From: Bacillota bacterium
Lineage (GTDB): Bacteria > Bacillota > Bacilli > Bu12
Reading direction: 5' to 3'
NCBI GenBank assembly: GCA_014896485.1
Contig: JADBKH010000010.1
Location: 1 to 64,000 of the forward strand
DNA: 64,000 nucleotides
The notes beneath the pieces are model-generated. The model was not told the DNA's origin and made no database searches. It worked only from the letters and a program-made list of their open reading frames with translations. A program made the translations under genes and the position numbers. Below, in pieces: positions 1-64,000 of this stretch (positions are counted from its first letter, which is position 1; every line of letters starts with the position of its first letter).

Positions 1-110
1 ATCATCTCACGAAAGGCAGCTTCATCCCCGCAGCGGGCCGCAGCAATCAGCGATTCTTCGGACGAGTTATGTAAATCGGCATCGGCGATCTCTTCCAGAC
101 GGGCACTCAT
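1..110 (-). CDS. sigH: RNA polymerase sigma-H factor, N-terminal fragment (partial)
   Basis: Only the first 36 residues are in the window; the gene runs off the left edge. The start ATG (108-110) follows a GAGGAGAG ribosome site. The visible peptide contains EESLIAAARCGDEAAF, the kind of acidic and alanine-rich lead into region 2 seen in sigma-70 family factors. The gene lies directly downstream of yacP and rlmB, the B. subtilis position of sigH, the transition-state and early sporulation sigma factor. The call rests mainly on this synteny; another sigma-70 family member cannot be excluded from so short a piece. Confidence 0.72.
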   Translation of the reverse strand, partial: MSARLEEIADADLHNSSEESLIAAARCGDEAAFREM

Positions 111-148
111 CTCTCTCCTCGCTCCCGCAGCAATCGCATCGGGAAATC

Positions 149-177
149 ATTATACAGACTTGTCCAAAAGCCATCAA
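149..177 (-). promoter_or_regulatory. sigH: Sigma-A promoter of sigH
   Basis: On the minus strand, TTGATG (172-177) and TATAAT (149-154) are separated by 17 bases, about 39 bases before the sigH start. The -10 is a perfect consensus. In B. subtilis sigH is transcribed by sigma-A under AbrB repression; an AbrB site cannot be recognised by eye. Confidence 0.68.
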
Positions 178-195
178 CCGCCGCAATGGTACGCA

Positions 196-747
196 TCAGC
201 GCGCATGATGCTTGTTGCGTGCCTGCGGCAGAGGTGGTGGTGGCGGAAGCTGTCCCAGCTTTTCGTAGAGCTTGGGATCGATCCGTTCACCCAAGCGCAT
301 CTTCTGTTCCCGCTGTTCCCGAAGTCGCTGGGCGATCGCCTGCTGGCTTGCTTCCACCTCGCCCCAAAGCTCCCGCGTGGAGCAACGCAGCGCGCCGATG
401 CCGAAAATGTACGACTGCTCTGCTGCATCGGAAGTTGCGACGCGCACGGCACAGCCGGATCGTACCAGACGCGTGGCCACGCGTTCGATCACCTGATCGG
501 CCGTCTCCCCTGCCTGGCTGAAAAGCACCACCACCTTGCCCGACGACTGGGGCTTGCGCAGGCCTGGCTGCTGGTAGATCGCATCAAAGACGAGCACTAC
601 CTCTTCCGACGTCATCGCTGCATACTCGTCTAGCAGGGCGATGAGCCGATCCCGTGCCTCCTGTAGGCTGATGGTATCCCGGATTTCCCGCAACGAAGGC
701 CATGTGCCGATCACGTTGTAGCCGTCAACCAGCAGGATGTGGCGCAC
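196..747 (-). CDS. yacP: NYN-domain ribosome-associated endoribonuclease (YacP/Rae1 family)
   Basis: A 183-residue protein with the NYN/PIN-like nuclease signature near the N-terminus (ILLVDGYNVIG), a later conserved Asp (VLVFDAIYQQ) and the ATSDAAEQ motif. The B. subtilis homologue Rae1 cleaves mRNA in the ribosomal A site. The start chosen is GTG at 745-747, preceded by GGAGGAGG nine bases upstream; an open frame extends further but has no ribosome site and runs deep into rlmB. It overlaps the end of rlmB by 23 bases, so translation is probably coupled. The C-terminus is basic with a proline run. Length is close to the family's usual 170. Confidence 0.9.
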   Translation of the reverse strand: MRHILLVDGYNVIGTWPSLREIRDTISLQEARDRLIALLDEYAAMTSEEVVLVFDAIYQQPGLRKPQSSGKVVVLFSQAGETADQVIERVATRLVRSGCAVRVATSDAAEQSYIFGIGALRCSTRELWGEVEASQQAIAQRLREQREQKMRLGERIDPKLYEKLGQLPPPPPLPQARNKHHAR

Positions 748-1504
748 GGTAACCCGCCTCCTCCCGCTGACGCGCTGCCGCAAAGAGGAAAAGTGCCGCG
801 GCCACCGAGACATTGAGCGACGCGATCTGACCATACAGCGGGATGCGGGCCAACAGATCACAGCGCTCTTTCACCAGGCGGCTCAATCCACTGCCTTCGG
901 AACCCAACACCAACAGGGTGGGCTGCTTCCAGTCCACTTGGTCATAGGTCAACGCAGCCGAGGCGTCTGCTCCAACCACCCATAAGCCAGCCTCCTTAAA
1001 ACGGAGGATTGCCTGTGCCAGACTGGAGGGGCGCGCCACAGGCAACCACGCCAATGCACCGGCAGCTGCGCGGGCCACCTCGTTGGTCAAGCCGGCCCCG
1101 CCATGCGCCGTCAAAAGCAGGCCATCGGCACCCGCCGCTTCTGCGCTGCGGGCGATGGCTCCGACATTGTGGGGATCTTGCACCGCGTCCAAGGCGACAA
1201 AAAGCGCTGGAGGATCTTGCTGGGCACGCTCCAAAAACCGCTCCAACGGCTGTGTCGGTACGGCGGCAATCCGCGCCGCGACCCCCTGGTGCGTTCCCCC
1301 TGCGGTCATTTCCTGCAACGCGGCCCGGGGTACCGTCGACCACGGAACGCCCTGGCTTTTGGCCAACGCCAGGATCTCACCGATACTGCCACCATGCGCG
1401 CCCTCGGCAAGGTAGAGCCGCACAATCGGCTGTTTCGCCTTGAGCAACTCACGAACCGCGTTACGCCCAGCCACCACCTCCGTATCGCCCGATTTTTCTG
1501 ACAT
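725..1504 (-). CDS. rlmB: 23S rRNA (guanosine-2'-O-)-methyltransferase RlmB (TrmH/SpoU family)
   Basis: A 259-residue SpoU-type methyltransferase that 2'-O-methylates a guanosine of 23S rRNA using S-adenosylmethionine. Residues 1-80 form the L30e-like substrate-binding domain. The knotted SPOUT domain follows with motif 1 (ALDAVQDPHNVGAIARSAEA), motif 2 (LVLGSEGSGLS) and motif 3 (IPLYGQIASLNVSVAAAL). The start ATG has AGGGAGGTGGAGG just upstream. It lies 42 bases after cysS and overlaps yacP. In B. subtilis mrnC (mini-RNase III) sits between cysS and rlmB; here there is no room for it. Confidence 0.95.
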   Translation of the reverse strand: MSEKSGDTEVVAGRNAVRELLKAKQPIVRLYLAEGAHGGSIGEILALAKSQGVPWSTVPRAALQEMTAGGTHQGVAARIAAVPTQPLERFLERAQQDPPALFVALDAVQDPHNVGAIARSAEAAGADGLLLTAHGGAGLTNEVARAAAGALAWLPVARPSSLAQAILRFKEAGLWVVGADASAALTYDQVDWKQPTLLVLGSEGSGLSRLVKERCDLLARIPLYGQIASLNVSVAAALFLFAAARQREEAGYRAPHPAG

Positions 1505-1546
1505 CTGCCTCCACCTCCCTCTCTTTGCTCCTTTTTATCGTTCCCA

Positions 1547-2953
1547 TCACGCGCGGCGCCGCACCCGTGGCCCCAACGGCGTATCTTCGACCGTCCAACC
1601 CAGTTCGCTGAGCCGACTGCGCAGGGCATCGGCCTTCGACCACTCGCGCTTCATCCGGGCCTGCGCCCGTTCGCGCACGAGGGCATCGACTTCGGCCGGC
1701 AACGCCTCAGTCTGTCCTGCCCAGCCTTCTAATCCCAGCAGCGCCGCCGTATCTTCCAATGCCGTAACCAGCTGGGCCGCTGCTTCCGCCCCGCAACCTT
1801 CCTGCAGCAGCTGGTTGGCTTCGTGGACGGCATCAAACAGGGCTGCGATCGCCCGTGCGGTATGCAGATCTTCGTCGAGGGCAGCAGAGACCGCCGTCTC
1901 AAGTCGACGGATGCACCGCTTGGCCGCCTCGGCGACTGCAGGCTCTCCCTGCACCGCATGGGACGCAGCAAAAGAGAGGTTTTGCACAGTTGTCTTCAGA
2001 CGGCGAACCGCTGCTTGACTCTGCTCTAAGCTATGCTCGTCGAAGTCCAGTGGCGTGCGGTAATGGGCAGACAAGAGGAAGAGCCGCAACGCATCGCCGC
2101 TGAAACGCTGCAGCAGCTCATGTACGGTGCGCACATTGCCCAACGATTTGGCCATCTTCTCCCCCGAGAGGGTCACCATGCCGTTGTGCATCCACAAGCG
2201 GGCGAAAGGCGCCCCGAAGGCCGCTTCCGACTGGGCGATCTCGTTCTCATGATGGGGAAAAATCAGATCCATACCGCCGCCATGGATGTCCAGGGTAGGA
2301 CCCAACAGCGCGGTGGACATCGTCGAGCACTCGATATGCCAACCGGGCCGTCCTGCTCCCCATGGACTCTCCCAGGAAGGCTCCCCAGGCTTGGCCCCCT
2401 TCCAAAGGGCGAAATCGAGGGGATTTTCTTTTGCCTCGCCCGGCAAGATACGCGCCCCCGAAGCCAGGGCTTCGATACGTGTTCCTGAAAGTTTGCCGTA
2501 TTCAGGGAAACGACGCACCCGATAATAAACGTCGCCCCCTGCCGCATAGGCATACCCCTTTTCGATCAGGGTAGCGATCAAGGCGATCATCTGGGGAATA
2601 TATTGGGTTGCCCGCGGCATAGCATCGGGAGGGCGGACACCGAGATGGGCAGCGTCTTCCAGAAATGCGGCGAGAAAGCGCTCCGCGACCTCCTCGGCCG
2701 GCAGATTCTCCTCTTGCGCACGGGCAATGATCTTGTCGTCGACGTCGGTGATGTTTTGAACATAGGTGAGCGTGTAGCCCGTCCGGGCGAGCCAGCGCCG
2801 CAGCGTGTCAAAGACGACCAGCTGCCGGGCGTTGCCCACATGGATCCAATTGTAGACCGTCGGCCCGCAGACGTAGATCCCTACCTTTCCCGCATGCTGC
2901 GGAACCAAAGGTTGCATACGCCGGGTCAACGTATCGTACAACTGCAATGCCAC
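1547..2953 (-). CDS. cysS: Cysteinyl-tRNA synthetase
   Basis: Class I aminoacyl-tRNA synthetase, 468 residues, the family's usual length. It charges tRNA-Cys. Visible signatures are the zinc ligand Cys29 in CGPTVY, the HIGH-equivalent HVGN at 38-41, the zinc-site region HIECS followed by FPHHENEIAQSEAAFG, and the KMSKS-equivalent GEKMAKS. The C-terminal helical DALR-type anticodon region ends in a basic tail. It lies 47 bases downstream of ispDF and 42 bases upstream of rlmB, and is probably cotranscribed with both. The usual Bacillus companions gltX and cysE are missing from this locus. Confidence 0.97.
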   Translation of the reverse strand: MALQLYDTLTRRMQPLVPQHAGKVGIYVCGPTVYNWIHVGNARQLVVFDTLRRWLARTGYTLTYVQNITDVDDKIIARAQEENLPAEEVAERFLAAFLEDAAHLGVRPPDAMPRATQYIPQMIALIATLIEKGYAYAAGGDVYYRVRRFPEYGKLSGTRIEALASGARILPGEAKENPLDFALWKGAKPGEPSWESPWGAGRPGWHIECSTMSTALLGPTLDIHGGGMDLIFPHHENEIAQSEAAFGAPFARLWMHNGMVTLSGEKMAKSLGNVRTVHELLQRFSGDALRLFLLSAHYRTPLDFDEHSLEQSQAAVRRLKTTVQNLSFAASHAVQGEPAVAEAAKRCIRRLETAVSAALDEDLHTARAIAALFDAVHEANQLLQEGCGAEAAAQLVTALEDTAALLGLEGWAGQTEALPAEVDALVRERAQARMKREWSKADALRSRLSELGWTVEDTPLGPRVRRRA

Positions 2954-3000
2954 CTGAGTCGCCCTCCTGCTCCTGTTGATGCTCCCTCGCTAGGATACGC

Positions 3001-4167
3001 TCAATCGCTAAAGGGGACCAGCACGGCAATCGCCAGTGCGACCAGCGCCTCGCCACGGCCGACTGCCCCCAGATGCTCCGCCGTCTTGGCCTTAATCGAA
3101 ACATCATCGACATGAAGGCGGAAAACCTGCGCCACCGAGTCACGGATTTGTGCGGCATAGGGGGCGATGGCCGGCGCCTCCGTGATCACGGTGATGTCCA
3201 CTTGTGCCACGCGCCATCCCCGCTCCCACAGTTCGGCTACAGCGGCATCCGCCAACGTGCGGCTGGAAATGCCGGCGCTGTGGGGATCTTCGGGGGGAAA
3301 ATGACGGCCGATATCCGGCAAACCGGCCGCTCCAAAGCAAGCGTCGATGGCTGCGTGTAAGACGGCGTCGCCATCGGAGTGACCCTGCAGGCCCCGCTCG
3401 TACGGCACCAGGACGCCCCCAAGCCACAGCGGCCGGCCCGCCACAAAACGGTGGACATCCATACCATGCCCGACACGCGGTAGCTGCAGCGATCCACCGC
3501 CGAGCAACGCTTCGGCCAACCGCAGATCTTCCGGATAGGTCACCTTGAGGTTCTGACGTTCCCCTTCGACCACCGTCACTTCGCCTCCAAACGCCTCGAC
3601 GGCCTGGGCCTCGTCAGTGCATGTCCCTCCCCGCTGCTGCGCCTGACGCATGGCAGCGATCAGCAGGGAGGTACGAAAGCCCTGCGGCGTCTGTGCAAGC
3701 GCCAGCTGCGTCCGGTCAAGGGTCTGCTTCACATGGCCGTTTTCGACCTGCTTGACCGTATCCCGTACGTCGATGACCGGCAGGGCAGCACCACTTGCGG
3801 CGGCCTGTGCCGCAACGCGGTCAAAAAGCGCTGGAGAAGCCAGCGGACGCGCTGCATCATGGACCAAGACAAGGGCTTGCCCTGCAGGCAGCGCAGCCAA
3901 TCCCGCCAAAACCGACTCAAAACGCGTGGCACCGCCTTGCGCCCAAAGGAGTGCATGCAGCCCCGCCTGCTGCGCCAGCTCCAAAAAACGGGACCGCTCG
4001 GCTAGGGTCGTCACCAAGACGACCTGCGTGCACTCCCGTAAATGGGCCACGGTGGCCAGGGTCCAGTAAGCCAATGGGTGGTGGGCTACAGGCAGAAAGA
4101 GCTTGTTTTGGGCTGCCCCCATCCGCGTACCGCTGCCGGCCGCCACGACGACGACGCTATACTCCAT
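3001..4167 (-). CDS. ispDF: Bifunctional IspD/IspF (MEP cytidylyltransferase + MECDP synthase)
   Basis: A 388-residue fusion of two enzymes of the methylerythritol phosphate isoprenoid pathway. Residues about 1-225 are IspD (CTP:MEP cytidylyltransferase) with the nucleotide loop VVAAGSGTRMG, the motif VLVHDAARPL and TDEAQAVE. Residues about 230-388 are IspF (MECDP synthase) with the metal site GHGMDVHRF, GHSDGDAVLHAAIDAC and the C-terminal SIKAKTAEHLGAVGRGEA. Bacillus encodes these as two adjacent genes; here there is one uninterrupted frame with a short linker. The gene starts 3 bases after the yacL stop, so it is cotranscribed. IspE, the step in between, is encoded at 48.2-49.1 kb. Confidence 0.95.
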   Translation of the reverse strand: MEYSVVVVAAGSGTRMGAAQNKLFLPVAHHPLAYWTLATVAHLRECTQVVLVTTLAERSRFLELAQQAGLHALLWAQGGATRFESVLAGLAALPAGQALVLVHDAARPLASPALFDRVAAQAAASGAALPVIDVRDTVKQVENGHVKQTLDRTQLALAQTPQGFRTSLLIAAMRQAQQRGGTCTDEAQAVEAFGGEVTVVEGERQNLKVTYPEDLRLAEALLGGGSLQLPRVGHGMDVHRFVAGRPLWLGGVLVPYERGLQGHSDGDAVLHAAIDACFGAAGLPDIGRHFPPEDPHSAGISSRTLADAAVAELWERGWRVAQVDITVITEAPAIAPYAAQIRDSVAQVFRLHVDDVSIKAKTAEHLGAVGRGEALVALAIAVLVPFSD

Positions 4168-4170
4168 TCC

Positions 4171-5313
4171 TTACAATGCCTTTTCAAGCAGTTTCGGCTT
4201 GGCAAAGATCATCCGACCCGCAGAGGTCTGCAAGACACTGGTCACCATCACTTCGAGTGCGCTGCCGATGAAGTCATGACCCCCTTCGATCACGATCATC
4301 GTGCCGTCATCCAAATAGGCCACACCTTGGCCGTACTCTTTGCCTTCCTTGATGACCGAGACGGTGATCTCTTCGCCGGGCAACAGAATCGGTTTTACCG
4401 CATTGGCCAGATCGTTGACATTGAGCACCGGAACTCCCTGCAGCTCGCAGACCTTGTTCAGATTAAAGTCGTTGGTTACCACACAACCATTGAGCTGCTG
4501 GGCCAAACGCACCAGCTTGCTGTCGACTTCCGCTACATCATCGTAATCGATCTCGATGACATGGACATTGTCTTTGCTGTCGGTGCGAATCTTGTTGAGA
4601 ATATCCAGCCCCCGCCGACCCCGGTTGCGCTTGAGCGCATCGGAAGAATCTGCAATGTGCTGCAACTCCTGCAGGACGAAGGTCGGGATGACCAGAGGCC
4701 CTTCCAGGAAGCCCGTCGCCCAAACGTCGGCAATACGCCCATCGATGATGACCGAAGTATCCAGGACCTTCGGCTGTGCCACGCCCTGCAGCTTGTCTGC
4801 CTCCCGCGTTTTCCTGCGCTCGCGCTCCTTCTCCCGATGCTCCGGTTCATGTTCCGGTCGCTCATCGGAGGATTTGCGCTCTTGGCGCAACTGCCGGAAG
4901 AACGCGACCACTTCTTCCCGACGAGTCGTGCCGATGCGAAATCCGATGTATGCCAGAAGGATGGCCACGAAGACAGGCAGGAACTTCCCGACAACGGGGA
5001 TCTGCAGCAGCGGCAGGGTCACCAACGCACCAATCACCAGACCGGCAACCATGCCGATCACGCCGCCGATGACTTCGCCCACCGGAAGCTTGACCAAATG
5101 CTCTTCGGAACGATGGATTTGGCGGGAAAGACTTGCTGAAGCAAAAAAGCCGGCGATGAAGAAAATGACGCCCCCGATGGCAGCGCCTGTCCACGGTGTC
5201 TGTAGGATGGCCGATGCCGTTCCTCCTATGGCGATGAGGATGGCCGGTTCCAGATAATAGCCTGCAATCGCGCCAAGCACGACGAAAAAGGCGGTAATGA
5301 GTCCTCGCAACAT
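4171..5313 (-). CDS. yacL: YacL-type membrane PIN/TRAM-domain protein
   Basis: A 380-residue protein. The N-terminal 130 residues carry about four hydrophobic membrane segments (for example ITAFFVVLGAIAGYY and FLPVFVAILLAYIGF). A charged linker follows, then a PIN nuclease-like domain (VLDTSVIIDGRIADV, acidic residues in VTNDFNLNKV) and a C-terminal TRAM domain (PGEEITVSVIKEGKEYGQGV). The exact role is not established; PIN plus TRAM suggests RNA binding or cleavage at the membrane. An ACAGGAGGTGAACC ribosome site precedes the ATG. Between disA and isp genes, the same place as in B. subtilis. Confidence 0.92.
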   Translation of the reverse strand: MLRGLITAFFVVLGAIAGYYLEPAILIAIGGTASAILQTPWTGAAIGGVIFFIAGFFASASLSRQIHRSEEHLVKLPVGEVIGGVIGMVAGLVIGALVTLPLLQIPVVGKFLPVFVAILLAYIGFRIGTTRREEVVAFFRQLRQERKSSDERPEHEPEHREKERERRKTREADKLQGVAQPKVLDTSVIIDGRIADVWATGFLEGPLVIPTFVLQELQHIADSSDALKRNRGRRGLDILNKIRTDSKDNVHVIEIDYDDVAEVDSKLVRLAQQLNGCVVTNDFNLNKVCELQGVPVLNVNDLANAVKPILLPGEEITVSVIKEGKEYGQGVAYLDDGTMIVIEGGHDFIGSALEVMVTSVLQTSAGRMIFAKPKLLEKAL

Positions 5314-5435
5314 GGTTCACCTCCTGTTCCACAGCATAGCCAAGAATCTCCAATTCTAGCCGCGAATAAGTCCGTTTGCGGTCGCCCCGCCATTTGCTTG
5401 GATCTACGTATCGATTGCACAATATGATGCCAGCA

Positions 5436-6488
5436 TCACATACGCTGTTCGAAGAAAATGCGCTCCCGCAACCGCCCCAGCCCTTCACGGATGGCACGTG
5501 CCCGCACTTCGCCGATGCCCTCCACTTCGTCGAGGGATTCTACCGAGGCACTCTCCACTTCGCTGAGCGAACCAAAGTGATCGACGAGCCGATCGACGAC
5601 ATTGCTGGGCAACCGCGCGATCTTGGCGAGCAAGCGGTAACCGCGGGGCTGCACGACGGTCTCTACCAGGTTTCGGCCTCCGGTATAGCCCAAAATCCGC
5701 AGGACATTGACAGGATCGAGCAGTTGATCGGAAGAGAGAACATCCAAATCGTGCAAGACGGTTTCGGTAGGAACTTCCCGCTGCCGGTAATCCCGGATCA
5801 GCCGATCCAGCTCGCTGTCAAAGTTGGCCGTCAGCTCCTGCAGCTGCATGGTTACCAATCGCCCGTCGGTCCCCAATTCGGTGGTATAGCGATACAGTTC
5901 CCGCAAAATGGTGCGAATGCGGGCCGCCCGCTGCAGGACGACGGCCACAGCACCCAGTTCGGCGCGGTTTTCCAACTCCAGCGCAGAGAGATCGGCGAGG
6001 GCTGCATCAAAAACCGCCTTGTACTTCTCCAACGTTGCCAGTGCCTGGTTGGCCTTGTTGAGCGTGACCGAACTATCCCGCAAGGCATAGCGGATGCTTC
6101 CGGCAAACAGCGTGATCACCGAGCGGCGCTGGGAGATGGCAACGACCAGCTTGCCCGTCTGGCGGGCCACCCGCTCGGCCGTGCGGTGCCGAATACCGGT
6201 TTCTTGGGAAAGAATGGTGCTGTCCGGCACCAACTGCGTATTGGCATAGAGGATGCGCCGGCTGTCCTCAGTGAGGATGATCGCCCCATCCATCTTGGCC
6301 AGTTCGTAGAGATTGTTCGTTGTCAGATCGACATCAATGCGAAATCCGCCTTCGCAGATGGCCAGCACTTCCGGACTGTCTCCCAGCACCAACAGCGCTC
6401 CCGTATGCGCACGCAAGACATTGTCCAGCGCCTCCCGCAGCACGGTACCGGGCGCTACTTTGCTCAACATGGCAAGAAGCGGATCCAT
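5436..6488 (-). CDS. disA: DNA integrity scanning diadenylate cyclase DisA
   Basis: A 350-residue protein that condenses two ATP into cyclic di-AMP and scans DNA for lesions. The N-terminal DAC domain has GALLVLGD, the catalytic DGA at 67-69 and RHR at 100-102 (TGIRHRTAERVA). A helical spine follows, then a C-terminal helix-hairpin-helix DNA-binding region (VEGIGEVRARAIREGL). The ATG at 6486-6488 was chosen because it begins the conserved domain and has AAGGGGGGC upstream; the open frame extends 33 codons further without family support. It lies directly downstream of radA, whose homologue modulates DisA. Another c-di-AMP gene, darA, is at 58.8 kb. Confidence 0.95.
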   Translation of the reverse strand: MDPLLAMLSKVAPGTVLREALDNVLRAHTGALLVLGDSPEVLAICEGGFRIDVDLTTNNLYELAKMDGAIILTEDSRRILYANTQLVPDSTILSQETGIRHRTAERVARQTGKLVVAISQRRSVITLFAGSIRYALRDSSVTLNKANQALATLEKYKAVFDAALADLSALELENRAELGAVAVVLQRAARIRTILRELYRYTTELGTDGRLVTMQLQELTANFDSELDRLIRDYRQREVPTETVLHDLDVLSSDQLLDPVNVLRILGYTGGRNLVETVVQPRGYRLLAKIARLPSNVVDRLVDHFGSLSEVESASVESLDEVEGIGEVRARAIREGLGRLRERIFFEQRM

Positions 6489-6534
6489 CTTTTCGCCCCC
6501 CTTTTCGTTCTCTTTTTCTGGCTCCTGGCCGTGC

Positions 6535-7896
6535 TCAGGAAGCGCCAGCTGCCAGTGCTTTTCGGACGGCTTCGCGCACCGAGGCACAGCTTTCTACGGC
6601 AATACCCTCCACGACAGGTATCCGAGAAGGGACCAACGCCCGATGAAAGCCAAGCCGTTGTGCTTCACGCAGGCGCTGACCTGCCTTGACCACTGTCCGA
6701 ATTTCCCCGGCGAGGCCCACCTCCCCAAAGACGACCAATGCCGGATCGACAACGACATCACGCAAACTGGAAGCGACAGCAACAGCCACGGCCAGATCCG
6801 CAGCCGGCTCGTTCCAGTGCACGCCTCCGGCTACGTTGACGTAGACGTCTTGACTGGCCAAAGGCAGCCCTGCCCGTCGCTCAAGTACCGCCAACAGCAA
6901 GATCAACCGATTCAAATCGATCCCTTGGGCCATCCGTCGAGGTACCGGCAAGGCGCTCGGCGCCACCAAGGCCTGCACTTCTAAAAGCAGCGGCCGTGTC
7001 CCTTCGTATCCTGCAGAGACAACCGAACCGGGCATCTGTGTCGTTCTTTCGGAAAGGAAAAAAGAAGACGGGTTTTCCACTTCGGTCAACCCTTCGCCGA
7101 CCATCTCGAAGACGGCCAGCTCGTTGGTTGCACCGAAGCGGTTCTTGACGGCACGGAGGATGCGAAATTCTTGACGACGCTCTCCTTCTAAGTATAACAC
7201 GGTATCGACCATGTGCTCGAGCAGACGCGGACCTGCGATCTGTCCTTCTTTGGTCACATGGCCGACGATAAAGACGGCGACCCCTTGCTGCTTGGCGAGC
7301 TGCATCAGGCGAGCGGTCACGGCGCGCAACTGCGAGACCGATCCGGGGGCAGAGGCCAGCTGGGGATCGTAAAGCGTCTGGACGGAATCGGCGACCACCA
7401 AGGTAGGCTGCAAGCGCTGTACCTCTGTTAGGGCGGCCTCGATTTCGGTCTCCGCCAGCAGATAGAGCCGCTCGTTGCCTACGCCCAACCGCTGCGCACG
7501 CAGCTGTACCTGCGCCGCCGACTCCTCTCCGGTCACGTAAAGCACCGATCCGCCTCTGGTGGTGATCGCATCTGCGACCTGCAGGAGCAACGTCGATTTG
7601 CCGATACCCGGATCGCCCCCCAACAGGACAAGTGAACCTTCTACGATGCCGCCCCCCAACACGCGGTCCATCTCCACGAATCCACTGCCAAACCGGCGTG
7701 CCTCTGCGCCGCCGACCAGGGTAATGGGTTGTGCCCGGACGGCCTTGACACGGTGGTTGGGAAGCTTGTCCGCTGCTTCTTCCCGCTCTTCCACCAGGCT
7801 ATTCCACGTGCCACAGCCCGGACAGCGTCCAAAGTACCGCACGCTTTGATAGCCACAACTGCTGCAGACAAAATGGGTCTGCGCGCCCTTTGCCAT
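6535..7896 (-). CDS. radA: DNA repair protein RadA (Sms)
   Basis: A 453-residue RecA-like ATPase/helicase acting in recombination branch migration. Domains in order: an N-terminal zinc finger with Cys 11, 14, 25 and 28; the RecA core with Walker A GGDPGIGKST at about 93-102 and the RadA signature KNRFGATNE; and a C-terminal Lon-protease-like domain. The ATG at 7894-7896 is chosen because AAAGGAG lies nine bases upstream and the zinc finger begins ten residues in. In B. subtilis radA directly follows clpC; here two extra genes (MBL-fold and FMN-barrel) lie between them. Confidence 0.96.
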   Translation of the reverse strand: MAKGAQTHFVCSSCGYQSVRYFGRCPGCGTWNSLVEEREEAADKLPNHRVKAVRAQPITLVGGAEARRFGSGFVEMDRVLGGGIVEGSLVLLGGDPGIGKSTLLLQVADAITTRGGSVLYVTGEESAAQVQLRAQRLGVGNERLYLLAETEIEAALTEVQRLQPTLVVADSVQTLYDPQLASAPGSVSQLRAVTARLMQLAKQQGVAVFIVGHVTKEGQIAGPRLLEHMVDTVLYLEGERRQEFRILRAVKNRFGATNELAVFEMVGEGLTEVENPSSFFLSERTTQMPGSVVSAGYEGTRPLLLEVQALVAPSALPVPRRMAQGIDLNRLILLLAVLERRAGLPLASQDVYVNVAGGVHWNEPAADLAVAVAVASSLRDVVVDPALVVFGEVGLAGEIRTVVKAGQRLREAQRLGFHRALVPSRIPVVEGIAVESCASVREAVRKALAAGAS

Positions 7897-7990
7897 CCCT
7901 TGCATCTCCTTTTGGAGGCCTCGTTTGGGGGCGTTGTCGTTAGGATAACGCGATCCTGCTGTCGAAGTCGCGCGAAGGGTGTAACCCTCC

Positions 7991-8584
7991 TTACGGCTGT
8001 TGGCCGCCCAGCTCGTCAACCAATTGTTCCAGGGCAAAGTGACCACCTGTCAACAGCACCGGTCCGTGTGCCGGACAGAGTGCATCAAACGCCAGCGCGA
8101 GCAGGGCTTCTGCCGTGCGCTCGGCCTGCTTGAGGTCATCGGAGTAGATCGCCGGCGGCAGCGCTACCCTCCCCTTGGCGGTCGTTATCAGCGCGTCGCC
8201 GACAAAGAGGGCCCCTGCTCCCTTGGAGAACAGCACCCCGATCGAGCCAGGCGTATGGCCCGGCATGGCCAAGACAAAAAGGTCGGGAAGCAGCTCCTCT
8301 CCCCCCTCTACAGGTAGTTCCACTGACAACGCAGTGGATTGTGCATCTGCGGGATGCATGACGAGGGCAACCCCCTTTTCCCGGAAGAAATCGGCCCCCT
8401 CGATATCATCGCGATGGGTGATGAGCAAGAAACGGGCACCGCCCAACGCGACGATCTCTTCCCATTGCGACGCCTCTGCGGGGGGCGGATCGATGAGCAA
8501 CCCTCCCTGTGGTGTCTCGACCAGATAGCTGTGCGTCCCATCGGATTTGGTAAAAAGGTAGACATCCTCAAAAAGCGCTTCCAC
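7991..8584 (-). CDS. MBL-fold protein with degenerate HxHxDH motif
   Basis: A 197-residue metallo-beta-lactamase-fold protein. The usual zinc motif THxHxDH reads THRDDIEG, so the second His and the Asp-His pair are missing. The other fold signatures remain: PGHTPGS, FVGDALI and CPAHGP. It may therefore bind one metal or be catalytically altered. The TH-x-DD pattern resembles a recognisable subfamily of short MBL proteins, but the substrate is unknown. It lies 18 bases downstream of an FMN split-barrel gene and about 95 bases upstream of radA, an insertion relative to the Bacillus clpC-radA order. Function should not be guessed beyond hydrolase-like fold. Confidence 0.75.
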   Translation of the reverse strand: MEALFEDVYLFTKSDGTHSYLVETPQGGLLIDPPPAEASQWEEIVALGGARFLLITHRDDIEGADFFREKGVALVMHPADAQSTALSVELPVEGGEELLPDLFVLAMPGHTPGSIGVLFSKGAGALFVGDALITTAKGRVALPPAIYSDDLKQAERTAEALLALAFDALCPAHGPVLLTGGHFALEQLVDELGGQQP

Positions 8585-8602
8585 GATCGCTTCCTCCTGC
8601 CT

Positions 8603-9019
8603 TTACAGGCCCATGGTGCGCACCCGCGTCGGCGTCACCCGCAGAATGACACGCGGTTCTGTCTTCGTCTGCTGTGCGTACGCTGCTCCGTCTTCGGGAC
8701 CACGATACTTGAGAGCCAGACGTTCGATCAACGCATGGGCAGACGAAGGCTCTTCGTCGACCTGTACCCGTCCAGAGAGAATCACCCATTGCCACGGGTT
8801 TTGCGGATGGACGAGCCCGACACTGACCCGCGGATCCCGGCAGACATTGCGGTATTTGACACGGTCGGTGGTGGTGGAGATGAGCAACTGTTCCTTCTGG
8901 GGATCCAATTCAAACCAGACGTAGGTAAACTGTGGACTCCCATCGGGATTGAGGGTGGTCAACCCCGCCAGAAACGGATGCTCCAAAAAGGAAACGGTTG
9001 CTTCGCTGAAATGTGCCAT
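8603..9019 (-). CDS. PPOX-class FMN/F420-binding split-barrel protein
   Basis: A 138-residue protein of the pyridoxamine-phosphate-oxidase-like split beta-barrel family. Typical features are the N-terminal helix plus GLTTLNPDGSPQFTYVWFE, the phosphate-binding region STTTDRVKYRNVCRDPRVSV and the C-terminal barrel strand RVTPTRVRTM. Members reduce or bind flavin, F420 or heme; the cofactor cannot be decided here. AAAGGAGCATCTCG precedes the ATG. It heads a small unit with the MBL-fold gene downstream, and a plausible promoter lies 45-73 bases upstream. Confidence 0.82.
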   Translation of the reverse strand: MAHFSEATVSFLEHPFLAGLTTLNPDGSPQFTYVWFELDPQKEQLLISTTTDRVKYRNVCRDPRVSVGLVHPQNPWQWVILSGRVQVDEEPSSAHALIERLALKYRGPEDGAAYAQQTKTEPRVILRVTPTRVRTMGL

Positions 9020-9063
9020 CGAGATGCTCCTTTCTTCTGCAAGAGATAGGCTGTTGGTTTTTC

Positions 9064-9092
9064 AGTCTACTCGTTGTGGAAGTGTTCTCCAA
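9064..9092 (-). promoter_or_regulatory. Possible sigma-A promoter of the FMN-barrel/MBL unit
   Basis: On the minus strand TTGGAG (9087-9092) and TAGACT (9064-9069) are 17 bases apart, 45 bases before the ATG at 9019. Each hexamer matches four of six consensus bases. Its position just after the clpC terminator hairpin fits a new transcription unit. Confidence 0.38.
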
Positions 9093-9105
9093 ATGATTCC
9101 ATAGA

Positions 9106-9136
9106 ATGGCCCCGAAGCGAGCGGCTTCGGGGCCAT
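9106..9136 (-). terminator. Terminator-like hairpin after clpC
   Basis: A perfect 13-base-pair inverted repeat (ATGGCCCCGAAGC / GCTTCGGGGCCAT) with a 5-base loop, 29 bases past the clpC stop. The downstream tail is only weakly T-rich, so it may act as a processing or stabilising 3' stem as well as a terminator of the ctsR operon. Confidence 0.6.
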
Positions 9137-9164
9137 CGATAGACTTTGCAAATCGTCGGTTGGG

Positions 9165-11639
9165 TTAGGCGTCGACACCGGCCTGCTCGGTTTGCGGCTC
9201 CATCTGTCCGACGCGGGTAAAGGTGAGCTTGCCATTTTCGACGTCGACTTTCACCAAGTCACCCTTGTGTATCGTTCCTCGCAAAATCTCTTCGGAGAGC
9301 TGATCCTCGATCTGCTTTTGGATGGCACGGCGCAGCGGACGTGCACCGTAGACGGGATCAAAGCCCTCTTCGGCGAGCTTGTCGATGGCCGCGTCGGTCA
9401 GGGTGATGTCGAGCTCAAACTCGCGCAGGCGCTTGCGCACATCGGCGACCATCAGGCGGACCACTGCCTTGATATCATCCTGGCTGAGCTCGTGGAAGAC
9501 GATGATATCGTCAACCCGGTTGAGAAACTCCGGACGAAACTGATGGCGCAGCTCTTCCATCAGCTTTGACTTCATCGCCTCATAGTTGCTCTCTGCCTCG
9601 TCACCGGTGGTAAAGCCGAGGGTCTGTTGCTTTTTGATCGTCTCTGCCCCAGCGTTGGAGGTCATAATGATCACGGTGTTGCGAAAGTCGACCGTGCGCC
9701 CTTTCCCATCGGTCAAGCGGCCATCTTCGAGCACCTGCAACAGTACATTGAAGATGTCCGGATGCGCCTTCTCGATCTCATCGAAGAGCACTACGGAATA
9801 AGGCTTACGCCGCACCGATTCGGTGAGCTGGCCCCCCTCCTCGTAGCCGACGTAGCCAGGAGGTGCCCCGATGAGGCGGGACTCCGAGAACTTCTCCTCG
9901 TACTCGGACATATCGATGCGCACCATCGCCTGCTCATCGCCAAAGAGCGCTTCTGCCAACGCTTTGGCCAACTCCGTCTTGCCGACACCTGTCGGTCCGA
10001 GGAAGATGAACGAACCGATCGGCCGCTTGGGATCTTTCAGTCCGGCCCGTGCACGGCGGATCGCCCGTGCCAAGGCAGAGATCGCCTCTTCTTGCCCGAT
10101 CACGCGCTTGTGCAATACCTCTTCCAGATGCAGCAGGCGCTCCGATTCTTCTTCCTCCAGCCGCCGTACGGGCACGCCGGTCCACTGGCTGACGATGTCC
10201 GCGATATCGTCGGCGGTCACCTGCAGTTCATCGCTGCGGTGCTCCTGCTGCCAATGTTGCTTCTTCTCTTCCAGCTCACGGCGCAGGCGACGCTCCTGGT
10301 CGCGCAGTTCCGCTGCCTTTTCAAACTCCTGTGCCTGTACCGCCGCTTCCTTCTCTTGGCGCAGTTTCTCCAGCTGTTCTTCGGCTTTCTTGAGATCCGG
10401 TGGCGCTGTATAGGAGCGCAACCGAACGCGGCTGCCGGCCTCGTCAATCAGGTCGATCGCCTTGTCAGGCAGGTAACGATCGGTGATGTAGCGGGCCGAG
10501 AGTTTCACCGCAGCCTCTAAGGCCTCATCGGTAATCTTGACGCCGTGGTGGGCTTCGTAGCGATCACGCAGGCCACGCAGGATCTGAATCGATTCTTCGA
10601 TCGTCGGCTCGCCCACCGTGATCGGTTGGAAGCGACGCTCCAGTGCCGGGTCGCGCTCGATGTACTTGCGGTACTCATCGAGGGTAGTCGCGCCGATGCA
10701 CTGCAGCTCGCCCCGTGCCAACGCCGGCTTGAGGATGTTGCTGGCGTCGATCGCCCCTTCTGCCCCGCCGGCTCCGATCACCGTGTGCAACTCATCGATA
10801 AACAGGATGACGTTTTGGTTCTGCCGGATCTCATCGATGATCTTCTTGAGGCGGTCTTCGAACTCACCCCGATATTTGGTCCCGGCCACGACGGTCGCCA
10901 TGTCCAACGCCATGACACGCTTGTCCCGCAGGGTCTCGGGCACCTCGTTGCTGACGATCCGCTCGGCCAGCCCCTCAGCGATGGCGGTCTTGCCGACGCC
11001 GGGCTCGCCGATGAGCACCGGGTTGTTCTTGGTGCGCCGAGAGAGGACCTGAATCACCCGCTCGATCTCTTTTTCCCGACCGATGACCGGATCGAGCTTG
11101 CCCTCTCGGGCCAACTCGGTCATATCCCGGGCAAAGTTATCCAACGTCGGGGTGCCACTACCCTGTCCTCCCTGGGCACCGCCTTCTGCGGCTTGCCCCA
11201 ACAGCTGCAGGACCTGCTGCCGGGCCGCCGGAAGGCTGACGCCCAGATTGGTGAGGACTTGTGCAGCGACCCCTTCTTCCTCGCGCAGCAGCCCCAAAAG
11301 CAGGTGCTCGGTACCGATGTAGTTGTGGCCCAGTCGGCGTGCCTCGTCGATGGCGAGCTCGATCGCCTTTTTCATCCGCGGCGTAAAGCCGATCATCGCC
11401 GGTTGCTCATGACCGACCCCAACCAGGTTTTCCACCTCACGGCGCACTTTCTCCGGCGTGACACCGAGGTTTTGCAGCGCACGCGCGGCAATGCCTTCCC
11501 CTTCCCGGACCAAGCCGAGCAGAATGTGTTCCGTTCCGACATTGGGATGGCCCATGCGTACGGCTTCTTCCTGTGCCAACTGAATGACGCGCTGGGCGCG
11601 CTCCGTAAACCGGCTCCACATAAACTGGCCCATCAGCAT
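9165..11639 (-). CDS. clpC: ATP-dependent Clp protease ATPase subunit ClpC
   Basis: An 824-residue AAA+ unfoldase that, with the adaptor McsB/MecA, feeds proteins to ClpP. Two N-terminal Clp repeats ([15 protein letters not shown] and [15 protein letters not shown]), D1 with Walker A GEPGVGKT, a coiled-coil middle region with a UVR-like stretch ([10 protein letters not shown]), and D2 with GPTGVGKT. The start is ambiguous: ATG at 11639 or two codons later at 11633; the AAGGAAGG ribosome site serves either, with better spacing for 11633. Last gene of the ctsR-mcsA-mcsB-clpC operon, 40 bases after mcsB, so CtsR-controlled heat and protein-stress induction is expected. Confidence 0.97.
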
Positions 11640-11679
11640 ATCCTTCCTTTCACGCGCCTTTTGCGCAACCTGGTGTGCT

Positions 11680-12744
11680 TTAGCCCTCGCGGGCAGTCAC
11701 ACGGGCCCGCAAGAGCTCGGCGCGGCGAATATCCCTTTCATTGCTGTCCAATTCACGCCCTGCTGTCAGCTGCACGAAGCCAGGCTGACACAAGACGATG
11801 CCTTCATCAAAGACCTTGGGCGAACCTTTGAGCAGTCCCGTATCGATGCCAAAACGGACCAGCGAGAGCATCTCCATCGCTTCTTGCGAGGAGATCTTGC
11901 GGCAGTGGGCCAAGACCCCGTAGGCGCGATGCACCCGATCTTCCATCTCGATACGCTGTTGGTGCAACAGCGCTTCCCGGGCTTGCTGCTCCTGGTGAGT
12001 CAATTGCTGTACCACTGCAGTCAGGTTATCGATCATGTCCTCTTCGGGGCGGCCCAGGGTGACCTGGTTGCTGATTTGGAACAGGTTCCCCACCGCTTCG
12101 GTACCTTCCCCGTACAATCCCCTGGCGACAAGCCCTACCTGCTGCAGCGCGGTCAATACCCGCCGGATCTGCTGGGTGAACACCAGCGCAGGGAGATGGA
12201 CCATCACCGAAGCACGCATGGCCGTCCCCAGGTTGGTCGGACAAGTCGTCAAGTAACCGAGGCGCTCGTCGTAGGCGTAGTCGATGGTCGCTTCCAAAGC
12301 ATTGTCCATCTGGTCGGCCAACGTCCATGCCTCGCGCAAAGAGAGGCTGGGCCGAATCACCTGAATGCGCAGGTGATCTTCCTCGTTGATCAAGACGGAG
12401 ATGGCCTCGTCTTCACGGACGGCGATGGCGCCCTCTTCGACCTGTTGCTGGATATGCTGGGGACTCTCCAAGTGCTTTTCCACCAGCACCTGCCGCTGCA
12501 GCGGTGTCAGGTCGCGCAACCGCAGCAACTGAAAGCGTCCCAGTTGCGCCACTTTGGAAGAGTGAAACGCCTGCGTAGCCCGCCGGATCACTTCTTCGGA
12601 TTGCGCCGCAGAAGCGGTAGTGGGGAAAGGAAGATCGGCGATATTGCGCGCCAGGCGGATACGGCTGGTTAACACGACCGGATCCGTGGCGCCGTTTTTC
12701 ATCGACTTTCCCAAGGGCGTTGCAAAGAGTGGCTCTACGCTCAT
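11680..12744 (-). CDS. mcsB: Protein arginine kinase McsB
   Basis: A 354-residue guanidino-kinase-fold enzyme that phosphorylates arginines on proteins, marking them for ClpCP and inactivating CtsR. Family signatures are [11 protein letters not shown] near the N-terminus, the catalytic [20 protein letters not shown] and the nucleotide-binding region [20 protein letters not shown]. Length matches the family. It overlaps mcsA by four bases (ATGA), indicating coupled translation with its activator. GGGAGCGAGG lies upstream of the ATG. Confidence 0.97.
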
Positions 12745-13301
12745 GATGCCTCGCTCCCTTCCTTCCCCTGCAACCGACGGATCTCATCGCGCAGTTTCGC
12801 CGCTTCCTCAAAATTTTCCTGCGAGACGGCTTCCTGCAAGCGCTGTTGCAGCCGTTGCAAGTCACGCTCCACTTTCAGATGGCCACCACGGCGAACCGGG
12901 ACTTTGCCCGTATGCACCACATGCCCGTGGATCCGCCGCAGCATCGGCTCAATCTGTGATGCAAAGTGGTGGTAGCACTGTGCACATCCCAGGAAACCCG
13001 TCTCTTGAAATTCCGCCAGCGTACGCCCACAGGTCGGGCAACGGGCCACGTTGCCATTGGAAGCCGGCTCTCCCTGTTGCGGCATTGGGTTGCCGTTGTA
13101 GCCATGATGGAGCATGCCGGTCAAAAAGTTATTGAATGAGAACGGCTGCATCCACCCGCTAAACGGGGATTGAAAGGCACCGGCAATCTCTGGATTTTCA
13201 CGGGCACATGCCTCACACAAATGGTATTCGCTCTTTTGTCCGTTGACGATCTTGGTAACGTGAACTGTGGCAGGCCGTTGCCCACAGTTTTGACAGGTCA
13301 T
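12741..13301 (-). CDS. mcsA: McsA, zinc-finger activator of McsB
   Basis: A 186-residue protein with an N-terminal zinc finger (CQNCG and CEACA), a second zinc finger (CPTCG and CAQCY at about 88-110) and a C-terminal UVR motif (ENFEEAAKLRDEIRRL). It activates McsB arginine kinase and contributes to CtsR inactivation and metal or thiol stress sensing. The ATG lies 16 bases after ctsR and the end overlaps mcsB. Confidence 0.96.
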   Translation of the reverse strand: MTCQNCGQRPATVHVTKIVNGQKSEYHLCEACARENPEIAGAFQSPFSGWMQPFSFNNFLTGMLHHGYNGNPMPQQGEPASNGNVARCPTCGRTLAEFQETGFLGCAQCYHHFASQIEPMLRRIHGHVVHTGKVPVRRGGHLKVERDLQRLQQRLQEAVSQENFEEAAKLRDEIRRLQGKEGSEAS

Positions 13302-13317
13302 CGCGCTGCCTCCCCTT

Positions 13318-13782
13318 CTAGTTTGCCCGCATCAAGGCCATGAGCATGGCCGATAGCAGTCTGGAACGCATGGTATCCCGCAAGTCGACAGGCAGTTCGA
13401 GCACGTTGCGATCGACGGCCGCCAAGAGCATCATGGCCTCGCGCCGGGTGAGCAGATGTTCGCGATAGAGCCATTGAATGTACCCCTCTGCCTGTGCTTG
13501 GGTCAATGGATCCGCCGCAATCGCATGGATGATTTTCGGCAACGCATTGCGCGGATCCAACGGCAACTTGACAACCCGAATGTAGCCGCCACCCCCGCGT
13601 TTGCTTTCCACCAGATAACCCCGCTCCTGCGTAAACCGCGTCGCAAGTACGTAGGTCACTTGGGAAGGCACACAGGCAAACTGCGAAGCCAACGCCCCAC
13701 GCTGAATTTCGATGACACCGTCGGGACTTTGCTCCAACATGGTCTCAAGCTGTTGTGCAATCAGTTCCGCCATGTTTTTCAT
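13318..13782 (-). CDS. ctsR: CtsR, repressor of class III heat-shock genes
   Basis: A 154-residue repressor with an N-terminal winged HTH. The glycine-rich thermosensing wing KRGGGGYIRVV at about 61-71 is the hallmark, since flexibility there releases DNA on heating. The C-terminal helical domain (about 80-154) is the McsB target. First gene of the operon. Two CtsR boxes lie in its leader (13884-13900 and 13838-13854), so the operon should be autoregulated. An AAGGAG site sits 11 bases before the ATG; an in-frame ATG three codons later is an alternative. Confidence 0.97.
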   Translation of the reverse strand: MKNMAELIAQQLETMLEQSPDGVIEIQRGALASQFACVPSQVTYVLATRFTQERGYLVESKRGGGGYIRVVKLPLDPRNALPKIIHAIAADPLTQAQAEGYIQWLYREHLLTRREAMMLLAAVDRNVLELPVDLRDTMRSRLLSAMLMALMRAN

Positions 13783-13837
13783 CGGCCGTCCTGCTCCTTA
13801 TGTCCTCCCTTGCGCTGCCTCCAATGGCGCACTCGAC

Positions 13838-13854
13838 TTTGTCTTTCTTTGACC
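13838..13854 (-). promoter_or_regulatory. CtsR operator box 2
   Basis: Minus-strand GGTCAAAGAAAGACAAA, a near match to the CtsR tandem heptad consensus RGTCAAANANRGTCAAA, with one mismatch in the second heptad. It lies in the leader about 50 bases downstream of the predicted transcription start. Confidence 0.8.
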
Positions 13855-13883
13855 TTTTGCTTTCAAACAAAGATCTGGTCCCT

Positions 13884-13900
13884 TTTGACTATCTTTGACC
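13884..13900 (-). promoter_or_regulatory. CtsR operator box 1
   Basis: Minus-strand GGTCAAAGATAGTCAAA, an exact match to the CtsR consensus direct repeat. It begins only about 10 bases below the -10 element, so bound CtsR would block open-complex formation. Confidence 0.92.
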
Positions 13901-13910
13901 TTCGATTGCC

Positions 13911-13939
13911 ATTATAGCGGACAGATGCTGGCAGTGCAA
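13911..13939 (-). promoter_or_regulatory. Sigma-A promoter of the ctsR operon
   Basis: Minus-strand TTGCAC (13934-13939) and TATAAT (13911-13916) with a 17-base spacer. It immediately follows the stop of the amidotransferase gene and precedes two CtsR boxes. Confidence 0.88.
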
Positions 13940-13943
13940 GAGG

Positions 13944-14672
13944 TCATCTGGAAAATCCAGCAACCCACCCATCAAAGAGGGCCTGGGCACGCGGATCATC
14001 GGCAGCCATATCCTCCGGATGCCATTGGACACCCAAAACCGGCCGGCCTGGCAGTTCGATGGCTTCGACGACGCCATCCGGTGCCGTGGCGGTGACGACA
14101 AGACCCTCTCCCAACGAGCGGCAAGACTGGTGGTGAAACGAATTGACCGGATAGGGATCTGCCCCGATCAGACGAGCCAGTAGGCTCTCCGGCGCGATGC
14201 TGACGGGGTGGGAAGCCGCCCACCGTGGTGCCGTTTGGCTGTGTAGCAGGGTACCTGGCCGCTCCCGAGGAAGATCCTGGTAAAGCGTTCCCCCCAAGGC
14301 GACGTTGAGCACCTGGATCCCCCGACAGATGGCAAGCAGTGGTTTGCCTTGCGCCAACGCAGCCCGGACGACGGCCAGTTCGGTGGCGTCCCGTTTCGGG
14401 TCGACGCTGCCCAACCCCCGTTGGGGATAAGCGCCATAGCGCAGCGGATCGACATCTTCTCCGCCCGTAAGCAAGACGGCATCGCTTTGGGTGACGGCCT
14501 GTTGACAGAGTGCATCGGGCAAGTAGCCGATCAGCAGGGGCAGGCCCCCGGCGCGCACGATCGGCTCCTGATAGGCACGCTTGAGCCATAGGTGTTCCGT
14601 GGCAAGGGCACTGTTCTGCCCACAGACGATCGCAATGCGTGGACGAAGCTGCCTCTCTTCCAAAGCACGCAC
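13944..14672 (-). CDS. Class I glutamine-amidotransferase-like hydrolase (peptidase C26 family)
   Basis: A 242-residue protein with the C26/gamma-glutamyl hydrolase fold. Key features are LLTGGEDVDP, the nucleophile elbow AICRGIQVLN (Cys about 115) and the catalytic His-Glu in QWHPEDM. The closest functional class is gamma-glutamyl-GABA hydrolase (PuuD-like), but no polyamine catabolism genes are nearby, so the substrate is open. The GTG start at 14670-14672 abuts the lysS stop (TGA-GTG) with AAAGG upstream, so translation is coupled to lysS. Confidence 0.85.
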   Translation of the reverse strand: MRALEERQLRPRIAIVCGQNSALATEHLWLKRAYQEPIVRAGGLPLLIGYLPDALCQQAVTQSDAVLLTGGEDVDPLRYGAYPQRGLGSVDPKRDATELAVVRAALAQGKPLLAICRGIQVLNVALGGTLYQDLPRERPGTLLHSQTAPRWAASHPVSIAPESLLARLIGADPYPVNSFHHQSCRSLGEGLVVTATAPDGVVEAIELPGRPVLGVQWHPEDMAADDPRAQALFDGWVAGFSR

Positions 14673-16160
14673 TCACCTTTCTTTCGGGCGCATCAAGGGA
14701 AAGAGCAGGACATCGCGGATCGAGGGTTGGTCCGTCAACAGCATGACCAAGCGGTCGATCCCGATTCCCAATCCCCCTGTCGGCGGCATCCCGAACTCCA
14801 GCGCCTGCAGGAAATCCTCGTCGATCACCTGGGCCTCTTCGTAACCACGGGCAGCCAGACGCGCTTGCTCGACGAACCGGTTCCGCTGGTCGATCGGATC
14901 GTTGAGCTCGGAGAAGGCGTTGGCGTGCTCTCGCCCGGCAATGAACAGTTCAAAGCGATCGACGTAGCGCGGATCGTCGGCGGTTTTTTTGGCCAAGGGA
15001 GAAATTTCGATGGGATAGCGGTAGACAAAGGTCGGCTGGACGAGGGTAGGCTCCACCTTCTCTTCAAAGATGGCATTGAGGATAGTGCCACGGCTCGCCG
15101 CTTGCGGCAAGGGAACCTGAAGTTGCTGCGCAAGCTCTATGGCCGCTTGCGTATCCGCAACTTCCCGGTCGAAATCGATCCCGGTGACCTGTTGAACCGC
15201 ATCGACCATGCGCACGCGGCGCCACGGGGGAGTCAGATCGATCTCCTGCCCCTGGTAGACTATCCGCTGCGTGCGCCCGATCGCCTTGGCCGCTTCGACG
15301 AAAATGCCTTCGGTGATTTCCATGATCGCATGGTAATCGACGTACGCCCAGTACAACTCGAGCATGGTAAACTCTGGATTATGCCGGGTGTCGATGCCCT
15401 CGTTGCGGTAGACTCGCCCGATCTCGTAGACCCGTTCAAAGCCGCCCACCAACAGCCGTTTGAGGTGGAGTTCTTCGGCGATGCGCAGGTACAAGTCGAG
15501 ATCCAGCGCGTTGTGATGGGTCTGAAACGGCTGGGCGGCGGCTCCTCCCGGCTGTAGGTGCATGGTGGGGGTCTCGACTTCCAAAAAACCTTCGCCGTCC
15601 AAAAAGCGGCGGATGGCACTGACGATCTGACTGCGTGCCACAAAGGTGGCCCGCACCGATGGATTGACGATCAAATCGAGGTAACGGCGGCGATACCGCT
15701 CATCGACATCCTGCAGGCCATGCCATTTCTCCGGCAAGGGCCGTAACGCCTTGGCGAGCAGCACGAAGCTGGTGATACGCACCGAAACTTCTCCCCGGGC
15801 CGTGCGCACCACGTTCCCGCAAGCGCCGACAATATCGCCCAAATCGAGTCGCCGAAAGGCCGCATACGCCTCTTCTCCCAGCTGCGCTTCCTGCACGAAG
15901 AGTTGCAACCGCCCGCTCTGATCCTGCAGTACGGCAAACGTTGCAGTCTTCAGCAACCGTAAAGCGATCAAGCGGCCGGCAACGTGCACTTCCCAATGAC
16001 GTGCCTCGATCTCTTCGGCTGAAAGCGGATCCATCTCACGATGGATCTCCGCTGCCTGTGCATCGACAGGGTAGCTGGTCACCTGATACGGATCCTGCCC
16101 GGCGTCGATCAATCGCTGCAGCTTTTTCTTGCGTCCACGAATCAGATCGTTCTCGTCCAT
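14673..16160 (-). CDS. lysS: Lysyl-tRNA synthetase (class II)
   Basis: A 495-residue class II synthetase. The N-terminal OB-fold anticodon domain (about 60-150) is followed by motif 1 (EGFLEVETPTM), motif 2 (VYRNEGIDTRHNPEFTMLE) and motif 3 (GLGIGIDRLVMLLT). ATG at 16158-16160 is chosen over an upstream start because GAGGAG sits seven bases before it. It is separated from greA by a terminator and has its own likely promoter. No T-box leader is visible. Confidence 0.97.
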   Translation of the reverse strand: MDENDLIRGRKKKLQRLIDAGQDPYQVTSYPVDAQAAEIHREMDPLSAEEIEARHWEVHVAGRLIALRLLKTATFAVLQDQSGRLQLFVQEAQLGEEAYAAFRRLDLGDIVGACGNVVRTARGEVSVRITSFVLLAKALRPLPEKWHGLQDVDERYRRRYLDLIVNPSVRATFVARSQIVSAIRRFLDGEGFLEVETPTMHLQPGGAAAQPFQTHHNALDLDLYLRIAEELHLKRLLVGGFERVYEIGRVYRNEGIDTRHNPEFTMLELYWAYVDYHAIMEITEGIFVEAAKAIGRTQRIVYQGQEIDLTPPWRRVRMVDAVQQVTGIDFDREVADTQAAIELAQQLQVPLPQAASRGTILNAIFEEKVEPTLVQPTFVYRYPIEISPLAKKTADDPRYVDRFELFIAGREHANAFSELNDPIDQRNRFVEQARLAARGYEEAQVIDEDFLQALEFGMPPTGGLGIGIDRLVMLLTDQPSIRDVLLFPLMRPKER

Positions 16161-16184
16161 CCATCCACTCCTCATCCAACCCCG

Positions 16185-16213
16185 AGCATACGCGCGACAA
16201 TCCCATCAGGCAA
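16185..16213 (-). promoter_or_regulatory. Likely sigma-A promoter of lysS
   Basis: Minus-strand TTGCCT (16208-16213) and TATGCT (16185-16190) spaced by 17 bases, 25 bases before the lysS ATG and just after the greA terminator. Confidence 0.55.
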
Positions 16214-16216
16214 CCA

Positions 16217-16243
16217 CAGAAAAGAGGCAGGAATGCCTGCCTC
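16217..16243 (-). terminator. Rho-independent terminator after greA
   Basis: Minus-strand hairpin GAGGCAGG-CATT-CCTGCCTC followed by TTTTCTG, 33 bases past the greA stop. Confidence 0.8.
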
Positions 16244-16275
16244 CACACTCAACAGACCCGGCCCACAGGCATCCC

Positions 16276-16752
16276 TTACGCGTGGATCCCCAGCACCTTC
16301 AACCGCACCGTGCCGCTGGGCACCTGGGCCACTACCTCGTCTCCCACATGCTTGCCCAAAAGGGCTTCCCCGATAGGAGATTCGTTAGAGATACGGCCTT
16401 CGGCAGGATCAGATTCTGCGGCACCGACGATCTCATACTCCTCTTCATCCCCATACTCCAAATCGACGACCCGTACCTTGGAGCCAACCGTCACGACATC
16501 GGTCCCAACCTCACTGTCTTGGACCACCTTGACGTTGCGCAACAGGTTTTCAATCGTATTGATACGGCCTTCAATAAAGGCTTGTTCATTTTTGGCATCT
16601 TCGTACTCCGAGTTCTCGCTCAGATCCCCATAAGAGATCGCGACCTTGATGCGCTCGGCGATCTCGGAACGCTTGACCGACTTGAGATACTGCAATTCCT
16701 CTTCCAGCTTCTTGAGTCCGGACTGCGTCACGACAAGCTCTTTTTGTGCCAT
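16276..16752 (-). CDS. greA: Transcription elongation factor GreA
   Basis: A 158-residue factor that stimulates RNA polymerase to cleave back-tracked transcripts. The N-terminal coiled coil carries the acidic tip ISYGDLSENSEYEDAKNEQA (about 40-60) with the catalytic acidic pair, and the C-terminal FKBP-like domain includes ISNESPIGEALLG. ATG at 16750-16752 is the family start; a GGGGGAG site lies upstream. It is driven by a perfect consensus promoter about 175 bases upstream, leaving a long leader with stem-loops. Confidence 0.96.
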   Translation of the reverse strand: MAQKELVVTQSGLKKLEEELQYLKSVKRSEIAERIKVAISYGDLSENSEYEDAKNEQAFIEGRINTIENLLRNVKVVQDSEVGTDVVTVGSKVRVVDLEYGDEEEYEIVGAAESDPAEGRISNESPIGEALLGKHVGDEVVAQVPSGTVRLKVLGIHA

Positions 16753-16927
16753 CGGCCCGCTCTCCCCCCTACACAGCAGTCCACCCAATCGTTATCCAGT
16801 GGTATGCTGCTTTCTTCCTGAAGTTTCCGTTTTCGACGGCCTAAACAGGAGCGACCGGCCAACAAGGAATGAAGGAGGCACTGCCCACCCATGCTTTGGC
16901 AGTGCCCACGCTCAAAATCATGGGAGC
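16753..16927 (-). other. Long structured 5' leader of greA
   Basis: About 170 bases between the predicted transcription start and the greA ATG. It contains a 9-base-pair stem (GGCACTGCC / GGCAGTGCC, 16877-16906) and a smaller CCGT-ACGG stem. It could be a terminator-like or regulatory structure, or simply the end of the M61 transcript; there is no strong T run. No known riboswitch or T-box motif was recognised. Confidence 0.4.
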
Positions 16928-16956
16928 ATTATAGGAAGCTACCTGCAACATGTCAA
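16928..16956 (-). promoter_or_regulatory. Perfect consensus sigma-A promoter upstream of greA
   Basis: Minus-strand TTGACA (16951-16956), 17-base spacer, TATAAT (16928-16933). It starts 10 bases after the M61 peptidase stop codon. Expected to be a strong promoter. Confidence 0.88.
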
Positions 16957-16966
16957 TCCAACAGAT

Positions 16967-18790
16967 CTAACTGTTTTCTACCTCTCTCCCCTCCGCCTGG
17001 TCCGCCTTGGCTGTCTCTGCTTGGTCAGCAGCGCTTTGAGTCTGGGTTTCGCTCAAACGGCGGTGCGTCCAACGCCGATAGGCCGCACGCTGTTCCTCAG
17101 AAACATCCGCGACAGGGATCAGCTTGTACTGATCCGGGGGACGCTGGGCCAAGGTGACCTCGTAAAAGAGCAGCTCCTCCTGGCGGAACAACCCGATCCG
17201 AACCTGCTCACCCGGCTTGTGATCGGCCAAACGCTTCTGCCAGTTCTCTGGATGCAGTCGAAACCCGTCGATGGTCAACAGCTCATCCCCTGGTGCAATC
17301 CCCACTGCCATGGCTGGCGTCTCTTCCAAAACCGATGCAACGATCAGGTGCCCATGATCGTTGCGCACACGGACGCCCAAGTAGGAATGGGTCTTCTCTT
17401 CCTGTTTGTAACGACGCTCCAACTGCAGTCCAACAGTTGGCAGCACCGTGTCCCACGGCAGTTCTTGGGTGCCATAAACGTATTTGGAGAAAAAGTCGTC
17501 CAATGGTCGGCCCAACAGCTTCTCGACGCTGCGTTCCACCCCATCTTCGGGCACTCCCTGGCCATGTTCGTAAAAATCGGTGTACAGCGTGCGCATCACA
17601 TCGTCTAAAGCGCAGCCGCCTCCGCTCTCACGCTGCAAAGTCAGATCGAGGAGCCACCCGACCAGACATCCTTTGAGATAGTAGGAAATGTGATCGTTGA
17701 CGCGATTTTCCGTGCGCCGGTACTCCTTGATCCAGGTGTCGAAGGAAGACCGGGTGACAGGCTCGTAGCGGCGCCCCGGCGTCTGTTCGAGCCTACGAAT
17801 CAGTTCGGCCATCCCGTCCAAGAAGTGCTCGTCGTCCTCTATCCCGGCCCGGTAGGGCAACAGCTCCGCGTAGTAATCGGTGACGCCTTCGTGCAGCCAA
17901 AGCAGATGGGTGTACTGCTCCCGGGTATAGTCGAAAGCCCAAAACGTCTGGGGCCGGATGCGCTTGACATTCCACAGGTGAAAATACTCGTGGGTAAAGA
18001 GGCGCAACATTTGCCGATACGAGTTCTCTTCCCCAAACTGCCACCGTTCGACGATGATGGAAGTGGAATTGCGATGCTCCAGCCCCCCACCGCGCCGGTC
18101 GCTGAGATGCAGCAAGAACAGATAGCGCGTATAGGGCAGTCCCCCCATCATCTGGGCAGCCGCTTCGATCACTTTGGTAAGGTCGTCGATCAACCGACCA
18201 GGATCGAGATTGCCCTTGCCGCAAACCGCCAATTCGTGGGGAATGCCACGCACTTCGAAGAAATAGGATGCGTGGGTACCGACTTCGACCGGTGCATCGA
18301 TCAGTTCATCGTAGTCGTCTGCCTGATAGTGGCCAGGACCTTCTCCCGACCGCTCCCGAAGGCCGGTCGAAATGTGCCCACCCTGCGGAATCTCTACGTC
18401 GAGCGTCACCGGCTCGTCACGATGACCCACCAGATAGAGAAAGACCGTCGCGCCGTTCCAATAGGCATGGCGATCATCGACATGGCTGGCATGTGTCTCC
18501 AATGCGTGGGCGTAGACGGCATAGCGCACGGTCACCGAGGACACCTGTCCGACCTGCACCTCCCAACGGTTTTTGGCTGTCTTTTCGACCGCAAGCTCGG
18601 TCCCCGAAGCTTGGGCGGTCATCCAGGGGACATCTTGGGCAAAATCGAGGATTTCGTAGGCACCCGGTGTCCAGACAGGCATCTCCAGGAGAAGTCGGCC
18701 CTCTTTGGTGGGTGGATCTTCAATCTGCATGACCACCTGCAGCAGGTGGCGCTGCGGTTGAGCAATGGCGACGTGATAGGCAATCTTCAT
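16967..18790 (-). CDS. M61 family glycyl-aminopeptidase-like metallopeptidase with PDZ domain
   Basis: A 607-residue cytoplasmic-type peptidase (no signal peptide seen). An N-terminal beta-sandwich is followed by the zinc peptidase core with HEYFHLWNVKR (HExxH), the downstream ligand Glu in WLHEGVTDYY and the typical GGGLEHRNS. A PDZ domain lies at about residues 490-560 (SYLGVRVRNDHGHLIVASVL), and the C-terminus is charged and repetitive. Family members cleave N-terminal glycine or alanine. The ATG at 18788-18790 follows AAAGGAG at a rather long 13-base spacing. It is monocistronic, divergent from the plus-strand regulator cassette. Confidence 0.9.
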   Translation of the reverse strand: MKIAYHVAIAQPQRHLLQVVMQIEDPPTKEGRLLLEMPVWTPGAYEILDFAQDVPWMTAQASGTELAVEKTAKNRWEVQVGQVSSVTVRYAVYAHALETHASHVDDRHAYWNGATVFLYLVGHRDEPVTLDVEIPQGGHISTGLRERSGEGPGHYQADDYDELIDAPVEVGTHASYFFEVRGIPHELAVCGKGNLDPGRLIDDLTKVIEAAAQMMGGLPYTRYLFLLHLSDRRGGGLEHRNSTSIIVERWQFGEENSYRQMLRLFTHEYFHLWNVKRIRPQTFWAFDYTREQYTHLLWLHEGVTDYYAELLPYRAGIEDDEHFLDGMAELIRRLEQTPGRRYEPVTRSSFDTWIKEYRRTENRVNDHISYYLKGCLVGWLLDLTLQRESGGGCALDDVMRTLYTDFYEHGQGVPEDGVERSVEKLLGRPLDDFFSKYVYGTQELPWDTVLPTVGLQLERRYKQEEKTHSYLGVRVRNDHGHLIVASVLEETPAMAVGIAPGDELLTIDGFRLHPENWQKRLADHKPGEQVRIGLFRQEELLFYEVTLAQRPPDQYKLIPVADVSEEQRAAYRRWTHRRLSETQTQSAADQAETAKADQAEGREVENS

Positions 18791-18870
18791 ACGGACGATC
18801 GCTCTCCTTTCCAAAGGCCCAGGCAGAGCCAGGGGTATTGTAGTCGATTCGTGGGGGCTAGACATCCTGC

Positions 18871-18899
18871 TTGCCTGTCCCCCAACGGGGGACTATACT
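18871..18899 (+). promoter_or_regulatory. Sigma-A promoter with palindromic operator in the spacer
   Basis: TTGCCT (18871-18876) and TATACT (18894-18899) are separated by exactly 17 bases, and those 17 bases (18877-18893) are a perfect inverted repeat, GTCCCCC-AAC-GGGGGAC. A second inverted repeat, TGTGCA-N7-TGCACA, lies at 18910-18928 in the leader. This arrangement is what an autoregulatory operator would look like, and the first gene encodes an HTH protein. Confidence 0.75.
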
Positions 18900-18940
18900 G
18901 AAGAAAAGATGTGCAAGCATTGTGCACACGGAGGAGAAGG

Positions 18941-19480
18941 ATGTCACTCCTGCGCATCGGAGAAAAACTGATCAGTCCCAGTCAGGTACAGCGCGCCGTC
19001 GACGAGATGCTCCACCTGCGGAGCGCCGGAGCGAGCCAACAGGAGGTTGCCGCGCGGTTCAAGGTAGATCGCTCTTTTGTCTCCCGGCTGGAGTCACTGG
19101 GAGAGATCCACCGGGGAAAACATATCGCGTTGGTCGGCTTTCCGGTCGGCAACAAGGAGGCATTGGCGCGCGTCGCCGAGCAAGAGGGGGTCGAGTTCAC
19201 CCTGCTGTGGACCGAAGCCGAGCGCTGGTCTTTCGTGCGCGACCGGGACCCTGCCACCCTGACCAATGAGGTGCTTCGCCTTACCGGGGAAGTGCGCATG
19301 TACGACGTCGTCGTAGTGCTGGCTTCGGATCAGCGGCTGCGCTCGATCGAACGGCTGCTGGACCGCCAGGTGGTCGGCATCGTCTTGGGCGAGTCTCCCC
19401 TGACGACAGATTGTTTCGTCGATCCACAAGAGCTGCGCGGCGTTTTGCAGATGGTCCGCGAAGAAGGAGCCGTAACATGA
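18941..19480 (+). CDS. HTH transcriptional regulator of a conserved two-gene cassette
   Basis: A 179-residue protein. Residues about 30-58 form a Cro/C1-type helix-turn-helix (GASQQEVAARFKVDRSFVSR). The rest looks like an alpha/beta domain (KHIALVGFPVGNKEALARVA; DVVVVLASDQR; VVGIVLGESPL) that could bind a ligand or nucleotide. The start has a strong GGAGGAGAAGG site. It overlaps the next gene by four bases (ATGA), so the two form an operon. The regulator type is recognisable but no named function is known to me. It interrupts a long minus-strand gene run. Confidence 0.8.
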   Translation: MSLLRIGEKLISPSQVQRAVDEMLHLRSAGASQQEVAARFKVDRSFVSRLESLGEIHRGKHIALVGFPVGNKEALARVAEQEGVEFTLLWTEAERWSFVRDRDPATLTNEVLRLTGEVRMYDVVVVLASDQRLRSIERLLDRQVVGIVLGESPLTTDCFVDPQELRGVLQMVREEGAVT

Positions 19481-20400
19481 AGCACGTCGTCAGTGTCAGC
19501 ATCGGTTCTTCGACACGCAACCATCGGGTCACAGAACGTTTTTTTGGCGAAAGCTTCCTGATCGAACGCATCGGCACCGATGGGAAGATCGACGACGCCA
19601 TCGCGCTGATCCGCGACATGGACGGTAAAGTCGATGCCTTTGGGATGGGCGGTATCGATCTGTACATCGTCAATGGCGACCACCGCTACACCTTTCGCGA
19701 CGCCCGGCGAATCGCTTCGGCTGCCCAAAAGACACCGATCGTGGACGGATCGGGGCTGAAGAATACGCTGGAGCGCCACGTGGTGGCCCAGATGGCGGAA
19801 GATCCCAAACTTTCTCCGAAGGGGAAGCGGGTGCTGATCGTTTCGGCCATGGATCGCTTCGGTATGGCCGAAGCGATGGTCGCCGCCGGGGCGCACTGCA
19901 CGTTTGGCGACTTGCCCTTCGCCATCGACGTACCGATGGGCCTGCACAGCCTCAAGACCTTGGGGTTGCTCTCCCGGATCGCGTTGCCTATCGTGACACA
20001 ACTGCCCTTTACGCTGGTCTACCCGACCGGCACCGCCCAAGAGCAAGAAAGTGTCCCACGTTTTCAGCGTTTCTACGAGGAAGCCGAGATCATTGCGGGA
20101 GATTTTCACTACATTCGCAAATATTTGCCGGCGCGCATCGATGGAAAGACCATTTTGACCAACACCACAACATCACGCGACGTGGCCCTCTTGCGTGAAC
20201 GTGGGGCAGCTTGCCTGATCACCACGACGCCGCAGTGGGAAGGTCGCAGCTTTGGGACGAACGTGCTGGAAGCGCTGCTGGTCGCCTCTGTCGGACAGCG
20301 ACCGGAAACGATCGATCCCCAAACCTACGAGGAGTGGATCCTGCGTTTGGGGATTACACCACACGTGGAACGCTGGGATCGGGAGGCAGCGGACGCGTAG
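19477..20400 (+). CDS. Conserved protein of the 'quinate 5-dehydrogenase-like' family, function uncertain
   Basis: A 307-residue protein beginning KHVVSVSIGSSTRNHRV. The N-terminal half contains KVDAFGMGGIDLYIVNGDHR; the second half has a Rossmann-like segment (GKRVLIVSAMDRFGMAEAMV) and ends about residue 300. Related proteins in thermophilic Firmicutes are often labelled quinate 5-dehydrogenase, a name with little support that I can see, and no shikimate or quinate genes are nearby. Translationally coupled to the upstream HTH regulator. Its stop is only 4 bases from the convergent dusB stop, with no terminator between. Treat as a conserved hypothetical. Confidence 0.75.
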   Translation: MKHVVSVSIGSSTRNHRVTERFFGESFLIERIGTDGKIDDAIALIRDMDGKVDAFGMGGIDLYIVNGDHRYTFRDARRIASAAQKTPIVDGSGLKNTLERHVVAQMAEDPKLSPKGKRVLIVSAMDRFGMAEAMVAAGAHCTFGDLPFAIDVPMGLHSLKTLGLLSRIALPIVTQLPFTLVYPTGTAQEQESVPRFQRFYEEAEIIAGDFHYIRKYLPARIDGKTILTNTTTSRDVALLRERGAACLITTTPQWEGRSFGTNVLEALLVASVGQRPETIDPQTYEEWILRLGITPHVERWDREAADA

Positions 20401-20404
20401 ACGG

Positions 20405-21448
20405 TCAGCCGGCCATCAGCTGATGCAGGGCGCGCTTCATCTCTGCTTGGCTCTCTGCAGCATTGATTTGCGCCCGCACTTCCGCTGCGCGAGGCAACCC
20501 TTTGAGATACCAGCTGAGGTGTTTGCGCATCTCGCGGACGCCGATCGACTCTCCACGGAATTCGACCATCAGCTGCAGGTGCCGCAGTGCGCAGGCGATG
20601 CGTTCGGAGATTGGCGGTTCTGGTGGTACTTCGCCTGACTGCAGCATCGAGACGATGCGTTGGAAGACCCAGGGTGTCCCTTGCGCTCCCCTGCCGACCA
20701 TCACCGCATCCACACGGGTCTGTTCAAACATGCGTTGCGCATCCTGGGGAGTGCGCACATCGCCATTTCCTATCACCGGCACCTGGACCGCTTGCTTGAC
20801 TGCGGCAATGACCCCCCAGTCCGCTTCTCCTGTATAGCCTTCTTCACGGGTTCGCCCATGGATCGCAATGGCCTGGGCACCGGCCTGCTCCAGTCGCTTG
20901 GCCAGCTCGACGACATTGACAGAGTGTGCATCCCAACCTTTGCGCAGCTTCACCGTCACCGGACGGTGTACGGCCTTGACCATCGTCTGGACGATGGCTT
21001 CTGCCCGTTGTGGTTCGCACATCAGTGCGGCACCCGCTCCGGTTTTGACCACTTTCTTGACGGGGCACCCCATGTTGATATCGATCAGATCGGCCCCGCT
21101 GGCTTCGACGATCTGTGCCGCTTCGGCCATCACGTCCGGATCGCTGCCGAAAATCTGAATGGAAATGGGCCGTTCCACCTCTACAAAGCGAAGCATCTGC
21201 AGGCTCTGTGCGCTACGGTGTACCAACCCTGCAGCGCTGATGAACTCCGCAGTCACCAGCCCTACCCCATACGCACGGCAGAGCACGCGAAACGGGAGGC
21301 TGTCCACACCAGACATCGGTGCCAAGACGGTCGGGTTGGGAATCTCGACATCGCCGATCTTCCAGGGTCGAAAGCGGAGTGGCCTCCCCTCCCATCCCAT
21401 CGTCTCGAGGCGTTCCATGGGCCCTTCTACCTGCACCATCGTACGCAC
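20405..21448 (-). CDS. dusB: tRNA-dihydrouridine synthase DusB
   Basis: A 347-residue FMN enzyme that reduces uridine to dihydrouridine in tRNA. TIM-barrel signatures include LAPMSGVDSLPFR, the catalytic Cys in DINMGCPVKKVVKTGAGAAL, AIHGRTREEGYTG and VIGNGDVRTPQDA with VGRGAQGTPW. The start is uncertain: GTG at 21446-21448 has AAAGGA five bases upstream, while ATG codons at 21439 and 21418 also fit. It is in the folate cluster as in B. subtilis. The open frame upstream to 21622 overlaps folK and lacks family similarity. Confidence 0.93.
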   Translation of the reverse strand: MRTMVQVEGPMERLETMGWEGRPLRFRPWKIGDVEIPNPTVLAPMSGVDSLPFRVLCRAYGVGLVTAEFISAAGLVHRSAQSLQMLRFVEVERPISIQIFGSDPDVMAEAAQIVEASGADLIDINMGCPVKKVVKTGAGAALMCEPQRAEAIVQTMVKAVHRPVTVKLRKGWDAHSVNVVELAKRLEQAGAQAIAIHGRTREEGYTGEADWGVIAAVKQAVQVPVIGNGDVRTPQDAQRMFEQTRVDAVMVGRGAQGTPWVFQRIVSMLQSGEVPPEPPISERIACALRHLQLMVEFRGESIGVREMRKHLSWYLKGLPRAAEVRAQINAAESQAEMKRALHQLMAG

Positions 21449-21533
21449 GTTCTTCCTTTCAAAAAGCGGTTTTGCCCTATCAGTATAACCGAAGCAAAAC
21501 GATAAGGGCATTCGCGGGAAGACATTCCTTGGT

Positions 21534-22085
21534 TTAGGCGGTGACGTCTTGAAAGCGGGTGCCCCATTGCGCGCGCAAAGACTCCCAAGCAGGCAAGGAA
21601 GAAAGGCGGTGCACGCCCACACAGCCCAGTGTTGCAGCCCATTCGTGCGCTGTGCGGCCCAGTGTGGGATGCCGCCAGCGGGGCCAAACGGCAGCCAGGG
21701 GAATCATGACAAAGGCACGTTCGGTCATCCGAGGATGGGGAAGGGTCAACCAAGGGGTGGCAGAAACCTGCTCACCACAAAAGAGGAGATCGAGATCGAG
21801 GGTACGGGGGCCATTGGGCAAATCCCGCTTTCGCCCATACGCTGCCTCCATGCCCAGACAGGCTCCCAGCAGCGCAGCAGGAGACCAGATACTGGTAAGG
21901 AGCAGGACCGCGTTGTAAAAGTCCGGCTGTTGCACAAACCCCCACGGTGCCGTGCGATAGAGCGGCGAAAGCGCGACCGGCTGAACGCCTGGAAGACGTG
22001 CCATCGACTCGACTGCATGTACCAGCTGATCCACGGGATCGCCGAGGTTCGCCCCCAGGGCGATCCCGCTTATCGCGAACGCCAT
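21534..22085 (-). CDS. folK: 6-hydroxymethyl-dihydropterin pyrophosphokinase FolK
   Basis: A 183-residue enzyme that transfers pyrophosphate from ATP to 6-hydroxymethyl-7,8-dihydropterin. Motifs seen: IALGANLGDP, SPLYRTAPWGFVQQPDFYNA and the metal-binding GPRTLDLDLLFCG followed by LPHPRMTERAFV. The ATG at 22083-22085 overlaps the end of folB by 16 bases. The C-terminal 20 residues extend slightly beyond the usual length. Confidence 0.95.
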   Translation of the reverse strand: MAFAISGIALGANLGDPVDQLVHAVESMARLPGVQPVALSPLYRTAPWGFVQQPDFYNAVLLLTSIWSPAALLGACLGMEAAYGRKRDLPNGPRTLDLDLLFCGEQVSATPWLTLPHPRMTERAFVMIPLAAVWPRWRHPTLGRTAHEWAATLGCVGVHRLSSLPAWESLRAQWGTRFQDVTA

Positions 22086-22411
22086 CGGGTCAAGACGACG
22101 GCGACATCCTTGTACGTGCCGGGAATCGGCGGATCGGTCTTGGCAAGGCGCACACACACCCCATCGATTCTGGAGAAACGCTCGAAGATGGCAGCACACA
22201 GCGTTTCTGCGACGCTTTCCAGCAGTTTTTTGGGAGGTCCGCCAACAATCTCCTGGGCAAGTGCGACGATCTTTGCGTAATCGACCGTTAGGCGAAGATC
22301 ATCCTGTTCACCCGCCTCATGCAGATCCGCGAAGAGTGTAAGATCAACCACAAAGCGCTGACCCAGCTTGTTCTCCTCAGGCAGGGCACCGTGATAGCCA
22401 TAGAGGGTCAA
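22070..22411 (-). CDS. folB: Dihydroneopterin aldolase FolB
   Basis: A 113-residue T-fold enzyme producing 6-hydroxymethyl-dihydropterin. Signatures: YGYHGALPEENKLGQRFVVDL, TVDYAKIV and VRLAKTDPPIPGTYKDVAV with the catalytic Lys. The first canonical start, TTG at 22411, lies five residues short of the usual N-terminus. The homologous position is a CTG at 22426 (giving LQIEGLTLYGYHG). A GGAGAGGAG site is much further upstream, so the true start is unsettled. Located between folP and folK. Confidence 0.92.
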   Translation of the reverse strand: MTLYGYHGALPEENKLGQRFVVDLTLFADLHEAGEQDDLRLTVDYAKIVALAQEIVGGPPKKLLESVAETLCAAIFERFSRIDGVCVRLAKTDPPIPGTYKDVAVVLTRWRSR

Positions 22412-22503
22412 TCCCTCGATTTGCAGTGCATCGTGACGGGTCTGCGGTTCAAATGTGGCAAATGCCTGCGTCTTTTTTACTCCTCTCCCCCAAAGGAACC
22501 CGG

Positions 22504-23412
22504 CTAGGCCTGCGGTTGCTCGACGGACGCCGCTTCCCGTAGCGCTTCCGCCATGCGCGCCACGCGCACCATCGCCTTTACGTCGTGCACCCGGACAATA
22601 CGCGCACCGTAGAGCACCGCACAGGCGACTGCTGCGGCGGTTCCCTCTTCACGCTCTTGCACCGGCAAATCGAGGGTCCGCCCGATAAAGGATTTCCGGG
22701 ATGGACCAACCAAAACCGGATATCCCAGCGCGGCCACCCGGTCGACACGTGCCGCCACCGCCAGGTTTTGCTGCAGGCTCTTGGCAAAACCGATGCCAGG
22801 ATCGAGCACGATTTGCGTCTCATCGATCCCTGCTTGTCGGGCCAGAAAGAGGCTCGCTTCGAGATCCGCCAAAAGATTTGGCCAGAAGTCCCGATAATGC
22901 CGGTCTGTACGATTGTGCATCAGCACCACACCGGCCCCATGCCCGCCGATGAGCCGTGCCATCTTTGGATCGCGCTTGAGTCCCCACTGATCGTTGACAA
23001 TCACCGCCCCGCGACGCAATGCCTCGCGGGCGACTTCCGCTTTCGACGTATCGATCGAAAGGGCGGCCTGTACCCGCCCCTGCAGCGCTTCCAAGACAGG
23101 CAGAACCCGGCGCAGCTCCTCTTCCGCCGAGACGGGTTGATAGCCGGGGCGCGTCGATTCTCCGCCGATGTCGATGATGGCTGCGCCCTCCGCGTCCATC
23201 TCCAGTGCCCGGGTAACTGCGGCATCGACATCGACAAAATTCCCTCCATCGGAGAAGGAATCGGGCGTCACGTTTAGGATGCCCATCACTACGACCTGAT
23301 GCAGGGAGATCGCGCCTGCGGCATGGCACCAGACCCATCCGTTGCTCTCAGAGAGGTTCGGTAAGCTTTGAATGCCAAAGGGCAGGTGTCTTCCAACGCT
23401 CGTTGTACTCAT
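22504..23412 (-). CDS. folP: Dihydropteroate synthase
   Basis: A 302-residue TIM-barrel enzyme joining p-aminobenzoate to the pterin pyrophosphate; the target of sulfonamides. Motifs: GILNVTPDSFSDGG, IIDIGGESTRPGY, SIDTSKAEVA, VLMHNRTD and VLDPGIGFAKSLQQN, with VGPSRKSFIG near the C-terminus. AAGGAG is seven bases before the ATG, and the start overlaps the pabA stop by four bases. Confidence 0.96.
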   Translation of the reverse strand: MSTTSVGRHLPFGIQSLPNLSESNGWVWCHAAGAISLHQVVVMGILNVTPDSFSDGGNFVDVDAAVTRALEMDAEGAAIIDIGGESTRPGYQPVSAEEELRRVLPVLEALQGRVQAALSIDTSKAEVAREALRRGAVIVNDQWGLKRDPKMARLIGGHGAGVVLMHNRTDRHYRDFWPNLLADLEASLFLARQAGIDETQIVLDPGIGFAKSLQQNLAVAARVDRVAALGYPVLVGPSRKSFIGRTLDLPVQEREEGTAAAVACAVLYGARIVRVHDVKAMVRVARMAEALREAASVEQPQA

Positions 23413-24023
23413 GAGGCAGCTCCTTGCGAGAGCATCTGCAGCTGATCCAAAAAATTGCGCAGCAGCTGCTTTCCCTGGGGGCTCAAGCGAGACTCAGGGT
23501 GAAACTGTACCCCTTCGATCGGCAGGAAACGATGGCGTAGGGCCATCACCAGCCCGTCTTGGGTCCAGGCGCTCACCACAAGCTCGTCGGGCAATGTCGC
23601 AGGATCGACCACGAGAGAATGATAACGCCCCGCCCAGAAGGGATTGGGCAAGCCGCGAAAGAGTGTGCTCTCATCATGCCAGATCGGCGATGCCTTACCA
23701 TGGACCAACTCGGGCGCGCGCATCAGCTTGGCCCCAAAGGCGCAGGCAATGCTCTGCATGCCCAGGCAGACGCCAAAGACAGGCAGCCGCAGCTTGGCGG
23801 CCTCCTCGATCAGCGGCAGCGAGACGCCGGCTTCGTACGGCGTCTTTGGCCCGGGAGAGAGCAAGATGGCGTCTGGTTCCAGTTCCAAAAACTGCGGGAC
23901 ACGCAACGTGTCATTGCGGTAAACCAACGGCGTCATGCCGAGTTCACCGAGATATTGAACCAAGTTGTAGGTGAAAGAATCGTAATTGTCGATCACCAAC
24001 AGGCGCACCCCGCCGCCCCCCAT
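23409..24023 (-). CDS. pabA: Aminodeoxychorismate/anthranilate synthase glutaminase subunit
   Basis: A 204-residue class I glutamine amidotransferase. NYDSFTYNLVQYL, the oxyanion LLSPGPKTP, nucleophile FGVCLGMQSIA (Cys about 86) and the EGVQFHPES catalytic pair. It supplies ammonia to PabB or TrpE, and may serve both pathways as in B. subtilis. Neither pabB nor pabC is beside it, unlike B. subtilis. The start could be ATG 24023 or GTG 24008. It has its own probable promoter after the cysK terminator and begins a folate operon. Confidence 0.93.
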   Translation of the reverse strand: MGGGGVRLLVIDNYDSFTYNLVQYLGELGMTPLVYRNDTLRVPQFLELEPDAILLSPGPKTPYEAGVSLPLIEEAAKLRLPVFGVCLGMQSIACAFGAKLMRAPELVHGKASPIWHDESTLFRGLPNPFWAGRYHSLVVDPATLPDELVVSAWTQDGLVMALRHRFLPIEGVQFHPESRLSPQGKQLLRNFLDQLQMLSQGAAS

Positions 24024-24030
24024 CGCCCTT

Positions 24031-24060
24031 AGGATAGCCGAGATCCCCGATCTCTCGCAA
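24031..24060 (-). promoter_or_regulatory. Possible promoter of the pabA-folP-folB-folK operon, with palindromic spacer
   Basis: Minus-strand TTGCGA (24055-24060) and TATCCT (24031-24036) with an 18-base spacer. The spacer contains the inverted repeat GAGATC-GGG-GATCTC (24040-24054). It sits directly after the cysK terminator and 8 bases from the pabA start, giving a very short leader. Confidence 0.42.
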
Positions 24061-24065
24061 GCAAC

Positions 24066-24094
24066 AAAAAAGGCGGTGATTGCCCAGCCTTTTT
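24066..24094 (-). terminator. Rho-independent terminator after cysK
   Basis: Minus-strand AAAAAGGC stem pairs with GCCTTTTTT across a short G/C-containing loop, giving a T tail, 25 bases past the cysK stop. The A/T symmetry would also allow function on the plus strand. Confidence 0.8.
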
Positions 24095-24118
24095 AGAATG
24101 GATACCCTGCTTTGCCGC

Positions 24119-25045
24119 TCATTCGAACTGAAAGAGTGCTGTGCTTAGGTACCGCTCTCCTGTATCCGGCGCGACCGTCAAAACCCGTTTGCCAGCACCA
24201 AGCCGTTTGGCGACCTGCAGTGCAGCCCAGACATTGGCGCCGGAAGAGATGCCCCCCAAGATGCCTTCTTCCTTCACCAGTCGGCGGCCGGTTTGGATGG
24301 CATCCTCATCGGTGACCGTGATCACCTCGTCGTACACCTCGCGGTTGAGCACACCAGGTACGAAGCCTGGGCCGATGCCCTGAATCTTGTGCGGGCCCCC
24401 ATGCCCTTCGCTCAACACCGGCGAGTTGGCCGGCTCGACCGCGACAATCTGGATGCCCGGAATCTGCTCCTTGAGCAGTCCCCCTGCACCTGTGATGGTC
24501 CCGCCGGTGCCGATACCCGCAACGAAAGCATGCAGGAAGCTACCCATCTGAAAGAGGATCTCCCGCCCAGTGGTCTCCCGATGGATCTTCGGGTTGGCAC
24601 CATTTTCGAACTGTTGTGGCATGAAGTACTGATCCGGGTGCTCCTGGATCAATTGGTTGGCACGAGCGATGGCGCCTTTCATGCCTTCAGACCCAGGCGT
24701 TAGCTCCAGTTGCGCACCAAAGGCACGCAGCAGGTTGCGACGCTCTACGGACATCGTCTCTGGCATCACCAACAGGGCCTGGTAACCCTTTACAGCTGCC
24801 ACCATGGCCAAACCGATACCGGTGTTCCCGCTGGTCGGTTCCACGATGGTCATACTCGGCTTGAGGACACCATGGGCTTCTGCGTCCTCGATCATCGCTT
24901 TGGCGATGCGATCTTTGACACTCGAGGCCGGATTGAAAAATTCCAACTTGACGTAGACCTCGGCGGAACCTGCCTCGGGCAACCGCTGAAGACGCACGAT
25001 GGGGGTTGCCCCGATCAAATCCAGCACGGTATTGCCGACACGCAT
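24119..25045 (-). CDS. cysK: Cysteine synthase A (O-acetylserine sulfhydrylase)
   Basis: A 308-residue PLP enzyme making cysteine from O-acetylserine and sulfide. PLP lysine in [15 protein letters not shown], the substrate loop [14 protein letters not shown] and the phosphate-binding [12 protein letters not shown]. Standard length. Monocistronic between its own promoter and terminator. CymR control is usual in Bacillus; no clear CymR box was recognised. Confidence 0.97.
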
Positions 25046-25101
25046 CCATCCACCCCCTTAATTCTAAGTAGCTATATCGGATTTAATGGAAATCCTCCCC
25101 C

Positions 25102-25129
25102 ATTATACACGACTCCCTTGGGGTGACAA
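25102..25129 (-). promoter_or_regulatory. Sigma-A promoter of cysK
   Basis: Minus-strand TTGTCA (25124-25129) and TATAAT (25102-25107), 16-base spacer, about 57 bases before the cysK ATG. It begins about 18 bases after the hslO stop. Confidence 0.8.
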
Positions 25130-25146
25130 GCTTGCCCCGAACCGTC

Positions 25147-26034
25147 TCAGCGTCCTTCTCCCAGCGCCTGCTGGCGCAATGCACGCAGATCTTCAACGGA
25201 GTAGTAGTATTTTTCGCCGCAGAAATGGCAGACGAGTTCCGCCTCTTCGCCCCGATCGGCGAGTGCCTGCAGTTCATCCGGGCCCAATGCGATCAGTCCG
25301 CGTCCAAAGCGTTCTTTGGAGCACGGACAGGAGAAGCGGACGGCATGAGCCACCGTATGCGTCGGCGAGACGCCCAACACCTGCTCCAGTAAGAACAGGG
25401 GAGAGTCGTGCTGCATCAGCAACTCGGTGACCGATTTCAGTCCTTCAATGCGCCGTTGCAACGCTTGCACCTGCGCTGGAGGGGTGAAGGGCAGCACTTC
25501 GACCAGAAAGCCACCGGCACGGCGCACACCCTCTGGCCCAACCAACACTCCCAAACCAACCGCTGCGGTCAATTGCTGCGATTGTGCTAGGTAGTAGGTA
25601 AAGTCATCCCCCAGCTCTCCTGAAACCAAGGGAACCATTCCCTGATAAGGAGGGTCTTCGGCCACCTGCATCACGACATTGAGATAGCCCTCTTGCCCAA
25701 CCGCTCGTCCCACGTCGAGCTTTCCATCGGTCGTACGAGCAGGCAATTCGACCTGCGGATCTTGCGCATAGGCACGCACGTTTCCGGCGCTATCCGCATC
25801 CGCCACCAGCTCTCCCAAAGGTCCACCCCCGTGAACCTGGACGGTGACCCGCGCCTGCTCTTTTTCCCGCGTAGCCAAAAGCAGGGCGCCACAAGCCAAT
25901 CTCCCCAAAGCTGCACTGGCTACCCGCGAGGCATCGTGCCGCCTGCGCAGTTCTTCTGTTAGCGTCCGCGTCGAAGCAGCAAATGCGCGGACATTGCCAT
26001 CGGGCGTTGTTGCCGAAAGGATCTGATCAATCAT
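25147..26034 (-). CDS. hslO: Redox-regulated holdase chaperone Hsp33
   Basis: A 295-residue chaperone activated by oxidation. The C-terminal zinc switch shows its four cysteines as CPC (about 236-238) and CHFC (about 269-272). The N-terminal domain includes the conserved DGNVRAFAA and VSGELGDDFTYYLAQSQQ. ATG at 26032-26034 follows GGAGGGACCCC and overlaps the coaX end by 8 bases; an upstream frame of 15 codons lies inside coaX. Confidence 0.95.
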   Translation of the reverse strand: MIDQILSATTPDGNVRAFAASTRTLTEELRRRHDASRVASAALGRLACGALLLATREKEQARVTVQVHGGGPLGELVADADSAGNVRAYAQDPQVELPARTTDGKLDVGRAVGQEGYLNVVMQVAEDPPYQGMVPLVSGELGDDFTYYLAQSQQLTAAVGLGVLVGPEGVRRAGGFLVEVLPFTPPAQVQALQRRIEGLKSVTELLMQHDSPLFLLEQVLGVSPTHTVAHAVRFSCPCSKERFGRGLIALGPDELQALADRGEEAELVCHFCGEKYYYSVEDLRALRQQALGEGR

Positions 26035-26821
26035 GGGGTCCCTCCGTCGTTTCCATCTGTCGTTTGACACTGCGTTCATAGATGAGGGCGATGCCCGAAA
26101 GCGTCAGTCCTTCATCGATATGGGAGAGATGCCGGCACAGCGGCGCGATGATGTGCGCCAGGCCGCCCGTCGCAATCACCGGTGTCACTTCGCCCATCTC
26201 GGTCCAAATGCGTTCGACCACCCCATCGGCCAAGGCAGCTGCCCCATAAGAGAGCCCCGACTGCAGCGCGGCGACTGTATGGTGCCCAATCACCGAAGAA
26301 GGCACGGCGACCTCCACTTTGGGAAGCTTTGCCGCCTTGGCAAAGAGTCCCTCGGCAGCCGTCTCGACCCCCGGCGCAAGGACGCTGCCCAAATAGGTCG
26401 CATTGCGATCGACAGCGACAAAAGCGGTCGCTGTCCCAAAGTCGACCACCACAGCCGGCGCACCGTAACGTGCAACGGCAGCCACCGCGTCGGCAATCAG
26501 ATCGGAGCCGGCCTCTTTGGGTTGTTCATAGCGGATGCGCAAGCCGGTCCTGCTGCCGGGGCCTATCCAAAAGGGCGGACCGCCGAGCAACGCCTGGACG
26601 GCCGCATCAACCCGTGGACGTAGGGCCGGAACCACACAGGATCCGGCGACGGCATCGATGGCAGCGCCCCGCACTTCAGCGAGCATGGCTCCCAGCGCAA
26701 AGCGCAGCTCATCGACCGTGCTGTCGCTGCGAGCCGCCAGACGCCAGCAGCGCTGCAACTGGGATCCATCGAACAAGCCGACCACGAGATTGCTATTGCC
26801 GATGTCGAGTGCCAGCAGCAT
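26027..26821 (-). CDS. coaX: Type III pantothenate kinase CoaX
   Basis: A 264-residue ASKHA-fold kinase for the first step of coenzyme A synthesis. Phosphate-1 motif LALDIGNSNLVVG, the acidic catalytic region GSDLIADAVAA, phosphate-2 VVVDFGTATAF and adenosine motif VIATGGLAH. GGAGGCGGAAGG precedes the ATG. It begins only about 34 bases after a terminator following ftsH, leaving little space for its own promoter. Confidence 0.95.
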   Translation of the reverse strand: MLLALDIGNSNLVVGLFDGSQLQRCWRLAARSDSTVDELRFALGAMLAEVRGAAIDAVAGSCVVPALRPRVDAAVQALLGGPPFWIGPGSRTGLRIRYEQPKEAGSDLIADAVAAVARYGAPAVVVDFGTATAFVAVDRNATYLGSVLAPGVETAAEGLFAKAAKLPKVEVAVPSSVIGHHTVAALQSGLSYGAAALADGVVERIWTEMGEVTPVIATGGLAHIIAPLCRHLSHIDEGLTLSGIALIYERSVKRQMETTEGPHD

Positions 26822-26854
26822 CCTTCCGCCTCCGTTTATCCAGGCACCGCCAAG

Positions 26855-26880
26855 GAGAAAAAAGCCCCCGCAAAGGGGCT
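26855..26880 (-). terminator. Rho-independent terminator between ftsH and coaX
   Basis: Minus-strand AGCCCC-TTTGC-GGGGGCT stem-loop followed by TTTTTTCTCC, nine bases after the ftsH stop. Some read-through is needed if coaX has no separate promoter. Confidence 0.85.
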
Positions 26881-26888
26881 GGTCCGAC

Positions 26889-28910
<2,022 letters not shown>

Positions 28911-28946
28911 ACGAAAATCCTCCCCCGCGCCCGCTCCTACGTCGCT

Positions 28947-28955
28947 ATTGTAGCA
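28947..28955 (-). promoter_or_regulatory. Extended -10 promoter upstream of ftsH
   Basis: Minus-strand TGC-TACAAT, 37 bases before the ftsH ATG. No good -35 hexamer is seen at the usual spacing, so dependence on the extended -10 is inferred. Confidence 0.5.
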
Positions 28956-28993
28956 TACGCTCCTATGGGTCCGCAGGGTTTCGCCGAAAAGGA

Positions 28994-29530
28994 CTATTCG
29001 GCTGTATGGGTGGCACGGTGTATGGCCAGTGGGGTGGGTACAAAGATAAAAGGAACATTGCGATAGTGCTCCGCCACGTCGAGACCGTAGCCGACTACGA
29101 AGCGATCCGGAATATGAAAACCACACCAGTCTGGTGTCAGGGAGACGGTGCGACGATCCGGCTTGTCGAGCAACGTGACCATCCGCAGGGAAGCCGGATG
29201 TCGCGCCCGCAGATGCTCATAAAGGTAATGCAACGTCAAACCGCTGTCGATGACATCTTCGACGATCAGCACATCCCGGTCGATGATGGCGTGATCCAAA
29301 TCCTTGAGAATGCGCACCACCCCGGAAGAGTCGGTCGACAAGCCGTAACTAGAGGTGGCCATAAAATCGATCTCGACCGGAATGCGCATCGCCCGCATCA
29401 GATCCGACAAAAAGACCGTGGCTCCTTTGAGCACACAGACGAACAACGGCAGCCGGCCCGCATAGGTCTCTGCCAGCGTTGCGCCGAGTTCCTGGACGCG
29501 GGCAGCAATCTCTTCTTGCGTGAGCAGCAC
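28994..29530 (-). CDS. hpt: Hypoxanthine-guanine phosphoribosyltransferase
   Basis: A purine salvage enzyme, 178 residues from the GTG at 29530. PRPP motif [37 protein letters not shown] and [15 protein letters not shown] are all present. The GTG lacks a ribosome site and removes part of the expected N-terminus ([13 protein letters not shown]). In frame 19 codons upstream is an ATT at 29585-29587 with GGAGG seven bases before it, so the real protein may start there (197 residues). It lies 40-97 bases after tilS, as in B. subtilis. Confidence 0.93.
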
Positions 29531-29626
29531 TTCTTCGATTTCGTCAGGGGCCGGATAGACACCCAGATCTGCGGCTATGCCGGAAATGGTCTCACCTCCA
29601 CCCTACCATCGCTCCCTATCTGTTCC

Positions 29627-31024
29627 TCAGGGCAGATGTGCCTCATCCCTTTTTCTCATTTGCCCTTCGCTCGCTTGTATCCACAGCCCCGGACCTTCTT
29701 GGTGAGAAAGCCGGATATCTTTTGCGAAGGGGACGACCCACAGTAGATCTTCTCCCAAACACAGCAGCGGCAGACGATCGCGCTGCTCACGGGGGATCTT
29801 GCGATCGACAAAGAGGTCGGAGAGTTTGCGCCACCCGCCCGTCAGATGGATCCGATCGCCACGTTGCCATCCCCGTACGACCAGTGGCCGGTTTTGCCGC
29901 CACCGATCGCTGACAAAAATGGCATCCTCTCTTTCGTGGGGCGGCCCATTGAGATGCGTGATGCGAAATCGCACCTTGGAGACCGGTTCGATCCACTCAC
30001 CGTTTTCCGGCAAAGGATGCACAACCACCTGAGGCGATTGTTGCCGATGGCGCAACCAGAGCTCATCGTAGTTGCGGACCGCTTCGATCCCTTCCGGCAG
30101 CGCCAAACGTGCGGACGGATGACTTTCAAAGAGCGCACGTACCTCGTCCATTGCAGCAGCAGAAAGAGGACGATCCGTTGCAAACTGCCCCCATACTAAT
30201 TGAATCGCCCGCCGTTGTAAAGCAAGCGGCAGTTGGCGAAAGGGGGGATCAAAGAGGACCCCTCCGTCTGGCATCAGGCGATAGAGCCGTCCTTCCCAGG
30301 CGACCAATTGTGCTTGCAGCGCAGCTTCTTCGTCGCGCAAAAGGGCTGCCGTTCGGCCCATCGCAGCCACAGCATTGGGAAAGGCAGCCTCGATGGCGGG
30401 CAACAGCTGGTGACGCAGACGGTTGCGGAGAAACCGCAGATCGGCATTGGAGGCATCGGTGATCGTGGGCAGCCCCTCTGCTTCGACCAGGGCTTGCAAT
30501 TGGGCCCGGCGCACTTCCAACAAAGGGCGAATCACCCACAAGCCGGGCCCGGGGCGTTTCAATCGCATTCCCCCTAGACCCCGGAGGGCACTGCCAGTGA
30601 AGAGCCGTTCCAGCACCGTCTCTACCTGATCATCGAGGTGATGTCCCAGGGCCAACGCCTGGGCACCGATCTGCTGACCATAGGAATACAGCAGGTGGTA
30701 ACGCCATTTCCGGGCCTCCGCCTCCAAAGAGCTGCCTTTGCGGGCGATCTCTTCTGGCACCGTAAGCCCTTCAAAGGCGATGCCCAGACGGTCGGCGAGT
30801 TGAGCGGCGCGCTCTGCCTCTTGGGTTGACTCGGGGCGCAGACGGTGATCGACGTGTGCAGCGACGATCTGCCAATGCCCCCGTTTTTGCAAGGCGCGCA
30901 AAATCCACAGGAGTGCAGTCGAATCCGGCCCACCTGAAAAGCCGACCAGTACCGTATTTCCCTCCTGCAAAAGCTGACCGGCTTGAATCGTCCGCCAGAC
31001 CTGCTCGATCAACGGCTCGCTCAT
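29627..31024 (-). CDS. tilS: tRNA(Ile)-lysidine synthase TilS
   Basis: A 465-residue ATP pyrophosphatase that converts the wobble cytidine of tRNA-Ile (CAU) to lysidine. P-loop SGGPDS at 30-35, GHHLDDQVET, RPLLEVRRAQL and the C-terminal domain rich in basic and aromatic residues (VRGWQRGDRIHLTGGWRKLSDLFVDRKIPR shown in part by RKLSDLFVDRKIP). It overlaps the upstream ThrE-type gene by four bases, hence coupled. Confidence 0.95.
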   Translation of the reverse strand: MSEPLIEQVWRTIQAGQLLQEGNTVLVGFSGGPDSTALLWILRALQKRGHWQIVAAHVDHRLRPESTQEAERAAQLADRLGIAFEGLTVPEEIARKGSSLEAEARKWRYHLLYSYGQQIGAQALALGHHLDDQVETVLERLFTGSALRGLGGMRLKRPGPGLWVIRPLLEVRRAQLQALVEAEGLPTITDASNADLRFLRNRLRHQLLPAIEAAFPNAVAAMGRTAALLRDEEAALQAQLVAWEGRLYRLMPDGGVLFDPPFRQLPLALQRRAIQLVWGQFATDRPLSAAAMDEVRALFESHPSARLALPEGIEAVRNYDELWLRHRQQSPQVVVHPLPENGEWIEPVSKVRFRITHLNGPPHEREDAIFVSDRWRQNRPLVVRGWQRGDRIHLTGGWRKLSDLFVDRKIPREQRDRLPLLCLGEDLLWVVPFAKDIRLSHQEGPGLWIQASEGQMRKRDEAHLP

Positions 31025-31473
31025 GGGTGACGCCTTCTCCGCAGCGCACCGCTTACGCCTTGCGCGATCCCATCGGCCATGGCCAATGCTGCTGCAATGG
31101 CACCCGCGTCGACAAAGGCCGTGAAGATCCCACCGAGGCCCTGCGTCACCTGCCCCTGGGCAAAAGCTTGCATGGCGCGATAGGTGGTCACCCCAGGAAC
31201 CAAGGGGATGATTCCACCGATGAAAAAGAGGGTGACCGGCTCACGCCGCAAACGTGCCAACACTTCTGCCGCAGCGGCAATGCCAAAAGCGCCGCCAAAC
31301 GTGGCAAACCCGTTGCCGACCCCCAAGGCGTCCAACCCATGAAAAATCGTCCAGCCACATCCTGCAGCAACCCCTGCCCACAGCGCATCCCGGATCCCAA
31401 TGCGAAACGCGAGGGCAAAGCCGGTCCCAGCTGCCCAGCTGAGCAAAAAAGAGAGGAGGTACCCGATGTTCAT
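31021..31473 (-). CDS. ThrE-family exporter subunit, C-terminal half (DUF3815 type)
   Basis: A 150-residue membrane protein with four or five hydrophobic segments and the signature FIGGIIPLVPGVTTYRAMQA. It equals the second half of threonine/serine exporter ThrE, here a separate gene partnered with the N-terminal half upstream (31470-32225). The two overlap by ATGA. ATG at 31471-31473 has GGAAG nine bases upstream. Substrate inferred from family only. Confidence 0.85.
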   Translation of the reverse strand: MNIGYLLSFLLSWAAGTGFALAFRIGIRDALWAGVAAGCGWTIFHGLDALGVGNGFATFGGAFGIAAAAEVLARLRREPVTLFFIGGIIPLVPGVTTYRAMQAFAQGQVTQGLGGIFTAFVDAGAIAAALAMADGIAQGVSGALRRRRHP

Positions 31474-32225
31474 GGCCACAAACTTCCTGCCACAGCCACG
31501 CCGGTCGTTGCCCCAGCTGCCAGGATGGCCCCGATCGTCGCGGCTTCAATGGCCCGTGCACTTCCCGATAGCAGATGGGCACCGATGAGATCACGCACTC
31601 CATTGGTCAATGCAACCCCTGGGACGAGAGGCAAGACAGAAGCCACCAACAACCCCTGCAACGAAGTGCCGGGCAAATGCGCCACCGTGACAGCCAACCC
31701 ACCGCCCGCAAAAGATCCGAAGGCGTATGACAAAAACCATCCGCCCACCTCCAGGCGGATAAGTGCTTCGGAAATTTCGAAGACCGCCCAGCCCAACAGC
31801 ATGGCCATCGCGGAATCGACCAGCGTCCCACCCAGCAAGAGGGCTGAAGCAGCGCAGCCGATGGCCGTACCCAATCGCCGGCGCCAGCGAATCTGGGGAA
31901 GGTGCGCCAACCCCTGCAGACGCTGTTCCAGCTCCTCGGCAGTAATCTGGCCCGATTCCAACGCCCGGGAAAGATTGTTGATCAACGCGATTTTGCGCAA
32001 GTCGGTCTCACGGGCACGCACCTGGGCCAGTCCAGTCTGCACGTCCTCTCCCACCCGCACCGACAGAAAAACTCCGGTAGGCACTGCAAAAATTTCGATC
32101 TGTTGACCGCCCAAGGCCCGGGCGACGTGCTCCATCGTCTGTTCCGCCCGGTACGTCTCTGCCCCAGCGGACATCAAGGTTCGCCCTACCTCAAGCGTCA
32201 GCCGCGTGAGCCGTTCCAACTCCAC
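31470..32225 (-). CDS. ThrE-family exporter subunit, N-terminal half (DUF1212 type)
   Basis: A 251-residue protein with a soluble N-terminal region (residues 1-115; LTLEVGRTLMSAGAETYRAEQ, EIFAVPTGVFLSV) and about five membrane segments, including VASVLPLVPGVALTNGVRD. This is the first half of ThrE in split form. GTG start with GGGAGG ten bases upstream. Located between spoIIE and tilS, an insertion relative to B. subtilis. Confidence 0.85.
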   Translation of the reverse strand: MELERLTRLTLEVGRTLMSAGAETYRAEQTMEHVARALGGQQIEIFAVPTGVFLSVRVGEDVQTGLAQVRARETDLRKIALINNLSRALESGQITAEELEQRLQGLAHLPQIRWRRRLGTAIGCAASALLLGGTLVDSAMAMLLGWAVFEISEALIRLEVGGWFLSYAFGSFAGGGLAVTVAHLPGTSLQGLLVASVLPLVPGVALTNGVRDLIGAHLLSGSARAIEAATIGAILAAGATTGVAVAGSLWP

Positions 32226-32267
32226 CCGACCAGAACCTCCCGAGAGGAGATTATACCGGTTCTGGGC

Positions 32268-34685
32268 CTAGGAGGCGCGGGCATGTGTCGTCTGTGCGCA
32301 CAGCACATGGGCAACCAGTACGGTGATATCGTCTGCAGGGCGTCGCCCATGGACTCGTAGCGCCCGTTGCAGCAGATAATCGACCAACTGTTGCGGGGTT
32401 TTTGCTTCGGCATGGGCCACCAACGACGCCGCCCATTGGAGAGGATCTTGCTCTCTTTCCCGCTGTTGCAGCAATCCGTCAGAAAAGAGGATGAGCCAAT
32501 CATCTTCTTGAAGTTGAAACGTCGTCGGGTGCGGTATCACTTGCGGCAGAATCCCCACTGGCAATCCTTCCCCCGAAAGCAGGATCACCTCCCGCCCACG
32601 TTTGACCAAGCTGGGCGCCGCGCCTACTTTGAGGAGCGTGGCCATGCCGCTCTGCAAGTCCACCGTAGCCAGGTCGAGGGTGGTGTACATCTCCGCATGT
32701 CCCTGTAAGGAGAGAATGCTGTTGATCGTCGCCACACAATGGTTTACGTCAAATCCAAGAGAGAGCAGGCGTTGCAGCAACGCCAAAGCGGATCGGCTTT
32801 CGGCATGGGCCTTTTCGCCATGTCCCATCCCGTCGGAAAGTGCCAGGACAATCCGGCCATCCCCCACATCGACAATCGCATGGCTGTCACCGCTGACAGA
32901 GGCCCCCCGCGCTCCCGCGCTGGCAACGGCGGTCTCCAGACGCAAGGATTCGGCAGAACGCACCCGAAAACGCGCCACCAACGACGAAGGGGTATGCTGC
33001 AGGGTGGCGTGCATGGGCTCGCCGAAGAACGCGCTGCAAACTTCGCCAATCAGGCGCCCATCCCGTTCATAGCCGGGGTAGGCAGGGACCGTCACGGTCA
33101 GGTCGACCCGCGCGGGGGTAATGCTGTGAAGGGTGATATCGTAGACAGCCATCCCGATCGCATCGAGACGGGTGCGCAGCTGTTCCTCCCGTGATGCCCA
33201 GGCACTCTCGGGGCGATCGAGCTGGCGACTGATCTCTTCGACGACGTCCGCTGCCCCACCCAACTGAGTCGCAACCAACTGGCGTGCCTCTTGCAGCTGC
33301 TCGTTTAAGGCAAGCTGCTGAACGCCCACCGTGACGTTTTCGGCAATGGCTTGACGCACCTGTTCAGGTGCGATGCAGTAGCGCCGCAACGCTTCAGGCA
33401 GTGGGGCCTCCCTGCCCCCCTGTTCTACGGCAGCGACGGCCTCTTGGAAGTCATGATACGTCCTGGCATAATGCTCTTCCCAGCACCGGTGGTAGAACCG
33501 ACAATGGCTACAGACACGGTCGGAGGCCATCCCCACCCATTCCGCAACCTGTGTCTGCGGTTCCACCGCGGCTGCAACGCCACCGCGCAGCGCCTCGGCG
33601 AGCTCGCGAAAGAGCGTGGCTGCTTCCCGAATCTGCAGGGCTGTCGCCATCCGCATGCGGGTCAGGTGATCTTGCTCCAGATGGGCATGTGCCTGGGTCT
33701 GCGGCAGTAGCTGACCCAATGCCTCTACCAAAGCGCGTGGCAGCGCAATGGAGGCAGCCGCCGCCACCCCTACTTCCCATAAGACCGCAGACGGATTCTG
33801 GGGATATACTGCAAAGAGTGCGAGCAGACCACCCCCCAGTGCAAAGCCGAGGGCAGGACCCACCCGTTTGAGGGGCGCCAACAACCCGCCAAGCACCCCG
33901 CCAAATGCCAAGAGGGCAATATCGCCCGGTGAAGCGCCTCCGACGACCACCAAAAGCACGCCGCTGATCGCACCGACCGGCGCCGCTGCAGCAGCACCTC
34001 CGGCCCGGGCAAAGAGGACCGTCAACGCGCCAGCAGCCACCAATGCCAGTCGCACCCCGTGAAGGGTGACCCCTGCCAAACCGCTACAGGCTGTGGCAGC
34101 CAAGATACTGAGGCAGATAATCTCCTCGTCCCGCAGCGCCCTGCGGTTGCGCGGTCCGAAGATCGGCAGGGTTTCCATAAACAGGTAGTGAACGGCCAGG
34201 CTGGAAAGCGCCCCGATGGCCGCAAAGAGCAGGATCACCCACAGCCCGGCGCCTTCCCAGACACCCACCAACGCGGATGCCAGGGCGATCGCGGGCACGA
34301 CCAAAAGGACGGCACGTCGCAAAGGGGCACTGCTGCGCCCAAAGAGCAACCAAGAAAGCGAGAGATAAAAGAGAATCGAAGCAGCCACCATGAAAGCCTG
34401 TGCCGCCGTCTCTGTTGCCGCACCTACGACGCAGGCCAGCATTGCAAAAGGGGCCCACTTGGGCCGGGTTTGCTGCAGCAAGACGACAAATGGCAAGGCA
34501 AAAGGGGAAAGGGCGCCGACCAGATGGGCTCGTCCCAACAGGAGTGCGAGGATCAGACAGGCGATCAAACCGGCGATCGTCTGTGCAATGACCGTTTGGT
34601 GCCCGCGAAGCCGGGGCGCTTGCCGCAAGACGACCCCCTGTGCAGAGACCAGTGCCAAGTCACGTTTCTGCCTACCTCTTTGCAT
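32268..34685 (-). CDS. spoIIE: Stage II sporulation protein E, PP2C phosphatase
   Basis: An 805-residue protein. The first about 330 residues contain about ten membrane segments; a central regulatory region follows; the C-terminal PP2C phosphatase domain (about 585-790) has VLALSDGMGHGEKA and the late acidic motif LILFSDGLL and ADDITVLV. In the septum it dephosphorylates SpoIIAA to activate sigma-F in the forespore. ATG follows GGAGG at 10-base spacing. A gap of about 240 bases upstream holds a terminator and possible Spo0A sites. It identifies the organism as an endospore former. Confidence 0.96.
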   Translation of the reverse strand: MQRGRQKRDLALVSAQGVVLRQAPRLRGHQTVIAQTIAGLIACLILALLLGRAHLVGALSPFALPFVVLLQQTRPKWAPFAMLACVVGAATETAAQAFMVAASILFYLSLSWLLFGRSSAPLRRAVLLVVPAIALASALVGVWEGAGLWVILLFAAIGALSSLAVHYLFMETLPIFGPRNRRALRDEEIICLSILAATACSGLAGVTLHGVRLALVAAGALTVLFARAGGAAAAAPVGAISGVLLVVVGGASPGDIALLAFGGVLGGLLAPLKRVGPALGFALGGGLLALFAVYPQNPSAVLWEVGVAAAASIALPRALVEALGQLLPQTQAHAHLEQDHLTRMRMATALQIREAATLFRELAEALRGGVAAAVEPQTQVAEWVGMASDRVCSHCRFYHRCWEEHYARTYHDFQEAVAAVEQGGREAPLPEALRRYCIAPEQVRQAIAENVTVGVQQLALNEQLQEARQLVATQLGGAADVVEEISRQLDRPESAWASREEQLRTRLDAIGMAVYDITLHSITPARVDLTVTVPAYPGYERDGRLIGEVCSAFFGEPMHATLQHTPSSLVARFRVRSAESLRLETAVASAGARGASVSGDSHAIVDVGDGRIVLALSDGMGHGEKAHAESRSALALLQRLLSLGFDVNHCVATINSILSLQGHAEMYTTLDLATVDLQSGMATLLKVGAAPSLVKRGREVILLSGEGLPVGILPQVIPHPTTFQLQEDDWLILFSDGLLQQREREQDPLQWAASLVAHAEAKTPQQLVDYLLQRALRVHGRRPADDITVLVAHVLCAQTTHARAS

Positions 34686-34741
34686 GCAATCTCAACCTCC
34701 ATTCCTCTGGTAGGCATCAGGATACGCCTTTCGGTTTCCAG

Positions 34742-34796
34742 TTTCTGTCGGTTTGCGTCAACATGCTCAGGAAATCTTCTGTCCACCTACGACAAA
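34742..34796 (-). promoter_or_regulatory. Possible Spo0A-box cluster upstream of spoIIE
   Basis: Three elements resembling the 0A box core TGNCGAA: minus-strand TTTGTCGTAG (34787-34796) and TTGACGCAAA (34752-34761), and plus-strand TGTCGG near 34746-34751. Each has at least one mismatch and no -10/-35 pair could be assigned with confidence. Confidence 0.33.
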
Positions 34797-34825
34797 GATC
34801 GCCCGTTTTCCTCCAGCATCCACAC

Positions 34826-34854
34826 AAAAGCGCGGAGGAATGCATCCTCCGCGC
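34826..34854 (-). terminator. Rho-independent terminator after the S1-domain gene
   Basis: Minus-strand GCGCGGAGGA paired with TCCTCCGCGC around a 5-base loop, followed by TTTTGTG, 73 bases past the stop. Confidence 0.8.
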
Positions 34855-34926
34855 CCGCGCATCTGCGACAAATTTTCTACATAGGAAAGTTATACCCAAA
34901 GGCAACGCTCGAGATACGAGGCAGGT

Positions 34927-35376
34927 TCAACCGTGACGTGCACCACGTCCACCGCGTTTGCTGTCGGTATTCCGCTTCAGATCGCCCAAGCGATCCTCAC
35001 TGTCTTTGAGAAACCGGGCCAGCTTGTCTTCGAATGAGTAGCCACTGCGACCGCCAGGACGACGGCCTTCGCCGGTCGTTCTTTCCTTTCGTGGGGAAGA
35101 GGGGGGTCGACGCATGGTCGATTCTCGGTTGTCCTCGCTGTGGGGCTTGGCTTGACGAATCGAGAGACCGATCTTGCCGTCTTCACCGATCCGGATTACC
35201 ATGACCTCGACCGAGTCGCCTACCTTAAAGTAATCATGAATATCCTTTACATATTCGTCAGCGACTTCTGAAATGTGCACCATCCCGGTGGCACCACCGG
35301 GCAATTCGACAAAAAGCCCAAACCGGGTAATGCCTGTAACGGTGCCCTGTAAAAGATCGCCCACTGCAAGGGCCAT
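34927..35376 (-). CDS. yabR: S1-domain RNA-binding protein (YabR)
   Basis: A 149-residue protein. Residues 3-72 are an S1 OB-fold (VGDLLQGTVTGITRFGLFVE, GMVHISEVADEYV, KIGLSIRQA). The remainder is a charged, arginine-rich disordered tail. The ATG at 35374-35376 begins the conserved domain; a GTG nine codons upstream is possible but lacks a ribosome site. Follows divIC as in B. subtilis. Probably ribosome-associated; exact role not established. Confidence 0.9.
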   Translation of the reverse strand: MALAVGDLLQGTVTGITRFGLFVELPGGATGMVHISEVADEYVKDIHDYFKVGDSVEVMVIRIGEDGKIGLSIRQAKPHSEDNRESTMRRPPSSPRKERTTGEGRRPGGRSGYSFEDKLARFLKDSEDRLGDLKRNTDSKRGGRGARHG

Positions 35377-35445
35377 AAAAAAGGAACGGCTCCCTTCGTT
35401 CACAAGGATGAAGTCAGCCTTATTCTATGCGTCTTTACGTATTTG

Positions 35446-35847
35446 TCAACGTGTACCATCCCCCTGGTTGGCAGGAAAGACAAAAATACGTTCTCCAGGC
35501 TTGATCATCAGAAACTGATCCCGTGCAACTTCCGCAGCGTAACTGGCATCTTGCCAAGCCGCCTGACTCTCTTTCAGCTGCTGGTGTTGCTGCTGTGCGA
35601 CCACGAACGCACGTTGTGCCTGTTGTTTTTGCCACTCCGCTGCTTGCAGCGCAGCATGCGCCTGCACCGCACTGATCAAGAGGGCGATCAGCCCCAAGCC
35701 ACCCATTCCTGCAATGATGCCCGTTGCCCAGCGATGCGTTCGAACTGCCGGGCGTACAGCAGCCTTTTTTCGCTGGGCGGGAAAAGAGCCTGTACTCACG
35801 GCTTCCCGATCCCTTCTGTCCACCAAAGCGGAACCGCGGCGGTACAT
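35446..35847 (-). CDS. divIC: Cell division protein DivIC (FtsB-like)
   Basis: A 133-residue bitopic protein: basic N-terminus, one membrane segment at about 44-60 (TGIIAGMGGLGLIALLIS) and a Gln-rich coiled coil, ending in the conserved extracytoplasmic tail DQFLMIKPGERIFVFP. It joins DivIB and FtsL in the divisome. Start uncertain: ATG 35847 has a poor ribosome site; GTG 35799 has AAGGGA at 10 bases. yabQ, its usual upstream neighbour, is absent. Confidence 0.88.
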   Translation of the reverse strand: MYRRGSALVDRRDREAVSTGSFPAQRKKAAVRPAVRTHRWATGIIAGMGGLGLIALLISAVQAHAALQAAEWQKQQAQRAFVVAQQQHQQLKESQAAWQDASYAAEVARDQFLMIKPGERIFVFPANQGDGTR

Positions 35848-35899
35848 CAGGGGCAGTGTTTCGGCTGCAGCCCTGCCTTCCCTGGCGAACGCTTACCGC

Positions 35900-36223
35900 T
35901 CAGCGAAAGAGCTTGGCCCGCACCCCCTTGCCGCGCGACGGCTCGGATTGCTGGCGTTCCAAGTAGCCCATCTCCTGGACGAGCCCTTCAATGACGACCT
36001 TTCCTTGGTCAAGGCTCAGTTCCTTGACCGAAAGGCCACTCCCTTTGATCGCCAGATAGCCTTGCTCGGTCTCCATCAAAAAAGCTTCGCTGTCAAATGA
36101 ATCGACATTGCGCACGCCGGTCACCGTCAACTCGCGCCGTTCGTTGAGTGTGACGACATGGGGGCGCTGGGGTTCTGCCGCAGGATACCGCTCTCCTGCG
36201 CGAGGAAGTGTTTCGTCCGCCAT
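35900..36223 (-). CDS. yabP: Sporulation protein YabP
   Basis: A 107-residue beta-rich protein of the YabP/YqfC family (PHVVTLNERRELTVTGVRNV, FLMETEQGYLAIKGSGL, VVIEGLVQEMGYL). Sigma-E-dependent in B. subtilis, where it is needed for spore maturation. ATG at 36221-36223 has GGAAGG six bases away. A CATACGGT about 40 bases upstream (36260-36267) resembles a sigma-E -10, but no matching -35 was seen. Confidence 0.88.
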   Translation of the reverse strand: MADETLPRAGERYPAAEPQRPHVVTLNERRELTVTGVRNVDSFDSEAFLMETEQGYLAIKGSGLSVKELSLDQGKVVIEGLVQEMGYLERQQSEPSRGKGVRAKLFR

Positions 36224-36345
36224 CATGCACCTTCCCACTGTGGAAGCTCACTCTACACCACCGTATGGGTCAAGTGCCCAACGTAGAACCAAAAACACTT
36301 CTGCGGACAAATCCCTCCGTCCCCGTTACGAGAAGAGAGGCCTGT

Positions 36346-36621
36346 TTAGGAGCGCACGAGATCTTTGAGTGCCTTGCCCGCTTTAAAGGCAGGGACACGT
36401 GTCTCTGGAATGGTGATCTGCTCTCCATTTTGCGGATTACGGCCAGGGCGCGCTGCCCGCGTATGGGTCTCGAAGGTACCGAAGCCTACCACCTGGACCT
36501 TCTCCCCTTTGGCGAGTGCTTCTGCAATGCTATCAAAGACACCATTGACGACCGCTTCGGCTTCCCGCTTCGTCAGGTTGGCCTTTTCTGCCACAGCGTT
36601 GATCAACTCGCTCTTGTTCAC
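36346..36621 (-). CDS. hup: HU-family DNA-binding protein
   Basis: A 91-residue histone-like nucleoid protein. N-terminal MNKSELINAVAEKANL, GFGTFETHTRAARPGRNPQ and the C-terminal IPETRVPAFKAGKALKD. The GTG at 36619-36621 begins the family sequence and has AAGGAGG six bases before it. In this position B. subtilis has mazG and rqcP (yabO) instead. Confidence 0.97.
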   Translation of the reverse strand: MNKSELINAVAEKANLTKREAEAVVNGVFDSIAEALAKGEKVQVVGFGTFETHTRAARPGRNPQNGEQITIPETRVPAFKAGKALKDLVRS

Positions 36622-36715
36622 ATGCAACCTCCTTAAATACTGGATGCTTGCTATCATTGCTTATTCGCGGCCATTTGGCAAGCTCCTCCCCGCGCAACCC
36701 AACGGATCCACTTTT

Positions 36716-38314
36716 TTAAGAGGATTGTGCAGAACCAGGAGCCCCCCGCCGTCGCAACAGCCGACGTCGCAAAGGCTCGGGAAGGAAACGCCACCACAAT
36801 CCGAGCACCAAGTAGAGCGCACCGCCGACCAACACACCCAGCAAGCCTTTGATCAGTGCCCCGAAACGTCCCGAGAGGGGCATTGTTGCGTAGAGCACCC
36901 CCCCAACCGCTGCCACCATGACGAGACTCGCCGCGACAGGAAGCAAGACCCCCTGTCGCAGGGGAAAAGGAAAACCGGTCCGTTGCCGAAGGCTGCGCAG
37001 GTTGAGCACGGCACCCGCGCCATACGCGAAAAGGGTGGCCAGTGCCGCACCGCTGAGGCCCAGCGTGGGCAGCAGCAAAAGATTGCCGATGGCCTTGACC
37101 CCAAAGGCAACAGCCAAATTGCGCACTGGCAACCTGGGCAGATTCATTCCCTGTAATGCGGCGCTGGTCGTCACCTCCAAACCGGCTAGGATACCGGCAA
37201 AGGCGAGCAATCGCAAGGCCTTTGCAGCCAGCAGCCCATCTACCCCATAGAAAGCCGTACTCAGGGGTCCAGCCAGCACAGCCAGCCCACAGGCGGCCGG
37301 AATGGAGATGGCCAGCGTCACTTGAGTCGCTGTCTGCAGCTGCATGCCCAACGCTTCTTTGTCGTCTACCGCATGTGCGGCGCTCACCGCCGGCAGCAGT
37401 GCCACCGCCATGCCGCTCGCCAATGTAATGACGACGGAGACCAGCGGCCAAGCTTCGCCTGTCAGAGCGGCGAATGAGGCTGTTGCGAGTGCATCACTGC
37501 TTCCCCGCAACTCCAGCAGGCGCTTTACCGTCAGTGTGTCGACATTGTTCATCAACGACTCGATCAAAGAAGCAAGGCTGATGGGGATCGCATAGAAAAG
37601 CAGCCGTTTCGCCCAGGCCACCCCCCCTTCCCATCGAAGGAGGAGCGGCCCGCGCTGCTGCCGATCGCGTAAAAAGGCATAGAGCAGCCAACCCAGGCTG
37701 GCCACCGCCCCGGCCCCGGCACCGAAAGTCGCCGCAGCGGACGCGCGCGCCACCCCTGCGACGTGCAGCAAGACAGCTGCCCCGGCCAACCCAATGGCGA
37801 CACGCACCAGCTGTTCTGCGATTTGCGAGATGGCCGGTGTCCCCATCTCCTGATGCCCCTCGAAATAGCCGCGGAACGCCGCCATCATGGGCACCAAGGC
37901 CAAGGCAGGCGTCAGTGCGCGCACAGCGCGCAGTGCGCCGTCCATGTCACTCGCGCGGACGTAGAGCGGCGCCAGTACGTAGAGCAGGACAGAAAAGAAG
38001 ATGCCCAGGGCCGCCATGACGTACAAACCGATCAGAAAGACCGCATCTGCGCTCTGCGAATCGTGCCGCGCCTCGCACTCAGCCACGAAATGCGCGACAG
38101 CCAAAGGAATGCCAGCTGTGGACAGACCCAACAGCAGCGTGTAGAGCGGATAGGCTGTCTGGTAATAGGCTAGGCCCTCTGCCCCGACGATATTTTGCAA
38201 GGGAATGCGGAAAAAAACGCCGATCAAACGGGTCACGAGGTTGGCTATTGCGAGAATAGCCGCACCCCGTAGCAACGATGACGCCAACCACCCACCGCCT
38301 CGAATCGGCGTCAT
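36716..38314 (-). CDS. SpoVB-like polysaccharide/lipid flippase (MVF superfamily)
   Basis: A 532-residue integral membrane protein with about 14 hydrophobic segments. It begins SSLLRGAAILAIANLVTRLIG and includes the characteristic Pro-rich and charged loops of the MurJ/SpoVB/YtgP clade. It could move lipid-linked peptidoglycan precursors for the spore cortex (SpoVB role), supported by position next to spoVT. A TTG 9 codons in (38287) is a candidate start because the ATG has no clear ribosome site. Basic C-terminal tail. Confidence 0.88.
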   Translation of the reverse strand: MTPIRGGGWLASSLLRGAAILAIANLVTRLIGVFFRIPLQNIVGAEGLAYYQTAYPLYTLLLGLSTAGIPLAVAHFVAECEARHDSQSADAVFLIGLYVMAALGIFFSVLLYVLAPLYVRASDMDGALRAVRALTPALALVPMMAAFRGYFEGHQEMGTPAISQIAEQLVRVAIGLAGAAVLLHVAGVARASAAATFGAGAGAVASLGWLLYAFLRDRQQRGPLLLRWEGGVAWAKRLLFYAIPISLASLIESLMNNVDTLTVKRLLELRGSSDALATASFAALTGEAWPLVSVVITLASGMAVALLPAVSAAHAVDDKEALGMQLQTATQVTLAISIPAACGLAVLAGPLSTAFYGVDGLLAAKALRLLAFAGILAGLEVTTSAALQGMNLPRLPVRNLAVAFGVKAIGNLLLLPTLGLSGAALATLFAYGAGAVLNLRSLRQRTGFPFPLRQGVLLPVAASLVMVAAVGGVLYATMPLSGRFGALIKGLLGVLVGGALYLVLGLWWRFLPEPLRRRLLRRRGAPGSAQSS

Positions 38315-38331
38315 TGTACCGCAAGCAGCGG

Positions 38332-38361
38332 GGCAAAAGAAAAACAGGCGCCTGCACCTGT
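38332..38361 (-). terminator. Rho-independent terminator after spoVT
   Basis: Minus-strand ACAGG-N8-CCTGT stem with inner CAGGCGCCTG symmetry, followed by TTTTCTTTTG, 78 bases past the spoVT stop. Confidence 0.68.
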
Positions 38362-38391
38362 CTCTTGGCTTGCACCACCGTCACACTCCAG

Positions 38392-38423
38392 CAAGCCTGT
38401 CGCTCTCCAAGCCTGTCGCTCTC
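38392..38423. repeat. Tandem 16-base duplication
   Basis: The unit CAAGCCTGTCGCTCTC occurs twice, head to tail, in the gap between spoVT and the flippase gene. A short replication-slippage duplication; no function evident. Confidence 0.85.
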
Positions 38424-38438
38424 ATGGAAGGGTCGCGA

Positions 38439-38996
38439 TTACGCTTCCATCTGCTTGCCCAACACCGAAGCCGTCGTCTCAGCCAGTTTTTGCTCCAGCG
38501 CCCCCATCTGTGTGCCGGCCTGCTTGGAAGCGAGGATCACCGCCCCAATGGGATCCCCTCCGGAGATGATCGGTGTCACCAGGTAGGCCATAAACGTGGG
38601 CTCTCCCTCTCGCTCCAAAGGATGCTTGAGCAGTCCATTCTCCTTAGGGTTATGGCGGATGACGACGTTGCGCTCTTCCATGGCCGCCTCGACATCGGGG
38701 CCAATCTCTTTTTCAAGGTACTCTTTCTTAGAAATGCCCGCCACGGAAATGATCGTGTCGCGGTCGGTGATCATGGCGATGTGCCCGCTATTCTCAAAGA
38801 GCGAGTCCGCACACTCTTGAGCAAAATCGGCCAACTGGCCAATCGGCGAATATTTTTTGAGGATCACGTCGCCTTCATGATCGACAAAGATCTCCAGTGG
38901 ATCTCCCTCGTGGATGCGCAGTGTGCGCCGAATCTCTTTGGGAATGACCACGCGCCCAAGGTCGTCGATTCGGCGCACGATGCCTGTCGCCTTCAT
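38439..38996 (-). CDS. spoVT: Stage V sporulation transcription regulator SpoVT
   Basis: A 185-residue AbrB-family regulator with N-terminal swapped-hairpin DNA-binding domain (MKATGIVRRIDDLGRVVIPK, LEIFVDHEGDVILKKY) and a C-terminal GAF-like domain (about 60-180). It modulates sigma-G genes in the forespore. ATG at 38994-38996 follows AAGGGGG. A sigma-G-type promoter lies 45 bases upstream. A paralogue, abrB, lies at 55.4 kb. Confidence 0.96.
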   Translation of the reverse strand: MKATGIVRRIDDLGRVVIPKEIRRTLRIHEGDPLEIFVDHEGDVILKKYSPIGQLADFAQECADSLFENSGHIAMITDRDTIISVAGISKKEYLEKEIGPDVEAAMEERNVVIRHNPKENGLLKHPLEREGEPTFMAYLVTPIISGGDPIGAVILASKQAGTQMGALEQKLAETTASVLGKQMEA

Positions 38997-39040
38997 CACT
39001 ACCCCCTTCGCCTCTACGCCCACAAGCGTCCGGCAACAGC

Positions 39041-39069
39041 TAGTCTGCAGCGCACCGCAAATTTCATGC
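39041..39069 (-). promoter_or_regulatory. Sigma-G-type promoter of spoVT
   Basis: Minus-strand GCATG (39065-39069, full match to GHATR) and CAGACTA (39041-39047, six of seven with CATNHTA), 17-base spacer. Position and gene identity agree with sigma-G control known in B. subtilis. Confidence 0.5.
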
Positions 39070-39100
39070 GCTGACAGCGATTGCTTTGTGGGGCCAGTCC

Positions 39101-40117
39101 TTACCCCTGTGATTGGGTCTGAGGCTGCTGCGCAAGGTTGTAGTGGACATTGGCCTGGGCAACCAGCTTGTCGGCTTGCTGTGCCGCATGCTGTTGCTGC
39201 AGGGTTTGGGTGATCTGTGCTTTGGCACTGTCAAAATTGGGCGTAGTACGCTTGTCCACCCGGATGAGATGGTAGCCGTACTGACTTTGCACAGGCCCGA
39301 CGACTTTGCCCAGCGGAGCGGTAAAGGCGGCGTCAGCGAAGGGCTTTACCAGCTGATTGAGCGGGACACCGGTCATGACACCCCCCTGATCTTTGGTGGC
39401 CGTATCCGTCGAATACTGTTTGGCCAATGCAGCAAAGTCCTTGCCCTGATCCAGCTGTTGCTTTACCTGCTCGGCTTGCTGCTGGCTGGTCACCAAGATA
39501 TGGGCGACATCGACCGTCGTCAGATTCTCCTTGTGCTGGTTATAGTAATCCTGCAGCTCCTTTTCACTCGGATGATAGGCTTGGGCCTGCTGCTGGATGT
39601 AGGTGTTGAACACCGTGTACTGCTTGGCCAACCGCTTCAGATCATTGGTCGTCAAGCCGAGCTGCTTCATCCGATTTTGAAACTGCTGCTGATCCCCGCC
39701 ATAGACCTGCTGCACCAATAAGTTGTTCAGTCCCTGATAGGTCTGGTCGATCTGTTGGCTGGTCGGATTGATCTTCAATTTTGGGGCCTGATCGTTGATG
39801 ACGAGCAACTGCGCATACTGCGCGGCGAAATTGGCCTGATCTTGGACACTCATGGGAATGTCCTGCGGATAACCGAGCTGCACTTCGAGCTTGATCTCTT
39901 TTTCGAAATCGGTCCGACTGACCTGCTTGCCATCGTAGGTGAAGACGACCGCTGGCAGTGCCGTGCTCTGGGAAGCACTGCCTTGTTGGGCAGGACTGCC
40001 CTGCTGCTGTGTGACGGGTTGATTCTTTCCACCGGACGTGCTACAGCCAACCAAAAGCAATCCAGCGATCACCCCGACTACGGGCAGACTAAACCTGGTT
40101 CGCCATCGACGTTGCAA
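39101..40117 (-). CDS. prsA: PrsA/SurA-type lipoprotein peptidyl-prolyl isomerase
   Basis: A 338-residue lipoprotein. A basic start and hydrophobic stretch end in a lipobox LVGC (Cys about 25), so it is anchored outside the membrane. The PpiC parvulin domain is at about 190-290 (VDVAHILVTSQQQAEQV, GKVVGPVQSQYGYHLIRV), with flanking SurA_N helical segments. A TTG at 40115-40117 is the start: AGGAGG lies nine bases upstream. It overlaps the mfd end by 29 bases. Folds secreted proteins. Confidence 0.9.
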   Translation of the reverse strand: MQRRWRTRFSLPVVGVIAGLLLVGCSTSGGKNQPVTQQQGSPAQQGSASQSTALPAVVFTYDGKQVSRTDFEKEIKLEVQLGYPQDIPMSVQDQANFAAQYAQLLVINDQAPKLKINPTSQQIDQTYQGLNNLLVQQVYGGDQQQFQNRMKQLGLTTNDLKRLAKQYTVFNTYIQQQAQAYHPSEKELQDYYNQHKENLTTVDVAHILVTSQQQAEQVKQQLDQGKDFAALAKQYSTDTATKDQGGVMTGVPLNQLVKPFADAAFTAPLGKVVGPVQSQYGYHLIRVDKRTTPNFDSAKAQITQTLQQQHAAQQADKLVAQANVHYNLAQQPQTQSQG

Positions 40118-43100
40118 TGTCGGCCCCCTCCTCTTCTTGCGGCGCCATCTCCTGTAGCACATCCGCAATCGCCTCGAGCATATCGGTCGTGGTCATGTTC
40201 CGAACAGAGAGCAGCAGCGTGGGCTCTTTGGGATGCGCTTTCAACCGCGGAGCAAAGCGCTCCAACACTCGCACCAGCGTGATGCCGGAGACCTGTGCCT
40301 TGCCCGTCGCATCGGTGCCCAGATGGAACTGGACGACGTCACCCTTGCGTTCAATCGCCACGACATGGGCAGCTGCTGCAAGCACCTTCAGCTGGGCAAT
40401 TTTGAGCAGGTGAAGGACGGCCTGCGGAGGCTCGCCAAAGCGATCGGTCAGATCGTCCAACAGGCGATCCACCTGTTCGAGTTCGTTCACGTTCGCAATC
40501 TCCTGATAGAGGGCAATTTTCTCACTTTCACCACCCACGTATTCGGTAGGCAGGTAGGCCTCGACAGGCAATTGGATGCTGATCTGCTCCTGCTTGATTG
40601 CCTCCACCAACGCAGGCTTTTGCTCCCCTCGCAATTCAGCAACCGCTTGCATCAGCAGTTGCTGGTAGAGATCGAAGCCAATGGCGGCAATGAACCCATG
40701 CTGTTCGGGGCCCAACAGATTGCCAGCACCCCGAATGCTCAGGTCGCGCATGGCCAGGCGAAAGCCCGCACCTTGTTCGGTGAACTCTTTGATCGCAGCC
40801 AGGCGCTCTTCTGCCTGGGGCGTCAACTCTTTGTCCGGATCGTAGGTGAAGTACACGTAGGCGATGCGGTTGCTACGCCCGACACGTCCACGCAGCTGGT
40901 ACAGCTGTGCCAAGCCGAGGCGATCGGCATCCGTCACGACCATCGTGTTGACATTTGGCAGATCGATGCCATTTTCGATGATCGTCGTCGTCACCAAGAT
41001 ATCGTAACGGCGGTTCAAAAAATCGAGCATGACGCGTTCCAACTGCGTCTCGTTCATCTGCCCGTGCGCCACGGCAATGCGCGCCTGCGGAAAGAGCCGA
41101 CGCAGCCGCTCTGCCTCCTGCTGAATCGTGCGGACGCGGTTGTACAGGTAGAAAACTTGGCCGCCGCGCTGCAACTCCCGATCGATGGCTTGACGGACCA
41201 CCTCTTCGTTGTAGGCGGTGACGTAGGTTTCCACCGGGTAACGGTCCTTAGGAGGGGTCTGGATCACCGACAGATCGCGAATCCCCAACAGCGCCTGATT
41301 GAGCGTGCGGGGAATCGGCGTTGCCGACAGCGTCAGGAGATCGACGTTTTTGCGCATCTGCTTGATCTTCTCTTTGTGGACGACCCCAAAGCGTTGCTCC
41401 TCATCGACAATCAGAAGTCCCAAGTCGTGAAAGTGCACATCGTCTGCCAGCAGACGGTGTGTTCCGATGACGATGTCGACCGCCCCTGAGGCAAGTCCAG
41501 CCACAACCTGGCGTTGCTGCGCCTCAGAGACAAAGCGGGAGAGAAGGGCGATGTGCACCGGATAGCCTTCGAAGCGTTCCTGAAACGTGTGAAAATGCTG
41601 ATCTGCCAAAATGGTCGTCGGAACCAGCACGGCAACTTGTTTGCTGTCCATCACCGCCTTAAACGCGGCCCGGATCGCCACTTCGGTCTTGCCATAACCC
41701 ACGTCACCGCAGATCAGCCTATCCATCGGATGGGGCTGCTCCATGTCGTGCTTTACCTCGGCGATCGACTTGAGCTGATCGGGCGTCTCTTCATAGGGAA
41801 AGGTCGCTTCAAACTCGGCTTGCCAAGGCTTGTCGGGCGAAAAAGCGTAGCCAGGCATCGCTTCCCGTTCCGCATACAGGCGCAACAGCCCTTCTGCCAA
41901 TTGACGGACAGACTCCTGTGCGCGGCGCGTCACCCGTGCCCACTCTGAGCCGCCCAACGCGTACAGTTTGGGCTTTTGATCGGAGATTGCGACATACTTC
42001 TGGATGAGGTGGATTTGATCCGTCGGAACAAAGAGACGATCCTTGCCCGCATAGCGCAGTTCCAGGTAGTCGCGGTGAATCCCGCCGACATCTAAGGTTG
42101 CAATGCCGACATAACGCCCGATTCCATGGGCACGGTGAACGACGTAATCCCCCGGTTTGAGCTCTTCCAGTGAGTGAATGCGCTCGCTCTCCGTCTCCCG
42201 ATGGACCCGCCGATGTCTCCGCCGGACGAAAAGCTCATGTTCGGTAATCACGGCCACATGGTCTTGAGGAAGCAGAAAACCGCGAGAGAGCGTGCCGTAG
42301 ACGAGCTTTGGAAGCTTTCCATCGGTAGGTCGTTTCTCCCCGGAGGTATCCACAGGCAATCCCGCGTCCTCCAGCGCCTCGAGCAGGCTCTGTCCCCGCT
42401 CCTTGCTGGAGAGGACGAGAAAGATGCGGTAGCCTGCATGCTGCAGCCGTCGTAACTCCTCTGCAACCAGATCGGCATGGCCATAAAAAGACTGGACAGG
42501 TGTGATCGAAAGCTGGAAGCGTACCTGAGGCGAAAAGCCCTCAATATGGTGGGCCAATGCAGAAAGAAAGAGACGCCTGCGGCCCCCGTTTCGCAGCACT
42601 TGACTCGGTGGCGCAAAACGCCGCCACTGCACCTCCAACAGCGGATCCTCGCCCTGCTGGGTCACTTTCTGTTCGGCTACCTGCTGATCGAGCCTCCGCG
42701 CCATCTGACGGAGTCGCTGGGGTTCGTCGACCCAGATGAGCGCATCTTTCGGCAACAGTTCGACCGGAGTCGGTGCTTGTGGGTAGAGCAGATCGACGAA
42801 GGTTTCCAGCCCTTCGCGCAATCCTTCTTCCAGGCGCTCCACAGCTGCAGAAAGTCGCTCGGCTGCAGGACCTTCGACTTGTGGGAGCAGTTGTCGCAAT
42901 CGTTCGGCAGCTTCAGCCATCGTCTGGGAAGAGGCGATGACTTCCTGCGCTGGACCAACCCATAGCTGATCGACGCGCTGGATGGAGCGCTGGCCCTGCG
43001 GCTCGAAGAAGCGCAACGTATCGATTGCATCACCGAAAGTATCGATGCGCACGGGCATCTTCTGATCGGGCGGAAAACAGTCGATGATGCCCCCGCGCCG

Positions 43101-43616
43101 CGCAAACGTCCCCACTTGCTCAACACGTTCAGAAGCGACATATCCTAGCTGTTCCAAATGCCGCACGAACGCCTCCAAATCGAAGGCATCCCCTTCGACA
43201 AGCCGTACACCGGCTTTGGCCACCACCTCCAAAGGTGTCACGCGCGGCAAAAGCGCTTCCAACGGTGCCACCAGAATCGCCGCTTCCCCCCGATAGAGGG
43301 GCGTCAATGCCTGCATCCGCAACCGTGCGACTTCAGGACTTTTGGCCACCACCTCGGAGGGCAGACGGCGATCCGGCAAGAGCGTATAGACAGGCTGGGC
43401 GCAAAGGGTTTGGAGATCCTCCGCCCAGCGCTGTGCCGATTCTTCACTTTCCGTCACGATCAGATGGGTCTGCTCTTCGCCTAAGGCTGCGACCAAGGCT
43501 GCGCGTTCTGCGCCACTGACACCGAGCACCTCTGCTTCGACACCGGGATGCGTAAGCGTCCGGATCATCTCTTGGACGCGTTGATCGCTTTTCAACAGAG
43601 ATACGATTTCGTGCAA
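40089..43616 (-). CDS. mfd: Transcription-repair coupling factor Mfd
   Basis: An 1175-residue translocase that removes stalled RNA polymerase and recruits UvrA. N-terminal UvrB-like modules, a CarD-like RNAP-interaction domain (about 490-560; LKPGDYVVHRAHGIGRYVG), then RecG-like motor motifs: Walker A GDVGYGKTEVA, DEEQRFG, TLSATPIPRTL, and the QLRGRVGRSN motif. A C-terminal D7 domain with TRCF signature. TTG start with GAGGGGGC about 12 bases upstream. Same neighbour pth as in B. subtilis. Confidence 0.97.
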   Translation of the reverse strand: MHEIVSLLKSDQRVQEMIRTLTHPGVEAEVLGVSGAERAALVAALGEEQTHLIVTESEESAQRWAEDLQTLCAQPVYTLLPDRRLPSEVVAKSPEVARLRMQALTPLYRGEAAILVAPLEALLPRVTPLEVVAKAGVRLVEGDAFDLEAFVRHLEQLGYVASERVEQVGTFARRGGIIDCFPPDQKMPVRIDTFGDAIDTLRFFEPQGQRSIQRVDQLWVGPAQEVIASSQTMAEAAERLRQLLPQVEGPAAERLSAAVERLEEGLREGLETFVDLLYPQAPTPVELLPKDALIWVDEPQRLRQMARRLDQQVAEQKVTQQGEDPLLEVQWRRFAPPSQVLRNGGRRRLFLSALAHHIEGFSPQVRFQLSITPVQSFYGHADLVAEELRRLQHAGYRIFLVLSSKERGQSLLEALEDAGLPVDTSGEKRPTDGKLPKLVYGTLSRGFLLPQDHVAVITEHELFVRRRHRRVHRETESERIHSLEELKPGDYVVHRAHGIGRYVGIATLDVGGIHRDYLELRYAGKDRLFVPTDQIHLIQKYVAISDQKPKLYALGGSEWARVTRRAQESVRQLAEGLLRLYAEREAMPGYAFSPDKPWQAEFEATFPYEETPDQLKSIAEVKHDMEQPHPMDRLICGDVGYGKTEVAIRAAFKAVMDSKQVAVLVPTTILADQHFHTFQERFEGYPVHIALLSRFVSEAQQRQVVAGLASGAVDIVIGTHRLLADDVHFHDLGLLIVDEEQRFGVVHKEKIKQMRKNVDLLTLSATPIPRTLNQALLGIRDLSVIQTPPKDRYPVETYVTAYNEEVVRQAIDRELQRGGQVFYLYNRVRTIQQEAERLRRLFPQARIAVAHGQMNETQLERVMLDFLNRRYDILVTTTIIENGIDLPNVNTMVVTDADRLGLAQLYQLRGRVGRSNRIAYVYFTYDPDKELTPQAEERLAAIKEFTEQGAGFRLAMRDLSIRGAGNLLGPEQHGFIAAIGFDLYQQLLMQAVAELRGEQKPALVEAIKQEQISIQLPVEAYLPTEYVGGESEKIALYQEIANVNELEQVDRLLDDLTDRFGEPPQAVLHLLKIAQLKVLAAAAHVVAIERKGDVVQFHLGTDATGKAQVSGITLVRVLERFAPRLKAHPKEPTLLLSVRNMTTTDMLEAIADVLQEMAPQEEEGADIATSMANQV

Positions 43617-43710
43617 GACCCGCTGCGAGCCCCCTCAATGGAATCGGACCGCCCAAACCATAAGAACTCTGTTTAGGTTGCCCGATCTCTTGTACGGTTA
43701 TCCTATGCCT

Positions 43711-44307
43711 CTACCGCGCCTGATTGTACCGGGTCATCGCCTGATCGATGCCCTCACGCAACCAGCATAGCACCGCTTCGGCAGCTACGGCGATGGCTTG
43801 TTGGAGCCGTTCGCGCTCCGGCCCGGTCGGTACACCCAATACATACGAAATCACCGCGTCACGATCTCCCGGATGCCCAATGCCAACGCGCAAGCGCGGA
43901 AAAGCCTGGGTTCCCAAGGCTGCGATGATCGAAGCCATGCCGCGGTGGCCCCCTGCTTGGCCCTTTGCGCGCAAGCGCAGGCTTCCGGGCGGCAAGTCCA
44001 GGTCGTCATAGACGACCAGCAGGTGGCTTTCCGGAAGCCTGTACCATTGCGTGAGGGCTGCAACCGCCCTTCCGCTCTCGTTCATGAACGTCTGTGGTTG
44101 TACCAGGAGCAAACGTTTGTCGTCGATGAACGTCGTTGCAACCAAAGCTTCCCAACGCCGTTTGGCCAAACGCAGATGAAACTGCTGTGCCAGCTGATCG
44201 ACCACACAAAACCCGACATTGTGACGGGTCTGCGCATAAGCGGGTCCTGGATTGCCCAACCCAACCACAGCATACCAGGGTGACGCTACCTCGGCCTCTT
44301 TTCCCAT
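43711..44307 (-). CDS. pth: Peptidyl-tRNA hydrolase
   Basis: A 198-residue enzyme recycling tRNA from prematurely released peptidyl-tRNA. GLGNPGPAYAQTRHNVGF with catalytic His29, LVVYDDLDLPPG and KGQAGGHRGMASI are all present. Five bases after the ctc gene. Confidence 0.97.
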   Translation of the reverse strand: MGKEAEVASPWYAVVGLGNPGPAYAQTRHNVGFCVVDQLAQQFHLRLAKRRWEALVATTFIDDKRLLLVQPQTFMNESGRAVAALTQWYRLPESHLLVVYDDLDLPPGSLRLRAKGQAGGHRGMASIIAALGTQAFPRLRVGIGHPGDRDAVISYVLGVPTGPERERLQQAIAVAAEAVLCWLREGIDQAMTRYNQAR

Positions 44308-44312
44308 CTTCC

Positions 44313-44924
44313 TCAGGCTTGCTGCTCCGCCTCCTCGGCCTCTGCCTCGCCTTCAGCCGCACCACGTCGTGGAGCGAGGATCGTGACCAGCACTTCCCCT
44401 GGATCGGAGACCAGCTCAACAGCAGTGGGCAACGGGATATCGCCACTGTGCAAGGTATCCCCAATTTCCATGGGAGAGATGTCAATGGTCAACTCCGCCG
44501 GGATGTTCTGGGGCAGTGCACGCACCCGAACGGCCCGTGTCTGTACTTGCAGCGTGCCTCCAGCTACTTCTCCCCGAGGCCGACCGGTGGCGGCGACTGG
44601 TACCTCGACTTCGACCGGGCGATCGAAGGCAACCTCTTCAAAATCGATGTAACGCACTTTCCGAGTAACCGGATCGATCTGTACCTCTTTGACAACTGCG
44701 GGGATGGCCTGTCCTTCCACTTGCAGGGTCACAATACTGGAACGGGCCTTGGGGTCGGAGAGCCATTTTTCGGCCAAGGTTTCATCCAACCATAAACCGG
44801 CCCCAGTCGCATCTTTCTTTGAAAGGCCAGCCAACACTCCTCCTTGCTGTCGAATCGCGTTGCGCTCTCCCTTGCGCTGACCCTGTGGTCGCAGGTACGC
44901 CACAAACGTCGTTTCTTCTGCCAT
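44313..44924 (-). CDS. rplY: 50S ribosomal protein bL25/general stress protein Ctc
   Basis: A 203-residue two-domain CTC/TL5-type L25 that binds 5S rRNA. N-terminal L25 domain (KGERNAIRQQGGVLAGL) and C-terminal TL5 beta domain (LPQNIPAELTIDISPMEIGD), ending in an acidic Glu/Ala-rich tail. Position prs-ctc-pth is the same as in B. subtilis. Confidence 0.95.
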   Translation of the reverse strand: MAEETTFVAYLRPQGQRKGERNAIRQQGGVLAGLSKKDATGAGLWLDETLAEKWLSDPKARSSIVTLQVEGQAIPAVVKEVQIDPVTRKVRYIDFEEVAFDRPVEVEVPVAATGRPRGEVAGGTLQVQTRAVRVRALPQNIPAELTIDISPMEIGDTLHSGDIPLPTAVELVSDPGEVLVTILAPRRGAAEGEAEAEEAEQQA

Positions 44925-44935
44925 TTTTTCCTCCC

Positions 44936-45889
44936 CTATCCCTCAAACAGATGGCTGACCGACGCATTTTCGTGGACGCGCACGATCGCGTCTCCAATCA
45001 GTGCAGCCACCGAGAGTACCTGTATCTTGTCGATCCGCCGTTGCGGCGGCAGAAAGATCGTGTCGGTCACAACGACCTCTTCGATCGGCGCTTCCTGCAG
45101 GCGCCGAATGGCCGGTCCTGAGAGAACCGGATGGGTACAGCAGGCGTAGACCTTGCGCGCTCCATTTTCGATCAGCGCTTTGGCACCTTCGCAGATCGTC
45201 CCTGCCGTATCGATGATGTCGTCGACCATGATGGCGGTGCGCCCCTCGATCTCACCGACCACGTGCATCACTTCCGCGACATTGGGCGCCGGACGACGCT
45301 TGTCCACAATGGCAATCGGCGCACCCAGCCGCTCGGCCAGATCGCGGGCGCGCGCCACACCGCCCATATCTGGAGAAACGACGACGGGGTTGGGCAAATG
45401 TTTGCTCAAAAAGTACTCTGCCAGAATCGGTGCCGCCATCAGATGGTCCACCGGGATATTGAAAAAGCCTTGGATCTGCCCTGCATGCAGATCCATGGCA
45501 ATCATCCGATCGGCACCTGCCGTTTCAATCAGATTTGCGGTCAACTTGGCCGTAATCGGATCCCGTGCCCGGGCTTTCCGATCTTGGCGCGCATAACCAT
45601 AATAGGGCATGACGACGTTGATACGAGCAGCGGAAGCCCGCTTGAGTGCATCTTCCATGATCAGCAACTGCATGAGATTGTCATTGACCGGGGCTGAGGT
45701 AGGCTGGATGACAAAAACATCGCAACCGCGCACGCTCTCGTCGATGCGTACCCAAATCTCTCCGTCAGAAAAGGTGCTCACTTCGCAAGCACCCAATGAA
45801 CAACCGATATGATCGGCGATCGCCTCTGCCAGAGGCAGGTTCCCGCTGGCAGAGAAGAGCTTCAGCATCGGGTCACGGTACGTTGCCAC
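44936..45889 (-). CDS. prs: Ribose-phosphate pyrophosphokinase
   Basis: A 317-residue enzyme making PRPP from ribose-5-phosphate and [34 protein letters not shown], the metal site and the PRPP loop [11 protein letters not shown] are conserved. GTG at 45887-45889 matches the family N-terminus and has AAGGAG seven bases upstream. It overlaps the glmU end by 17 bases. Confidence 0.97.
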
Positions 45890-47279
45890 GCTGTGACTCC
45901 TTCCCACCGACTGCTTGCTCACCATGCTTCTTTTGAAGCACCGCAGCATAACCTTCCTTGTTGATCTGGCGGTGGCGAGCGATGGCAAGTGCCTGCTTGT
46001 GGACGTCATCGGTAATCGTCGAGCCGGCCGCCAGGTAGGCCCCCTCCTGCACTTGGACAGGTGCAACCAAGTTTACATTACACCCAACGAAGACGTCGTT
46101 GCCAATGATCGTCTCATGCTTGCTTACCCCGTCAAAGTTGACCGTGATGCTGCCACATCCCATGTTCACTCTTTCACCCAAACGCGCATCCCCGACATAG
46201 CTCAAATGAGGCACCTTGCTCTGCGCACCGATGGTACTGTTTTTGATCTCTACGAAATCCCCGATCTTGACATCTGCACCGATGACGCTGCCTGGTCGCA
46301 GGTAACAAAACGGACCCAGCTGTGCCCTGCTGCCGACACTGGCTTGATTCAAAACGGCATACTGTGCCTGAACGCCCTCTTCGAAGTGGGAATCGGTGGC
46401 ACGAAGGTTGGGTCCCAAGACACACCCGCTTGCGACGGTCGTCTCCCCTTCCAAAACGACACCGGGAAGCAAGGTGACATCAGGCGCAAGCTGCACGGTG
46501 ACATCGATGTACGTCGAGGCAGGATCGAGCAGGCTAACCCCTTGCAACGCCCATGCACGCAGAATGCGCTGCTGCATACGCTGCTGCGCTTGGGCCAGTT
46601 GCCAGCGATCATTGACCCCCATTGCCTCGTCGAAGTCCTCAACAGGCAGAGTCTCGACTTTGCCACCCTGCGCGACAACGGCGGCGACCAGATCGGTGAG
46701 GTAATACTCTCCTTGGGCATTCTCTGCCGTCAACTGCCTCAACAGAGGTCGGACATCTTGCAGGCGCAAGCAGTAAACCCCGGTATTCACCTCGTGGATC
46801 TGCTTTTGTGCTGGATCCGCATCCCGTTCCTCGACGATTGCGATCACCTGTCCCTCATCACGAACCAGGCGACCGTACCCTTGTGGATTGGGAAGCTGGG
46901 CTGTCAGCACCGTTATCGCCGCACCGCTGTGTTGGTGCCATTGGGCCAACGCGGTCAAGGTAGCACCGGTAAGCAACGGCATATCTGCACAAGTCACCAA
47001 GAGATCCCCCTGCTGCGGCAAGAGGGGCAATGCGGCCCGCAAGGCATCCCCGGTCCCCCGGGGCACGGGTTGCTGGGCATAACGGACGTGTGCCCCCAGG
47101 ACAGCTTCAATGGATGCCGCGTGTTCTCCAACGACCACGACCGGTTCGGCGACACCTGCATCCCGCAGTGCTGCTACAGCGTAACGCACCATCGGTTGCC
47201 CGCACAGTGAGAAAAGTACCTTCGGCAGCTCACTTTTCATGCGCACTCCTTGGCCAGCTGCCAAGACGACGCCCTGCAT
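45873..47279 (-). CDS. glmU: Bifunctional GlmU (GlcNAc-1-P uridylyltransferase / GlcN-1-P acetyltransferase)
   Basis: A 468-residue enzyme supplying UDP-GlcNAc to the wall. N-terminal Rossmann domain with [19 protein letters not shown], then a left-handed beta-helix of hexapeptide repeats, including [20 protein letters not shown] and [13 protein letters not shown] at 47277-47279 with GGAGGG seven bases away. Upstream, yabJ and spoVG of the B. subtilis locus are absent. Confidence 0.97.
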
Positions 47280-47318
47280 GCTGCAACCCTCCATCTCTGT
47301 GAGGCCAGAATACTCCGC

Positions 47319-48191
47319 TTAAATCTGCTCTTTCAACGAAGACAAGCTGAGGGCGGGGGCAGGGACCGATGCAAGGTAATCCCTGCCCGGTTGGGCCGAA
47401 AGAGCAGTGCCGTCCACCGTAGTGATGCGTGCCAACGAGACATAATCCGAGACCAGTTTTTGTTCGGGCTGCTGCGTCTCGACCAGCACGCCCAGCCCCC
47501 GGACGTCGGCATCAAACTCGCGCAACAGATCGAGCAAACCTCGCATGGTTCCCCCGCCACGCAAAAAATCGTCGATGAGCAGTACCGCTGTGCCGCTGGG
47601 CAGCAGCCGCCGCGCCAAGCGCATCGTCTGCAGCCGACCGGTCGATCCCGAAACGTAGTTGACCGAAACGGTCGTCCCTTCACTGACCCGATCCTCGTGC
47701 CGAACGATCACGACCGGTATCCCCAAGAAAAAGCCGACCGACATGGCCAGGGGAATGCCCTTGGTCTCCATCGTGACCACCGCCTGCGCCCCGGCCTGAT
47801 CGAAACGGGCGGCGAAGATGCGGCTCGCCTGACGCACAAAGGCAGGATCGCCCAGTAGATCCGAGAGGTAAAGGTATCCTCCTGGCAGCAACCGCTGCGG
47901 ATCGGCCAACAAAGTGCATAAGCGCTGGATAAACGCGTGCACCTGGGCAGCTTCCTGCAGCACATGAAAGCGGACCCCACCGGTCTGACCGGCGACCGTC
48001 TCCAGCCAACCTGTGCCGGAAGCACGCAGGGCCGTATCGATGATCGCGATATCTTCCGAGAGCGAAGCTTTGGCCGCTCCCAAATCGCTGCCCAATGCGG
48101 AGAGCGAAATAATTTGGTGGGGATGCTCCAAAAACCAACTGGCAAGGCGCACGACACGCTCGCTCCGTCGTATTTTCGCCAGGCTCCTCAC
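47319..48191 (-). CDS. purR: Purine operon repressor PurR
   Basis: A 290-residue repressor: winged HTH at the N-terminus (RRSERVVRLASWFLEHPHQ) and a PRPP-binding phosphoribosyltransferase-like domain with the motif AVLLIDDFLRGGGTM, and VETKGIPLAMSVG-type flanking sequence (METKGIPLA). PRPP relieves repression. The GTG start (48191) abuts its putative ribosome site; a CTG three codons later has GGAGG eight bases upstream and matches the family N-terminus better. Confidence 0.94.
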   Translation of the reverse strand: MRSLAKIRRSERVVRLASWFLEHPHQIISLSALGSDLGAAKASLSEDIAIIDTALRASGTGWLETVAGQTGGVRFHVLQEAAQVHAFIQRLCTLLADPQRLLPGGYLYLSDLLGDPAFVRQASRIFAARFDQAGAQAVVTMETKGIPLAMSVGFFLGIPVVIVRHEDRVSEGTTVSVNYVSGSTGRLQTMRLARRLLPSGTAVLLIDDFLRGGGTMRGLLDLLREFDADVRGLGVLVETQQPEQKLVSDYVSLARITTVDGTALSAQPGRDYLASVPAPALSLSSLKEQI

Positions 48192-48203
48192 CTCCCGTTG
48201 GCC

Positions 48204-49052
48204 CTAGACCGTCCGCAGTGAAACCACATGGATGGGCACGGTCGGCAGCTGCCATTTTTCGGCTGCTGCGAGCGCACACTGTCGATCCGCAAAAAGGGCA
48301 AAGAAAGCGGAACCTGATCCGGTCATGGTGACCCCCAGCGGATGGAGCGCCCACAGTGCCTTTTCCACCTCAGCCAACACAGGGGCCAAGGAAAGCGCTG
48401 CCCGCTGGAGCGCGTTGCCCATCGACCGACCCATCTGACAGAGATCGCCGCTTTTTTGCCCAGCGAGCCAGGCCGATACGTCGATTCGATCCCCACCAAT
48501 GGCATCATACCGCTGGTAGACGGCGGCCGACGAAAGCCGCAAGCCCGGCACTGCTACCAAAAGCGCTGCCTCGACGCCAGGCAGCGGCTCGATCTTTTCG
48601 CCGATGCCTCCTGCCCGTGCGCAGATCGCTCCAGACAAAAAGAAAGGGACATCGGCGCCAGTCGCAACTGCAGCCTGCTGTAGGCGCGGATCCCCCACGT
48701 CGATCCCGGCTTGCTTGGCCTGCCAGGTCAGCCAAGTCCCTGCATCGGCAGAACCACCGCCCAAGCCACTGCCTGCTGGCAGCCCCTTCTTGACGGCCAC
48801 ATGGACCGGCAAGGCAGGACCCACCCAGCGCTCGTAGCAACGCTGCGCCCGTTCCAATGTATTGCCGGCAGGTGCAATCCGTTGTGGGCAGAGGCGGGCA
48901 CGCCAACGGCGTGCCGGATGGATGCGAATTGGCTCAGACCACTCCAACTGGTGAAAAACCGTGTCGATTTCGTGATAGTCGTCACGACGGCGCCCGACGA
49001 TATCGAGGACGAAATTCACTTTGGCGTATGCCTGTGCGCTGACAACTTCCAC
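48204..49052 (-). CDS. ispE: 4-(cytidine 5'-diphospho)-2-C-methyl-D-erythritol kinase
   Basis: A 282-residue GHMP kinase of the MEP isoprenoid pathway. AYAKVNFVLDIVGRR, LPAGSGLGGGSADA (ATP loop) and the C-terminal VTMTGSGSAFFALF. GTG start with GGAG six bases upstream. Complements ispDF at 3-4.2 kb. It lies 12 bases before purR in the same transcription unit. Confidence 0.95.
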   Translation of the reverse strand: MEVVSAQAYAKVNFVLDIVGRRRDDYHEIDTVFHQLEWSEPIRIHPARRWRARLCPQRIAPAGNTLERAQRCYERWVGPALPVHVAVKKGLPAGSGLGGGSADAGTWLTWQAKQAGIDVGDPRLQQAAVATGADVPFFLSGAICARAGGIGEKIEPLPGVEAALLVAVPGLRLSSAAVYQRYDAIGGDRIDVSAWLAGQKSGDLCQMGRSMGNALQRAALSLAPVLAEVEKALWALHPLGVTMTGSGSAFFALFADRQCALAAAEKWQLPTVPIHVVSLRTV

Positions 49053-49104
49053 TTTGCACTCCGAACCGACGCTACATCTGCATTCGTGCGTCTACGCGAG
49101 TGTC

Positions 49105-49113
49105 ATTGTAGCA
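49105..49113 (-). promoter_or_regulatory. Extended -10 promoter of ispE-purR-glmU
   Basis: Minus-strand TGC-TACAAT (TACAAT at 49105-49110), 52 bases before the ispE start, in the gap after the sspF terminator. A TTTTGC-like element lies 17 bases upstream. Confidence 0.5.
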
Positions 49114-49130
49114 GAAGCAGATCGCAGGCA

Positions 49131-49165
49131 AAAGAGAAGCCAGGGGAAGCATGTCTCCCCTGGCT
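49131..49165 (-). terminator. Rho-independent terminator after sspF
   Basis: Minus-strand AGCCAGGGGA / TCCCCTGGCT, 8-base loop, then TCTCTTTTG; 10 bases past the sspF stop. Confidence 0.83.
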
Positions 49166-49175
49166 GCGCGGTAGA

Positions 49176-49376
49176 TTATTGTGCATCTGTCGGCGGGTGG
49201 GCTGCCTGAGCAGCCATCTGCTGTTGCGCGAGAAGAATGGCCTGTTTGACGAGGTTTCCACAATTTCTCGCGCTCAGCTCCCCAAAGCCCTGCTCTCGTG
49301 CTACTTCGCCTACGCCCAACTGATCGGCCAGATAGAGCTTCAGCTCGTCAGACATGAGGCTAGCGTGCCGACTCAT
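49176..49376 (-). CDS. sspF: Small acid-soluble spore protein, SspF-type alpha/beta
   Basis: A 66-residue protein. MSDELKLYLADQLGV, GFGELSARNCGNLVKQAI and LAQQQM match the SspF group of alpha/beta-type SASPs, which coat and protect spore DNA. ATG at 49374-49376 has GGAAGGGG upstream. A sigma-G-type promoter lies about 30 bases upstream. Same neighbourhood (veg, ispE) as in B. subtilis. Confidence 0.92.
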   Translation of the reverse strand: MSRHASLMSDELKLYLADQLGVGEVAREQGFGELSARNCGNLVKQAILLAQQQMAAQAAHPPTDAQ

Positions 49377-49404
49377 GGCTCTCCCCTTCCACACCGCGCA
49401 AGGA

Positions 49405-49434
49405 TAGCATGTGCTTCAGGCGGGCATCGCTTGC
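49405..49434 (-). promoter_or_regulatory. Sigma-G-type promoter of sspF
   Basis: Minus-strand GCAAG (49430-49434, four of five with GHATR), 18-base spacer, CATGCTA (49405-49411, full match to CATNHTA). Confidence 0.7.
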
Positions 49435-49451
49435 GTGCTTTTGTTGCTGCG

Positions 49452-50981
49452 CTACGAGGCCTGGTCGTCGGGGACCGGGATTTTCAAACGTTGTCCAAAG
49501 CGCAGCGGTTCGTTTGGGGCCAGTTCGTTGATCGCCTCGATTGCCACCTGTGGTAGCCCATAGCGTTTGGCGACATCAAAAAGCGATTCACCCGGCTGGA
49601 CGAAATAGTACCGGTAGATGTGCAGGGCTTGCTGGGTAGGCTCGTGGACCGCGATGACATCCCGGACGATCTGAATCCGCTGCGGATCGAGTACGGTGAC
49701 ACGCGTCTGGATTTCGCGATGGAGGGTAATTTGATTGCGGTTGTCGGGGTCGATCTCTTGGCTGATCGCGATCACGCTGGTCTGTGCACGTGCGACCATA
49801 CCTTGGCGGGCACCACCCACTTGCACCGTCAGCGAGAACGGCTCTTGCAATTGGCGTTCTCGCTCTACCCCTTCCACGTCGACATAGGTCAGTCGGCTGT
49901 AGACGATGCCCTCGACCACCACGCGGTCCTCTTCAACGGACAAGCCATTGGGCCCCACCGTCGCCGTGCTGCTCTCCCGGGTCACCTGTCCCACCGGGTA
50001 CTCGACGGCATAGCTGTTCTCCAGCATGGTACTCGCTTGCCCTTCTCCGACGTATCCATCGTAAGAGAGAGGCGCCCGTGCCAAATCCACCGGGCCGAAG
50101 ACATCGGTGACGACGTCAAAATCACGCAGCTGGGTCACTTCGACATGGATAGAGAGGGGCGTGCGCAGGATCAGCCGATCGGGTTGTTCCATATCCACCT
50201 GCACCTCCCCCGGAAGGGCAGTGGTGTAGATGCGCATGCCTGGTGCCGCTCCTTCCACCTCCATCGGCAGTGTGAAACGTTGATCGACCGACTCGACATG
50301 GGTGGCATTTTCCGGGGAGCGGTAGAGGATCCACAGGTGTTCGACACCACGGACCACCACCCGGTCTGCCGACAGCGTCTCCTGCAGATCTTCTATCTGC
50401 ACCAAGACCCGTTCCACCTGAGCCGCGGCGATGGCCGGTACAAAGATCGTATTGATTTCCTGGAAAGCGGTGGCCTGGCTGACGCATTCTTCGGTGGAGA
50501 GGCGCTCCCGCGCGACCTCTACACCGCTTCCGGAGACGTTAAGCAGCAGATGGGCCGGCTCGGAGCGAAACGCTTCAGCACTCGCCCACAGGTCGACTGT
50601 CACTGTAAAGCGGGCGGAGCTGTCGGGAACACGGGTGGCCTGGCAACTGCGCACAGCAATCACGGGCGTAAGGCTGTCTCCCTCTTTTGCAGCAGGCAAA
50701 TCGATGCTGGTGGTAAAGCTGAGAAAATGCCGGTGTTCATTGATCCCCTCCGCAGTGGAGGGCAGGTAGCGAAAAGTGAGCATCAACCATCCTTCAAACG
50801 TGACCTCGCCATCCCGCGGTACCGCACGAAGATGGACGACCTGCGCATGCACCGCCTGAATGTCTTTGACCGCTTCGGGCAAGGGAACTTCACCGCTGAC
50901 GGTAAAAAGCCGTTCAGCCGTTCCAACAAAGCGTCTCAGCAGGGGGGTTGCGCGATCCAGTTGGAGCGCCTCGTCTGCCAT
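49452..50981 (-). CDS. DUF3794 (SPOCS)/LysM spore morphogenesis protein, SipL-like
   Basis: A 509-residue protein. Repeated SPOCS/DUF3794-type beta domains fill about residues 25-440 (for example VVVRGVEHLWILYRS and VVVEGIVYSRLTYVDVEG). A single LysM domain lies at about 458-503 (FVQPGESLFDVAKRYGL, FGQRLKIPV). The architecture and length match clostridial SipL, which links SpoIVA to the coat; this organism may use it in place of or beside SafA. No signal peptide, consistent with mother-cell action. AAGGAGG precedes the ATG. Not found here in B. subtilis, which has yabG in this interval. Confidence 0.85.
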   Translation of the reverse strand: MADEALQLDRATPLLRRFVGTAERLFTVSGEVPLPEAVKDIQAVHAQVVHLRAVPRDGEVTFEGWLMLTFRYLPSTAEGINEHRHFLSFTTSIDLPAAKEGDSLTPVIAVRSCQATRVPDSSARFTVTVDLWASAEAFRSEPAHLLLNVSGSGVEVARERLSTEECVSQATAFQEINTIFVPAIAAAQVERVLVQIEDLQETLSADRVVVRGVEHLWILYRSPENATHVESVDQRFTLPMEVEGAAPGMRIYTTALPGEVQVDMEQPDRLILRTPLSIHVEVTQLRDFDVVTDVFGPVDLARAPLSYDGYVGEGQASTMLENSYAVEYPVGQVTRESSTATVGPNGLSVEEDRVVVEGIVYSRLTYVDVEGVERERQLQEPFSLTVQVGGARQGMVARAQTSVIAISQEIDPDNRNQITLHREIQTRVTVLDPQRIQIVRDVIAVHEPTQQALHIYRYYFVQPGESLFDVAKRYGLPQVAIEAINELAPNEPLRFGQRLKIPVPDDQAS

Positions 50982-51063
50982 GGCAACCTCCTTCGATGGG
51001 TGTTCTGAAAGACCGGGCTCCTTCCATATCTATGGCCATGAGTCGGCATCCATGAAACGCGCA

Positions 51064-51086
51064 AAAGAAAAAGGCCCGTAGGGCCT
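51064..51086 (-). terminator. Second of two tandem terminators after veg
   Basis: Minus-strand AGGCCC-TAC-GGGCCT followed by TTTTTCTTTT. Confidence 0.82.
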
Positions 51087-51101
51087 CCCTGCGACATACG
51101 T

Positions 51102-51130
51102 AAAAAGGCCTGCCTTCAAAGCAGCCCTTG
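51102..51130 (-). terminator. First of two tandem terminators after veg
   Basis: Minus-strand AAGGGCTGC / GCAGGCCTT with one mismatch, followed by a TTTTT run, 6 bases past the veg stop. Confidence 0.65.
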
Positions 51131-51135
51131 AAAAC

Positions 51136-51414
51136 TTACTGCGTTTGATAGACTAACTGCACGTAGTCGCCTTCCCGATAGATCTCGACTTCGACAGTAG
51201 AGGTTAAAATATCCGTGTACGAGTAAGAAACATGTGCAAACGAGTGAACAGAAGGGTCCAGGCGGATGACGAAAACAGAGGGATAGGTCCGCTCGAGTAC
51301 CCCTTTGCGCTCGACCACTTTATTCCTTCCGCCATTGGCACGCACCCGCACCCGTTCGCCGATGCAGTCCTCAACGCTTTGCTTGATCGCGTCAAGGGCA
51401 CTCTTCGAGGCCAT
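51136..51414 (-). CDS. veg: Veg protein
   Basis: A 92-residue protein of the Veg family: GERVRVRANGGRNKVVERKG and TYPSVFVIRLDPSVHSFAHV with SYSYTDILTSTVEV. In B. subtilis it stimulates biofilm matrix expression. ATG at 51412-51414 with GAGGTG upstream. Driven by a perfect sigma-A promoter, as in B. subtilis, where this is one of the strongest. Confidence 0.95.
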   Translation of the reverse strand: MASKSALDAIKQSVEDCIGERVRVRANGGRNKVVERKGVLERTYPSVFVIRLDPSVHSFAHVSYSYTDILTSTVEVEIYREGDYVQLVYQTQ

Positions 51415-51470
51415 CCGGGTCACCTCAATAGAGAGTCTACCACATCGGAAGGCTTCAAGCAAGTATGCGG

Positions 51471-51499
51471 ATTATAGCAGTCGATCTACGTTCTGTCAA
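51471..51499 (-). promoter_or_regulatory. Consensus sigma-A promoter of veg
   Basis: Minus-strand TTGACA (51494-51499), 17-base spacer, TATAAT (51471-51476). The -35 hexamer contains the TGA stop codon of rsmA. Confidence 0.93.
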
Positions 51500-52362
51500 A
51501 CATTTTGGGCTGCCCTGTCGAGTCTTGCGGCGAGGCGAGCCAGCGTTTCCAGGTCCAAATCCTCTCCTCGTGCGTTCAAGTCAATCCCACATGCGGCAAA
51601 AAGGTCACCCAGCGTTTCCGTTGTCCCTGCGAAAGCAGCAGCCAGATTGTGCCGCAGCATTTTGCGCCGCTGACCGAAGGCAACCTTTGCGAGCCACTCG
51701 ATCCGCTGAGGATCGACGCCAAAGCGCCAGGGATCTTGAGGGTAGAGGACGAGTACAGCGGAAGCAACCTGAGGCGCGGGATAAAAGGCGCCTTTTGGGA
51801 CCGTGAGAACCCATTCGACCTGCATGTGCAGTTGGATCAAGACCGAAAGGCGCCCGTACGCTTTGCGCTTGGGTGTCGCAACCAGCCGCTCAGCCACCTC
51901 GCGTTGCACCATGATGACCGCATGATCAAAGCAAGGTGCCCACTGCACCAAGCGAAGCAACAGCGGCGCTGTGATGCCATACGGCAGGTTGCCCACCACA
52001 GCTGGCTGTTGAAGTCCGGCAAACAGCTGTTGGGCAGGAAGCGCCAGCACATCTCCGTGAATCACTTCGACATTGGGCAGGGTCCCCACTGTCTCAGCCA
52101 AGGCCGGCAACAGCCGTTCGTCGATCTCGATCGCCCGCACGTGGTGTGCACGCCCCGCCAGGGCCTCGGTCAGTGTCCCCACTCCGGGCCCGATTTCGAG
52201 GACGTCGGTGGGCTGGGGCAGTGCTTTTGCCACGATGGCATCGCGTACGCGCCGATCGATCAGGAAGTTCTGGCTGAAACGGCGCTTGGGCGTCAATCCG
52301 TAGCGTTGTAGCAGAGGGCGCAGGCGAGAAGGCGAAGTCAATGCAGAAGGTGCCTCATCCAT
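51496..52362 (-). CDS. rsmA: 16S rRNA dimethyladenosine transferase RsmA (KsgA)
   Basis: A 288-residue methyltransferase dimethylating two adenosines near the 3' end of 16S rRNA. SQNFLID, motif I VLEIGPGVGTLTEAL, and the NLPYGITAPLL catalytic loop (N-L-P-Y). ATG at 52360-52362 has AGGTG six bases upstream; a GTG three codons earlier is possible. rnmV (RNase M5), normally upstream, is absent. Confidence 0.96.
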   Translation of the reverse strand: MDEAPSALTSPSRLRPLLQRYGLTPKRRFSQNFLIDRRVRDAIVAKALPQPTDVLEIGPGVGTLTEALAGRAHHVRAIEIDERLLPALAETVGTLPNVEVIHGDVLALPAQQLFAGLQQPAVVGNLPYGITAPLLLRLVQWAPCFDHAVIMVQREVAERLVATPKRKAYGRLSVLIQLHMQVEWVLTVPKGAFYPAPQVASAVLVLYPQDPWRFGVDPQRIEWLAKVAFGQRRKMLRHNLAAAFAGTTETLGDLFAACGIDLNARGEDLDLETLARLAARLDRAAQNV

Positions 52363-52367
52363 CGCCC

Positions 52368-53164
52368 TCACCTGCTCTCACCGAACCCCACCTCCTGCTG
52401 TGGCAGTCGAAAGAGCCTGCGGGCATTCTCGGTCGTCTGCTGTGCCAGCACTTCGACCGGTGTACGGCGTACCTGCGCCAATACTTGCCCAGTATCGACG
52501 CAAAAAGCAGGTTCATTGCGCTTTCCCCGATGAGGGACAGGAGCCAAGTAGGGTGCGTCGGTCTCCACAAGGATCCGATCCGCCGGCACCCAAGCTGCCA
52601 CTTCCCGGAGAGCATCAGCAGTCTTGAAAGTGACGATCCCCGAAAACGAGAGAAGAAACCCCAGATCAAGACAAGCTTTGGCAAAAGAAGCGCTGCCCGC
52701 AAAGGAGTGGATGACACCGGTCAACGACCCGTCTTGCGCTTGGCGTAAAGTTGCCAATGTCTCTTCTTCCGCCTCGCGTGTGTGGACAATCACTGGCAAC
52801 TGCCGCTGCCGCGCAAGGGCCAGTTGGGCTTCGAAAGCGGGTTGCTGTGCTGACAACGGGGAAAAAGTATAGTGCAGATCGAGGCCAATCTCCCCTACCG
52901 CCACCACCTTCAGATGATCGAGCAGGAGGTTCAGTTCATCGATCCAGTCTTCTTGCAATGCGCCACTCTCATGGGGATGAACCCCACAAGCCGCAAAGTA
53001 CCCCGGCCATTGGCTGGCCAACGCCGCTGAGCGCTGCGAGCCGGCAAGATCTTCGCCTGGATCGATCAACTGTGTCACGCCCCGTGCTTGCGCGCGTTGC
53101 AGCACCTCGCTGCGGTCGCCGTCAAAGTCGGGCTCGTGCAGGTGCGTATGCGTGTCAATCCAGA

Positions 53165-53168
<4 letters not shown>
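52368..53168 (-). CDS. tatD: TatD-family metal-dependent DNase
   Basis: A 266-residue TIM-barrel hydrolase. WIDTHTHLHEPDF (metal His pair), GEIGLDLHYTFSP, VIHSFAGSASFA, and ILVETDAPYLAP. Overlaps the metG end by four bases and precedes rsmA by five. Confidence 0.95.
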
Positions 53169-55262
<2,094 letters not shown>

Positions 55263-55272
55263 TCAGAAATAC

Positions 55273-55301
55273 TTGACGAGTCTGCCAGTTGCTGGTATTG
55301 T
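55273..55301 (+). promoter_or_regulatory. Sigma-A promoter of abrB
   Basis: TTGACG (55273-55278), 17-base spacer, TATTGT (55296-55301), with a TGG extended -10 element. About 67 bases before the ATG. Confidence 0.78.
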
Positions 55302-55312
55302 TGCGCGAGAAA

Positions 55313-55329
55313 GGTCGAGTGCTGTCGAA
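55313..55329 (+). promoter_or_regulatory. Tandem Spo0A boxes in the abrB leader
   Basis: TGTCGAA (55323-55329) is an exact 0A box; GGTCGAG (55313-55319), one helical turn upstream, is a near match. They lie just downstream of the transcription start, where Spo0A represses abrB in B. subtilis. Confidence 0.72.
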
Positions 55330-55367
55330 AGGCGCTCGTCCAAAACCCAGAGGGAGGTTCTAGAGAG

Positions 55368-55643
55368 ATGAAATCGACGGGCATCGTACGCAAAGTGGAC
55401 GAGCTGGGGCGGGTTGTCATTCCCATTGAACTCCGCCGCACCATGAACATCGCCGAACGGGATCCGCTGGAGATCTACGTGGACGAGGATCGGATTATTC
55501 TCAAAAAATATGAACCGGCTTGCACTTTCTGCGGATCGGCGGACGGCGTCATCTATTTCAAGGGGAAGAACATCTGCAGCCAATGCCTGCAGGAGATGGG
55601 CCAACTGCACACCGAGGAACTGCCTGAGCGCATCCTCGCCTAA
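55368..55643 (+). CDS. abrB: Transition-state regulator AbrB with C-terminal Cys4 motif
   Basis: A 91-residue DNA-binding protein. Residues 1-50 are nearly identical to B. subtilis AbrB (MKSTGIVRKVDELGRVVIP, DPLEIYVDEDRIILKKYEP). The C-terminal part differs: CTFC (52-55) and CSQC (70-73) suggest a small zinc ribbon. GGGAGG lies ten bases before the ATG. Divergent from metG, as in B. subtilis. Represses stationary-phase genes, likely including sigH. Confidence 0.95.
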   Translation: MKSTGIVRKVDELGRVVIPIELRRTMNIAERDPLEIYVDEDRIILKKYEPACTFCGSADGVIYFKGKNICSQCLQEMGQLHTEELPERILA

Positions 55644-55676
55644 CGGACGCACTTGGCTGCTACACCGTCTTAATTT

Positions 55677-55713
55677 GCGCCTCGCGCCCCTCGCCGAGGC
55701 GCCTCTTATTTTT
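55677..55713 (+). terminator. Bidirectional terminator between abrB and rsmI
   Basis: GCGCCTCG / CGAGGCGC stem with a 10-base loop, then CTCTTATTTTT. It overlaps the last codons of the convergent rsmI gene. Confidence 0.82.
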
Positions 55714-56590
55714 CTGTGGCCTGCAGGAGCAGGCTGTAAAGGGTATTGCGGGTGGTGTGATGCCGTTGCGCCAGCGTACGCAGTGCAGCGTTGCGGGAAA
55801 GCCCTTCCCCGGTCAGGCGGGAAAGCTCTTCTGCCACTTGCTGTGGATCCAACTCTTCCTCCTCTTGCGTCTCTCGGACATTGGCGTCGTGCAACGCATC
55901 GGCCCCTGCAACGACCACGACACACTCTCCCCGCACCGGCTGTTGCGCAATCTGCGCAGCGAGTGATTCCAGCGTTCCAGGGCGAATCTCTTCGTGGACC
56001 TTGGTCAATTCTCGGCAGAGCACCGCTGGCCGAGGGCCAAGCACCGCTGCCATCCTTGCCAAGCTCTCCGCGAGGCGATGGGGGGCTTCGTAAAAGATGA
56101 GGGTCTCGTTGCGTCCTGCCAGCTCCTGCAGACGCTTGCGCGCCGCTTGATCCTTGGCGGGTAGAAAGCCATCGAAGAGCAGGTGATCACAGCGTAATCC
56201 GGAAGCAACTGCTGCCACCACAAAAGCGCTCGGACCGGGCAAAACTTCGACTGCCGCACCGTCTTCACGCGCTTGCCGAACCAGCGCCGCTCCAGGATCG
56301 GAGATGCCCGGCATGCCTGCGTCGGTAACCAAGGCAACCCGCTGCCCTTCGCGCAACGCCGCCAGCAGACGTGGCGTCGCCCGCTCGACATTGTACGCGT
56401 GATAGGCAAACAGGGCTTTATGAATCTCATAGTGCGCCAACAGCTGTCTCGTCCGACGCGTGTCTTCTGCTGCCACCACATCACAAGTGCGCAGCACACG
56501 CAAGGCTCGCAAGGTGATGTCTTCTAGATTGCCGATGGGCGTAGGAACCACCGAGAGCAGCCCAGTCGGTGTAGAAATCGTCTGGCTCAC
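55706..56590 (-). CDS. rsmI: 16S rRNA 2'-O-ribose C1402 methyltransferase RsmI
   Basis: A 294-residue tetrapyrrole-methylase-fold enzyme. SVVPTPIGNLEDITLRAL, VTDAGMPGISDPG, VLPGPSAFVVA and FYEAPHRL. GTG start overlaps yabA by four bases. The C-terminal helical domain (about 230-290) is intact. Confidence 0.96.
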   Translation of the reverse strand: MSQTISTPTGLLSVVPTPIGNLEDITLRALRVLRTCDVVAAEDTRRTRQLLAHYEIHKALFAYHAYNVERATPRLLAALREGQRVALVTDAGMPGISDPGAALVRQAREDGAAVEVLPGPSAFVVAAVASGLRCDHLLFDGFLPAKDQAARKRLQELAGRNETLIFYEAPHRLAESLARMAAVLGPRPAVLCRELTKVHEEIRPGTLESLAAQIAQQPVRGECVVVVAGADALHDANVRETQEEEELDPQQVAEELSRLTGEGLSRNAALRTLAQRHHTTRNTLYSLLLQATEK

Positions 56591-56946
56591 CCCGCCGACT
56601 CACTTCCCAGGCCGGCGCGATCGGCTCGTTGCGCCTCTGCCAATCTTCCTTCACCGGCACTGGCGCGGTGAAGCAAGTCGGCGCAGAAAAGGCAAGCCTC
56701 TTCGCGCATGCCGCCAAAACGTAAGTTGCAGACATGAAAACCATCGTCATAAAGTTGCTTTAGGGCGGCAAAGGCAATCCCTTCAAGCCCCCCCTCTTCC
56801 TGCGCCATTTGGGTCAAGCGCAAGCGGCGGTTTTCTTCGGCCAAATCGGCAATCTGCACTTCAAGATTGGCCAACTCGTCATAGAGTGCTGCGACGCGCT
56901 GTTTCAACGCTGCAACTTCCACAAGGAGAGAGCCCTTCACTGGCAT
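56587..56946 (-). CDS. yabA: Replication initiation control protein YabA
   Basis: A 119-residue negative regulator of DnaA that bridges DnaA and DnaN. N-terminal coiled coil (about 10-48), then the zinc-binding C-terminal part HVCNLRFGG with CLFC at about 85-88. ATG at 56944-56946 gives the length expected from B. subtilis. It overlaps the ricT end by about 68 bases, which is unusual; a downstream GTG (56937) is possible. trmN6 (yabB) and yazA, normally downstream, are absent. Confidence 0.9.
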   Translation of the reverse strand: MPVKGSLLVEVAALKQRVAALYDELANLEVQIADLAEENRRLRLTQMAQEEGGLEGIAFAALKQLYDDGFHVCNLRFGGMREEACLFCADLLHRASAGEGRLAEAQRADRAGLGSESAG

Positions 56947-57826
56947 CACGATTCACCCCACCCAGAATTGCTCGCTCCGCTGCAATACATTCGTCAGCGG
57001 GGAGATCGGCGCGTTCATGCGTCTCATCCAGCTCGACTGAAAGGCGTTTGGCCCCGGCATCTACGGCACGAACCACTCCAGAACCCAGCATGGTCTCAAC
57101 ACGTGCACCGACCGAGGGCAAATCCTTCCCAAAGACTTCATAGCGCAAGCAACAGAGCAACCGGCCACACATGCCGGAGATTTTGGAAGGATTGACGCTG
57201 CTGGCCTGTTCTCGCGCCGTCTTGATCATCACCGGCGAAAAATGCGTCAGGAAAGACGAACAGCACAACTCCCGTCCACAGCGGCCAATCCCGCCCACCC
57301 GCTTCGCCTGATCGCGTGCGCCCAGCTGATGCAGCTCGATACGAGTGTGAAAGATCGCCGCCAAATCGCGCACCAGTGCCCTGAAATCGACCCGACCTTC
57401 TGCGGCAAAGTAAAACGTCAAATGCGATCGGTCGAATGTGTATTCGGCTGCAACGAGCTGCATCGGCAGTTGATGGGCTGCAATGCGCTCTGCGCAGATC
57501 CCCAGGGCATGGTAAGCTTTGGCCTCATTCTCACGTTGAATGCGTACATCCTGTGGCGTCGCTGGACGGATCACCGAGGGTACGTGCTCGGGTAGCTGAT
57601 CCTTTGGGTAAGAACGTGGTCCTTCGACAATCTCCCCGTAGGAGGGGCCTCGTTCCATCGCCACAAGGACAAATTGGTGCAAATGGAGCACCTGTTCCCC
57701 AGAATCGCAGTAGACGATTTCCCCACTCCGCTGAAAGCGCACGCCAACCACTTGCACCGATCTCGTCCCCTTTGTCACACTTGGCCGAGCAGGAGGATCG
57801 CCTCTGTCGCTTTCCTGCTGTCGCAT
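56879..57826 (-). CDS. ricT: RicT (YaaT), PSP1-domain competence/sporulation factor
   Basis: A 315-residue protein of the PSP1 family, part of the RicAFT complex that partners RNase Y. VVGVRFQRSGEIVYCD, VELHQ-type core (IELHQLGARDQAKRVGGIG), the cysteine clusters RCGRELCCSSF and GMCGRLLCCL (iron-sulfur ligands). The C-terminal about 25 residues run into yabA in another frame. ATG at 57824-57826 or GTG one codon before. Confidence 0.93.
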   Translation of the reverse strand: MRQQESDRGDPPARPSVTKGTRSVQVVGVRFQRSGEIVYCDSGEQVLHLHQFVLVAMERGPSYGEIVEGPRSYPKDQLPEHVPSVIRPATPQDVRIQRENEAKAYHALGICAERIAAHQLPMQLVAAEYTFDRSHLTFYFAAEGRVDFRALVRDLAAIFHTRIELHQLGARDQAKRVGGIGRCGRELCCSSFLTHFSPVMIKTAREQASSVNPSKISGMCGRLLCCLRYEVFGKDLPSVGARVETMLGSGVVRAVDAGAKRLSVELDETHERADLPADECIAAERAILGGVNRDASEGLSPCGSCSVETARRSTL

Positions 57827-57835
57827 CACCCTTCT

Positions 57836-58816
57836 TCAGCTAGAGGCAGCTTCCAGCAACGCCGCCGTCGCAGCCAGATGGGGATTGCCGTTCTCTTCGA
57901 CAACCGCCGCCCAATCCAACAGACGTGCCCAATCGTCAGCACGTTGCGACAGGGAAGCCGCAAAGGTTTCTTTTCCCCACGACAGGGAGCGCTCACCGTG
58001 CATGCGCTGCTGCGGCGCTTGTCCAGCCTGCTCGGCAAACAGATCGCGCAGCCAAGCCGCCATCAAGACGAGCAATGTCGTCACAAAAAGCCGATCGGCA
58101 TGATGGCGCAAGGCGCGTTCCAAACCAAAGAATGCATCGGCGATCTCTGCTTGCCCCAGCGCATGCAACACCTCTGCTGCAAGTTCGTCTGCCGCTGCAA
58201 AAGCAGCGGGATCAGCAAGCAGGTTTCCCTCTTCCTCCGAGGGGGCAAACGCCGCCGTATGAGCAGACTCTCCCCATCCATCTGCGCGCAGCGCAGCTTC
58301 CCGCTGGGCACGACTTTCCCGTGCAAGCCGTACCTGCACCATGCGGGAGCGCACGGTCGGCAACAGTCTCTCGGATTGTGAGGTGAGCAGCACCCCGACC
58401 GTCCCCACCGGAAGCTCCTCCAAAAAACGGAGCAGCGCGTTTTGCGCTTCCACGGTCAACCGCTCGGCCTGCTCGATCGCAAAAAAACGATGCGCCGCCC
58501 GGGGCCGTCTGCCCATGCGTTCCAGCAACTGACGCACGCTATCGATCCCGATCGAGGCGCCCTGTGCTACCACGACGAACATGTCGGGATGAACCCCGTG
58601 GAGCACCATGCGACACCCATCACAGGATTGGCAAGCATCCCCCTCTAGCGGTGCATCGCACAACCATGCCTGCGCCAGTGCCTCCACCAGGGCACGGCTA
58701 CTCGCCTGTGGAGCAGAGACAAAGCAGAGCAACGGAGGCAGGTGGTCCCGCACAATGGCGCGGCGTAACCGCTGCGCCACAACCTCTTGCTGCTCCTGTT
58801 GGGCCAGTTTCGCCAT
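57836..58816 (-). CDS. holB: DNA polymerase III delta-prime subunit
   Basis: A 326-residue clamp-loader subunit. CQSCDGCRMV zinc module, RFFAIEQAERLTVEAQNALL with LEELP (SRC-type region degenerate), and RLLPTVRSRMV. No functional Walker A is visible, as usual for delta-prime. Directly abuts the darA stop-side neighbour (darA ends at 58817). yaaR, normally between, is absent. Confidence 0.93.
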   Translation of the reverse strand: MAKLAQQEQQEVVAQRLRRAIVRDHLPPLLCFVSAPQASSRALVEALAQAWLCDAPLEGDACQSCDGCRMVLHGVHPDMFVVVAQGASIGIDSVRQLLERMGRRPRAAHRFFAIEQAERLTVEAQNALLRFLEELPVGTVGVLLTSQSERLLPTVRSRMVQVRLARESRAQREAALRADGWGESAHTAAFAPSEEEGNLLADPAAFAAADELAAEVLHALGQAEIADAFFGLERALRHHADRLFVTTLLVLMAAWLRDLFAEQAGQAPQQRMHGERSLSWGKETFAASLSQRADDWARLLDWAAVVEENGNPHLAATAALLEAASS

Positions 58817-59146
58817 TCAATACTGCTCGAAGCGAAGGATATCCACTACAAAAACGGTGGCTCCTCCGACCTGGACAGGCACGGGATAAGCCGATGCCGG
58901 TTCAGAAGAGCCATCGAGCGGGACCACAGGCGTCATCAATTGCTCACGGGCACGACAATTGATTTTGATCAGGTCCAGCACTTGATCGAGCCGGTGATCT
59001 TCGACGCCAATCAAGAAGGTGGTGTTTCCAGAGCGCAAGAAGCCCCCCGTAGAAGCGAGCTTGGTCGCACGAAAGTTCTGCGCTATGAGGGCATCGCGCA
59101 ACTTGTTGCCGTCTTTGTCTTGAACCACTGCAATGACGAGCTTCAC
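58817..59146 (-). CDS. darA: Cyclic-di-AMP receptor DarA (PstA/YaaQ)
   Basis: A 109-residue PII-like protein that binds c-di-AMP. MKLVIAVVQDKDGNKLRDAL, the nucleotide loop FRATKLASTGGFLRSGNTTF and GGATVFVVDILRFEQ. Overlaps the tmk stop by four bases. The matching cyclase disA is at 5.4-6.5 kb. Confidence 0.95.
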   Translation of the reverse strand: MKLVIAVVQDKDGNKLRDALIAQNFRATKLASTGGFLRSGNTTFLIGVEDHRLDQVLDLIKINCRAREQLMTPVVPLDGSSEPASAYPVPVQVGGATVFVVDILRFEQY

Positions 59147-59772
59147 CGGCCCACCATTCCCTTCTCGGAAAGCTTACGCCGCACTTCCTCGACGATCTGC
59201 GTTTCCACTTCGTCCGGCGAACGACTGGCATCGATCACGCAAATCCGCTGCGGGTAGGTTGCGGCCAACCGAAGAAAACGCGCACGCACTTTCTCGAAAT
59301 ACGAGCGTCCGCGTGCCTCAATGGGGTCACGCCGTTCGCCCTGGAGACGTTCGAGTGCCTGTTCAACCGGAAGATCGAGCAAGAAGGTAATATCGGGCCA
59401 AACGTCTTCACAGGCCAACTGATTCAGCCACATCAGCGTCCGATCGTCGATGCCCAGCGCCCCTTGGTAGGCCCAGGTGGCATCCGCGTAGCGATCCGAG
59501 AGGACAATCTGCCCACCTGCCAGCGCTGGCCGAATCTTCTCCCGCACCATTTGAGCCCGTGCTGCCTCAAAAAGGAGAAGTTCCACCAAGGGCTCTAGAA
59601 CAAAACTACTTTTGAGGATCAGGGTACGTAACTGCTCTCCTACCCCTGTACTGCCAGGGTCGTTTAGCAAAAGCGGTACCTGTCCCCACTCCGTCAGTTG
59701 CTGCTGCAGGCGCTTGACCTGCATGCTTTTGCCCGCGCCATCCATGCCTTCAACACTGATGAAAAACCCCGT
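59143..59772 (-). CDS. tmk: Thymidylate kinase
   Basis: A P-loop kinase phosphorylating dTMP: FFISVEGMDGAGKS, IVLSDRYADATWAYQGAL and VIDASRSPDEV. The first ATG in frame (59745) begins inside the P-loop strand and would delete the conserved FFISVEG. The only room for a start is between the yaaO-type stop (59773) and that strand: an ACG at 59770-59772 matches the family start position and has GGTGG upstream. Either an unusual ACG start or a sequence error (ATG to ACG). Confidence 0.88.
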   Translation of the reverse strand, partial: TGFFISVEGMDGAGKSMQVKRLQQQLTEWGQVPLLLNDPGSTGVGEQLRTLILKSSFVLEPLVELLLFEAARAQMVREKIRPALAGGQIVLSDRYADATWAYQGALGIDDRTLMWLNQLACEDVWPDITFLLDLPVEQALERLQGERRDPIEARGRSYFEKVRARFLRLAATYPQRICVIDASRSPDEVETQIVEEVRRKLSEKGMVGR

Positions 59773-61137
59773 CTATGCCACCACCGCAAAAGCCTCAAAG
59801 GGCTGTGACACGCCAGCATGAAACGCTGCGCCCACTTCTTTGAGACGGATCAGGTATTCGATAATCTCTGATGTCATCTTCTCCCCCGGCCACAACAAGG
59901 GCAGGCCAGGTGGATAGGGCGCCACGTATGTGGCCGCAACGCGGCCCTGCGCCTGCTGCAAGGGTACGATTTCTTTGCGTGCGAGCCAAGCCTCGCGAGG
60001 TGCCATTACCAGCTCACTTTCCGGCGGCTGGGGCAAGGAAGACCATCGATGATCACCCCGAGGCAGCTGCCCCAGGGCATGGAAAAGGCGCCAACGCGTG
60101 CCAGCATCGTCTGCGGGGGTCAATGAAAAAAGAAGATTGACCCCATACGCATACTCTGCAAAGATCCCCTGTCTTTCTAGTATACTCGCTGCCTGCCGCG
60201 CCGTCAGCCCACAACGGTCCACCCGCACCAACAATTTAAACGGATCCAGCCCATATCCCGGTGGAAGCGCTTGCGGAAGCAGCACTGCCACTTGATCGAG
60301 TGTTGCCACTTCCCGGCGAAATGCTTCTGCTTCGACGGCACTGCGCTGTAGGATGTGCAACCCGTCCTCCCTCAATTGCTCGACCGCTTCTTCCATCCCT
60401 GCCAGCAGCAATGCAGAGGGAGAGGTGGTCTGCAGCAGATCCAACCACGCCTTCAGTAGGACAAGTGGCGGGAGTGCACTGGCCTTTTTTTCGATCAAAA
60501 GCCAAGCGGTCTGTGTCGGTGAAGGCAGCTGCTTGTGAGCCCCCATCACTGTCACCGCCTCTCCGCCGAGAGGAGCCCCCAGCAAACGCAACAAGGCCCC
60601 ATGGGCCGCGTCCAAGGCGGTCGGTCGGCTCGAAAGCGTCGCGGGAAGTGGATAGATTCCCTCATAGGTGGGATAAGTCGCAAAAGCGTTCGTTTCCGGT
60701 CGTGGGGGCAGCGGTACATCAAAAGCCGTCAGGTAGGAGACGGGTTGCCAGTGGGGCATTGCGTCTGCATAGAGCAAACCCGTCAGTACGGAAAGATGGG
60801 CGTTGCGCCCCACAGTGAGCGAGGGAACAGCGTTTGCCAACCAGGCAACGGACGCAGCTACCCCTGCCGTTGCACCGTTGACCAAGGGGAGTGCCTCTTT
60901 TGCTCCCCACAAAGCGGCGGCACGCTCCTGCAGCACGGACAAAGCCCCTTGGGGAGCATGCAGGTCGTCGGTATCGGAAAGCTCGGTGAGATCCAACGCC
61001 CGCAGATCATCGACGCTCCCCTCTACAGGCGCTCTCCCCCATGCCCCACTCTTGGCTCCGGGCGTATGGAAGGAGAGCGCCGCCTTTTCGCGGTGCGCCA
61101 AAAGTTGTCGCAGCCAAGCATAAGCGTGCTGCGCCAC
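59773..61137 (-). CDS. Orn/Lys/Arg decarboxylase family protein (YaaO-type)
   Basis: A 454-residue fold-type I PLP enzyme: FHTPGAKSG, LVNGATAGV, YPTYEGIYPLP and the PLP lysine K202 in GAHKQLPSPTQ. The usual D-E-A-H-G motif reads LDAAHG, so the glutamate is replaced. Basic amino acid decarboxylation is the family activity; substrate not determinable. GTG start with GGGAGG six bases upstream. Upstream neighbour of tmk as in B. subtilis. Confidence 0.88.
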   Translation of the reverse strand: MAQHAYAWLRQLLAHREKAALSFHTPGAKSGAWGRAPVEGSVDDLRALDLTELSDTDDLHAPQGALSVLQERAAALWGAKEALPLVNGATAGVAASVAWLANAVPSLTVGRNAHLSVLTGLLYADAMPHWQPVSYLTAFDVPLPPRPETNAFATYPTYEGIYPLPATLSSRPTALDAAHGALLRLLGAPLGGEAVTVMGAHKQLPSPTQTAWLLIEKKASALPPLVLLKAWLDLLQTTSPSALLLAGMEEAVEQLREDGLHILQRSAVEAEAFRREVATLDQVAVLLPQALPPGYGLDPFKLLVRVDRCGLTARQAASILERQGIFAEYAYGVNLLFSLTPADDAGTRWRLFHALGQLPRGDHRWSSLPQPPESELVMAPREAWLARKEIVPLQQAQGRVAATYVAPYPPGLPLLWPGEKMTSEIIEYLIRLKEVGAAFHAGVSQPFEAFAVVA

Positions 61138-61198
61138 CCAATACCTCCCTACGCCGATCCCTTGGGATCAGTATAGGCTTTTTGAAGGAGAAAGCACT

Positions 61199-61381
61199 TT
61201 ATCGAAAAGCTGTGGTAATCTGACGCATTTGACGGACGAAGAAGGGGTAACGCCGATCGGAGGGATCGGTGGCAACCATTTCATGCTCGCAGAATCTGCA
61301 GATAAATTGACCGCATATGGCAATGCCGTACTGGGCCGGTTGGCCACAGACGATGCAGCGATGTTGATAAGCTGGCGCCAT
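61199..61381 (-). CDS. csfB: Anti-sigma factor Gin (CsfB)
   Basis: A 60-residue zinc protein: Cys 9, 12, 28 and 31 (CIVC and CRFC) with FICRFCEHEMVATDPSD and a basic C-terminus, matching Gin, which holds sigma-G (and sigma-E) inactive until engulfment. ATG with GAGG nine bases upstream. A near-perfect sigma-F promoter lies 38-67 bases upstream, the control expected for csfB. Confidence 0.9.
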   Translation of the reverse strand: MAPAYQHRCIVCGQPAQYGIAICGQFICRFCEHEMVATDPSDRRYPFFVRQMRQITTAFR

Positions 61382-61418
61382 CCCGAGCTGCCTCGCATCC
61401 TTCCCACAATCATCAAGT

Positions 61419-61448
61419 CAGTATGCCCATTCCCCGCTCTCAATATAC
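61419..61448 (-). promoter_or_regulatory. Sigma-F-type promoter of gin/csfB
   Basis: Minus-strand GTATA (61444-61448), 15-base spacer, GGGCATACTG (61419-61428). It fits the sigma-F consensus GYWTA-N15-GGNRANAHTR at all fixed positions but one; the sigma-G consensus (GTATA-N18-CATACTG) is also nearly met, as for B. subtilis csfB. Confidence 0.78.
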
Positions 61449-61492
61449 GCAGGGCAGGGGCACTTGTGTGGGAAGACGAGGCCAAAACTTCG

Positions 61493-63267
61493 TCAGGCAA
61501 TCTCGACCTGTTCTGCCAATCGTGCCACAGCATCGATCACGTCCTCCGTGCGACGCTGACAGGCCTGTTCAGCCAAGTGCCGCATGGATTCATAGCGAAC
61601 TGCATTGAGCAGCGCTTTGGTCCGTGGGATACGTCGTGGCACCACCGAAAGCCCATCTACCCCCAACCCGACCAAAAGGGGCATGTAGCTTGTGGATGGC
61701 GACTTGCGGCCAACTCTCCACAGACAACGACCTCTTTGTCCGCTTGGTGTGCTGCCCTCACCACGGCGGCAATCGTGCGCAACAGTGCGGGAGAGAAAGG
61801 ATCGACCTCTTTGACCGAACCAGCACGATCGCTGGCAGTCAAATATTGCGCCAAATCATTGGTACCCAAGCTGAAAAAGTCAGCTGTCTCCGCGAAGAGA
61901 TCGACACACAGGGCACACGCCGGTGTCTCAACCATCACGCCCAACGCTGCCGGAGCCGCCGGCAATCCTTCTCTCTGCAGCTCGTGCAGCGTACGTTCTA
62001 CTTGCTCGCGCACCCACAGCCATTCGTCCATGTCTGTCACCATCGGCACCAAAATCTGCACCGGTCCGTAAGAAGCGGCACGCAGCAAGGCACGCAGTTG
62101 GGTGTGCAGCAGTTGCGGATAGGCACGCAACAGGCGCACGCCGCGCAGGCCCAGGGCAGGGTTTTGTTCGTTAGGCAGACGAATTCCTGGGATGGGCTTG
62201 TCACTACCGGCATCGATCAGGCGGATCGTCACCGGGCTGCCGTGGGCGGCACTGACGGCAGCCCGATACCAGGCGAGCTGTTCTTCTTCCGAAGGTAGCT
62301 GCTCCTTTTTCGCAGCCTGAAAAAGGAACTCGGTCCGGAACAAGCCGATCCCTTCTGCCCCGGTCGTCAGAGCCGGCGCCACCTCCTGGGAAGTGGCGAT
62401 ATTGGCCAAGACACGCACCCGGCGCCCGTCCTCCGTCAATCCCACCCGATGGGCACTCCCCAAATAGCGCTGTTCCCGTTGCTGCCGGCGGCGTATCTCG
62501 TCGGTATACAGCTGAATCGTGGTCGGCAACGGATCGATGACGACCAAGCCCCGATCCCCGTCGACGATGACGGTTTCCCCCGGAGAGAGCAGATCGAGCA
62601 GCCCGTCGATGCCAATCACAGCTGGCAATCCAAGCGACTCGGCCAAGATGGTCGTATGCGCCGTATTGCTCCCCAGTTCGCTGCACAAGGCCAAAGGCTT
62701 TCTCCCCAAGCGCTGCAAGAGATCGGGAGGAGGCAACTCCCGCCCACACAAGACGACATCGTGCCGGTCGCCCCCTTGCTGTGGACGATCGTTCGCCCGC
62801 ATCTCGAAGACCAACCTGCGCCCTGCTTCGCGGACGTCTTGTGCCCGCTCCCGCAGGTAGACGTTGTCCAGCTCCTCAAAGAGCGTCACTGTCTTTTCGA
62901 CGACAGCCGCTACGGCAGCTTCCGCATTTTCATGAAGGTCCGCAATATGATGCCGGACGTTCTCTGCGAAGGTGCGATCCTGCACGAACAGTGCATAGGC
63001 GCGGAAAAGATCGACGGCTTCTGCGGCGTTGCGCTGTTGTGCCATGCGTTCGACACGCTGCAGCTGTTGCAACGCCTGGGCGACGGCAGCCTGAAAACGC
63101 CCCCACTCGGCTTCCACCTCGTCTTCGCGGATCGTGCGGGTGGAGGTTTTTCCAATTTCTGGGTCGATCACCCATGCGGGTCCGATGGCGATTCCCGGTG
63201 CACCGGGATACCCCTTTACGCGTCGTTCATGGGAGGCGGTCTCGTTGTACTCGATTGTCACGACCAT
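61493..63267 (-). pseudogene. ptsI: Phosphoenolpyruvate-protein phosphotransferase (PTS enzyme I), frameshifted near the 3' end
   Basis: The main frame runs 63267 to about 61678 and then reads into a stop at 61657; the last about 60 residues continue in another frame from about 61684 to 61493 (LLVGLGVDGLSVVPRRIPR). One missing C in the minus-strand CCCC run at 61678-61681 would give ATCPLLVGLGVDG, restoring the family sequence. Active-site His in NTAHTTILA, PEP-binding RTEFLF, GLRGVRLL, GTNDLAQYLTASDR and CGELA are intact. No ptsH is adjacent. ATG 63265-63267 with GAGGTGG ten bases upstream. Confidence 0.9.
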
Positions 63268-63318
63268 CGGTATCTGTCCACCTCTCGTACCCCTGTTGAC
63301 CCCTCGCTCTTGGTTGAC

Positions 63319-63348
63319 AGTATAGCGTGTCGAGAGCGTTTTCCCCAA
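63319..63348 (-). promoter_or_regulatory. Possible sigma-A promoter of ptsI
   Basis: Minus-strand TTGGGG (63343-63348), 18-base spacer, TATACT (63319-63324), 52 bases before the ATG. Confidence 0.42.
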
Positions 63349-63434
63349 ATCTTTTGATACGCCAGGCACCCTTCTTCCTATCCCTGCGCGAAGTGATCTG
63401 CTATGCTGTCCGGTGCAGCCAAAGGAGGAGACCA

Positions 63435-64000
63435 GTGTCGGAAACCAAACGTGCTTTTACCGAAACAGACTTGGTCTACTTCACCTTTGTGGGAGAAGCG
63501 CAACTTTCCCCTGATGCCGACCAGGTTTACTACACGCGCACCGTTATCGACAAGCAGGAGAACAAGTACCGTTCGACGATCTGGGCGGTCCCTTTTGCAG
63601 GGGGAGCAGCCAGACAACTTACGATCGGCCCCGGACGGGATCTGCATCCCCTACCCGACCCGACGGGACATTACCTCGCCTTTCTCTCCGATCGAGACGC
63701 AGAACGTGGTAAGCAGGAGGAGCCCGATGCAGCGGGCAACAAGGTCGATCCACTGGGCAACCAGCTCTTCCTCCTCCCCTTCGATGGGGGAGAGGCCCGG
63801 CGGATCACCGAGATCCGCGGCGGCATCCTCGACGCAGTCTGGTCTGCCGATGGTTCAAAGATCGCCTTCGTCTCTGCGATTCGGCCTTCAGGCGCACGTT
63901 TCCTCTCTGATTCGATCGAAACGCCGTCCGGTACCGCAGATGAAGACGAACGGCTCTTTCGCAAGTTCAACATCGACGTCAAGGAACACACCCGGGCACA
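63435..64000 (+). CDS. S9-family prolyl oligopeptidase-like protein, N-terminal part (partial)
   Basis: The first 188 residues of a gene leaving the right edge. GTG start with AAAGGAGGAG four bases before it. The visible part is a beta-propeller with TolB/PD40-like strands (EAQLSPDADQVYYTRT; HPLPDPTGHYLAFLSDRD; DAVWSADGSKIAFVSA), typical of acylaminoacyl-peptidase-type S9 enzymes. The catalytic alpha/beta-hydrolase domain would be outside the window. Divergent from ptsI. Confidence 0.78.
   Translation, partial: MSETKRAFTETDLVYFTFVGEAQLSPDADQVYYTRTVIDKQENKYRSTIWAVPFAGGAARQLTIGPGRDLHPLPDPTGHYLAFLSDRDAERGKQEEPDAAGNKVDPLGNQLFLLPFDGGEARRITEIRGGILDAVWSADGSKIAFVSAIRPSGARFLSDSIETPSGTADEDERLFRKFNIDVKEHTRA

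Follow-up and report, generated by a model that had tools for sequence, protein, structure and literature searches.

In the 64,000-nt stretch of Bacillota DNA analyzed here (the window), two plus-strand genes interrupt a run of minus-strand genes, raising the question of what this pair does and how it is controlled. The first gene (18941–19480, + strand) starts with an ATG at 18941 behind a strong ribosome-binding site, ends with a TGA at 19478–19480, and encodes a 179-aa helix-turn-helix regulator, referred to here as HTH. The second (19477–20400, + strand) encodes a 307-aa protein, for which QDH serves as a convenience label. Its ATG at 19477 overlaps the HTH stop codon as ATGA, an arrangement that, judged from the sequence, suggests translational coupling and bears out the initial annotation, which had described coupled plus-strand genes amid genes of the opposite strand.

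A joint search for both proteins across Firmicutes, proposed in the same annotation, revealed a conserved pair. Of 399 Bacillota genomes sampled, 290 contained a QDH ortholog and 234 an HTH ortholog; when the lists were compared by eye, 232 of these 234 also carried QDH. In the window's own class, only 14 of 301 genomes harbored QDH. Relatives' proteins aligned to those of the window with identities of 40–52% (HTH) and 52–58% (QDH). At 80 named QDH loci, HTH was located directly upstream in 67 cases, and the gene for an acyl-ACP-reductase-type thioester reductase (TR), the usual third cassette gene in relatives, directly downstream in 51. The canonical order is coaX-dusB-HTH-QDH-TR-greA-lysS, on a single strand throughout; in Bacilli it is folP-folB-folK-dusB-QDH-greA-lysS, and both HTH and TR are absent. 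A literature search on a dusB-greA-lysS operon found nothing relevant.

In the window, the pair is flanked by minus-strand lysS, greA and an M61 peptidase gene on one side, and by dusB, folK, folB and folP on the other. As the pair in relatives forms a colinear series with dusB and greA-lysS, usually with TR behind it, what had been taken for a self-contained cassette is a long-standing resident of this block that was inverted locally, lies beside the M61 gene and has lost TR, which was not found in the window genome by one query and profile searches. The M61 peptidase (16967–18865), which carries a PDZ domain, is encoded divergently to the cassette, between the QDH block and greA, and lies outside the conserved neighborhood in relatives. 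In a QDH tree, the window protein branched deeply, apart from the Bacilli group, and grouped weakly with one non-Bacilli sequence.

QDH was also seen in records labeled candidate division NPL-UPA2 and Armatimonadetes (L114, L115), so either its range extends beyond Bacillota, or transfer or misbinning has occurred. Several genomes carry a second, diverged QDH copy (L147–L162) whose surroundings are unrelated; in some cases UPF0047/DUF3786 or AIR-synthase genes are neighbors. Deducing a function from these copies was rejected, their neighbors (SfsA, UPF0047, AIR-synthase, cytochrome b, AdoHcyase) being unrelated.

Together with the operator and the partner enzymes described below, we consider it reasonably probable that HTH–QDH is an ancient autoregulated Bacillota operon, with HTH acting as an autorepressor through positions 18910–18928 and governing a small acyl-thioester regulon, and with QDH binding a related ligand or working beside the pathway. 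A rather unlikely alternative regards QDH as a housekeeping protein of the dusB-greA-lysS/folate neighborhood, e.g. a tRNA- or cofactor-related enzyme, to whose operon HTH and TR were added later. It would fit the wider distribution of QDH compared to HTH or TR, the retention of its position even in Bacilli that lack both, and the situation in family f59, where QDH remains at lysS and HTH has gone with an aminotransferase-TR fusion. However, genomes with HTH or TR nearly always possess QDH, diverged QDH copies occur in unrelated places, and the predicted QDH fold is nearest to thioester/acyl-ACP reductases.

For the proposed autoregulated operon, the region upstream of HTH offers a likely control site. 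A consensus scan identified a σ70-like promoter (18871–18899, + strand; 9 of 12 consensus matches), consisting of a –35-like TTGCCT (18871–18876) and a –10 element TATACT (18894–18899) separated by a 17-nt spacer. Two inverted repeats pointed out by the initial annotation, one making up the entire spacer and one in the leader, are both present in the sequence. The leader repeat, TGTGCAAGCATTGTGCACA, is the probable operator: a 19-bp dyad of the form TGTGCAAG-CAT-TGTGCACA (18910–18928, unstranded), directly 3′ of the –10 element and spanning the expected transcription start. Upstream regions of relatives contain TGTRCACA-N4-TGTGCACA, likewise directly 3′ of the –10 element, and the general form across window and relatives is TGTRCACA-N3/4-TGTGCACA (19–20 bp). 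Scored with an operator model built from relatives, 18910–18928 was the top match in the 64 kb (18.5 bits, the next reaching 8.0); Markov copies of the window gave a maximum of 17.2 bits in 40 trials.

Among the 64 testable cassettes, 52 have a 20-bp operator scoring 14 bits or more (with a model built in part from the same genomes), compared to 35 of 1600 random stretches; the operator itself may be present in some of these stretches. Seven further cassettes, including those of Thermoanaerobacter and Thermoanaerobacterium, have the one-base-shorter, 19-bp version, and 19-mers of at least 18 bits occurred in 1.42 Mb at these seven cassettes only. Conserved in one form or the other, the dyad, which spans the expected transcription start, accompanies 59 of the 64 testable cassettes. 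In 24 genomes, the 20-mer was nearly restricted to the cassette, other matches mostly being at the level of a reversed-pattern control. The operator was not found at Bacilli QDH loci, which lack HTH, and in f59, where HTH and QDH lie far apart, it accompanies HTH and is missing at QDH. Nothing relevant to the operator was found in the literature.

The repeat within the spacer (18877–18893), GTCCCCCAACGGGGGAC, reads GTCCCCC-AAC-GGGGGAC, with perfect 7-bp arms and a 3-nt loop, and the initial annotation had put it forward as the operator. That it serves this function, besides or in place of the leader dyad, is improbable. By itself the palindrome is unremarkable, as nine perfect inverted repeats of this type (7-bp arms, 3-base loop) were counted in 64 kb vs. 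~5.8 expected; its striking point is only its exact fit into the 17-nt spacer. The annotation had also proposed conservation of the 17-base palindrome upstream of relatives' genes as a check, and no comparable C5...G5 palindrome was found upstream of the operator in any of 52 relatives' leaders, although the closest host relatives in the searched set share no more than the class, leaving room for a lineage-specific site. Moreover, regulation is already explained by the leader dyad. The palindrome may be a chance repeat or such a lineage-specific site, and nothing points to the latter. An RNA element at the locus was considered and rejected, Rfam giving no match in the window.

The HTH protein itself shows just weak, generic helix-turn-helix matches. 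An AlphaFold model (pLDDT 88.3) predicts an N-terminal helix-turn-helix and a C-terminal alpha/beta Rossmann-like domain, for which a fold search returned no significant solved-structure match. What marks the protein as a candidate autorepressor is the combination of a helix-turn-helix, as seen in these matches and the model, with a dyad that is conserved at its own promoter in 59 of 64 cassettes. On this comparative basis, autoregulation through the leader dyad is strongly suggested; of the annotation's proposal, autoregulation thus stands, and the choice of the spacer palindrome, which the 52 relatives lack, as operator is not supported.

QDH proved more elusive in sequence searches: neither Pfam nor NCBIfam contained a model that matched it, even with E values up to 1 allowed, and it gave no significant PDB sequence match, either as a single sequence or as a profile. 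In a Foldseek search with its AlphaFold model (pLDDT 86.9), the top solved match was 9e4u, a thioester-reductase-related domain of the carmabin pathway (E = 1.6e-5, TM 0.52), and the cyanobacterial acyl-ACP reductase 6jzq, listed lower, had the second-highest TM (E = 1.7e-4, TM 0.49); TM values of about 0.5 are borderline. Other fold matches were mostly Rossmann proteins with lower TM. The modeled fold is nearest to thioester/acyl-ACP reductases, yet QDH has no NADPH motif and apparently no catalytic Cys: GxxGxxG occurs in 8 of the 129 rows for QDH, compared to 63 of 65 for TR, no Cys is invariant in the QDH alignment, and the only column with Cys in more than half of the rows (67 of 129) is, by hand alignment, not at the equivalent of the reductase catalytic Cys, a position that Asn262 occupies by hand alignment only. 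As profile comparisons of QDH (129 rows) with TR (65 rows) yielded no match, also in global mode, homology between the two is not claimed. QDH must serve some function independently of TR, because it occurs alone in Bacilli and TR is absent from the window genome.

That QDH is a true quinate/shikimate 5-dehydrogenase, a label quoted in the initial annotation, rightly doubted there and possibly stemming from the Shikimate_DH (PF01488) match of the neighboring TR, is hardly credible: QDH has no Pfam, NCBIfam or significant PDB sequence match, none of the 50 listed fold matches is a shikimate dehydrogenase, and no aromatic-pathway genes were seen in the conserved operon. A literature search on the label found nothing relevant.

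TR, in turn, matched the thioester-reductase part of PigE (2e-68, under the equivalog cut-off), the cyanobacterial acyl-ACP reductase model TIGR04058 (6e-39; 134 bits vs. a cut-off of 449.7) and, in PDB, 4ppm and 6jzq (5e-27 for the latter). Of 65 TR rows, 63 retain GxxGxxG and 60 the active-site Cys motif; the roles of these motifs in such reductases have been described (PMC9743570, PMC9594044). TR combines the sequence match, the GxxGxxG motif and the catalytic Cys of acyl-ACP/thioester reductases. According to lists compared by eye, 229 of 234 genomes with a TR-family member also have QDH. At some Syntrophomonadaceae-type loci (L055 4389–5516, L101–L103 and L120), a 376-aa protein takes the place of TR; it has no Pfam or NCBIfam match and resembles a degenerate TR in which the nucleotide motif is missing. 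One locus (L189 4769–6605; G666, genome 84% complete) has HTH directly before TR, with no QDH between them, and is the single locus seen with HTH and TR together and QDH missing.

A connection between HTH and reductases of this type extends to two families, f59 and f152, in which the HTH gene lies near a gene for a class-III aminotransferase-TR fusion. PtTamH, which has the same domain order, converts acyl-ACP to fatty aldehydes and then to amines (PMC9594044). In two f152 genomes (L187 2127–4806, L188 2107–4800), the fusion is encoded 3′ of QDH and is preceded by its own operator copy, the distance to the ATG being 17 and 37 bp. In f59, the operator is found with HTH and the aminotransferase-TR gene while QDH sits elsewhere. 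Where HTH is missing, so is the operator.

In the window's own genome, another 19-mer also scores 18.5 bits; it lies at L197 7955–7973 on another contig (C64; region 7193–7973), with 12 bp separating it from the ATG of a FabG-like gene. The product of this gene qualifies as a 3-oxoacyl-ACP reductase (TIGR01830, 300.7 bits vs. a cut-off of 297.75), and the gene is convergent with one for a stand-alone PigE-type class-III aminotransferase. As the region was examined on account of this aminotransferase, the site is partly a post hoc find. A search of the genome with the strict operator pattern had returned the window site as the sole match, the FabG copy being missed because it reads TGTGTACA and the pattern demands TGTGCA.

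We infer from these observations how the operon might work. HTH probably binds 18910–18928 as a dimer, and the bound protein would block initiation and so repress its own transcript, QDH included. The alpha/beta domain of HTH is probably a metabolite sensor, and the signal is probably an acyl-thioester or a product of it, because the other genes with an operator encode reductases of acyl thioesters (TR, aminotransferase-TR) or of beta-ketoacyl-ACP (the FabG-like protein). QDH would bind a related ligand or work beside the pathway, rather than carrying out the acyl reduction. In the window lineage, loss of TR and inversion of the pair would have left HTH in control of QDH and, probably, of the unlinked fabG-like gene.

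A wider, frankly tentative possibility is that a phylum-wide, undescribed regulator, combining a helix-turn-helix with a Rossmann-like sensor and using its own operator code, controls acyl-ACP reduction to aldehydes or amines in anaerobic Firmicutes, and that QDH represents a new, catalytically remodeled family of the acyl-ACP-reductase fold that senses or channels the same substrate. In any case, QDH occurs in ~73% of sampled Bacillota genomes, yet has no Pfam, NCBIfam or PDB sequence match, and its usual label is unsupported. The conserved operator, recurring before aminotransferase-TR and fabG-like genes, makes an unnoticed acyl-ACP-reduction regulon in mostly anaerobic Firmicutes a directly testable hypothesis. 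The conserved operon is undescribed and merits follow-up.

Among known systems, cyanobacterial acyl-ACP reductase (AAR; 6JZQ, TIGR04058) is matched in sequence by TR, which retains its Cys and GxxGxxG, and the QDH model bears a borderline resemblance to its fold. In contrast to AAR, however, TR falls short of the TIGR04058 cut-off (134 bits against 449.7), QDH has neither detectable sequence similarity to the AAR-type TR nor GxxGxxG nor an invariant Cys, and no aldehyde-deformylating partner was seen. The transaminase-thioester reductase fusions PigE, PtTamH and KecF resemble the f152 and f59 loci, where the HTH gene or the operator is linked to an aminotransferase-TR fusion with the domain order of PtTamH (PMC9594044). 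Unlike in those systems, the surroundings of the f152 and f59 fusions showed no gene cluster for pyrroles or alkaloids, the match is under the PigE cut-off, and the window genome lacks the fusion.

Compared to the fatty-acid repressors FapR and FabT and the redox repressor Rex, HTH matches no such Pfam or NCBIfam family, its fold search gave no significant solved match, and its operator is unlike the Rex consensus. It nevertheless shares with these regulators a small size, a ligand-type domain, a dyad at its own promoter and a probable link to acyl-ACP enzymes. Rex, in particular, couples its DNA-binding domain with one of the Rossmann type, the same layout as that predicted for HTH.
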